DNA of 38,134 bases. Origin: Lentimicrobiaceae bacterium (GTDB lineage: Bacteria > Bacteroidota > Bacteroidia > Bacteroidales > JAGNHN01). The translations under genes were made by a program, and so were the position numbers. The DNA is taken from assembly GCA_018001695.1 (NCBI GenBank), contig JAGNHN010000017.1:1-38134 (forward strand), in the 5' to 3' direction. The notes under the pieces are model-generated. The model worked only from the letters and a program-made list of their open reading frames with translations, did not search any database and was not told where the DNA came from. Below, in pieces: positions 1 to 38,134 of this stretch. Each line of letters begins with the position of its first letter. Positions within the stretch are counted from its first letter, which is position 1.

Positions 1-99
1 CACTGAATGCCCGATATAAAACTTATCAGCTGATGCATTGTACAGGATATAGATATAGTACATCTCTCTGAGCATTGAGAATTCACCACTCTTAAATGC

Positions 100-124
100 A
101 AAAAGCGGCCATCAGCCGCTTTTT
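100..124 (-). terminator. Intrinsic terminator of tRNA-Asn
   Basis: A perfect 10-bp inverted repeat (AAAAAGCGGC, 5-nt loop, GCCGCTTTTT) begins 4 nt past the 3' end of the tRNA-Asn gene in its reading direction and ends in a T run. This is a standard Rho-independent terminator and closes the leftward tRNA transcript. Positions 1-99 beyond it hold nothing I can recognise. Confidence 0.85.
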
Positions 125-128
125 GTCG

Positions 129-202
129 CTCCCCCTGCTGGACTTGAACCAGCGACCCTCTGATTAACAGTCAGATGCTCTAACCAACTGAGCTAAGGAG
201 GA
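129..202 (-). tRNA. tRNA-Asn (anticodon GTT)
   Basis: The minus strand folds into a complete cloverleaf. The 7-bp acceptor stem is TCCTCCT/AGGGGGA (one G-T pair) with discriminator G. The D stem is GCTC/GAGC, the anticodon stem TCTGA/TCAGA around loop CTGTTAA (anticodon GTT, Asn), and the T stem GCTGG/CCAGC around TTCAAGT. The 3' CCA is not encoded. It is the only intact tRNA at this locus. Immediately upstream on its own strand lie eleven degenerate copies of its 5' half, and the nearest good promoter is beyond all of them (1088-1118), so the functional tRNA is probably processed from the 3' end of a roughly 0.95-kb precursor. Confidence 0.97.
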
Positions 203-1071
203 GTATTCCAGTATTTCAATCTCCCTGACCCTCTGATTAATCCCGCAAGTGCGGGACGCTAACCAACTGACCTAAGCAGGAGTATTCCAGTATTTCAATC
301 TCCCTGACCCTCTGATTAATCCCGCACGTGCGGGACTCTAACCAACTGACCTAAGCAGGAGTATTCCAGTATTTCAATCTCCCTGACCCTCTGATTAATC
401 CCGCACGTGCGGGACTCTAACCAACTGAGCTAAGGAGGAGTATTCCAGTATTTCAATCTCCCTGATCCTCTGATTAATCCCGCAAGTGCGGGACTCTAAC
501 CAACTGACCTAAGCAGGAGTATTCCAGTATTTCAATCTCCCTGATCCTCTGATTAATCCCGTACGTACGGGACGCTAACCAACTGACCTAAGCAGGAGTA
601 TTCCAGTATTTCAATCTCCCTGACCCTCTGATTAATCCCGTACGTACGGGACTCTAACCAACTGACCTAAGCAGGAGTATTCCAGTATTTCAATCTCCCT
701 GACCCTCTGATTAATCCCGTACGTACGGGACGCTAACCAACTGACCTAAGCAGGAGTATTCCAGTATTTCAATCTCCCTGACCCTCTGATTAATCCCGTA
801 CGTACGGGACTCTAACCAACTGACCTAAGCAGGAGTATTCCAGTATTTCAATCTCCCTGACCCTCTGATTAATCCCGTACGTACGGGACGCTAACCAACT
901 GACCTAAGCAGGAGTATTCCAGTATTTCAATCTCCCTGACCCTCTGATTAATCCCGCAAGTGCGGGACGCTAACCAACTGACCTAAGCAGGAGTATTCCA
1001 GTATTTCAATCTCCCTGACCCTCTGATTAATCCCGCACGTGCGGGACGCTAACCAACTGAGCTAAGCAGGA
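203..1071 (-). repeat. 11 x 79-bp tandem array of degenerate tRNA-Asn units with palindrome inserts
   Basis: Eleven head-to-tail units of exactly 79 bp, nearly identical, lie directly 5' of tRNA-Asn. Read on the minus strand, each unit carries the tRNA acceptor 5' strand and D arm (TCCTGCTTAGGTCAGTTGG or the tRNA-like TCCTCCTTAGCTCAGTTGG). A 16-nt palindrome-like hairpin, TCCCG[C/T]AC[G/T]T[G/A]CGGGA, replaces the 10 nt CATCTGACTG. The authentic TTAATCAGAGGGTC then resumes (3' part of the anticodon arm and variable loop), followed by about 25 nt unrelated to the T arm. Units therefore lack the first anticodon base, the 5' anticodon stem, the T arm and the 3' acceptor strand, so none can be a normal tRNA. 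Three hairpin versions occur: CCCGCACTTGCGGG, CCCGCACGTGCGGG and CCCGTACGTACGGG, always with a fully paired 6-bp stem. The unit nearest the middle (359-437) keeps the exact tRNA acceptor sequence. There are no unique spacers, so it is not a CRISPR. Confidence 0.95.
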
Positions 1072-1087
1072 ATGCATTAAGCGGATG

Positions 1088-1118
1088 CAAAAGTATAATA
1101 ATTTCTTTATCCAGGCAA
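1088..1118 (-). promoter_or_regulatory. Promoter of the pseudo-tRNA array and tRNA-Asn
   Basis: On the minus strand TTG (1116-1118) is followed after 20 nt by TACTTTTG (1088-1095), matching the Bacteroidota sigma-ABfr consensus TTTG-N19-21-TAnnTTTG. The predicted start is near 1082, about 10 bp before the first array unit, pointing leftward through all eleven units into tRNA-Asn. I see no TAnnTTTG inside a repeat unit, so this is the most likely promoter for the real tRNA. Confidence 0.7.
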
Positions 1119-1197
1119 GTAGATAGAAAAAAAAACATCACAAAGCCGGAATGGAATATTCAGCGATATAAATCACAGGAATATAGATAATATCCAG

Positions 1198-1205
1198 TAT
1201 ATTTG
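1198..1205 (+). promoter_or_regulatory. Candidate -7 element of the C25 protease gene
   Basis: TATATTTG fits TAnnTTTG exactly. The predicted start is near 1212, giving a leader of about 50 nt to the ATG at 1263. No TTG sits at the expected -33 position, so this is a half-match. It is divergent from the tRNA-array promoter about 100 bp away. Confidence 0.4.
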
Positions 1206-1262
1206 GCGTCCTGGTCGAGAATGAAACCCTTGCATGTCAATCACTATACGCATTCAACTCAC

Positions 1263-4200
1263 ATGAAAAAGTCTTACCACTTGATCCTGACGGTATTGAC
1301 GCTGTCAATCCTTTCTGTTTCCATGTTATTCGCGGCTCAGGGGGGCCAGGAGATCCGCTATCAGGACCCCTTGAACAAGGCAGGTTTTGAGTTGCTGAAA
1401 AGCGATGCCCAGGGCGTCACCGTGAGCTTCTCACTTCATGGCTTTTCGATAACCGAGATCGACATCCACGGAACGCGGATGCAGAATATTGAGGTACCGG
1501 GAATTTTCCTTCCCAACGATGCCGGAGCTCCCAATGTGCCTGGTTCAGGTCGCATGATCGCGCTCCCACGCGGTGCCACAGCCCGTCTGGAGATCGTCAG
1601 CATGCGCACCGAAACCATGCAGAATATCCTGCTGGCACCCGCACCCCGCATACCGCTCGAAAATGAAGATGGCCTCATTTACCCAATCAATCAGGAGATT
1701 TACAACACCAATGCAATGTACCCCGCACAGGTAGCCCTGCTCTCCGATCAATCCAGGATCAGGGGTGTTGACGCTGTCACGCTTGGCATATCGCCCTTTC
1801 AGTATAATCCCGTCACCAAAGAGCTTCGTATCATCCGGGATATCACGGTCAGGGTCATCTTTGAAGGAGGTGAGTCCCTCTTCGGCGAAGACCGCCTTCG
1901 CAGCCGCTGGTGGGATCCCATCTTCCGAGATGTCTTTCTGAACTCTGTTGAATTGCCCGCCATTGACTATACTTCCCGTATTACCGGCAATGAAACTGGC
2001 TACGAATACCTGATTATCTGTCCGGATAATCCCGCCTATCTCAACTGGGCTGATACCATCAAAAACTGGAGAACCACACAGGGTATTAAGACCGGAATTG
2101 TCACCATCAGCACCATTGGCGGTAATACAACCTCCCTGATCGAGAGTTATATAAACAATGCCTATAACACCTGGAGTATCCCCCCTGCTGCAGTTCTGCT
2201 CATGGCTGATTATGGTACAAGCACAGGAAACGCCATCATGTCGCCCACCTATAACAATTATTGCATCTCCGATCATATTTATGCAGATGTTTCCGGTAAC
2301 CACCAGGCGGACATCGCGTTCGCACGCATGACAGCTCAGAGTGAATCGCAGCTGGCCATCATGGTAGAAAAAATGCTTTCCTACGAGCGACAGCCATCCA
2401 TCAACCCGAACTTCTATAACAACCCCATCACGGCCATGGGTTGGCAGACGGAACGCTGGTTCCAGCTCTGCTCGGAAATCATCAATGGATTCTTCCAATA
2501 CGGCCTGGGCAAATCACCGGTCCGTGAAAACGCCATCTACTCAGGGACTCCCGGCGGCAACTGGTCAACAGCCACGAACACAACCACCGTTGTAAACTAT
2601 TTTGGCCCTTCAGGGCTCGGATATATCCCAGCCACCTCTTCCCATCTTACCGACTGGGGTGGCAATGCCACCAGGGTCAACAATGATATTAACAATGGTG
2701 CATTTATCCTGCAGCACCGTGACCATGGATCGGAGACAGGCTGGGGTGAACCAGATTATGGCACTAATAATCTCAGTGGACTGAACAACAATGACTTACC
2801 CTTCGTCTTTTCGGTCAACTGCCTCACAGGAAAGTTCAATTACGCCTCTGAGACCTTTGCTGAGGCTTTCCATCGTTACCCTAAACGCGCCCTGGGCATT
2901 ATCGCTGCAACCGAAGTGTCCTATTCTTTTGTGAACGACGCTTATGTATGGGGGTTGTACGACAATATGTGGCCCGACTTCATGCCGGCATACGGCAATC
3001 CGGGTCCGGCAAAACTGATGCCTGCCTTTGGCAATGTGGCCGGGAAATATTTCCTGGAGCAGTCAAGCTGGCCTTACAATACCAACAATAAACAGGTTAC
3101 TTATTACCTCTTCCACCATCATGGCGATGCTTTTACAACCCTGTTCTCTGAAATCCCTTCACTACTCACCGTTGTACATGATCCCATACTACTGGCAGGC
3201 GCCAACCAGTTCCAGGTCAGTGCCGACTCTGGCTCTTTGATCTGCCTCAGTGCCAATGGGAACATCCTGGCCACGACAACAGGAACCGGCAGTCCCATTG
3301 CCCTCCCCATCGCTGCTTTGCTTCCGGGTGATATATTGATGGTTACCGTAACCAAACAGAACCATTACCGCTACTCCCAGCCCGTGATGGTCATACCACC
3401 CGCCGGACCTTACGTCATCAAAGATGTATATACCATCAGTGATGCCAACGGCAACGGACAAGCCGATTATGGCGAGGAGGTTTATCTCAACCTGCAGCTC
3501 AAAAACGTTGGCATCCAGCTTGCCTCTGCTGTCCAGGTTACACTCAGCACTAACAGCCCTTATATTCAAATGCTGGATGATACCGAGGTATACGGTGATA
3601 TCATGGCCGACAGTGTGGTACTGAAGCCCAATGCTTTCCGCTTCCGTGTCGCGGAGAACATCCCCGATCTCAGCCCAGTCGTCTTCAATATCATAGCCCA
3701 GGATACTGGCCAGGCATGGAACAGTCAGTTCTCTCTGATTCTTCATGCTCCTGTGCTGAAAGTCAAAACTATCAGCGTCCTTGACCCGGGTGGAAACGAA
3801 AACGGAATCCCTGATCCTGGTGAAACTGTGACCATCCAGATCCAAAGCAAAAACGAAGGAACCGCCGCTGCAGGTACCAGCCTGATCCATCTGGTGTCTA
3901 CGAGCCCCTACATCACTATCCAGGGAGCCAATTCACAGACCTTCTCTGCCATCAATGCCAATGCCCTTGTAACCGGTTCATTTACAGTGCAGATTGACAC
4001 AGCGACGCCCAATAGTTATGTGCTGGATTTCATCTCCCGTATCGCTTGCGGCCCCTACAACGAAGATCGCGCCTTCCTCTTCCCAATCGGCGAGGTTCAT
4101 GAGGACTTTGAGACTGGCAACCTCAGCAAATTTAACTGGGTCAACAGTGGCAACGGCAACTGGTATGTCACCAACGTGAGTCCTAATCAGGGAACCTATT

Positions 4201-5267
4201 GCGCACGTAGCGGCAGTATCGGTAACAATGCCAGCACTTCACTGTCTGTGACACTTGAAGTCCTTGCCAATGACTCCATCTCGTTCTTCCGCAAGGTCTC
4301 TTCCGAAGCGAACTACGACTTTCTGAAGTTTTATATTGACAATGTCCAGATGGGACAATGGGCTGGCACTGTTCCCTGGGGCAGGGTAAGCTATCCTGTG
4401 AGCGCGGGCACGCATACGTTCAAATGGACGTATATGAAAGACACCTATATGACAGGGGGCAGTGATGCAGCCTGGATAGACGATATCACCTTCCCTCCCG
4501 TCCTAAGTCAGGGGTCCAACCTGGATATCAGGGCAGTAGCCCTCTCTCCTGATATCTGCGAAGGTGAATCTACACCCTTGTATGCTGTGGTTACCGGTGG
4601 TGGAGCACAACCTTTGATCAGCTGGTCTCCGGTAACATCTCTGAATGACCCAACGGTCTACAACCCTGTAGCCAGTCCGAACAACAGCACGCTTTATCAG
4701 GCTGTCGTTTCCGCCCCGGGTGGAACCGATACTGCCTGGGTGAACGTGCAGGTTAATCCATTGCCCGAGATTATGCTGGGATCCTCAGATACCACCCTCT
4801 GCGCCGGTAACACCCTCGTATTAGATGCAACTGTTTCCCAAGGACTTACATACCTATGGGAACCCGGTGGCGTAACGACTCCGGTCATCCAGATCGATAC
4901 CAATGGCATCGGGATAGGGGATGTGACATTCCAGGTAGAAGCCATCAATGTCTTCGGTTGCAAAGACCAGGCCAGTATCCATATCACTTTCCTGGATTGC
5001 ACCGGTTTGGAAGAACTCAGCAGGGAAAGTGGTATCACTTTCTATCCTAATCCGATAACCAATGGTCAGTTGCATCTAATGCTCAAGGACATCCGTGGGA
5101 AGACCAGCCTGAGGCTTTACAATGAGCTTGGTGTATTGGTCAAAACCTGGCAACTTGACAATCAGACAGAGGCCGAGCTTAGCCTTCATGGCTTGCCTGC
5201 CGGTCTTTACATTCTCCAGGCCAGTGGTAACTGGGGGCAGCAGAGTGGAAAGCTGGTTCTGAAATAA
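1263..5267 (+). CDS. T9SS-secreted gingipain-like C25 cysteine peptidase
   Basis: Predicted extracellular or cell-surface cysteine protease of family C25 (gingipain-related), 1334 residues. The start at 1263 was chosen because it opens a clear Sec signal (MKKSYHLILTVLTL, then a hydrophobic core ending near LFAAQ); the upstream in-frame TTG at 1203 overlaps the predicted promoter. An N-terminal propeptide-like region of about 220 residues precedes the C25 catalytic domain, which begins near residue 247. The catalytic His lies in HGSETGW (H488), almost identical to the HGSETAW motif of Arg-gingipains, and the nucleophile is C520 in FSVNCLTG, 32 residues later, the usual spacing. Several Ig-like/CARDB-like and jelly-roll-type segments follow. 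Residues about 1257-1334 form a T9SS type A sorting domain (FYPNP, then GLPAGLYIL). Substrate specificity cannot be read. It probably digests extracellular protein for nutrition. Confidence 0.9.
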   Translation: MKKSYHLILTVLTLSILSVSMLFAAQGGQEIRYQDPLNKAGFELLKSDAQGVTVSFSLHGFSITEIDIHGTRMQNIEVPGIFLPNDAGAPNVPGSGRMIALPRGATARLEIVSMRTETMQNILLAPAPRIPLENEDGLIYPINQEIYNTNAMYPAQVALLSDQSRIRGVDAVTLGISPFQYNPVTKELRIIRDITVRVIFEGGESLFGEDRLRSRWWDPIFRDVFLNSVELPAIDYTSRITGNETGYEYLIICPDNPAYLNWADTIKNWRTTQGIKTGIVTISTIGGNTTSLIESYINNAYNTWSIPPAAVLLMADYGTSTGNAIMSPTYNNYCISDHIYADVSGNHQADIAFARMTAQSESQLAIMVEKMLSYERQPSINPNFYNNPITAMGWQTERWFQLCSEIINGFFQYGLGKSPVRENAIYSGTPGGNWSTATNTTTVVNYFGPSGLGYIPATSSHLTDWGGNATRVNNDINNGAFILQHRDHGSETGWGEPDYGTNNLSGLNNNDLPFVFSVNCLTGKFNYASETFAEAFHRYPKRALGIIAATEVSYSFVNDAYVWGLYDNMWPDFMPAYGNPGPAKLMPAFGNVAGKYFLEQSSWPYNTNNKQVTYYLFHHHGDAFTTLFSEIPSLLTVVHDPILLAGANQFQVSADSGSLICLSANGNILATTTGTGSPIALPIAALLPGDILMVTVTKQNHYRYSQPVMVIPPAGPYVIKDVYTISDANGNGQADYGEEVYLNLQLKNVGIQLASAVQVTLSTNSPYIQMLDDTEVYGDIMADSVVLKPNAFRFRVAENIPDLSPVVFNIIAQDTGQAWNSQFSLILHAPVLKVKTISVLDPGGNENGIPDPGETVTIQIQSKNEGTAAAGTSLIHLVSTSPYITIQGANSQTFSAINANALVTGSFTVQIDTATPNSYVLDFISRIACGPYNEDRAFLFPIGEVHEDFETGNLSKFNWVNSGNGNWYVTNVSPNQGTYCARSGSIGNNASTSLSVTLEVLANDSISFFRKVSSEANYDFLKFYIDNVQMGQWAGTVPWGRVSYPVSAGTHTFKWTYMKDTYMTGGSDAAWIDDITFPPVLSQGSNLDIRAVALSPDICEGESTPLYAVVTGGGAQPLISWSPVTSLNDPTVYNPVASPNNSTLYQAVVSAPGGTDTAWVNVQVNPLPEIMLGSSDTTLCAGNTLVLDATVSQGLTYLWEPGGVTTPVIQIDTNGIGIGDVTFQVEAINVFGCKDQASIHITFLDCTGLEELSRESGITFYPNPITNGQLHLMLKDIRGKTSLRLYNELGVLVKTWQLDNQTEAELSLHGLPAGLYILQASGNWGQQSGKLVLK

Positions 5268-5300
5268 AGAATATTTGTCTGTATTTCAACAACATAAGCC

Positions 5301-6845
5301 ATGAGCACTTCTTTAACGGAACGCTTCAGTGCTGACATCCGTGCTGGTTATGTTTTCAAAGGTGAAGCCCTCCTGCTGGGGACCGCCATGCTAGACCATA
5401 AAGCCCTGGCTTCCCATCCGGTTTCCATACCCTTACGTACCCTGAACCGTCACGGCCTCATCGCCGGGGCCACAGGGACCGGTAAGACCAAAACCCTGCA
5501 GGTCATAGCGGAAGGCCTCAGCGACCATGGAATCCCAGTGCTGATGATGGACGTCAAAGGCGACCTGAGCGGGCTGGCTGCACCCGGAAGTCCTCACCCT
5601 AAGATTGAAGAACGCCATCAGATGATAGGAACACCCTGGGATGGTAAATCCTACCCCGTGGAGCTCCTCTCCATTTCTAATGAACCAGGCGCCAGGATGC
5701 GTGCAACCGTCTCCGAGTTCGGACCTGTTCTGTTCTCCAAAATACTGGAACTAACCGACCTCCAGAGTGGAACAGTCGCCGTGGTGTTTAAATACTGTGA
5801 CGACAACAACCTTCCCCTTCTGGATATCAAGGACTTCCGCAAAGCCTTACAATACCTTAGCGCCGAAGGCAAGTCTGAAATAGAAGCGGAATTTGGCCGG
5901 CTTAATAGCGGTACGGTAGCTGTTATCCTCCGCAAATTAACGGAATTGGAGTCGCAGGACGCTGAACTGTTTTTCGGGGAACGTTCTTTCGAGGTTGAAG
6001 ACCTCCTCAGGCAGGACAGTAAAGGCAGAGGTATCATCCATATCCTCCGGCTCACAGATATTCAGTCACGGCCCAAACTGTTCTCGACTTTCATGCTCTG
6101 TCTGCTGGCAGAAGTCTATGAACGCTTTCCGGAAGAAGGTGACCAGGACAAGCCCAAATTGATTCTCTTCATCGATGAAGCCCACCTCATTTTCAAGGAA
6201 GCATCCAAAGCCCTGATAGACCAGATCGAGACCATTATCAAACTCATCCGCTCCAAGGGCGTGGGGATCCTGTTTTGTACCCAGTCACCCGTAGATATCC
6301 CCAATGCCGTGTTGGGTCAGTTGGGTTTGAAGGTGCAACACGCCCTCCGTGCCTTCACCGCCAAGGACCGCAAAGCCATTAAGCTTGTTGCCGAAAATTA
6401 TCCCATCACGGATTATTACATTGTTGATCAACTCATTACCTCTCTAGGTACTGGAGAAGCCTTTGTTACTGGATTGAATGAAAAGGGGATCCCCACACCT
6501 TTGGTCCATACTTTACTGCGTGCTCCGCAATCGCGAATGGATATCCTGAGCGAGGATGAGATAGACAATCTGCTCAGACAGGCTGCCCTCATCAGGAAAT
6601 ACAACCAGGAAATCGACCGGGAGAGTGCTTACGAGATATTGGGTGATAAACTCAAACGTCTTCAACAGGAACAGGAAGAATCGAAGGTTCCGGAGAAGGC
6701 CTCTCCGGCGCGAACAACCAGCCGCAAGGCTCCTCCAAGCGGGGTGGAGAAAATCAGCAAGAATCCCTTGGTCCAGATCGTGATGCGTGAACTCACGCGC
6801 GGCATTCTGGGAGTATTGGGGGTGAAGACAACACGGCGGCGTTAG
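5301..6845 (+). CDS. HerA/YjgR-like ATPase (DUF853 family)
   Basis: A 514-residue P-loop ATPase of the HerA/FtsK-like group, related to E. coli YjgR and the DUF853 family. Walker A is GATGTGKT at residues 56-63 and Walker B is LILFIDEAH with D292/E293. The LFCTQSP segment matches the sensor strand of HerA helicases. A charged, low-complexity stretch (about 455-490) near the C-terminus looks like a flexible linker. It lies 33 bp after the C25 gene on the same strand, but shared function is not evident. HerA proteins translocate DNA with NurA, but no nurA is nearby and the role of YjgR-type proteins is not established, so the cellular role is uncertain. The family call is firm. Confidence 0.85.
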   Translation: MSTSLTERFSADIRAGYVFKGEALLLGTAMLDHKALASHPVSIPLRTLNRHGLIAGATGTGKTKTLQVIAEGLSDHGIPVLMMDVKGDLSGLAAPGSPHPKIEERHQMIGTPWDGKSYPVELLSISNEPGARMRATVSEFGPVLFSKILELTDLQSGTVAVVFKYCDDNNLPLLDIKDFRKALQYLSAEGKSEIEAEFGRLNSGTVAVILRKLTELESQDAELFFGERSFEVEDLLRQDSKGRGIIHILRLTDIQSRPKLFSTFMLCLLAEVYERFPEEGDQDKPKLILFIDEAHLIFKEASKALIDQIETIIKLIRSKGVGILFCTQSPVDIPNAVLGQLGLKVQHALRAFTAKDRKAIKLVAENYPITDYYIVDQLITSLGTGEAFVTGLNEKGIPTPLVHTLLRAPQSRMDILSEDEIDNLLRQAALIRKYNQEIDRESAYEILGDKLKRLQQEQEESKVPEKASPARTTSRKAPPSGVEKISKNPLVQIVMRELTRGILGVLGVKTTRRR

Positions 6846-6869
6846 AAAAAGGGTTGTAGATTATCGTCT

Positions 6870-8180
6870 TTAAAACAGATAACCCAGGTTGATATAAAGT
6901 CCTGACTCACCATCCCTCTTTGACCAGGCCCGGCCATAGTCGACTGCAACGATGAAATTCTGATTCATCGCGATGCGCAGGCCCATTCCCGACGACAGGT
7001 GAGGGCGATCGGTCTGCTGTTCCCACTTCAACGCAGCGGGCATGGCACTCATGCTAACATCCAGGGGGTCAACCACCATACCTGCATCCGTAAAGAGGTT
7101 CAGGGCCAGGTAGATATTTTGCTTCCACACTGTGGTACGCAGGAATTTCCATCGCAGTTCGGCATTGCCATACGCCATGCCATCACCCACAACCCGGTTG
7201 CGCAATACCCCTCTCAGGGTTCGCGCCCCGCCGAGGCCATCGCGGTTGGTGGCTTTATCGAACGAAGACTGCATATAAGAAAACAAATAGAAGGGATATT
7301 CCCCGGCCAGCGTACCCTGGACTCCCAGTCGGCAGGCCAACGACAGCACTTCCTTCTTCAGGGTCACATACTGACGGTGTATCAGGGTATACCTAACGAA
7401 ACTGAGATTATGACTATTTCCAAGGGCCGGTGAAGCCAGCAGCACTGCTTCCGTCCATACACCCCGCATCGGATTGGGTTCATTGTCACGGGTATCATAG
7501 ATCAGGCCGGCTTTGAACATCAGATGAGATCCGCCCTCGGCCTGATCAGCAGGCAGGACTCCCCATTGAACGTATTGGTCATATAGAAGGGCTGTATCCG
7601 GGAGCAAGTCATCTGCGTCCTTGCCTTTGTTTAGCCGTGAAATGTCGACCGTACCCAGGCGGGTATCAAACCAGCCGACGCCGCCAATCCAACGCCAGTG
7701 CTCCTGCAGCTTTCCCTGCAGGTCAGCCTGTAAGCGGGTCATACGTCGCTGGTGACGATAATACATACGGGATATATAATACGGGTGATCCGGATCTTCC
7801 AGCTCCGGTTGATACACAGCCTCCCGGCCATTGAAGCCATAAAAGTCCAGGGCCTTCTCCGTGAGATAACTCAAATCCGCCGTGAGCCGAAGATTATGCG
7901 GCAGGAGGTGCGGTGCATCGAACAACAGCTGGTTGATCGCCCCACCCCGTGTCTGCCGCGACCATTCTGCATATACCATGTAACGGTACTGCGGATAATA
8001 GCTTCCATCACCATAATTGAACAGGTTAAGAATCGCCCCGTACTGGAACCCGACATCGCTGTCGAACATCACCGAAGGCAGGACCCCCAGGTTCCAGCCC
8101 GATTTATTTTCCTCCTTTGTCTGAGCCGTCAGCAGGACAGTTGTCAAGAGCGTGAGCAAGAGAAAATACAAACGTTTCAT
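6870..8180 (-). CDS. Small Omp85/BamA-like outer-membrane beta-barrel protein
   Basis: A 436-residue protein with a cleavable signal (MKRLYFLLLTLLTTVLLTAQ) and a beta-barrel of the Omp85/surface-antigen type. Evidence is the alternating aromatic strands throughout, the GGARTLRGVLRNRVVGDG segment resembling the conserved substrate-loop motif of Omp85 barrels (RGF/RGY-like), and a C-terminal strand ending in Phe (YINLGYLF), the usual barrel-assembly signal. At this length there is no room for POTRA repeats ahead of the barrel, unlike BamA. Its ATG overlaps the stop of the upstream symporter gene by 4 bp (ATGA), so the two are probably translationally coupled. It could be a lipid or protein export pore. 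The function is unknown. Confidence 0.75.
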   Translation of the reverse strand: MKRLYFLLLTLLTTVLLTAQTKEENKSGWNLGVLPSVMFDSDVGFQYGAILNLFNYGDGSYYPQYRYMVYAEWSRQTRGGAINQLLFDAPHLLPHNLRLTADLSYLTEKALDFYGFNGREAVYQPELEDPDHPYYISRMYYRHQRRMTRLQADLQGKLQEHWRWIGGVGWFDTRLGTVDISRLNKGKDADDLLPDTALLYDQYVQWGVLPADQAEGGSHLMFKAGLIYDTRDNEPNPMRGVWTEAVLLASPALGNSHNLSFVRYTLIHRQYVTLKKEVLSLACRLGVQGTLAGEYPFYLFSYMQSSFDKATNRDGLGGARTLRGVLRNRVVGDGMAYGNAELRWKFLRTTVWKQNIYLALNLFTDAGMVVDPLDVSMSAMPAALKWEQQTDRPHLSSGMGLRIAMNQNFIVAVDYGRAWSKRDGESGLYINLGYLF

Positions 8181-9547
8181 GGTTCAGGAGTGGCAGGTAG
8201 TTTGAGATAGCGGCGGGCAAAGCTTTGTACCAGCACTAGTGTGATGGCAGAAACAAGGATGGAAGCTATTGATGCTTCAGGAATGAGGTACCCCAAAAGA
8301 TATAGGATGAAGATGTAAACCACACCGGATATGAAGCTGGCCATTACCGCCATTGGGTGAAGGCGGACATGGAAAGAAGCCACCGCCGCCGGGATGATGG
8401 TGAAGCCCATCCCTGTGATGAAGACAATGACAGCGATGAGATCGCGGAAAAAATAGGCCAGGGCGAAGCCTCCCATGGAGAACAACAGGATGAAGATGCG
8501 GGTCATCCGCATGAGCTGGTGCTGGTCGGGCGTCTTTGTTCCGATATGGCCCCAATAGTCTTTGGCCAGACTGCTGGCCAGTACGAAAATGATGGTATCA
8601 GCGCTGCTCATAATGGCCGCGAAGATGAGCACCAGACCGATCCCCAGAAAATGCGGAGGAACAAGGATGCGAAGGCCGGTAGCAAAAGCGTTGCGTGCCT
8701 CGATTCCTTCGGTGGAGCGTGCAGCAAGGCCCACCATGGTGATGGCCATACCGGTAATGACGACCAGTATAGCTGAGGCGATGAGACCCTTCTTCACGAC
8801 ATGGGCATCACGGGCAGCATACACGCGTTGCCAGTACTCAGCCGACTGGAAGATGATGAAGACCCCGAACGCGATGAAGGCAATGGTCATGGCCGGATCC
8901 ATCATACTCAGGTCAAACATGCCAACGGCCAGCTCGCGATGCTCACCCAGCATGATGATGCCCAAGAGGAAGAACAGCACAAACAAAACGATATATTGAA
9001 AGATGTCGGTGCGGATGACGCTCTGAAATCCGCCTGCCATGAGGTAGATCATGATCACGGCCGAGCTGAACAGCAGGCTATGCTCATAACTCCATCCACT
9101 GATATTGGCCAGGATCGTGCTGCCCGCGATAAACTGGTTGAGCAGCATTCCGAAGTAGACCACGAAAAGAATGAGGGCCGATGCCAGGCCTACACGGTAC
9201 CCATATTTGTAGTAGAACCAATCGGATAAGGTATGGAACTCCTTTTCTGTGCTGATTTTTCGCAATTTGAGTGCATAGGGCACAAAGACCAGAAATCCGG
9301 CAGCGGTGCCAATGAACACCGCAAGGGCTGAGATGCCAAACTGAAAGACATAGGCGGCATACGCCACAATGGCGGCCCCGCCAATATAACTGGCCACCAC
9401 ACTAGCCATAAAGCCCAGCGTATTGAGATTGCGACCAGCTATCAAATAGTCCTCGTCTTTTTGCCGGCGGGAGGCCCGCCACCCGATTAAAAGACATACC
9501 AGCGTATACCCTGCCAAAAAGGAGATATCAATCCAGGAGAGCTTCAT
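8177..9547 (-). CDS. Sodium:solute symporter (SSS family)
   Basis: An inner-membrane transporter of 456 residues with about 12-13 hydrophobic helices. Family features are the N-terminal YTLVCLLIGW helix, the EDYLIAGRNL loop, the ASYIGGAAIVAYAAYVFQFG helix (sodium-site region), and AGGFQSVIRTDIFQ, the SSS signature (GG-x-x-x-V-x-x-TD-x-x-Q). The substrate is not deducible; amino acids, sugars, nucleosides and carboxylates are all carried in this family. First gene of a two-gene unit whose stop overlaps the barrel gene, suggesting outer-membrane entry and inner-membrane uptake may be linked. I see no clear TAnnTTTG promoter in the 269-bp gap upstream. Confidence 0.9.
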   Translation of the reverse strand: MKLSWIDISFLAGYTLVCLLIGWRASRRQKDEDYLIAGRNLNTLGFMASVVASYIGGAAIVAYAAYVFQFGISALAVFIGTAAGFLVFVPYALKLRKISTEKEFHTLSDWFYYKYGYRVGLASALILFVVYFGMLLNQFIAGSTILANISGWSYEHSLLFSSAVIMIYLMAGGFQSVIRTDIFQYIVLFVLFFLLGIIMLGEHRELAVGMFDLSMMDPAMTIAFIAFGVFIIFQSAEYWQRVYAARDAHVVKKGLIASAILVVITGMAITMVGLAARSTEGIEARNAFATGLRILVPPHFLGIGLVLIFAAIMSSADTIIFVLASSLAKDYWGHIGTKTPDQHQLMRMTRIFILLFSMGGFALAYFFRDLIAVIVFITGMGFTIIPAAVASFHVRLHPMAVMASFISGVVYIFILYLLGYLIPEASIASILVSAITLVLVQSFARRYLKLPATPEP

Positions 9548-9798
9548 ACAACAACGGCTAAAAAGCTAAGTTAAGCCTTTTACCGTTCCAAAGAATTAAT
9601 GAAATGGAATGTACGTCAGGAGTTCAACCAAACCCGCTATTATTCGTCAGTAACACAGCAATGTTAATCAGGTGGATGTTGTCTTGCTTCGTGCAAAGGC
9701 CGCAGCACTGATCCTCCGGCAATACTGTCTACCTCCACCGCGATGGTTATAATACTGTTAATCATGGGTATGATGATGATTGCACCTGAAAGAAAGCG

Positions 9799-9810
9799 GA
9801 CGCAAGCGTC
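9799..9810 (-). other. Short perfect hairpin after the anchor-L gene
   Basis: GACGC-TT-GCGTC lies just beyond the stop of the choice-of-anchor-L gene, followed by a pyrimidine-rich stretch. It may be a weak terminator. The rest of the 9548-9816 gap shows no gene or promoter that I recognise. Confidence 0.25.
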
Positions 9811-9816
9811 AAGGTT

Positions 9817-10866
9817 CTATTTCATCAGCTTCTCGACAAAGTATCCATCTGGCGTCTGAATACCGAAGAAATAAAAACCGGATGGATAATCCCCCAATAT
9901 GTCTCCTATGGGGAATACATTGCTTCCGGACAGGCCATTAAACACCTTCTGTCCCAAATGTTTTCCTGCAAAGTCATAGACAGTTACCACAACGTTCCCG
10001 GCCTGCGTTAGATTCAGATTCAGCCCGGAGGCCGGGCTGATAGGGTTGGGATAAACCGACCCATTGTCAGCATTGCGATCCCCCGTCCCTGTGATGGTGT
10101 AACTTCGCATGCTCGGGCATTGCAGGAAAATCCCTGAGTCAAATATCATATCTCCAGCATCAGCGATAGCCATCTTCAAATGATAGGTAGCCAGGGGGAC
10201 TACCGGAATAGTAGCGGTGAGCACCGTGGTGAAACCATCAAAAACTATGGTCACACCACCCACATTGTACACATAGTAAGCATTGTTCAACATAAGATTA
10301 ATATTGTTGATTGCCACCGGCATACTTGTTCCTGGTACCAGAGCCACATTTGTATTCGCATACAATCCTCCGGCCGGATTGAGACCTGTAATGAAGAAGC
10401 CAAAAACATCATTAAAGGATGAGTTGACATATTCCGGGTATTCTTCAGAGGCAAAGACATATTCAAACAGCAGAATATTCCCGGCAGGAACCAGATCGAA
10501 CTCCAGGATGCTGGCATCATAGGTGAGGTAGCCAGGAATCAAGGTATTCAGCAGACTGTCGCCGAGTGCATTGTTAGCGGAATTCGAGAAGTTGCTGGCT
10601 TGTGACCCAATAAATGGGGGTACTGTCAGGTCGCCTGTAGTCAGGACAATCCCTGAATTGATTCCAAGATTGGTGCTATTGCCACCGGAGAAGCCGCCCA
10701 GCGCATTCGTATCTCCTGTATATTGAACATTGGAAACTGTAACACCGGATTGTATGAAGCTATTTACCAGTGCCGTTGGATCATTACTGGGTGTCACAAC
10801 CAGCTGACCGTATATCGCGGAAGCAACGAAAAGAAAGGCTGGAATTAACAGGAAGAACTTTCTCAT
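9817..10866 (-). CDS. Secreted choice-of-anchor-L protein with T9SS sorting domain
   Basis: A 349-residue exported protein. The signal peptide is MRKFFLLIPAFLFVASAIYG. Residues about 25-250 match the choice-of-anchor-L domain: the VTPSNDPTALVNSFI opening, then GINSGIVLTTGD, then LEFDLVPAGNILLFEYVFASEEYPEYVN with its typical FASEEYPEF-like motif, followed by NDVFGFFITG. The last ~75 residues are a T9SS type A sorting domain (VYPNPISPASG, then YPSGFYFFGI). Proteins with this domain are surface-attached or secreted and often carry adhesive parts, but nothing else is fused here, so its role is unknown. Single-gene unit; 175 bp of featureless sequence separates it from the divergent aminotransferase gene. 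Confidence 0.85.
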   Translation of the reverse strand: MRKFFLLIPAFLFVASAIYGQLVVTPSNDPTALVNSFIQSGVTVSNVQYTGDTNALGGFSGGNSTNLGINSGIVLTTGDLTVPPFIGSQASNFSNSANNALGDSLLNTLIPGYLTYDASILEFDLVPAGNILLFEYVFASEEYPEYVNSSFNDVFGFFITGLNPAGGLYANTNVALVPGTSMPVAINNINLMLNNAYYVYNVGGVTIVFDGFTTVLTATIPVVPLATYHLKMAIADAGDMIFDSGIFLQCPSMRSYTITGTGDRNADNGSVYPNPISPASGLNLNLTQAGNVVVTVYDFAGKHLGQKVFNGLSGSNVFPIGDILGDYPSGFYFFGIQTPDGYFVEKLMK

Positions 10867-11041
10867 AAACAGGAAGATTAGTAGATGGGTAAATATAGAA
10901 AAATATTCAATGGGAGGCTTTTAAGGATTTCCAATATCACTGTATTCCCTCAATTGGTCATGGGTACGCCATTGAAAATGCTTACCTTGCTTAGCCAAAG
11001 CACAGGCTTCATCATTCATTGAAGCGAACAGGCATGCAGCT

Positions 11042-12337
11042 ATGGCGAAAAATGACAATCATCACTTCAGTTTAAACCTGAATGTCAGGGGGTTAAAAAC
11101 CTCTGCTACCCTGGCCATCAATGAAGCAAGCCATGCCCTCCGGGCTGCCGGCAAAGAGGTTTTTATGCTTGGGCTAGGGCAATCGCCTTTCCCTGTTCCA
11201 GGTCATGTGACAGAAGCTTTGCGCCAAAATGCCCACCAGAAGGACTACCTGCCCGTAAAGGGTTTGCCTGCCCTCAGAGAGGCGGTGGCGGCATATAATC
11301 TTCGTACCCAGCAGGTGCATACCGACCCGCAGGATGTACTGATCGGACCTGGCTCCAAGGAGCTGATTTTTATTTTACAATTGGTGTATTACGGGGATCT
11401 GATCATTCCCACGCCGAGCTGGGTCTCATATGCACCTCAGGCTCAGATCATCGGGCGGCATGTCCATTGGGCTCCTACCCGTGAAGACAATTTCTGGCGT
11501 CTGAGCTATGAGGATCTGGAGGCCTTATGTCAGGATGATCCTCACCGTCCTCGCATTGTCATCCTGAACTATCCTTCCAACCCCACCGGCTACACCTACC
11601 CCCTGGAGCGGTTGAAGAAGCTGGCACAGGTGGCCAGAAAATACAATGTCATCCTGGTATCAGATGAGATCTATGGCATGATCCACCATCGCGGACAGCA
11701 TGTATCCATTGCGCGCTACTATCCGGAAGGGACCATCATTTCGAACGGATTGAGCAAGTGGTGTGGCGCCGGCGGCTGGCGTCTCGGGACTTTCTCCTTC
11801 CCTCCAAGTCTGCGTTGGTTGCTGAAAAGCATGTCGGTGGTTGCCAGTGAAACCTACACATCCACATCAGCGCCCATACAGCATGCCGCCATCACCGGCT
11901 TTGCCGACAGGCCTGAGATGACAGATTACCTGCGTCATACCCGCTGGATTCTGCGCAACATTGCACACAGCCTCACCGAGCGACTTCACAGGATGGGGCT
12001 TAACACGCCGCTGCCACATGGGGGGTTCTATCTCTTTCCCAATTTTGAGCCTTACCGGGAGGCCATTGAAAAGCATGGCATTCATGATTCAGCCACCCTT
12101 TGCCAACGCCTGCTCGAGGATACAGGTGTGGCCATGCTTCCCGGCAGTGATTTCGGACGGCGACCAGGCGAGTATACTGCTCGCATGGCCTATGTCGATT
12201 TCGATGGTCAGGCTGCTTTGCTAGCCAGTCAACAAAACCCGGTATTGAATGGTTATGATGCCGGTTTCGTGCAAACCCATGCACCCAGGCTACTAACAGC
12301 CTTCGATCGTATCGGTCAGTGGTTAAGTGAATTATAA
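11042..12337 (+). CDS. PLP-dependent aminotransferase, class I/II
   Basis: A 431-residue fold-type I aminotransferase, probably cytosolic. Visible landmarks are PTPSWVSYAPQ (cofactor and substrate region), LNYPSNPTGYTY with the conserved NPTG, VSDEIYGMI with the cofactor-binding Asp, and SNGLSKWCGAGGWRLG with K239 as the Schiff-base lysine. These match the aspartate/aromatic aminotransferase superfamily. The length is about 30 residues above a typical AspC-like enzyme, mainly at the C-terminus. Amino-donor and acceptor preference cannot be assigned. zupT follows 19 bp later on the same strand and is probably co-transcribed. Confidence 0.85.
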   Translation: MAKNDNHHFSLNLNVRGLKTSATLAINEASHALRAAGKEVFMLGLGQSPFPVPGHVTEALRQNAHQKDYLPVKGLPALREAVAAYNLRTQQVHTDPQDVLIGPGSKELIFILQLVYYGDLIIPTPSWVSYAPQAQIIGRHVHWAPTREDNFWRLSYEDLEALCQDDPHRPRIVILNYPSNPTGYTYPLERLKKLAQVARKYNVILVSDEIYGMIHHRGQHVSIARYYPEGTIISNGLSKWCGAGGWRLGTFSFPPSLRWLLKSMSVVASETYTSTSAPIQHAAITGFADRPEMTDYLRHTRWILRNIAHSLTERLHRMGLNTPLPHGGFYLFPNFEPYREAIEKHGIHDSATLCQRLLEDTGVAMLPGSDFGRRPGEYTARMAYVDFDGQAALLASQQNPVLNGYDAGFVQTHAPRLLTAFDRIGQWLSEL

Positions 12338-12356
12338 GTCAAACAACTAGAAAGAT

Positions 12357-13166
12357 ATGGATAATGCCAATGTATGGATCGCCTTGCTTCTGACGGTTTT
12401 TGCAGGGCTTTCAACAGGGATTGGGAGTGCGTTGGCTTTTTTCTCACGACGGACCAACACCCGTTTTCTCTCACTGGCACTGGGCTTTTCGGCTGGGGTG
12501 ATGATCTATGTTTCCTTTGTAGAGATCCTCAGTAAGGCCCGCCTAAGTCTGGTAGAAGGTATGGGTGAGACAGGCGGCTACTGGCTGACGGCAGCAGCTT
12601 TTTTCGGTGGCATATTGCTGATCGCATTGATTGATAAGTTTATCCCTTCGGCTGACAACCCCCATGAGATCCGCATGATAGAAGACATGGAGGGACAAGG
12701 GGACCAGCATAAACGCAGGCTCAAGCGCATTGGTACCCTGACGGCCCTTGCCATTGCCATCCACAATTTCCCGGAGGGCATGGCCACCTTCATCGCTGCC
12801 ATGTCGGATCCGGGGCTGGGTGTGGCCATTGCTGTAGCCATTGCCATCCACAATATACCTGAGGGCATCGCGGTATCGGTGCCCATCTTCTATGCCACGG
12901 GCAGTCGCAGAAAGGCTTTTTGGCATTCTTTTGCCTCAGGCCTGGCTGAACCGGTTGGTGCTATTGCTGCCTACCTTTTGTTGATGCCATTCATTGGCCC
13001 GCTTACATTTGGCCTACTTTTCGCCGGTGTGGCAGGGATTATGGTCTTTATCTCTTTGGATGAGTTGCTGCCGGCTGCCAGAGAGTTCGGGGAACATCAC
13101 CTTTCCATCTATGGATTAATTGCCGGCATGGCCATCATGGCCATCAGCCTGTTGCTGTTTGTCTGA
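12357..13166 (+). CDS. zupT: ZIP-family divalent metal transporter ZupT
   Basis: A 269-residue inner-membrane transporter with eight predicted helices, the usual ZupT length. The two metal-binding motifs of the ZIP family are intact: HNFPEG at residues 136-141 and HNIPEG at 165-170, in neighbouring helices. A His/charged loop around residues 100-125 sits between helices 3 and 4 as in ZIP proteins. It is expected to import zinc and perhaps iron, manganese or cobalt. It follows the aminotransferase by 19 bp. No metal-responsive operator is evident in front of it, so regulation may come from the upstream gene's promoter. Confidence 0.93.
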
Positions 13167-13173
13167 AACAGAA

Positions 13174-13195
13174 GACAGCGGAAACGTGAGCTGTC
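13174..13195 (+). terminator. Weak hairpin between convergent zupT and fabH
   Basis: GACAGC, a 10-nt loop and GCTGTC, followed by CGCTTT. This short stem just after the zupT stop may end the aminotransferase-zupT transcript, but the T run is poor. The rest of the 115-bp convergent gap has no other signal. Confidence 0.3.
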
Positions 13196-13281
13196 GCTTT
13201 GGCCATAAAGATATGCCTCATTCAAACCAAAGCCCAGGCAGGCTGGATTAAATTTCACATTTTAGTACAAGTACCGGAGTA

Positions 13282-14277
13282 TTAACGCGGATCGTATGCC
13301 CAGCGGACATAGGTTGCTCCCCAGGTGAACCCAGCTCCGAAGGTGGCCAGGATCAGGTTATCGCCCTTGTGCAGCTGCTTCTCCCATTCCCATAGGAGGA
13401 GCGGCAGTGTGGCAGCGGTGGTATTCCCATATTTTTCAATGTTAATCATCACCTTTTCTTTCGGGAGCTTCATACGGCTGGCCACGGCTTCGATGATGCG
13501 CATATTGGCCTGGTGTGGTACCAGCCAGTGCAGCGTGTCGTTGGTAAGTCCATGCCGCTCCATCATCTCGACAGATACATCCGCCATTTTCGAGACTGCC
13601 CATTTGAAAACGGCCTGCCCTTCCTGGTAAATGAAGTGCTCACGGGCCAGAACGCTGTCGATGGAGGCAGGCTTGACCGATCCACCGGCTTTCTGATGGA
13701 GATGGATCCTTCCGGACCCATCAGACTGAAGGATGCTGTCAATCAGTCCATATTCCTCATTGGGCTCAAGAAGGACACATCCGGCGCCATCGCCAAAAAT
13801 CGGGCATGTAGCCCGGTCACTGTAGTCTACGATACTGGACATCTTCTCAGCACCAACGACAACAACCTTGCGGTGCGTTCCGGATTCAACGAATTTGGCA
13901 CCAACTGAGAGGGCATAGAGGAAGCCGGAGCAGCCGGCATTGAGATCGAAAGAAAAGGCATGACGAATACCGACTTTATCCGAAATAATGTTGGCAGTAG
14001 CCGGAAACTGATGATCCGGTGTCACGGTAGCACAGATAAGCAGGTCGATTTCGTCAGGATGTGTACCTGTCTTGTCGAGCAGTTTCTTCACGGCAGCAGC
14101 CCCGACGAAGGAAGCACCTTCTCCGGCTTCCTTGATGATATGACGTTCCCGTATACCGATACGTGTCATGATCCACTCATCGGAAGTATCGACCATTGTA
14201 CTGAGCTCTTCGTTGGTCAGTATATAATCTGGTACATAAGCTTCCACACCGGTTATCGCGGCCCTGATCTTACCCAT
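13282..14277 (-). CDS. fabH: 3-oxoacyl-ACP synthase III (KAS III)
   Basis: Cytosolic enzyme starting fatty-acid synthesis by condensing an acyl-CoA (acetyl- or branched-chain) with malonyl-ACP. It has 331 residues, the family's normal size, with the complete Cys-His-Asn triad: C116 in NAGCSGFLYAL, H255 in VPHQANMRI and N285 in KYGNTTAAT. GDGAGCVLL and FGAGFTWGA are also conserved. It is the last gene of the yceD-rpmF-plsX-fabH operon, 11 bp after plsX, an arrangement linking fatty-acid initiation with phospholipid synthesis. Confidence 0.97.
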   Translation of the reverse strand: MGKIRAAITGVEAYVPDYILTNEELSTMVDTSDEWIMTRIGIRERHIIKEAGEGASFVGAAAVKKLLDKTGTHPDEIDLLICATVTPDHQFPATANIISDKVGIRHAFSFDLNAGCSGFLYALSVGAKFVESGTHRKVVVVGAEKMSSIVDYSDRATCPIFGDGAGCVLLEPNEEYGLIDSILQSDGSGRIHLHQKAGGSVKPASIDSVLAREHFIYQEGQAVFKWAVSKMADVSVEMMERHGLTNDTLHWLVPHQANMRIIEAVASRMKLPKEKVMINIEKYGNTTAATLPLLLWEWEKQLHKGDNLILATFGAGFTWGATYVRWAYDPR

Positions 14278-14288
14278 AATCGCTTGTG

Positions 14289-15257
14289 TTATTGTTCCTG
14301 TTCTGTCCGTCCTGTGTAGCCTGACATGGCTTGCCGGATCTTTTCTGTCAGCCCGGCTTTGTGTATTTCAACAGACAAAAGTATCATATTTTTGATTGCG
14401 CGGGCATTGGATATGCCATGCCCTACGACCACGCTGCCGTTGACGCCCAGGATCGGGCTTCCGCCATAGTTCTCATAGTTGAAGCGGGCAAAATAGTCAT
14501 CCATCAGGCCTCGTTTCGCCATCATACGAAAGAATGCTTCTGTGTGCTTAATGACGATATTCCCTGTAAATCCGTCAGTTACAACGACATCCACCTTGTC
14601 CTTGAAGATATCCCTGCTCTCCACATTGCCGATAAAGTGGTAGTCTGTAGAGTCTTTCATCAGCCGGAAAGTTGATTGACACAGGAGACTGCCCTTTTCT
14701 TCCTCTTCACCGATATTGAGCAGTCCAACCTTTGGCTGTTCGACACCGAGTACCGCCCTGGCATAAATATTTCCCAGCAATCCGAACTGGTACATTACAT
14801 CCGGTTTGGCATCGGGGTTGGTTCCAACGTCAACCAGAAGGTTATGACCGCCATCCAGGCGGGGAATCAGGACGAGGGTACAGGGACGGATGATACCGGG
14901 AATGGTATGCACGGCATACATAGCGCCAACAAGCATAGCACCTGTGTTTCCGGCACTGGAGAATGCATCGATGTCTCCTTCTTTCAGCAACCTGAACCCC
15001 ATCGCGAGGCTGGAGTCCGGTTTTGAGGTGAAGGCACGTATGGGTTGATCACCCATACCGATCACATCCGGAGCATGAATAATGGTAAGCCGGTCACCCG
15101 CAAGGTTACGGATATCCTCAGTGGCTTCAATGAGCGCACTATCCCCAATAAGCACGAGGGAATCTTCCCCATCCATTTCGCGAAGGGCCAGCAAGGCACC
15201 TTCCAGGGTGGCAGCGGGGGCAAAATCCCCGCCCATTACATCGAGTCCTGCCCTCAT
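14289..15257 (-). CDS. plsX: Phosphate acyltransferase PlsX
   Basis: Makes acyl-phosphate from acyl-ACP for the PlsY step of phosphatidic acid synthesis. About 322 residues. Diagnostic segments are the N-terminal GLDVMGGDFAP, ALREMDGEDSLVLIG, FSAGNTGAMLVGA, LVDVGTNPDAKP and TDGFTGNIVIKHTE. The ATG at 15255-15257 is chosen; a TTG codon directly before it is an alternative. It sits between rpmF and fabH, as in many bacteria. Confidence 0.96.
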   Translation of the reverse strand: MRAGLDVMGGDFAPAATLEGALLALREMDGEDSLVLIGDSALIEATEDIRNLAGDRLTIIHAPDVIGMGDQPIRAFTSKPDSSLAMGFRLLKEGDIDAFSSAGNTGAMLVGAMYAVHTIPGIIRPCTLVLIPRLDGGHNLLVDVGTNPDAKPDVMYQFGLLGNIYARAVLGVEQPKVGLLNIGEEEEKGSLLCQSTFRLMKDSTDYHFIGNVESRDIFKDKVDVVVTDGFTGNIVIKHTEAFFRMMAKRGLMDDYFARFNYENYGGSPILGVNGSVVVGHGISNARAIKNMILLSVEIHKAGLTEKIRQAMSGYTGRTEQEQ

Positions 15258-15281
15258 CAAAGAGACTGAATAAGGGAGGTA

Positions 15282-15473
15282 TTAAGCTTCCTGGTTTCCT
15301 TCCATCACCAGTTTCCCTCTGTAATAGAGGTTACCATCAACCATATGGGCATGGTGATACTGATGAACCTCATTGGTAACAGGATCCTTGGCAAGGGTCG
15401 GAGCTGTTGCTTTGTAATGTGTTCTGCGCTTATCCCTTCTTGTGGTAGAAGTTTTACGTTTCGGATGTGGCAT
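15282..15473 (-). CDS. rpmF: 50S ribosomal protein L32 (cysteine-free form)
   Basis: A 63-residue basic protein with the L32 N-terminus [21 protein letters not shown] and the C-terminal [10 protein letters not shown] block. The four zinc-ribbon cysteines of many L32 proteins are all absent ([20 protein letters not shown] in their place), so it should not bind zinc. Cysteine-free L32 is common in this phylum. It lies 18 bp after yceD and about 24 bp before plsX. Confidence 0.96.
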
Positions 15474-15491
15474 AAGGCAATCGTATTAAAG

Positions 15492-16019
15492 TTATTCTTC
15501 AAGTTTATTCTGCAAATCCCTGAGAGCATCCCAGCGGGCATCTGTGCCTTCGGGGGTCTGGTGCCGGTTTAGAAGCTGGAGCATAGCCGGATCACATGTG
15601 CTTTGACCCTTATCGTCTTCCGGATGGATACGGCGGTAGGGTAGTAGCAGGATGAGGAACTCATAAAGATAAGGGCGGACGTCGAACTGATAAGCTTCCC
15701 GCGGGAGTATGATGATGTTATCATCTTCCTCCTGGTAGACGTCTCCGAACTTCAGGAACAACTCGCGGGTTCCGGTAACCGGCATCATGAACATCTCCAG
15801 ACATCGGTCACACTCCACTTCTACCTGACCCTGCATCGTAAACACCAGGGTCATCATGCGCTCCTGCTTATCCAGGCTCAGGTTGACATGAACCTGTCCG
15901 CGCTGTATCTCAGCATACTCCAACTCTTCAAAGAACGCATCATCTATTTCAAAATGAAACTGATGCACCTCCTCGGCCAAACCCTTGAACGGAATAATGT
16001 AATCATCCAACGGCTCCAC
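15492..16019 (-). CDS. yceD: YceD-family protein (DUF177)
   Basis: A 175-residue protein of the DUF177/YceD family, linked to 23S rRNA accumulation and usually encoded just before rpmF, as here. The conserved ECDRCLEMFMMPV (Cys-x-x-Cys) segment is near residue 75, and the family's acidic DDNIIILPREAYQFDVRPYLYEFLILLLP stretch follows. The reading frame opens with GTG at 16017-16019; the next in-frame Met would remove a third of the domain. The promoter at 16042-16072 places the transcript start about 18 nt upstream, consistent with this GTG. First gene of the operon. Confidence 0.88.
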   Translation of the reverse strand: MEPLDDYIIPFKGLAEEVHQFHFEIDDAFFEELEYAEIQRGQVHVNLSLDKQERMMTLVFTMQGQVEVECDRCLEMFMMPVTGTRELFLKFGDVYQEEDDNIIILPREAYQFDVRPYLYEFLILLLPYRRIHPEDDKGQSTCDPAMLQLLNRHQTPEGTDARWDALRDLQNKLEE

Positions 16020-16041
16020 CTGCTCAGAATTTTAGGGCCTG

Positions 16042-16072
16042 CAAAGGTATAAATTAATCCTATGAATAACAA
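16042..16072 (-). promoter_or_regulatory. Promoter of the yceD-rpmF-plsX-fabH operon
   Basis: On the minus strand TTG (16070-16072), a 20-nt spacer and TACCTTTG (16042-16049) form a full match to the Bacteroidota promoter pattern. The predicted start is near 16036. Confidence 0.75.
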
Positions 16073-16094
16073 ATCTTTATTTCTGCTGAGCAGC

Positions 16095-19000
16095 CTATTT
16101 GAAAGCCTTTTCCAGCAGACCATCACCCTGATGCCCGAGTTGCTCGAAGTAGGCAGGGACCTCCTTCCCGGTTTTCCTGTCTACATAAAGTTTAGCCAGG
16201 TACTGCCCGAGCATAAAACCTTGTCCGCGCATACCAAGGAATAAACCCAGGCCAGGGTCAATGTACATCCGGGGCTCGATGTAATAGCCGGCCCAGACAG
16301 CCTGGAAGCCTACACTGGAGAGCTGCGGAATCCAGTCAACAAAGATCTCAGAAGCTATCTCAATGAATTCTTTTGAATTAATTTTCAGGTTCTTATCTGT
16401 CTCGATCGGTTCGACAGCAGGAGAAGCACACCCGATGATCTGACCGGTCTCGGCCAATTGCTGTCCGTATACCGCCGTAAATCCTTTGTAGTGCCGGCGG
16501 TCGATGAGCATGGGAAGCGGACTTCCGTCTTTACCCAGCCAAGGCAGGCGACGTGTGATGAATGCCTGGTGCTTTACCGGGAAGAGGCCTGTTTCGATGC
16601 CAAGTTTACGGGCAAAAGCTTCACCATCAGGGCCAAGCGCATTGACAAAGTGATCACAGCGTAATTCTATATATTGTTTATCATGATCCTGGAGCAGAGC
16701 AACCACCTGGTCATGGTCTTTGAACACATCGATGAGGCGGCAATCTTCACGCAATATACCACCTTGCCGTATCCCGATGCGGCGAATAAGATCAATGACG
16801 CGTCCGGGCGTCGCCTGCCAGCAATCGTGGGTGATCAGTGCGGAGACGTATTTGGTAAGATCGGGGTTCATGAAAGGGGAAATCGACTTCCTGAAATCCG
16901 CAGGGTTTATCATGGTGGCATCCGACCAGGCCATGGATGCCTCCAGGGCCTTATAAGTCTTCTCATCATGGGCAAAGGTGACATAGTCGATCGGGCGGTA
17001 GTCTATGTTCTGGATACCTTGCAGTTCCTTGAAGATGTCATGGTTATGCCTTGCAATCTCTGCAATTTCAGGGAGCGAGAATGCGGTACGACCGCCTGCA
17101 ATATTGCGCCATGATGCGCCCCTTCCGGCATTGATAAGAGTCGGCTTTTCCCCTGCTTCAGCGAAATAGCGGAACAGCGCACTGCCTCCGATACCACCAC
17201 CGGCGATAAGGACACGGGTACCTTGTTTCTTCAGTTTCTTACCATTGATGCTGATAATAAATTTATCGCGATATTCCCTCGGAAATACTTCAGCCATGGC
17301 CACCTGATTGGACAGGGGGCCACGCGGAGTAGCTTCCCCGACAACCGAGATACCCAAAGGCCGTAGCATCAGCTTAAGCCTTGGTATACAACGCTTTCCA
17401 CGACATGCGCCCATACCCAGACGGGTGGTGTGCTTGATTTCATCTACAGAAATAAACTTGCGGTCACCGACGACCTGGAGGATCTCTTCCAGGCGTACGT
17501 CATCACAATGACATACGTAGGTCTCTGATGCGATGCTTCCTGTCATGGCGTCGAGGACAACCGGTTCCGGGTATTGATCCTTAACGATAAAACCACGGAC
17601 ATCCATCAGCGCTTCGCCCTGCAAATCTGTGCTCTTAACCCTGGCAATGTTCGTTTTATTGGGTTTGAGCAAGACCTTCTCAATCATCCCCTCTCCGAGG
17701 ATTTTACCATCGTTATCGACAAGATAGACTTCCTCCCCTGCTTCCACATCGTATTCAATCGGCAGGAACAGCCAGTCTTTCTTTAGGTTGTATCCAAAAA
17801 TGGCCAGTCCAGGGCATTGGTAAACGCAATCCATGCAGCCTATGCACTTGCTGAAGTCGATCTGTGGTACTGTGCTGGTTGATGTCTTGGTAATTGCACC
17901 GTGCGGACAGGCGAACTCGCAGGGATTACAGGCAAAACCATACAGGCAGTCGATCAGCACAAAAGGTTTTTCGTTCATCCGCTGGCCATTTGGGCGGTAT
18001 GGCGCTTCGATCACCTTGAGGGGGTGCTGCTGGGAGTCGATATATTCCTTGGAGACAGCCAGAAAATCGCCGTAATCAAAGCGTTCATTCATGTCCTGGA
18101 TGATCTCATATGCCACCTGCTTTCCACGCAGAACGGCACTGGTACCTTCTCCGATCCTGATGGCATCTCCAGCCCCAAAACACTGGCGGCCAAACACTTC
18201 ATTTCCTTTTATCAGCAACTGATCATCCTGAACCAATCCGGTGCAGATATTGATGGCATCGATGCCATAAAGGATACGCTCTGTTCCGGGTATGGGCTGG
18301 AAATTTTCAGAACGGGCAATCACAGCTCCGATGATACCATCATGCCGTTCATTCGGGATGGCTTTGAGCAGGAGATGTGAGAGCAGAACGGGAATACCAA
18401 GTCGCCGGACCCGGTTGGCCTGTACCGGAAAACCGCCTTCCCTGGGCTGGGCCTCGAGGATTGCCCTGACCCGGGCGCCGGCCTGCATCAGCTGATAGGA
18501 GGTCAGATAACCAATGTTCCCGGCTCCCACCGTCAATACATTCTTACCCAGCAGGGTGAATTCCGTGTTCATCATTTTCTGGACCACAGCAGCGGTGTAG
18601 ACCCCAGGCAGGTCATCGTTTTCGAAGGTTGGCATAAACGGAACTGCGCCAGTGGCAACAACCAGGTATTCCGCATCAACGAAATAGATCTCATCTGTCT
18701 TTATATTCTTAATAGCCAGACGTTTGCCTTCCAATACATCCCATACGGTGGAATTCAGGAAGATACCTTCATGGCTCTTCCCCGCCAGGGTGCGGGCAAT
18801 GTCAAAACCACGCATTCCGCCAAACTTCTTTTCCTTCTCAAAGAAGAAGAACTGATGTGTTTGCATCAGGAACTGGCCCCCAATATGGTCATTGTTGTCA
18901 ATCACCAGGTTATCAATGCCATGCTCGTTCAGCAGCTCACGGGCAGCCAGTCCTGCCGGGCCTGCTCCGACAATGACGACTGTTGTCCTGAACACCTTGT

Positions 19001-19328
19001 AGGGATCGATACGCTCGGGGACGATGATACCCGGCGTATAATCCCTGGGAATTTCCTGCACTTCGCTCACCAGGTCCACCTTGGTGATGCAGATACGGCG
19101 GATCTGTCCATCGACCAGCATCTCACATGCGCCACATTTGCCGATACCACATTCAAGACTGCGTTCCCGGTTGCGCAGGCTATGGCTGTGCACCGGATAT
19201 CCTGCCTGATGCAGTGCAGCCGCGATAGTGAATCCTTTCTGACCTACAACCCGTTCTCCGTTATAAAGAAAACTGACTTCCTCCACCTTGGGTACCTCGA
19301 GGATGGGATGCTTGTTTATACCGTGCAT
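16095..19328 (-). CDS. Giant fused FAD/iron-sulphur oxidoreductase (HcnABC/SoxA-like, all in one chain)
   Basis: A 1077-residue soluble oxidoreductase. Domains in order: plant-type [2Fe-2S] ferredoxin (C60, C65, C68, C80); pyridine-nucleotide-disulphide-type FAD module (VVIVGAGPAGLAA at 117-129, second dinucleotide fold near 264-273); two [4Fe-4S] clusters (C461/C467/C470/C474 region and C495, C498, C501, C505); a BFD-like [2Fe-2S] domain (CHC at 606-608, C642 and C647); and a C-terminal DAO-type FAD amine/amino-acid oxidase (VLIAGGGIGG at 706-715). In hydrogen cyanide synthase, opine/octopine oxidases and hydroxyproline dehydrogenases these modules are separate subunits (HcnA, HcnB, HcnC); here they form one polypeptide with an added ferredoxin. 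A likely role is oxidation of an amino or imino acid with electrons passed to a carrier, but the substrate is not identifiable. Monocistronic; no good promoter is seen. Confidence 0.8.
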   Translation of the reverse strand: MHGINKHPILEVPKVEEVSFLYNGERVVGQKGFTIAAALHQAGYPVHSHSLRNRERSLECGIGKCGACEMLVDGQIRRICITKVDLVSEVQEIPRDYTPGIIVPERIDPYKVFRTTVVIVGAGPAGLAARELLNEHGIDNLVIDNNDHIGGQFLMQTHQFFFFEKEKKFGGMRGFDIARTLAGKSHEGIFLNSTVWDVLEGKRLAIKNIKTDEIYFVDAEYLVVATGAVPFMPTFENDDLPGVYTAAVVQKMMNTEFTLLGKNVLTVGAGNIGYLTSYQLMQAGARVRAILEAQPREGGFPVQANRVRRLGIPVLLSHLLLKAIPNERHDGIIGAVIARSENFQPIPGTERILYGIDAINICTGLVQDDQLLIKGNEVFGRQCFGAGDAIRIGEGTSAVLRGKQVAYEIIQDMNERFDYGDFLAVSKEYIDSQQHPLKVIEAPYRPNGQRMNEKPFVLIDCLYGFACNPCEFACPHGAITKTSTSTVPQIDFSKCIGCMDCVYQCPGLAIFGYNLKKDWLFLPIEYDVEAGEEVYLVDNDGKILGEGMIEKVLLKPNKTNIARVKSTDLQGEALMDVRGFIVKDQYPEPVVLDAMTGSIASETYVCHCDDVRLEEILQVVGDRKFISVDEIKHTTRLGMGACRGKRCIPRLKLMLRPLGISVVGEATPRGPLSNQVAMAEVFPREYRDKFIISINGKKLKKQGTRVLIAGGGIGGSALFRYFAEAGEKPTLINAGRGASWRNIAGGRTAFSLPEIAEIARHNHDIFKELQGIQNIDYRPIDYVTFAHDEKTYKALEASMAWSDATMINPADFRKSISPFMNPDLTKYVSALITHDCWQATPGRVIDLIRRIGIRQGGILREDCRLIDVFKDHDQVVALLQDHDKQYIELRCDHFVNALGPDGEAFARKLGIETGLFPVKHQAFITRRLPWLGKDGSPLPMLIDRRHYKGFTAVYGQQLAETGQIIGCASPAVEPIETDKNLKINSKEFIEIASEIFVDWIPQLSSVGFQAVWAGYYIEPRMYIDPGLGLFLGMRGQGFMLGQYLAKLYVDRKTGKEVPAYFEQLGHQGDGLLEKAFK

Positions 19329-19651
19329 TACTTGTTGATTTATAATGTTTTGTGATGTTTTTCCAAATTTTTACTCTTTTGTTAACACATTAACAACAAA
19401 GTGGCGCAAATTTATCAACAAAACCATCATCCTGATCCTGCCCGCATTGTTTTTGAGGATGTTCTGTCTTATTTATAATGAATATAGAATGCATTCAGGC
19501 AGTACAACTCCGTCTTCTGCAGCGGCCACTAATCGCATTTCGAGTCAATTATAACCAGATCAACAGGTATAAGTTGCTGAAAAAGTCGACAATGACCGTT
19601 TTTTTTGTACTTTTGTGCTTCATTTTTCAATTTGCTGTTGCTCTTCTTTCT
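19329..19651. other. Divergent intergenic region, no gene seen
   Basis: 323 bp between the divergent oxidoreductase and GT5 genes. The only signal I support is the -7 element at 19608-19615. An open frame runs through part of it (from 19478, in frame with the GT5 gene) but lacks protein-like character. Confidence 0.6.
19608..19615 (+). promoter_or_regulatory. Candidate -7 element of the GT5-DUF4270-glmS unit
   Basis: TACTTTTG matches TAnnTTTG. A start near 19621 gives a leader of about 30 nt to the ATG at 19652, which supports that start. The -33 TTG is missing at the expected distance. Confidence 0.45.
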
Positions 19652-20470
19652 ATGAAAAAAGCCAATGTCCTTTTTGTATCGCAGGAAATTACCCCTTACC
19701 TGAAGGAGACTCCCCTGAGCCTGATAGGTAGGTACCTGCCCCAGGGCATTCAGGAGCGTGGTAAGGAGATCCGTACTTTCATGCCAAGGTATGGTAGCAT
19801 CAATGAACGCAGGAACCAGCTCCATGAAGTAATCCGACTGTCAGGGATGAACTTGATCATTGATGATGCAGATCACCCGCTGATTATCAAGGTTGCCTCG
19901 ATACAATCGGCCAGGATGCAGATCTATTTCATTGATAATGAAGACTATTTTCAACGAAAGGCTTTGATCAGGGATAAGAACAACCGTTTCTTCGAAGACA
20001 ATGACGAACGGGCTGTGTTCTTTTCCAGGGGCGTGTTGGAAACGGTAAAAAAACTAGGATGGGCACCTGATCTGATCCATTGCCATGGCTGGATGACCAG
20101 TCTTATCCCCCTGTATGTAAAAAAAGCCTTCAATGAGAATCCGCTATTCTCAGAATCAAAAGTGGTCTATTCCGTTTATAATGACCAGTTTAACGAAAAA
20201 TTCGGAGACCATTTCGCAAAGAAAGTGAAACTGGAAGGTATCGGAGAGGATGAATTGAAATACTATGCCAAGGGAGATTACGTTCATATCACCCGGGCTG
20301 CGATCGATATGTCAGATGCCGTGATCATCGGTAGCCCGGAGATTCATCCGGAGATTCAGGCATATCTCGAAAGCTGCGGAAAACCTGTCCTGGGATACCA
20401 GGATGAAAATACGTATATCGAGGCTTATGATGCATTTTATAACAGCCTGCTGGAAGACAAGGCCTCCTGA
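19652..20470 (+). CDS. One-domain glycogen/starch synthase (GT5 N-terminal half only)
   Basis: A 272-residue protein equal to the N-terminal Rossmann half of GT5 glycogen/starch synthase: KKANVLFVSQEITPY (ADP-glucose-binding start; the KxGG loop is replaced by KETPLS), PDLIHCHGWMTSLIPLYVK (matching the conserved HxHxW region), and SDAVIIGSPEIHPEI near the end. The C-terminal half with the catalytic GT-B motifs is absent and the next gene is unrelated, so it is not a frameshift. Such short GT5 proteins beside DUF4270 are common in Bacteroidota. It probably lacks ordinary synthase activity; its role is unknown. The start at 19652 was chosen because the upstream extension overlaps the predicted promoter. 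Confidence 0.8.
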   Translation: MKKANVLFVSQEITPYLKETPLSLIGRYLPQGIQERGKEIRTFMPRYGSINERRNQLHEVIRLSGMNLIIDDADHPLIIKVASIQSARMQIYFIDNEDYFQRKALIRDKNNRFFEDNDERAVFFSRGVLETVKKLGWAPDLIHCHGWMTSLIPLYVKKAFNENPLFSESKVVYSVYNDQFNEKFGDHFAKKVKLEGIGEDELKYYAKGDYVHITRAAIDMSDAVIIGSPEIHPEIQAYLESCGKPVLGYQDENTYIEAYDAFYNSLLEDKAS

Positions 20471-20537
20471 AAAGGCCTTCATTGTTGATTCATATTTTCA
20501 TCCCGTCATTTTGAAAGCAGTACTCCCCCTCTCACGC

Positions 20538-21827
20538 ATGCATATCTGGATGATCCTGCTGGTCCTGCTGGCAATGGCAACATCCTGTAAAAAAGACCCA
20601 CTGGAAGTCGGCCTCGAAGTACAACCAGTAGAGGACAGATTTAACTTTAAATTCAGCGATACGACCACCGTCATCCCCTACTCCCTGGCCAACGATTCAG
20701 TTCGTACCGATGAAACCTCACTCAATATGGCCGGAAGCTATGCTGATCCGGTATTCGGATTGACGAATGCGAGCTTCTACACCCAATTCCTCCTCTCCAA
20801 TGTCAAGCCCGATTTTGGTGCATCACCGGTTCTCGACAGCATGATCCTCAGCCTGGCCATCGCCGGGTATTACGGGGATACAAATCAGCCTATGACCATC
20901 CGGATACACGAGGTGACGCAGCAACTCTACGATGACAGTAATTACTACAGCCACAGCCATCTGGAATACGACCTTAATCCTATTTGCACCTATACTTTTT
21001 ACCCAAGACCCAACGATAGCGTGATGATCGACAGTGTAAAATACCCTGCCCATCTGCGCATCAACCTGGGTCAGAATCCGGCCTTTGCAAATAAGATCCT
21101 GAATGGATCAGAGCTTAACCTTGCTGATAATGAGAACTTCGTTCAATTTATCAATGGACTGTATATCACTACCGATCAGGCTGGAAGTGGTGGCAGCATC
21201 CTCTATTTCAGGTTATCCTCCAGTCTGAGTAAGATCAGTTTGCATTACTCCAACAGCGAAAATGACTCCTTGTCCTACACCTTCCGGCTGGACGAATCCT
21301 GCGCCAGGTTTAACCGGTTCACGCATGATTACGGGTTCGGAAGCCCTTCGCTGCAGGCACAGGTTGTAAACAAAGACACTAGTCAGGGCCTTCAGGTCTT
21401 TTATCTGCAGTCAATGCAAGGCATCAATGCAGTGGTTCACCTTCCAAATATTCTGGGCTGGAACCAGGGTAAAGGGATCGCACTCACGATGGCAGAGTTG
21501 GTGCTGCCGGTCATACCAGACCGTCAAAACTACAGTGCACCGGGACAATTGTTGCTTGGGTTGAGACAGGACGGTGATATCGTACAGATCACTGACCAGT
21601 CGGAGGGCTCTACTTTTCTCGGGGGCACGTATGATTCTACCCGACAGGAATACAGGTTCCGCATCACGCGGCATATGCAGAAAGTATTGAGTGGCAGTAT
21701 TGCTAATGATCCCTTGATCGTCCTGGTATCCGCCCGGGCCATACAAGCCAATCGCGCCGTCATTGGAGGGCCGCTTCAGCCGGTTCGTAAAACCAGGCTG
21801 GAAATGACCTATATGGAGCTGCCTTAA
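20538..21827 (+). CDS. DUF4270 family lipoprotein
   Basis: A 429-residue lipoprotein. The ATG at 20538 gives MHIWMILLVLLAMATSC with a lipobox and Cys17 as the lipidated residue; starting at 20403 would bury this signal. The body matches DUF4270: an early GLEVQP followed by SLNMAGSYADPVFGLTNASFYTQF, and later ALTMAELVLPV and a C-terminal TRLEMTYMELP. Such proteins are predicted to be beta-rich and surface or periplasmic; function unknown. It sits 67 bp after the one-domain GT5 and 41 bp before glmS, a gene order recurring in the phylum. Confidence 0.82.
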   Translation: MHIWMILLVLLAMATSCKKDPLEVGLEVQPVEDRFNFKFSDTTTVIPYSLANDSVRTDETSLNMAGSYADPVFGLTNASFYTQFLLSNVKPDFGASPVLDSMILSLAIAGYYGDTNQPMTIRIHEVTQQLYDDSNYYSHSHLEYDLNPICTYTFYPRPNDSVMIDSVKYPAHLRINLGQNPAFANKILNGSELNLADNENFVQFINGLYITTDQAGSGGSILYFRLSSSLSKISLHYSNSENDSLSYTFRLDESCARFNRFTHDYGFGSPSLQAQVVNKDTSQGLQVFYLQSMQGINAVVHLPNILGWNQGKGIALTMAELVLPVIPDRQNYSAPGQLLLGLRQDGDIVQITDQSEGSTFLGGTYDSTRQEYRFRITRHMQKVLSGSIANDPLIVLVSARAIQANRAVIGGPLQPVRKTRLEMTYMELP

Positions 21828-21868
21828 AAGCACTCCTGTAAAGAAACACATCACGAAGGAGTTACAAT

Positions 21869-23707
21869 ATGTGTGGAATCGTTGCCTATGTAGGCCCCCG
21901 TCAAGCTTACCCTATCCTGATCAAAGGACTTCGCCGGCTGGAATACCGTGGTTATGACAGTGCCGGGATTGCCATTCTCGACAAGGAGCTCAAACTCTAT
22001 AAGAACCAGGGCAAAGTAGCGGATCTGGAAGTCTCGCTCGAAGACAAAGACCTGGCAGGAACTATCGGCATCGCTCATACCCGTTGGGCGACGCATGGTG
22101 AGCCGAATGATGTCAATGCTCATCCCCACTATTCTCCAACCCGCAACCTTGCCATCATCCACAACGGCATAATAGAGAACTATGCTTCACTAAAGGAAGC
22201 ACTCGTTGCTCGTGGGTACCATTTCATCAGTCATACAGACACAGAAGTTCTGATCCACCTTATCGAGGATATTCTTCTGAATGAACAGGTTGACCTTGTT
22301 GAAGCTGTTCAGGTAGCCTTGTCACAGGTGGTCGGAGCTTATGCCATTGTGGTGATTTCCCGCAACCATCCCGACACCCTCATCGCTGCCCGCAAAGGCA
22401 GTCCGCTGGTCGTGGGCATCGGAAGGGATGAGTTTTTCATTGCATCAGATGCTACGCCCATTGTGGATTACACCCGCAATGTGGTCTACCTGGATGATGA
22501 AGAAATAGCCATTGTTGAGCGGAACAAAGACCTCAGAATCAAGACCGTTTCCAATGTCGACAAGCGTCCCTATGTTCAGCAGCTGGAGATCAGTCTGAGT
22601 GCCCTGGAGAAGGGCGGATTTGATCACTTCATGCTCAAGGAGATTTATGAGCAGCCGCGATCCATCCTCGACAGCATGCGTGGCAGGCTAAACGCCCAGA
22701 AAGGTATTGTATCCCTGGGAGGCATTATTGATTATAAACAGAAACTACTGCAGGCCGACCGTATCATCATTGTCGCCTGTGGTACATCCTGGCATGCCGC
22801 CCTGGTGGGAGAATACCTGATAGAGGATCTTGCGCGCATCCCGGTGGAAGTGGAATATGCTTCCGAGTTCCGTTACCGGAATCCGGTCATCTACGAAAAG
22901 GACATCGTAATCGCCATCTCTCAATCCGGGGAGACTGCCGATACATTGGCTGCCATTGACCTTGCCCGTTCGCGGGGTGCGACGATCCTGGGCATTTGCA
23001 ATGTGGTGGGTTCCTCTATTGCAAGGGCCACACATGCGGGGAGCTATACCCATGCCGGTCCGGAGATCGGGGTGGCTTCAACCAAGGCTTTCACAGCCCA
23101 GGTAACAGTGTTGACGCTCCTGGCGCTGATGATCGGGCATGAGAAAGGAACCCTCTCCACCAGCCGTTTTCATCAGATCGTGCATGAGCTGGATAAGATA
23201 CCAGCCAAGGTGGAAAAGACGCTTCTGGTGAATGATAAGATCATCGAGATTGCCCATAAATTCAAAGATGTACGCAACTTCCTTTACCTGGGAAGGGGAT
23301 ATAATTTTCCCGTAGCACTGGAAGGGGCCTTGAAGCTTAAGGAAATCTCTTATATCCATGCAGAAGGTTATCCTGCAGCTGAGATGAAGCATGGCCCGAT
23401 TGCGCTCATCGATGCCAATATGCCGGTGGTTGTGATAGCTACCAATAAAGGGACCTACGAAAAAGTCATCTCGAACATCCAGGAAGTCAAAGCCCGCCAG
23501 GGTCATATCATCGCCATCGTCACAGAAGGTGATGAGACCGTTAAGAAGATCGCGGAAGAAGTGATTGAAATACCGGAGACGGAAGAGATGCTGGTTCCCC
23601 TTCTTGCAACCATACCTCTACAGCTCCTGTCCTATCATATCGCCGTGATGCGGGGCTGCAATGTAGACCAGCCGAGAAACCTGGCCAAATCAGTCACGGT
23701 TGAGTAG
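21869..23707 (+). CDS. glmS: Glutamine-fructose-6-phosphate aminotransferase (isomerizing)
   Basis: Makes glucosamine-6-phosphate for peptidoglycan and lipopolysaccharide. 612 residues, the normal length. The N-terminal class II glutaminase domain starts MCGIVAYVG with Cys2 as nucleophile, followed by LEYRGYDSAGIA and HTRWATHGEP. Two SIS sugar-isomerase domains follow (VACGTSWHAALVGE, then SQSGETADTLAA in the first; LGRGYNFPVALEGALKLKE in the second). The C-terminus NLAKSVTVE is the conserved GlmS tail. A good Shine-Dalgarno (GAAGGAG) lies just upstream, unusual for this phylum, and no glmS ribozyme is evident in the 41-bp gap. Confidence 0.98.
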   Translation: MCGIVAYVGPRQAYPILIKGLRRLEYRGYDSAGIAILDKELKLYKNQGKVADLEVSLEDKDLAGTIGIAHTRWATHGEPNDVNAHPHYSPTRNLAIIHNGIIENYASLKEALVARGYHFISHTDTEVLIHLIEDILLNEQVDLVEAVQVALSQVVGAYAIVVISRNHPDTLIAARKGSPLVVGIGRDEFFIASDATPIVDYTRNVVYLDDEEIAIVERNKDLRIKTVSNVDKRPYVQQLEISLSALEKGGFDHFMLKEIYEQPRSILDSMRGRLNAQKGIVSLGGIIDYKQKLLQADRIIIVACGTSWHAALVGEYLIEDLARIPVEVEYASEFRYRNPVIYEKDIVIAISQSGETADTLAAIDLARSRGATILGICNVVGSSIARATHAGSYTHAGPEIGVASTKAFTAQVTVLTLLALMIGHEKGTLSTSRFHQIVHELDKIPAKVEKTLLVNDKIIEIAHKFKDVRNFLYLGRGYNFPVALEGALKLKEISYIHAEGYPAAEMKHGPIALIDANMPVVVIATNKGTYEKVISNIQEVKARQGHIIAIVTEGDETVKKIAEEVIEIPETEEMLVPLLATIPLQLLSYHIAVMRGCNVDQPRNLAKSVTVE

Positions 23708-23715
23708 TGTATAAT

Positions 23716-25362
23716 TTATCTTCCAGCCCTGAGCAGTGAGGGATAGTCACCACCTTCACGAAGGATTTCCACAGCTTTGAGGAAAGTTTCGTCCTGTTGG
23801 TTAAAGAGTTTGTAAAATCCTGCGTCGTTGAACAAGTTGCGGGCGATGTAAGCCTTCATAAGTCCCTCGATCTTGTTCCTGGAGAAGGACATTTCATCAT
23901 CAGATGCTGTAATACCCTGACGGGATGCTTCATTTACTAGTCCCTGGAACACATCAGACCCAAGCTTGTAACGCTGATCAAAATCTTCAATAGTCGGAAA
24001 AGCCCGAAGGCGTTCCCTTTCCCTGTCGGTATAATCAAAGCAGTATTGATACAAAACACCACTGTTTACTAAAGCATTATAGTAACCCAGGCGCTCATCC
24101 CGTTGGATCCCGACAAAGACATCGGGTGTGATCCCGCCTCCACCATATACCGTTCGGCCGGCCACGGTTTTATATTTCAGGGAATCGGGAAAATGAATAC
24201 TGTCAGCTGATTCCAGTTCTCCTTTCTCCATGCGGTCCATAAAATCATGGAAATAGGCTTCACGTCCGTTTTCATAAGGGCGCTGAATACTACGTCCGGA
24301 AGGGGTGTAATAGCGGGCTACCGTCAGGCGGATTGCTGAGCCGTCCGGTAGCTGAAGCTGCTCCTGAACCAGCCCTTTACCGAAGGAACGTCGACCCATG
24401 ATCAGTCCATTGTCGTTGTCCTGTATGGCCCCGGCCAGTATCTCGCTTGCAGAGGCAGAGCCCTCATCGAGGAGGATCACCAGGGGCCGGTTTTCGAAAT
24501 TGCCCTGGCGGGTAGCGTAAGAGTATCGTCTTGGCCGGGAACGGCCTTCGGTATATACAATCAGCTGATCCCTTTCCAGGAACTCATCCGCGAGGGAAAT
24601 AGCTGCTTCCAGGTAACCACCAGTATTCCCACGCAGGTCGAGAATCAGGCTGGTGGCACCCATGCTTATCAGTTCAGTAAGCGATTCCTTAAACTCCCTG
24701 GCTGTCGTGACAGAGAATCGACTGAGACGGATATAGCCTATTCCGGGAGCGGCAATATAAGACACATCAATACTATAAGTTGGAATGACATCACGGATCA
24801 GCGTAAAATCGCGCAATCCGGCCACACCCTTTCTGGCTACGCTTACAACGACAACCGTGCCCTTAGGCCCCTTCAACCTTCGTACAACATCTTTGCTCTT
24901 GAGGCCAGGACCCGTCATGGTGTCCCCATCCACACATATAATGCGGTCTCCCGCCAGAAGTCCGGCTTTCTCTGAAGGTCCACCCGGGATGACCTGAACG
25001 ATCAGTATTGTATCTTTCATGACATTGAACTGCACCCCTATCCCTTCAAAGCCGCCCATCAAAGGGTCGTTCATCTCGGCAAATTCCTCGGTACTGATAT
25101 ACTGTGAGTGAGGGTCCAGTTTTTCAAGCAAGGCACGTATCGCGTCATCGGTCAGGGCAGTCCTGTTCACTGTATCCACATACTCTTTATCAATAAACCC
25201 AAGAATCTCACGGAGTTTCTGGTATGAAGCGCCGCTTTCCCTGACAGGGCCAATGACAGGCTTGCCCAGGTAACGTCCAACAAGGATACCGGCTGCCAGA
25301 ACCAGGGCAAATACGACAGGAAACCAGACATGACGGGGTATACGGGGTTTACGATCTTCCAT
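23716..25362 (-). CDS. S41-family C-terminal processing protease (Ctp/Prc)
   Basis: A 548-residue membrane-tethered periplasmic serine protease. An uncleaved anchor at residues about 12-32 (VWFPVVFALVLAAGILVG) is followed by a PDZ domain (GIGVQFN near 108 to about 180) and the S41 protease core. The Ser-Lys dyad is S304 in DEGSASASEIL and K329 in RSFGKGLVQ, 25 residues apart as in CtpB. The LDLRGNTGGYLEAA block is also typical. About 200 residues beyond the core form a C-terminal region common in Bacteroidota forms. It trims or degrades periplasmic proteins from their C-termini. The gene converges on glmS with 8 bp between stops. Confidence 0.93.
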   Translation of the reverse strand: MEDRKPRIPRHVWFPVVFALVLAAGILVGRYLGKPVIGPVRESGASYQKLREILGFIDKEYVDTVNRTALTDDAIRALLEKLDPHSQYISTEEFAEMNDPLMGGFEGIGVQFNVMKDTILIVQVIPGGPSEKAGLLAGDRIICVDGDTMTGPGLKSKDVVRRLKGPKGTVVVVSVARKGVAGLRDFTLIRDVIPTYSIDVSYIAAPGIGYIRLSRFSVTTAREFKESLTELISMGATSLILDLRGNTGGYLEAAISLADEFLERDQLIVYTEGRSRPRRYSYATRQGNFENRPLVILLDEGSASASEILAGAIQDNDNGLIMGRRSFGKGLVQEQLQLPDGSAIRLTVARYYTPSGRSIQRPYENGREAYFHDFMDRMEKGELESADSIHFPDSLKYKTVAGRTVYGGGGITPDVFVGIQRDERLGYYNALVNSGVLYQYCFDYTDRERERLRAFPTIEDFDQRYKLGSDVFQGLVNEASRQGITASDDEMSFSRNKIEGLMKAYIARNLFNDAGFYKLFNQQDETFLKAVEILREGGDYPSLLRAGR

Positions 25363-25498
25363 GGTAGCATTGATTTGAATGAGAACTTAACTCTTTTTCA
25401 TTCAATTTATTATAAATACAGACAGGAACGACCGGCAGGCCGTCCCTGTTCTAACACCCCACAAAGTTTACAATAAGTTCTTAACGAACCGCGCCAAC

Positions 25499-27235
25499 TC
25501 AGGATTTTCTGCTGCGCAGGAATGCAAATACAGCCAGGACAAGAGCAACGAGCGCCAGAATGAGGCTCCAGGGGAATGCGCTGTTTCCCGTGTTTCCTTC
25601 ATCCGTTACCTCCACGATGCCTTGCATATAGGGATGTGGTGTGCACATATAAGTGTACTCCCCTTCTTTATCAAAGGTATAGCTATAACGCTCTGCATGC
25701 GCCATGAGTTCAGAACCGAAACGCTCTGGCCCTCCTGAAGCCACAACGTTATGTATTCCCGAGAACTCGCCCTCCATATAGGAAAACACATCCTCATTCA
25801 CCCAGGTAACCTTGGTTCCAGGGTGGATCTTTATACGTTTGGGATAGAATGCATTCCCTTGAATTCTGACGATGACCTCTTCATCCGGACGGTAGGTGAA
25901 ATAAGGGTCTACGTCCAGCGTGCCAGGCTTGTAGGGTGAAATGGTGCGGATCGACTTTGATGCATAGTTTTCCAACTCTTCGTCTGTGAATGCCTCTCCA
26001 TCAGCCAGTATACGGGCAGGGGTGGGTGCTTCCCTGTCACACACCAACAAACCGATGGCCCCTCTGTCAGTCGAACCGACAGCGTGCGAGAGCATCAGAT
26101 AGCTTCCCTCATCCGGGGGCATGCGGAATTCAATGGTCCAGGAATCCGAAGGGCCTGCCGTAACTGTTTGACCACCTGTGAAACGATTCTCCGGGTGGCC
26201 CTGCCAATACACATAATCCCAGATAATCCCGACAATATGAAAAGTAGATACCAGGTTAGGTCCGATATTCAGAAAATGGATCCGGACGTAATCCCCGGGC
26301 TTGGCCTTGATGGGTGCCTCAACATAACGGAAAAGCTTGCCATTAAAGGCTGTATACATGGGTTTTCCCTGCCCCTCAGTGGCATCTTTACCATGCGCAT
26401 AATACTCATGTTGAATAAGATATAACTCAAGATCAGGTCCCTTACCCAGTTGCCTCTCCAGCTCAAACTGCTGTTTTTTGGGTTGGACGACAAACATACC
26501 ATACTGTCCGAAGATGATATGCATGGGGATAGCGTGACCACCGGGGGCACAATGATACATATACACACCTGGTTGTGTCACCCTGAATGTGATGCTGGCG
26601 CTATCTCCGGGCTGAATCTTGCCCAGGTATTTGGAAGTCTGGGTATAGGCAGAATGAATGGATGCGCCATGCGGGATGGTCTTGCTTTTGTTGACGATGG
26701 TGAACCTGACGATGTCGCCTTCCGTGAGGACAATCGTGGGTCCAGGTATGGTGCCATTTGTAGTAAAACCACTGTATATCACCCCATTACCGATGTAAAC
26801 ATCCCTTTCTTCCAGGGTAATGGTAACCGATGTGTCAGGTGTGATCCCCTGAGGAACATAGCTCGTTTGCCTGACTGGCAGGCGTTCATCACGCCGGAGG
26901 ATCTGAACAAATTCCTCCTGTGGAAACCTGGCAGCCAGACTGCCTGTGGCGGATGCACTGCGTTGAGGTGAAGCAGCCTGAGCCTTGTCAGCAGGCGCCA
27001 GAACTTCTGCTGAAGACGGTTCCTGCGCGGCGATGGCAGCAAGGAGCTCATCAGCAAGCAGTGTTCCCTTGCGTTCTGCCAGCAGGGATTCCCTGAAACG
27101 TTTGTTGCAGTACGCACAGGCGAAGAGCTCAGGCAGGATGAAGATGCCAAGAAACAGCCACACAACAAGCCTGCGGGTAAAGGCTGCGGTTATCTTCCTG
27201 GAATTAAATAGGGAATCATACGTGTTCATGGGCAT
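25499..27235 (-). CDS. NirK-like multicopper protein with C-terminal amicyanin-like domain
   Basis: A 578-residue exported copper protein (start at 27235; 27229 also possible). An N-terminal hydrophobic segment ends LFACAYC, possibly a lipoprotein site. Two cupredoxin domains resemble copper nitrite reductase: H189 and H194 (PHGASIH), H228-C229 (YHCAPGG), H239, H333 (FHIVG) and H384 (LSHAVG) fit the copper-binding and catalytic His/Cys of NirK. Two expected residues differ: the proton-relay Asp between the first two His is Ser192, and the type 1 axial Met is replaced by Gln244. A third cupredoxin (about 450-545) has H495, C531, H534 and M537 in CTPHPYM, an amicyanin-like site. A membrane helix at 556-573 ends in RSRKS. 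Preceded by a lipoprotein cytochrome c gene, a likely electron partner. It may be a nitrite reductase variant or another copper oxidase. Confidence 0.78.
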   Translation of the reverse strand: MPMNTYDSLFNSRKITAAFTRRLVVWLFLGIFILPELFACAYCNKRFRESLLAERKGTLLADELLAAIAAQEPSSAEVLAPADKAQAASPQRSASATGSLAARFPQEEFVQILRRDERLPVRQTSYVPQGITPDTSVTITLEERDVYIGNGVIYSGFTTNGTIPGPTIVLTEGDIVRFTIVNKSKTIPHGASIHSAYTQTSKYLGKIQPGDSASITFRVTQPGVYMYHCAPGGHAIPMHIIFGQYGMFVVQPKKQQFELERQLGKGPDLELYLIQHEYYAHGKDATEGQGKPMYTAFNGKLFRYVEAPIKAKPGDYVRIHFLNIGPNLVSTFHIVGIIWDYVYWQGHPENRFTGGQTVTAGPSDSWTIEFRMPPDEGSYLMLSHAVGSTDRGAIGLLVCDREAPTPARILADGEAFTDEELENYASKSIRTISPYKPGTLDVDPYFTYRPDEEVIVRIQGNAFYPKRIKIHPGTKVTWVNEDVFSYMEGEFSGIHNVVASGGPERFGSELMAHAERYSYTFDKEGEYTYMCTPHPYMQGIVEVTDEGNTGNSAFPWSLILALVALVLAVFAFLRSRKS

Positions 27236-27257
27236 AGGGTATAAATAAATAAATGTG

Positions 27258-27671
27258 TTATTGATCCAGTGAACGGATATACTCAAAGATATCCAAGGCC
27301 TCATCCTGGGTAATGGCCGGGACAGGCATAGGCACTTTGTATTGCTCAAACAGGGCCTTGGCATCAGGGTCCTTCTCACACATTTCGGTTGGATTGACGA
27401 TCATGTTGAGGATCCATTCAGGTGTGCGCTTCTTTGTAAGGCCTGCCATTTGCGGACCGATATGCGCTTCTGCTGCTTTATGACATGTAGCACAGACAGC
27501 ATTGAATTTAGCCTCCCCTTTTGCCACACGATCCATATCGATAGGCCCCAGGTTGACCTGCCCGAATGGACCGATCCCCTTATTCCCTGTCTTGGTTTCA
27601 CTTTCACCCTGGCCACTGCAGGCAGCCAGCGCCATTGTCACTACAACACTCCAAAGTAATAAAGCTCTCAT
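27258..27671 (-). CDS. Lipoprotein c-type cytochrome
   Basis: A 137-residue monohaem cytochrome c. The signal MRALLLWSVVVTMALAAC has a lipobox with Cys18. The haem site is C60-A-T-C63-H64, and Met115 (KVPMPVP) is the probable distal ligand. The C-terminal helix ends YIRSLDQ as in class I cytochromes. It is encoded first in the unit, 22 bp ahead of the NirK-like gene, so it probably donates electrons to that protein at the outer face of a membrane. Confidence 0.9.
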   Translation of the reverse strand: MRALLLWSVVVTMALAACSGQGESETKTGNKGIGPFGQVNLGPIDMDRVAKGEAKFNAVCATCHKAAEAHIGPQMAGLTKKRTPEWILNMIVNPTEMCEKDPDAKALFEQYKVPMPVPAITQDEALDIFEYIRSLDQ

Positions 27672-27712
27672 TGATGTTGATTTTTAGTGTGTTATCCTGT
27701 GTTAATTTTATG

Positions 27713-27730
27713 GTGGATATTTTTATCCAC
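27713..27730. promoter_or_regulatory. Candidate operator, perfect inverted repeat
   Basis: GTGGATA-N4-TATCCAC, a perfect 7-bp dyad, lies just downstream of the predicted -7 element of the cytochrome c gene, about 42 nt before its start codon. A repressor-type position would suit control of this copper/cytochrome unit. The half-site does not match the classical FNR site (TTGAT-N4-ATCAA), and I do not recognise the regulator. Confidence 0.4.
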
Positions 27731-27741
27731 TATTCACGGAT

Positions 27742-27749
27742 CAAATATA
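27742..27749 (-). promoter_or_regulatory. Candidate -7 element of the cytochrome c/NirK-like unit
   Basis: TATATTTG on the minus strand fits TAnnTTTG. No -33 TTG is found at the usual distance, so activity may need an activator. The predicted start near 27735 lies just before the dyad at 27713-27730. Confidence 0.4.
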
Positions 27750-27876
27750 TATCACTTTTTGTCTATTTGGTATTCTAATACTTAATTTATTTAAAATAAT
27801 TTTTGTGAAAACGCAGGACCTGATGCATCCCAATGGCAGTTAAGACATCATTACTAACCTGTAAAACCCTAAAATT

Positions 27877-29526
27877 ATGAAAGCAATATCATTGATTATC
27901 TGCATTTTAATCTTGAATCTCCCGTTACGTGCGCTGGACGAAAAGGTGCTTACGTCGCGCATCAACCAGGTCACGGTATATACCAGTTCGGCACAGGTAA
28001 ACCGTGAATCGTCGGTGCAATTAGGGAAAGGGACGGCCATCCTTGTAGTGGACGCCATCTCACCCTTCATTCTTCCTGCCACCATACAAGTCAAGGGCAA
28101 AGGGGAATTCATCATCCTGGATGTAAAATACCGTCTGAAGCAACCTGAGCCGGTCATTCCTGAAAACAAACCGCTTCCTCCAGCCATTCAGACCCGCATA
28201 CGCGTGCTATCAGATTCCCTTATCTATCTAGGATTTGAGATGGATTACCTGCAACAGCGCAGGGATATGCTCGAACTTGAGAAGAAAGTACTGGCGAATA
28301 ACAAGTATATGAAGGGAGACCTGGACACCATCTCGCAGCTTCCGTTTGCAATGGATTATTTCAGGCGACAGATGGATAACATCCATTCGGCGCTTATTAA
28401 ATTAAAGCAGGAAGAGTTCCATTTGAACCGCATGCGCACGGGCATGGAAGAGAGACTCAGTGCACTACAGGCATACAATGCCCATGTAAATCCCCCGGAA
28501 CCGGGAAAACCAAAGCATCAAATCCTCATAACAGTATCATCCCAACAGCCTGTTACAGCCGGGTTACAGATCAGTTACCTTGTCAGTCAGGCCGGCTGGA
28601 CGCCTGCTTACGACATCCGGGCTTCAGATCAGTTGTCGCTTCAGCTGACCGGGAAGGCGATGGTTTATCAGAACAGCGGCGAAGACTGGAACAATGTCCG
28701 TTTGCGGCTGTCGACCATCACCCCACAGCAGGGCTACGCGCTGCCACGACTCAACCCATATTATGCCGGCCATCACCGCCCCATTAACAGACAACTCAGT
28801 ATCATGGAGACTGCAGTTGTATCGACGAGAGAAAGCAAAGCCATCCGTGATGAATACGAGGACGCAGGAGTCCCTGCAGCACAGCAGGCATACCAGTACA
28901 CCATGGAGAGTGCCACCCTGACCAATGTGGAATATGATGTAGATCTGAGCTACAGCATTCCCAGCAATGCAGAATCACAGGTGGTGGCATTCCTCGAAAA
29001 GAAGCTGCCAGCATCTTTCTGCTATTATTTAACACCGAAAGTGGACAAAAGAGCTTATCTGACAGCCAGGATACCTGACTGGAACAAGCTGGAACTCCTG
29101 CCCGGAGCGGCCAACATCTATTTTGACGGCAGCTTTGTGGGATCGACACAGTTAGGTCAGGGACTTACCGGCGACACGCTGGAACTTGCCCTGGGCCATG
29201 ACCGTAATGTTGTAATGGAACGGAACAAAGATAAAGATGAAGTCCGGAATGCCGTTTTGGGCAACAACGCCGTACGGACCCTCACCTACAGCATCAAGAT
29301 CAAGAATAGCAAGTCACGGGAAATCCAGGTCAGGGTATTTGACCAGATTCCCCTGGCGGCCAGTGCCGACATCAGGATCAAACCCCTGGCTTTGTCAGAG
29401 GCCGAACATGACGAAAACAATGGTTTACTGACGTGGAAGATGGGCATGAGCCCTGGTCAAAGTAAAACACTATCATTTAGTTACACCATCGAATACGACA
29501 AAAGCAAACCCATCACCGGTATATAG
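27877..29526 (+). CDS. MuiA-family protein (DUF4140/DUF4139)
   Basis: A 549-residue exported protein of the 'mucoidy inhibitor MuiA' family. The signal is MKAISLIICILILNLPLRA. The N-terminal DUF4140 opens with INQVTVYTSSAQVNRE (the family's VTVYxxxAxVxR). A coiled-coil-like helical part at about 105-195 follows, and DUF4139 has SYLVSQAGWTPAYDIRA and the late WNKLELLPGAANIYFDGSFVG block. The end ...LSFSYTIEYDKSKPI is complete. The molecular function of the family is unknown; the name comes from a plasmid phenotype in Shigella. Transcribed alone and ended by the hairpin at 29570-29613. Immediately upstream, 27791-27810 is AT-rich with a near-miss promoter. Confidence 0.88.
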   Translation: MKAISLIICILILNLPLRALDEKVLTSRINQVTVYTSSAQVNRESSVQLGKGTAILVVDAISPFILPATIQVKGKGEFIILDVKYRLKQPEPVIPENKPLPPAIQTRIRVLSDSLIYLGFEMDYLQQRRDMLELEKKVLANNKYMKGDLDTISQLPFAMDYFRRQMDNIHSALIKLKQEEFHLNRMRTGMEERLSALQAYNAHVNPPEPGKPKHQILITVSSQQPVTAGLQISYLVSQAGWTPAYDIRASDQLSLQLTGKAMVYQNSGEDWNNVRLRLSTITPQQGYALPRLNPYYAGHHRPINRQLSIMETAVVSTRESKAIRDEYEDAGVPAAQQAYQYTMESATLTNVEYDVDLSYSIPSNAESQVVAFLEKKLPASFCYYLTPKVDKRAYLTARIPDWNKLELLPGAANIYFDGSFVGSTQLGQGLTGDTLELALGHDRNVVMERNKDKDEVRNAVLGNNAVRTLTYSIKIKNSKSREIQVRVFDQIPLAASADIRIKPLALSEAEHDENNGLLTWKMGMSPGQSKTLSFSYTIEYDKSKPITGI

Positions 29527-29569
29527 TGAAAATACAGGCGATGTAGGAATAGCTATGGATATCATTGGA

Positions 29570-29613
29570 GTAAGGGCAAGCGAGAAAAGGTACTCGTCTT
29601 GTCCTTACTTTTT
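29570..29613 (+). terminator. Intrinsic terminator of the MuiA-family gene
   Basis: A long stem (GTAAGGGCAAGCGAG against CTCGTCTTGTCCTTAC, one bulge and one G-T pair) with an 8-nt loop, directly followed by five T. It lies 43 nt past the stop codon. Confidence 0.75.
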
Positions 29614-29641
29614 CAGGGCTGTTTTCAGACTGGATCTGTCT

Positions 29642-31153
29642 TTAGAAGGCATATTTTAGCCAGGAATCATCATTACGAGATCTTTCAACTATATGATTAT
29701 CATCCCAAAAAGCAATACCCCCCATCAACTGAAGAATATCCTTTTGCAGCGTGGCTAAGCCGCTCTGGATGAGTCCGGGATTGAAGCCTTCATGTCCCAG
29801 GTCATTCAGCATTTCCATGCTAAAAATACGGCTGAGAACACGGCCCAATTCCACCATCTTCCGCTGAGGCTGAGGAAGGTGCAAACGGAAATCCAACACC
29901 TCACGCATCATTTCAGCAGCTTGTCGTGCAAGAGGGTGTTGGCGAAGAAACGGGTATAGGTTGTGTTGTTCCTGCCGCTTCATTTGCTTGACGACCTGCT
30001 CTGCCACCTGATTATATAATATATCATTGGACCCTTCAAAGATTTGAAAGGGGCGGCTATCGATGATACCCCTTCCGGCCACATGACTCAGCTTATAGCC
30101 CTTGGCACCAACAAGTTGCACCAGTGACTGGGCAGCCTCCTGCATCAGGTCAGTGATAACACTTTTCATTGTATTTGCTTCCAGAGGCAGGCTGGAGAGG
30201 TCCTTGTCCAACCCGGCCATCTTGCTGCTTCTAAGGCACATCGCAGCGCAAACAGCATAAGCTCCCTGAAGTCTTGACATCCTTTCCTGCACCATATCAT
30301 AACTCAGCAGGCTCCTTCCGCCCACCTGGCGCAGCTGACAATGCGCGAGCGCTTCGTCCAGGATACGTTCGATGAATCCCAGGGCCATACCGGGAAATTG
30401 CAGCCGGCTTCGGTGCAGGAGATCCAGCATCATCTGGACCCCTGATCCAGGTGGAATGAGCCGGTAAAGCTTCGGAATATGAACATCCAGATGATTCCTT
30501 CCATATGGGATAAAATACAGGCCGAGGTTGTCGAAGTACTCCTCAACAACAATTTTTTGATCATTTTCAGTATTGTCACAAATGAAGAAATCAATATCCC
30601 GCTGCAGGTCTCCACTTGCTGTTTTTCGCCTGGCAGTGAGCAACCAATACTCAGCCATCCCAGTGAGTCCTGCCCAGTGTTTTTTCCCTACCAGATGGTA
30701 ATGAGTTTGGTCTTCAGTATAATAAGTTCTCATATGCAGTGCATCACTACCGAAGTCTGGCTCGGTAATCATGAGTCCTCCCATCAGGTTGTCATTGAGA
30801 AATCGTGTAAACAATGGCAGTTTGATCTCTTCCTGTGCATATTTGGCTACGGGCTGCAGGAACAGGCCCATGTTGATTCCAAAAGCCAGCGACAATGGCA
30901 AAGAATGGTAGGCAGCCAGCGAGAGAATCGCAAGTGTTTCATGAACCAGTCCCCCTCTCCCACCATAGCTTTCAGGAATGGCTACCCTGAAAGGCTTGGC
31001 CTCCATGATCATCCTGAGCATATCAGGTGGAAATCCGCGCTGTTGATACATGAAAGCATTATCTTCCTGATTTTTAAATGCTTCACTGATATGGCTTTTT
31101 ACCTGATCAAAGAAGACTGTGAAAGATTCTTTTTGCATGTATTGGGGTTGCAT
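29642..31153 (-). CDS. Acyl-CoA dehydrogenase family protein
   Basis: A 503-residue flavoenzyme of the acyl-CoA dehydrogenase fold. Signatures are MITEPDFGSDA (FAD/substrate loop, residues 128-138), KHWAGLTGMAEYWLL (conserved aromatic region), and PFQIFEGSNDILYNQ with E373 at the usual catalytic-base position. The C-terminal tail is longer than in 380-residue dehydrogenases and resembles very-long-chain or undefined subgroups. It would oxidise an acyl-CoA and pass electrons to ETF; the chain length is unknown. No other beta-oxidation gene is beside it. An alternative start is Met6 (31138). The 276 bp upstream show no gene or clear promoter. Confidence 0.85.
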   Translation of the reverse strand: MQPQYMQKESFTVFFDQVKSHISEAFKNQEDNAFMYQQRGFPPDMLRMIMEAKPFRVAIPESYGGRGGLVHETLAILSLAAYHSLPLSLAFGINMGLFLQPVAKYAQEEIKLPLFTRFLNDNLMGGLMITEPDFGSDALHMRTYYTEDQTHYHLVGKKHWAGLTGMAEYWLLTARRKTASGDLQRDIDFFICDNTENDQKIVVEEYFDNLGLYFIPYGRNHLDVHIPKLYRLIPPGSGVQMMLDLLHRSRLQFPGMALGFIERILDEALAHCQLRQVGGRSLLSYDMVQERMSRLQGAYAVCAAMCLRSSKMAGLDKDLSSLPLEANTMKSVITDLMQEAAQSLVQLVGAKGYKLSHVAGRGIIDSRPFQIFEGSNDILYNQVAEQVVKQMKRQEQHNLYPFLRQHPLARQAAEMMREVLDFRLHLPQPQRKMVELGRVLSRIFSMEMLNDLGHEGFNPGLIQSGLATLQKDILQLMGGIAFWDDNHIVERSRNDDSWLKYAF

Positions 31154-31429
31154 CTGCTGGCAATGTTATAAAATTATTCATCTATCCTGGAGAAGTCAAG
31201 GGGAAATCTGCAGCCTGCGAAGATATATCTATCTTCTTGCATATGCAGTATCAGACAATAAATAATACTGCCAGTGTCAGCGATCAGGAATCAGCGGGTT
31301 AAACTGTCACATATTAGCCTAAAAACCAGATCTATCAATCAACAATCTATCATGATGGCAGCAGCCGGGTATTAATTCCTGGAGTGGTCATACATTGGGA
31401 GATTACAAGGCTCTGATTTACAGGTGGGC

Positions 31430-32737
31430 TTATTGGATTAATATTTTGTGAGAAGTGGTCCATCTTCCTGTTCTGATTTCCACAAGATAGTATCCGGGCA
31501 GTACATGGGCAATGTTGATTGGGATGAGGTGCTGCCCTACCGGAAGTGACTCTGTATTCATTACCTCTATTATCCTGCTACTCATATCTATGAGGCGAAT
31601 TTCCAGTGCTGCATCTTCCTTTAAGTTGATGGAAATCTGTACCAGATCATGTCCCGGATTTGGGAAAACCTCTGTTACAGGCTGTTTGTAAGGTTCGGGC
31701 TTTAGCTGCCCGGTAAGAATCACCGGATCGCCAAGGAGGGAGTCAAGGAAGATCAGGGAGCGGGAGTTGAAGATCCCGGGCGGATTATGCCCTCCCGTAT
31801 GCGGCAGCCATTGTATGTCGAGACCATTGGCCAACATGGTATCAACCAGATCTTTCATCGGCTCAAACTGATAGAATTCATCCGCAGTTCCACAACTCAG
31901 AAGAAATGATACACTGTCTGATGGGCTGAGTTGTTGGATGTTCATTTCAGCCGATTGTGCATGAATTTTATTCCATGTAGAGTCGATGATATTGGCATAT
32001 GCATCAAAGGGATAATCCACTACCTGTGGGTTGATGTACGTCTGCGTGGTGTTTGGATTGGGAGAGCAACCTCCTGCGAGCAGGAAAAAACCCCTTACAT
32101 ATAGCTGCTGAGTGTTGCCATAATTGTAGAAATAGGGGGGATTTCCGGCAAATGAGTTATTTATGAGGGCTTTACATAGGCTGTCATAGTGGTAATAAGA
32201 TCCCCCGCCTGCATGTCCTGCCGCTGCACGATAGAGGTCAGGGTGAGCGATGGGCAGAAAGAGGCACCCATAAGATCCCATGGATTGCCCCAACAGTCCC
32301 CGGTGGCTTTTCTAGGGAACTGTCCGGAAGGTAGAGTCCACCCATGCCACCAGATCCGTTGACACGTAATCCTGGTAGTTTCCCCAAAGAGAACTGTTCA
32401 TATACATACTTCCTTCAAACGGGCTGCAATAGGAGCTGGGAATTACCATAATGAAGGGTTGGATGGTTCCGCTTGCGATATACGAATACATATAATTTAT
32501 ATGAACAGTGCCCGAAGTATGATTTCCCATCCATCCATGCAGGTAATAGACGACAGGGTAGTATTTGTCGGTGTTTTGCTGATATTCAAGTGGAAATACT
32601 ACCCGCACATTCTTGTTCATATTCAGCGAGGGACTGAACATCAGGGTATCAAGCATCGAGACCTGGGCTTTCGATGTGTTTGCGGGCATCAGGAAAAGCC
32701 ACCCTATAACCGGCAACAATAACATTGATTTTCTCAT
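31430..32737 (-). pseudogene. T9SS-secreted alpha/beta-hydrolase esterase interrupted by an in-frame TAG
   Basis: Two open stretches in the same frame (32737-32315 and 32311-31430) are separated only by TAG at 32312-32314. Together they encode one protein of about 435 codons resembling esterase-D/enterochelin-esterase-like hydrolases. It has a signal peptide (MRKSMLLLPVIGWLFLMPANTSKAQ), PVVYYLHGWMGNHTSG (oxyanion loop region), VAWVDSTFRTVP, then KSHRGLLGQSMGSYG with the GxSxG nucleophile elbow just after the stop, a GTADEFYQF acid-region segment, and HTGGHNPP with the catalytic His. The C-terminal VFPNPGHDLVQISI to YLVEIR block is a T9SS type A sorting domain. No frameshift is present and the rest looks intact, so this is a recent nonsense mutation, a sequence error or stop-codon readthrough. 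Without readthrough the upstream product would lack the nucleophile. Confidence 0.8.
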
Positions 32738-32856
32738 GGGATATAGATTTTATGATTTAGGTGTACACCAATAACATATATATTAATAGATATTAACAGA
32801 GCAATGCATGAAGCCGTTTGTAATACATACAATTTTTATACAAATGTCAATACTTT

Positions 32857-32874
32857 GTCAAACAATCATTTGAC
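32857..32874. other. Inverted repeat GTCAAA-N6-TTTGAC
   Basis: A perfect 6-bp dyad with a 6-nt spacer, about 120 bp upstream of the esterase start codon. It could be an operator for either divergent gene. No T run follows, so it is not a terminator. Confidence 0.3.
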
Positions 32875-33023
32875 GTGACAATCCCGTTGTTCGGCATGTG
32901 GTTATGCCTCCCCTTCTTTGTTTCAGATGCGAATGCCCCCAGTTACGTCGTTGTCAGCGTATTTGAGAGGAAAGCGAGCCGGGAGAATCCAAGACGTATC
33001 CATCGAAATCCCAGGGATTTCAC

Positions 33024-33055
33024 TTGTGTGTTTTGTAATTAACTGATTATATTTG
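33024..33055 (+). promoter_or_regulatory. Promoter of the YpfJ-type peptidase gene
   Basis: TTG (33024-33026), a 21-nt spacer and TATATTTG (33048-33055) match the Bacteroidota consensus. The predicted start is near 33062, about 65 nt before the ATG. Confidence 0.65.
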
Positions 33056-33126
33056 ATGAAATGAACCCCAGGACGGCCTTGTTTTGCCATTGGGGAATGA
33101 CCTGATTCGTTCAAATACATACTCTT

Positions 33127-33975
33127 ATGCGCTGGAAAGGAAGAGAACAAAGCACCAATGTTGAAGATCGCCGCGGAATGAGCAGCGGTAAGAAAGTGGC
33201 AGGCGGAACCATAGGCACATTGGTGATAGTCTTGATTGTATGGCTATTGGGAGGCAATCCATCTGCAGTAATAAACCAATTGCAAACAGAGACGACCACA
33301 GAAGCGGCCCCTGCAAACTATTCTGCAGAGGAAGAAGAGCTTGTCGCTTTTGTATCAGTGGTGCTGAAGGATACCGAGGATATCTGGAAAAAGCTCTTTG
33401 CCCAAAGCAATGAGCGTTACCGTGAGCCAAAGCTTGTCCTGTTCAGCAGTGCGGTGGAATCAGCATGTGGTTATAATTCAGCTGCCACTGGTCCATTTTA
33501 TTGCCCCGCAGATGAAAAGGTCTACATCGACCTGAATTTCTTGATCCAGCTGCAGGAAAGGTTGGGCGCAACGGGTGATTTTGCCATGGCCTATATCATT
33601 GCCCATGAGGTGGGGCATCATGTGCAGAAATTGCTGGGTATCATGGATGAGTTTCACCGCAACAACGCCAATGTGAGCAAGGAAACTTATAACAGCAATA
33701 TGGTCAGGCTGGAGCTGCAGGCCGACTTCCTGGCCGGAATATGGGCCCATCATGCGCAGCGCACAAAGAACATCCTGGAACCCGGTGATGTGGATGAAGC
33801 GGTGAATGCAGCCGCCATGGTGGGCGACGACCGGCTGCAGATGAAATCACAAGGTTATGTGGTGCCGGATGCCTTCACCCATGGCACCTCCGAACAACGC
33901 AGCCGCTGGTTTCTCAGAGGTTTTCAGACAGGCGACCTGGGACAGGGAGATACTTTCTCTGCACGGGTGCTTTAG
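33127..33975 (+). CDS. ypfJ: YpfJ-family neutral zinc metallopeptidase
   Basis: A 282-residue membrane-anchored zinc peptidase of the YpfJ family. The MRWKGREQSTNVEDRRG N-terminus is the family's hallmark (RWxxRxxSxNVEDRR). One membrane helix at about 27-43 follows. The zinc site is H160-E161-x-x-H164 in IIAHEVGHHVQ, with E196 in LELQADFLAGIWA as a likely third ligand. SACGYNSAATGPFYCPADEKVYID is also conserved. The active domain should face the periplasm; substrates are unknown. It converges with the PNGase-F-like gene, 48 bp between stops. Confidence 0.92.
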   Translation: MRWKGREQSTNVEDRRGMSSGKKVAGGTIGTLVIVLIVWLLGGNPSAVINQLQTETTTEAAPANYSAEEEELVAFVSVVLKDTEDIWKKLFAQSNERYREPKLVLFSSAVESACGYNSAATGPFYCPADEKVYIDLNFLIQLQERLGATGDFAMAYIIAHEVGHHVQKLLGIMDEFHRNNANVSKETYNSNMVRLELQADFLAGIWAHHAQRTKNILEPGDVDEAVNAAAMVGDDRLQMKSQGYVVPDAFTHGTSEQRSRWFLRGFQTGDLGQGDTFSARVL

Positions 33976-34023
33976 CACCATATTACTATTGACCCAATGT
34001 CAGGCTGACCCTTCATCCCGGAC

Positions 34024-37000
34024 TTACCGGACCATCACTTTCTTCACCACCCGCTGATCTCCCTTCCGGATCGAGATGAAATATATCCCTGTAGTGAGTG
34101 CGTTGATATTGATTTCCATGATGTTATTCCGAAGGTGCATGGGTATATCTAGCCGCCTGCCCAGCATATCCTGCATATCGACAGTAGCCATATGCAGATC
34201 TTTACCAGATATCATCAATTGCCCCTGAGCAGGATTGGGGTATACCTCCACCTCAAAATCCGGCAAATGCTCTTCGATGGAAGTAGGATCCAGGGTCGTA
34301 AAGCTGTAGGTAAAACCTCCTCCGAAATCGGGCTGAAATGTTTTGAAAATGTTGCCGCTCATATCCCTGAGTATCATATAACCTGTACCCTGGTTTGGGT
34401 TGGCCCACCATTGTATTCCATCTCCGCCCGTATCCCAGACCTCCAGGGTATAACACCCATTCAAATGAAAAGTGTCTCTGTACATGGTATTTGCAGTGGA
34501 TAAGCTGCTGGTGCCTGGCAGAATATTTCCATTTTCGTCGTAGATCTTATAGGAGTTCTGGAAAGGATAATTGTTGGTTTTAAATTCAACGACGATGTTC
34601 TGAGGAATCTTCTCGGTGAGCGTGAAAGGAGAGCGGTAAACGTTGTTGTATGGATAGTTATCGTCAACATCATTTACCTTATCCAGTGATACATAGAAGA
34701 TGTTGTTGGTGGTCTGGAAGGCATGGTCCCATAACCCGGCCGTTGGAAGCATGATCCGGGTTGTGTCCATGTAACCAAGATTCCCGGTCCATGTATACGT
34801 CTGTTTCGTGGTGGCATTATTGAGCCAATAAGAAATCTCCAGCTTTGTTACAGGATTTGCGCCTGTATTCTGCACCAGGACAACAGGGTTGGCACATATA
34901 GGATTTTTCCTGGAATAAACGACTTTATCCGAAGGAGCGAGCACGTTCACTACATGGGCATCCAGATTATGGTTAGGTCCACCATATGTAACAAGCTGAA
35001 ATGCTGCGATATAGCGATAGTCCCCGGAGGGATTCATGGGTGGAGAGCAATTATAATCCAGACTTGCGTTCGTTCCGGGTGTGACCAGGGGTGTGATATC
35101 CAGCTCCTTTGTCAACGAATACTGACCGGGACACCAGCCCTGGCGGTCATAAACCCAGGTACCTCCCTGCGGAAAGACCGGCTTCATGGAGCATTCTTCG
35201 GTGATTTGCCAGGAAAAGGAATTCGTACTGCTATTGACCAGGAAATAATGGTTCACGATGCCTCCATTCTGGTGAAATTCTCCTTCGCTTCCATGCCCCG
35301 TAATGGTAGCCCGGATTTTAAAAGCTTGTCCGCTGGACAACAAAGGAGCCACAACAGGAGGGTACCTGACGTTATTGACGATGCCTGAAATGCTGGCCTC
35401 ACCGGCGCGGGCCGAGCCCTGCCACAACTGCTCGAAGGCCAGAATGTTTCTGGGGGGCGTTCCCACGATAAAGAGAAAGTCAATGTCCATGTCTTCCTGG
35501 TAAATCCCTCCTGTCATCATGATTCTTTTCTTCCCTTTGAGCAGCGGCATAAAATCGGAAACATCAAAAAACCAGGATTTTCCGTTGATCCCCAGGTTCA
35601 ACCCTTTTCCATATGGCGTCACGAAGGACATGATCTCGTTGTAATAGGGAAAGCGTTTGTAGTAATTCAGGGTGTTGACCTGAATAGAATCATCCGCTAC
35701 TAGTGGGATGGTTGAGATCAGGGTATCCATGTCTCCATCCATGATCCGCTGCGGAGTTGTATGGTAATAGAGATGGGAAGAGATCAGTGCAAGAGAGTCA
35801 TCTTTCAATACCCCCGGGGTTGCCGGTACGATGGCGTATTCCTTGACAATATTAGGATTTCTGCGGAGCGAATCCATTGCATAGACCAGGGTAGTATCCA
35901 AAATATAAGTACCCCTTAGTAATGCTATGGCTGGCCGTGTCGACATCTCATTAAAAACCAAACGCAGCGCATCTCCCCGCTCATAAGTCCAAAGGAAGTC
36001 GGACCCAACACTTGCCAGTTGGTGTCTGCTATCCACCAGGGTAAGCCCGACTCCTTCATCCATTTTATAGTAAGCCAGCAGGTTGGCATACGATGTATGT
36101 GAAGCATCCAGTGATTTGTTCTTATAGGCCTGTATTTCTGTCAGGCTGAGCGCTTTATCCCACACGCTCAACTGATTGATTTTCCCTTTGTAATTGGCTG
36201 TCCGCGAAGGATTATTACCCAGAAACATCTGTTTGAGAGAGATGGCTTTGGTTTTCCCCGTGCCAGATTGCCACAGGTTTCCATTGAGATAAATGCTCAT
36301 GTTTCCGGTGGCTGCATTTTTGGTAAACACCCAATGATTCCATTGTCCTTTCATCTCTTGTGGCAGGGCTGCCTTTTCAATGCGGTCATAACCACCCGAA
36401 TATCCACAGTCGAAGATGACATTGCCATTACCCCAGGGCAAATGGACATTGACCTGGCGTTGATTGGATAGTCCGGCGAAGCCATAGGCGATGGTGGTAT
36501 TAACAGGTAGATCCGCATATCCGTAGGCCCAGAATCCCAGAGAGAATTGGCTGCTGATACTATTGAAATAGGTGCTGTCCAGATAAACCAGACCAGAACC
36601 GCTGAAATCGAGGGCATAGTTGTTGTTGGCACTCAGGCTGCTGATGTGAGGCGTAGTGCTGCCCATAAGCACTACAGGATTTCCGGGTATTGTATTGGTG
36701 AAGGAGAATTCTATCAACAGATTACTGGTTCCATCCCAAACGAATGGTGTATAAAACTGTATCCGGTTACTCCCCTGGCTGAAAGAATAGGTGTTATTAT
36801 AAACGGTTGTGAACCCGGATAGTGCGACCGTGCTTGCTGACAAGCTACCTGCGCTGGTATGCTGTATGCCGATTTTCAGGAAATGTGCAGTGCCGCCGGT
36901 ATTGGCCACCTCCAGCCTGATGCCATCGATGGCTCCTGCGCTGAACCCTGCTGCCAGCAATTCGGCAGCCGTATAGAGCATTTGGGACTTGCCTGATCGT

Positions 37001-37482
37001 TCGTCTGTTTTGAGCACATGACCTGCCTGTGCAACTCCCTGTCCAACAAGAGTCTGCGTTTCCTGAATAATGCTATCAACCTCCACAAGGTATTGTCTGA
37101 AGCGGTAATAGTCAAAAATGGGCGCCAGACGATATGGGAAATTTGTGCCTGTAAAATGAGAAATGGTATGAGAAGGATGTGTCTGCAATACCTCTTCTAT
37201 TTTTGAAGAATCCACAATGAAGGTATTGCAGGAATAGTCCCATTCCCCGCATCCCTGGTTGGGTGCCGACTGTGTGGATACGAGTCCGTTTTTGCAGCGC
37301 ATGCTGTACTTCATGATGACCTTCTCAAAGCTGATGTTACCGGAAGTGAAGGTAAGCACCGTATCCCTGACGCTGCTGGTATAACTGAAGGCGCTGACCA
37401 CGATGGTATCACCTGGCTGTTGGCCAAAGATATTACTGGCATTCAGCGCAATCCAGACGACAAAGAGTAGAATTCTCTTCAT
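34024..37482 (-). CDS. PNGase-F-like secreted protein with LamG-type insert and T9SS domain
   Basis: A 1152-residue secreted protein. The signal is MKRILLFVVWIALNASNIFG. The N-terminal part has the PNGase-F-type GCGEWDYSC motif (residues 77-85; D82 aligns with catalytic Asp60 of PNGase F). About 270-470 is a LamG/concanavalin-type jelly roll (DFSGSGLVYLDSTYF, WAYGYAD, KGQWNHWVFTKN). The C-terminal PNGase F fold resumes with DVSDFMPLLKGKKRI and VYDRQGWCPGQY, the family's DRxGWCPG motif. A CARDB-like domain and a final T9SS type A sorting domain (VYPNPAQGQ to GIYFISI, about 1075-1152) end the chain. The segment matching PNGase F's T-E118-T-W reads TGGI, and the CAEW segment with E206 is not visible, so deglycosylating activity is doubtful. 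It may bind or modify N-glycoproteins. Confidence 0.82.
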   Translation of the reverse strand: MKRILLFVVWIALNASNIFGQQPGDTIVVSAFSYTSSVRDTVLTFTSGNISFEKVIMKYSMRCKNGLVSTQSAPNQGCGEWDYSCNTFIVDSSKIEEVLQTHPSHTISHFTGTNFPYRLAPIFDYYRFRQYLVEVDSIIQETQTLVGQGVAQAGHVLKTDERSGKSQMLYTAAELLAAGFSAGAIDGIRLEVANTGGTAHFLKIGIQHTSAGSLSASTVALSGFTTVYNNTYSFSQGSNRIQFYTPFVWDGTSNLLIEFSFTNTIPGNPVVLMGSTTPHISSLSANNNYALDFSGSGLVYLDSTYFNSISSQFSLGFWAYGYADLPVNTTIAYGFAGLSNQRQVNVHLPWGNGNVIFDCGYSGGYDRIEKAALPQEMKGQWNHWVFTKNAATGNMSIYLNGNLWQSGTGKTKAISLKQMFLGNNPSRTANYKGKINQLSVWDKALSLTEIQAYKNKSLDASHTSYANLLAYYKMDEGVGLTLVDSRHQLASVGSDFLWTYERGDALRLVFNEMSTRPAIALLRGTYILDTTLVYAMDSLRRNPNIVKEYAIVPATPGVLKDDSLALISSHLYYHTTPQRIMDGDMDTLISTIPLVADDSIQVNTLNYYKRFPYYNEIMSFVTPYGKGLNLGINGKSWFFDVSDFMPLLKGKKRIMMTGGIYQEDMDIDFLFIVGTPPRNILAFEQLWQGSARAGEASISGIVNNVRYPPVVAPLLSSGQAFKIRATITGHGSEGEFHQNGGIVNHYFLVNSSTNSFSWQITEECSMKPVFPQGGTWVYDRQGWCPGQYSLTKELDITPLVTPGTNASLDYNCSPPMNPSGDYRYIAAFQLVTYGGPNHNLDAHVVNVLAPSDKVVYSRKNPICANPVVLVQNTGANPVTKLEISYWLNNATTKQTYTWTGNLGYMDTTRIMLPTAGLWDHAFQTTNNIFYVSLDKVNDVDDNYPYNNVYRSPFTLTEKIPQNIVVEFKTNNYPFQNSYKIYDENGNILPGTSSLSTANTMYRDTFHLNGCYTLEVWDTGGDGIQWWANPNQGTGYMILRDMSGNIFKTFQPDFGGGFTYSFTTLDPTSIEEHLPDFEVEVYPNPAQGQLMISGKDLHMATVDMQDMLGRRLDIPMHLRNNIMEININALTTGIYFISIRKGDQRVVKKVMVR

Positions 37483-37504
37483 AGGTAGAGGGGTTAATAT
37501 TTAC

Positions 37505-37512
37505 CAAAGATA
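37505..37512 (-). promoter_or_regulatory. Candidate -7 element of the PNGase-F-like gene
   Basis: TATCTTTG on the minus strand, 22 nt before the ATG, fits TAnnTTTG. No -33 TTG at the expected spacing. Confidence 0.4.
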
Positions 37513-37659
37513 GACAGGAGATCCTTGGTTGCATGTTGATATGGCAACAAAAGCGTGAAACAGTTTAATTTGGAGATTCAGGGATATTTATCACAGACTC
37601 AGCAGGAGAATGTGCGTTTAACCCCTTGGTTGTTCAGGTCGAATTTTTGAACCTGTCAC

Positions 37660-37689
37660 TTGTCCTGTGGGGATAGTTTTATATCTTTG
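37660..37689 (+). promoter_or_regulatory. Promoter of tRNA-Pro
   Basis: TTG (37660-37662), a 19-nt spacer and TATCTTTG (37682-37689) match the Bacteroidota consensus. The predicted start is near 37696, about 15 nt before the tRNA. Confidence 0.75.
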
Positions 37690-37710
37690 TCGTCCTCTTT
37701 TGGAGTTGTA

Positions 37711-37785
37711 CGGGATGTAGCGCAGTCCGGTTAGCGCGCTTCGTTCGGGACGAAGAGGCCGGAGGTTCGAATCCTCTCATCCCGA
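37711..37785 (+). tRNA. tRNA-Pro (anticodon CGG)
   Basis: A complete cloverleaf. Acceptor stem CGGGATG/CATCCCG with discriminator A; D stem GCGC/GCGC; anticodon stem CTTCG/CGAAG with loop TTCGGGA (anticodon CGG, Pro codon CCG); T stem GGAGG/CCTCT around TTCGAAT. CCA is not encoded. Protein-like open frames crossing it on the minus strand are spurious. It has its own promoter and terminator. Confidence 0.97.
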
Positions 37786-37790
37786 CAACC

Positions 37791-37823
37791 AAAGTCCTGT
37801 TTGCGAAGCAAACAGGACTTTTT
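37791..37823 (+). terminator. Intrinsic terminator of tRNA-Pro
   Basis: A perfect 14-bp stem (AAAGTCCTGTTTGC and its complement) with loop GAA and a T run, starting 6 nt past the tRNA 3' end. Confidence 0.9.
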
Positions 37824-37894
37824 ATTTCCGAGCGTCGAATGCTTGCATTCGAAAGCGAGGGAATAAAAAGGCCGAAGCCGCACGCAGTGCGGCA
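37824..37894. repeat. Diverged leading partial copy of the 113-bp repeat
   Basis: This stretch parallels the second half of the repeat unit that follows (an ATAAAAAG-GCCGA core against ATAAAAAG-ACCGA, then GGGATTTGGTTGAAT), but its two hairpins differ. The first is CGAATGC-TT-GCATTCG (37836-37851), where the unit has CGAAC-TT-GTTCG. The second is GCCGCAC-GCA-GTGCGGC (37877-37893), where the unit has an unpaired CCGAGCGAAGCGAGG. It looks like an older unit whose palindromes have been exchanged. Confidence 0.6.
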
Positions 37895-38134
37895 GGGATT
37901 TGGTTGAATCCCCCCCACAATGGATCACGCAAGTAATCCTCTCGATTCAGCCCGAACTTGTTCGAGGCTGTAGGATATAAAAAGACCGACCGAGCGAAGC
38001 GAGGAAGGGGATTTGGTTGAATCCCCCCCACAATGGATCACGCAAGTAATCCTCTCGATTCAGCCCGAACTTGTTCGAGGCTGTAGGATATAAAAAGACC
38101 GACCGAGCGAAGCGAGGAAGGGGATTTGGTTGAA
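37895..38134. repeat. 113-bp direct tandem repeat downstream of tRNA-Pro (runs off the window)
   Basis: Two complete, identical 113-bp copies (37895-38007, 38008-38120) and the first 14 bp of a third, cut by the window end, so the total copy number is unknown. Each unit starts with a T-arm-like hairpin (GGGATT-TGGTTG-AATCCC), includes AATCCTCTCGATTCAGCCCGA, resembling the tRNA-Pro 3' end AATCCTCTCATCCCGA, and then the hairpin CGAAC-TT-GTTCG. Open frames over it are not credible genes. Confidence 0.85.

Follow-up and report, generated by a model that had tools for sequence, protein, structure and literature searches.

Palindrome-bearing tRNA copies and a small GIY-YIG nuclease gene form a recurrent module beside tRNA genes in Bacteroidota

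We found that an array of eleven truncated tRNA-Asn copies, located at the start of a contig from a Lentimicrobiaceae bacterium, belongs to a recurrent genetic module which occurs across the Bacteroidota on several tRNA isotypes; sequence comparisons support this well. The order of the module is: a promoter-like element, 0 to n palindrome-bearing tRNA copies, an intact tRNA, a terminator, a small gene for a GIY-YIG nuclease, tRNA copies with 1–3 palindromes, the tRNA 3′ end and, often, a copy of the terminator. By a narrow measure, we lean towards the array being part of a chromosomal homing-endonuclease-like module which parasitises a tRNA gene. A search of a paper library returned no earlier description of this module, the nearest being a paper on the phage nuclease SegB (PMC13096335).

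The tRNA-Asn array and its locus

The window is the whole stretch of 38,134 nucleotides which was analysed (G000:C11:1-38134), and its position 1 is the contig start. The locus is read on the minus strand, in the order promoter-like element, eleven units, tRNA-Asn, terminator-like hairpin and start of the nuclease gene. The promoter-like −7 element TACTTTTG (1088–1095, minus strand) fits TAnnTTTG, which we take to be the Bacteroidota-type −7 consensus; it places the array (203–1071, minus strand) between promoter and tRNA, and the motif was found 5′ of the tRNA in 11 of the 13 array-bearing relatives checked. The intact tRNA-Asn(gtt) follows at 128–202 (minus strand; ARAGORN and Rfam) and is the sole full-length match in the 3.2-Mb assembly; the Rfam scan identified tRNAs only and no other family. 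Between the tRNA and the nuclease gene, a terminator-like hairpin with a T run was recognised by eye at 100–125 (minus strand), a simple terminator scan being negative. The N-terminal 21 codons of the GIY-YIG nuclease gene (MYYIYILYNASADKFYIGHSV) occupy 1–63 (minus strand), where the gene is truncated by the contig start, and a nuclease profile which we built matched the open frame at 1–111 of the minus strand (L067, E = 4.9e−7). The end of contig C16 (L021) contains, oriented to match, the closing codons of a nuclease of this type (ending in RQKSRTLIERLVDPSFIPLGVLQQLVRVPHVRD and a stop codon), with the final residues encoded by another palindrome-bearing tRNA-Asn copy. Judging from the sequence, this frame is the probable continuation and C-terminus of the window nuclease, and the C11 start and the C16 end are therefore probably neighbours.

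An earlier note on this DNA had described eleven 79-bp pseudo-tRNA-Asn units, and we counted exactly eleven units and eleven palindromes as assembled, spaced at 79 bp from position 1071 to position 203. TRF reported a 79-bp period at 180–1071 (11.3 copies, 97% matches, score 1609). The range given for the array, 129–1071, was correct at its upper end but took in the tRNA itself (129–202) at its start. The unit anatomy was as described: each unit keeps tRNA positions 1–25 (acceptor 5′ strand and D arm), has positions 26–35 (CATCTGACTG) swapped for a 16-nt palindrome of the form TCCCG-N6-CGGGA, keeps TTAATCAGAGGGTC (GGATC in some units) after the palindrome and ends in a 24-nt linker, with the T arm missing. 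The hairpin does replace the 5′ half of the anticodon arm, and the array does precede the real tRNA-Asn and share its orientation. Most units have TCCTGCTTAGGTCAG where the tRNA has TCCTCCTTAGCTCAG. The palindromes are TCCCGCAAGTGCGGGA (241–256, 478–493 and 952–967), TCCCGCACGTGCGGGA (320–335, 399–414 and 1031–1046) and TCCCGTACGTACGGGA (557–572, 636–651, 715–730, 794–809 and 873–888), with the cores CACGTG (n = 3), CAAGTG (n = 3) and TACGTA (n = 5); to pass from CACGTG to TACGTA requires a change on both palindrome arms. As the units differ from each other by single bases, the array is not one copy multiplied by the assembler, and these SNPs, together with the presence of the module in isolates and single-contig genomes, rule out an assembly artefact.

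As RNA, a window unit has a predicted fold of −26.5 kcal/mol (z = −2.8), a single long hairpin in which the palindrome stem is lengthened by pairing between GGTTA in the D arm and TTAATCA; the same long hairpin was predicted for the Asn units of several species. The cores of 23 distinct Asn palindrome inserts covary (score 0.26 vs 0.06 shuffled, 0/500) and purines are frequent in the linkers which separate Asn units (0.76 vs 0.49). Spacer sequence showed no conservation between species, and restoration of the acceptor stem from the linker was not significant (mean z = −0.54, median p = 0.33).

At the other end of the window, 113-bp tandem repeats with palindromic parts begin approximately 100 bp past tRNA-Pro(cgg) (37711–37786); they occupy 37895–38134 and continue beyond the window end (L208, 896–1390). 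They are followed there by 130-bp repeats with GGACTCCCGCCAGGGAGTCC (L208, 1463–1904 and 1923–2369; approximately 38.5–39.4 kb of the contig), adjoining an ORF which by eye, without a profile, resembles an IS200/REP-associated transposase.

Recurrence in the genus, order and phylum

Within the genus, the ortholog of the array-adjacent gene in G001 also adjoins a tRNA-Asn locus, where a minus-strand tRNA-Asn is broken by palindromes in its T loop and anticodon arm, the nuclease survives as a degenerate remnant and the opposite strand has a functional tRNA-Asn. The broken tRNA and degenerate nuclease point to turnover within the genus. The earlier note had proposed a search of related genomes for the unit; when the order was searched for a D arm with a TCCCG palindrome after it, 44 of 295 genomes matched, with approximately 100 matches vs 17 for a reversed control. 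This speaks against a chance pattern, and the absence from related genomes which the note had named as a refuting outcome is contradicted. The matches were often tandem (periods of 61–124 bp) and units were seen beside tRNA-Asn, -Val, -Met and -Lys. When loci were found by palindromes only, 14 of the 18 with a called tRNA had a GIY-YIG frame in cis; the four without were L057, L068, L075 and L070, the last of which is truncated by the contig end.

A search with the nuclease alignment identified relatives at 80 named loci, nearly all from Bacteroidota and a few from MAGs labelled Chlorobiota or Neomarinimicrobiota, with close relatives in records named Bacteroidales. In this phylum-wide set, which was chosen by nuclease similarity, an intact tRNA was found < 700 bp upstream on the same strand at 64 of the 67 GIY-YIG loci with ≥ 400 bp of upstream sequence. 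These tRNAs were mostly Asn, followed by Ala, Val and Met, with single cases of Leu, Gly and Ser. TCCCG-type palindromes were present upstream at 28 of 63 loci, downstream at 45 of 59 and on either side at 58 of 66. Related arrays were seen in cultured isolates and in genomes consisting of a single contig, including Indibacter (L093), Pedobacter agri (L086), Flavobacterium LPB0248 (L144) and G425. The reading of the earlier note was borne out for the pseudo-tRNA units and the tRNA-Asn array, but it had overlooked the GIY-YIG gene behind the tRNA, the tRNA copies downstream, the same substitution in other isotypes and the spread through the phylum. Its ideas of RNA decoys, a source of small RNAs or a dosage buffer may hold, the array being placed between promoter-like element and tRNA and having a stable predicted fold.

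The nuclease, its tRNA and the palindromes

The nuclease is encoded by a stand-alone ORF of approximately 80–100 codons behind the tRNA and terminator, and not within an intron or intein. The GIY-YIG catalytic domain (PF01541) was detected in all 8 nucleases tested, the alignment contains invariant Y, G, R, H and E columns, and the nearest solved structures are UPF0213 proteins and SLX1; NCBIfam and PADLOC gave only weak, non-specific matches. Purifying selection acts on the nuclease, as judged from dN/dS: of the 10 pairs with measurable dS, 9 gave 0.04–0.20 and one gave 0.39. Its stop codon often lies inside the downstream tRNA copy, after which the local terminator is often repeated. No relative was found on IMG/VR viral contigs using an alignment-derived pattern and tblastn, and a single-protein query of plasmids gave one weak match only. 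In the genome of the window, two near-identical GIY-YIG genes were also seen in approximately 500-bp tandem repeats with other palindromes and no tRNA nearby (L038 1440–2330, G000:C87), perhaps a related pairing of palindrome and nuclease.

A tree of 65 nucleases required 7 changes of tRNA isotype (minimum 5; shuffled mean 18.3, 0/200 as low) and 16 of host class; the tree is built from 88 columns and many of its forks are without resolution. In this tree, nuclease clades track tRNA isotype and not host class. Occupied and empty sites could be compared at tRNA-Val, which follows folC in most of the 30 loci fetched for the G425 family. By profile search the nuclease was present at 2 of the 30 (G425 and L207) and absent from the rest; palindrome copies were found beside tRNA-Val solely in G425, L207 having the nuclease without units, and the nuclease-free loci had neither tRNA copies nor palindromes beside the tRNA. 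In G425, two units lie between the conserved promoter and tRNA-Val; in place of the 17-nt anticodon arm they carry TCCCGATTTTATCGGGA or a version of 18 nt, and the tRNA is followed by a terminator, the nuclease and a copy with two palindromes. The kept parts of these units match the tRNA of G425 itself, which argues that they were made locally; module copies in general agree with the host's own tRNA. The tRNA-Val of G425 is identical to that of three genomes without a nuclease at the locus, so no co-conversion was seen. We also considered co-transfer of the tRNA with the nuclease, which is unsupported, as tRNA sequence did not track nuclease carriage.

The module can itself be found in tandem. 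G399 contains tandem units of nuclease and tRNA piece in 4 and 10 copies; the latter (L168, G399:C9 905.3–911.8 kb) are 457-bp modules downstream of tRNA-Met, each with a GIY-YIG gene, a tRNA 3′ fragment and a terminator, TCCCG palindromes being absent. Two or more intact tRNA copies are retained at L113, L116, L117, L120, L086 and L125.

Around the nuclease, the density of TCCCG palindromes is 1.44 per kb, 32 times that in the flanks of the same loci (0.044 per kb). In a BLAST search made with no regard to palindromes, we located 110 inserts of ≥ 12 nt between collinear tRNA pieces, 95 of them with TCCCG-type ends. The mean stem arm of the inserts was 6.8 (3.2 shuffled), and stems of ≥ 6 pairs were present in 89% of inserts and 1.5% of shuffles. 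The inserts occupy fixed tRNA positions, in most copies the anticodon arm: Asn copies have lost positions 26–35 to a 16-nt insert in dozens of species, and Ala and Met copies have the whole anticodon arm (28–44) replaced. Gly copies carry inserts in the D loop, anticodon loop and T arm, and Marinifilaceae copies in the variable region. Dispersed TCCCGA..TCGGGA palindromes (TCCCGATAATTATCGGGA-like) were counted in G013 (42 vs 2 control) and G014 (25 vs 1 control). In the genome of the window, TCCCGC..GCGGGA hairpins occur at sites inside the 23S rRNA, and the rRNA spacer contains a palindrome-bearing tRNA-like sequence after tRNA-Ala (L047 1040–1110, G000:C96). Repeats of approximately 246 bp with TCCCGGGTTTCCGGGA-like sequence were also found within genes (L043 and L045, G000:C19 and C33); these are probably unrelated repeats of surface protein genes.

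Proposed mechanism and alternatives

The module has the appearance of a selfish element settled on an essential gene. We suggest that the nuclease would recognise its own tRNA gene, probably near the anticodon arm, which is the most isotype-specific part, and that cutting and recombinational repair would spread the module and duplicate tRNA and module in tandem, as with phage SegB. Copies with an overwritten anticodon arm could be neither recut nor used as tRNAs, and such copies would therefore accumulate. Upstream copies would have to shed the terminator, because otherwise the essential tRNA would be silenced, leaving only 5′ parts upstream of the tRNA and 3′ parts downstream; nuclease expression behind the terminator is assumed to be low. 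This model accounts for the clades which follow isotype, the local origin of the copies, the tandem growth and the loss of the terminator upstream. It leaves unexplained where the palindrome comes from, why its TCCCG ends are conserved and why the linkers are rich in purines, the last of which would not be expected from pure DNA scars. It should also be noted that an intact tRNA remains beside the nuclease, so that an occupied locus should still be cut, which counts against the model. The four palindrome-bearing tRNA loci where the profile gave no nuclease in cis, one of them truncated, also weigh against it. Overwriting is not obligatory, given the intact duplicate tRNAs at several loci, and no vector was found, relatives being absent from the viral contigs and represented on plasmids by the one weak match.

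SegB is a free-standing GIY-YIG homing endonuclease in the tRNA cluster of phages T4 and T6; it cuts within tRNA genes at the motif RAWTSGAAC, and the tandem amplification of its tRNA locus depends on its nuclease activity (PMC13096335). In our own reading, the motif corresponds to the T-loop complement. The module likewise has a small GIY-YIG enzyme beside tRNA genes and tandem amplification of a tRNA locus, and it shares with free-standing GIY-YIG homing endonucleases the catalytic domain, the free-standing gene and presence or absence at a conserved site (folC–tRNA-Val). Unlike SegB, it is chromosomal, with one module per tRNA, clades by isotype and palindromes in place of tRNA arms; phage carriage, which is typical of SegB and not obligatory for homing endonucleases, found no counterpart in IMG/VR. 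REP/REPIN sequences and their RAYTs similarly tie short palindromes to a small DNA-processing enzyme, but RAYT is a Y1 tyrosine transposase and not a GIY-YIG enzyme, and the palindromes of the module have TCCCG/CGGGA ends and sit at fixed positions of tRNA copies. The repeats at E. coli tyrT are tandem tRNA fragments at a tRNA locus, but these are 3′ fragments downstream of the tRNA, whereas the window units are 5′ fragments upstream with an arm substituted and a nuclease gene present. Integrative elements at tRNA genes also duplicate the tRNA 3′ part beyond the inserted DNA (att duplications); the insert here is one nuclease gene of approximately 0.3 kb and no integrase was seen.

An alternative which we regard as unlikely is that the copies are transcribed as tRNA-like hairpin RNAs which bind or decoy the nuclease or govern read-through into its gene. 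The array is preceded by the promoter-like element and followed by the tRNA, terminator and nuclease gene, a layout similar to type III toxin-antitoxin systems such as ToxIN, in which a repeat array is followed by a terminator and a nuclease gene, and the stable predicted fold, the long hairpin common to Asn units of several species, the covarying cores and the purine-rich linkers all favour such RNAs. However, 35 of the 63 nuclease-carrying loci have no upstream copies, whereas the array of a type III system is always upstream of the toxin gene; the spacers are not conserved between species; and DNA palindromes self-correct, so that pairing can persist without RNA function. The module also differs from ToxIN in that its units are tRNA pieces, an intact tRNA is interposed and the nuclease is of another family; to our knowledge GIY-YIG is not a type III toxin family.

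The recurrence of the same tRNA positions in many species, the 32-fold concentration at the nuclease, the empty tRNA-Val loci without palindromes and the isotype-tracking clades all speak against passive scarring, in which dispersed TCCCG palindromes, moved by another enzyme, would enter dispensable tRNA copies, slippage would grow the arrays and the nuclease would be a bystander. We consider this improbable, although the abundant dispersed palindromes of G013 and G014, the hairpins within the 23S rRNA of the window's genome and the IS200-like ORF among palindromic repeats just beyond the window are in its favour. Slippage alone with no function, as the earlier note had allowed, does not account for the recurring tRNA positions, the linked nuclease and the palindrome-free empty loci. 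We give very little credence to regulation useful to the host, with copies tuning tRNA-Asn supply or titrating tRNA-processing enzymes and the nuclease domesticated: copy number varies from 0 to 11 among genomes and most related genomes have no copies, against which can be set the strong purifying selection on the nuclease, the sole full tRNA-Asn gene and the leader of approximately 870 nt which must be transcribed to reach tRNA-Asn if the promoter-like element is the only promoter.

Returning to the homing-like module, we hold it as a tentative possibility, somewhat doubtful as yet, that an isotype-specific nuclease and transcribed arm-substituted copies act jointly, with the copies serving as the module's immunity or control device, in the form of uncuttable DNA and/or a restraining tRNA-like RNA. 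If true, this would be an arrangement of DNA and RNA unlike known homing, toxin-antitoxin or REP systems.

Annotators should be aware that many of these 'GIY-YIG nuclease' ORFs end in a translated tRNA copy (..AQLVRVPHVRD). Our results suggest that small nuclease modules which prefer particular isotypes have colonised essential tRNA genes throughout a major bacterial phylum. The module provides a naturally occurring collection of tRNA genes in which a single arm has been precisely exchanged, through which the life of a nuclease beside an indispensable target, the origin of tandem tRNA arrays and the source of a widespread Bacteroidota palindrome can be tested.
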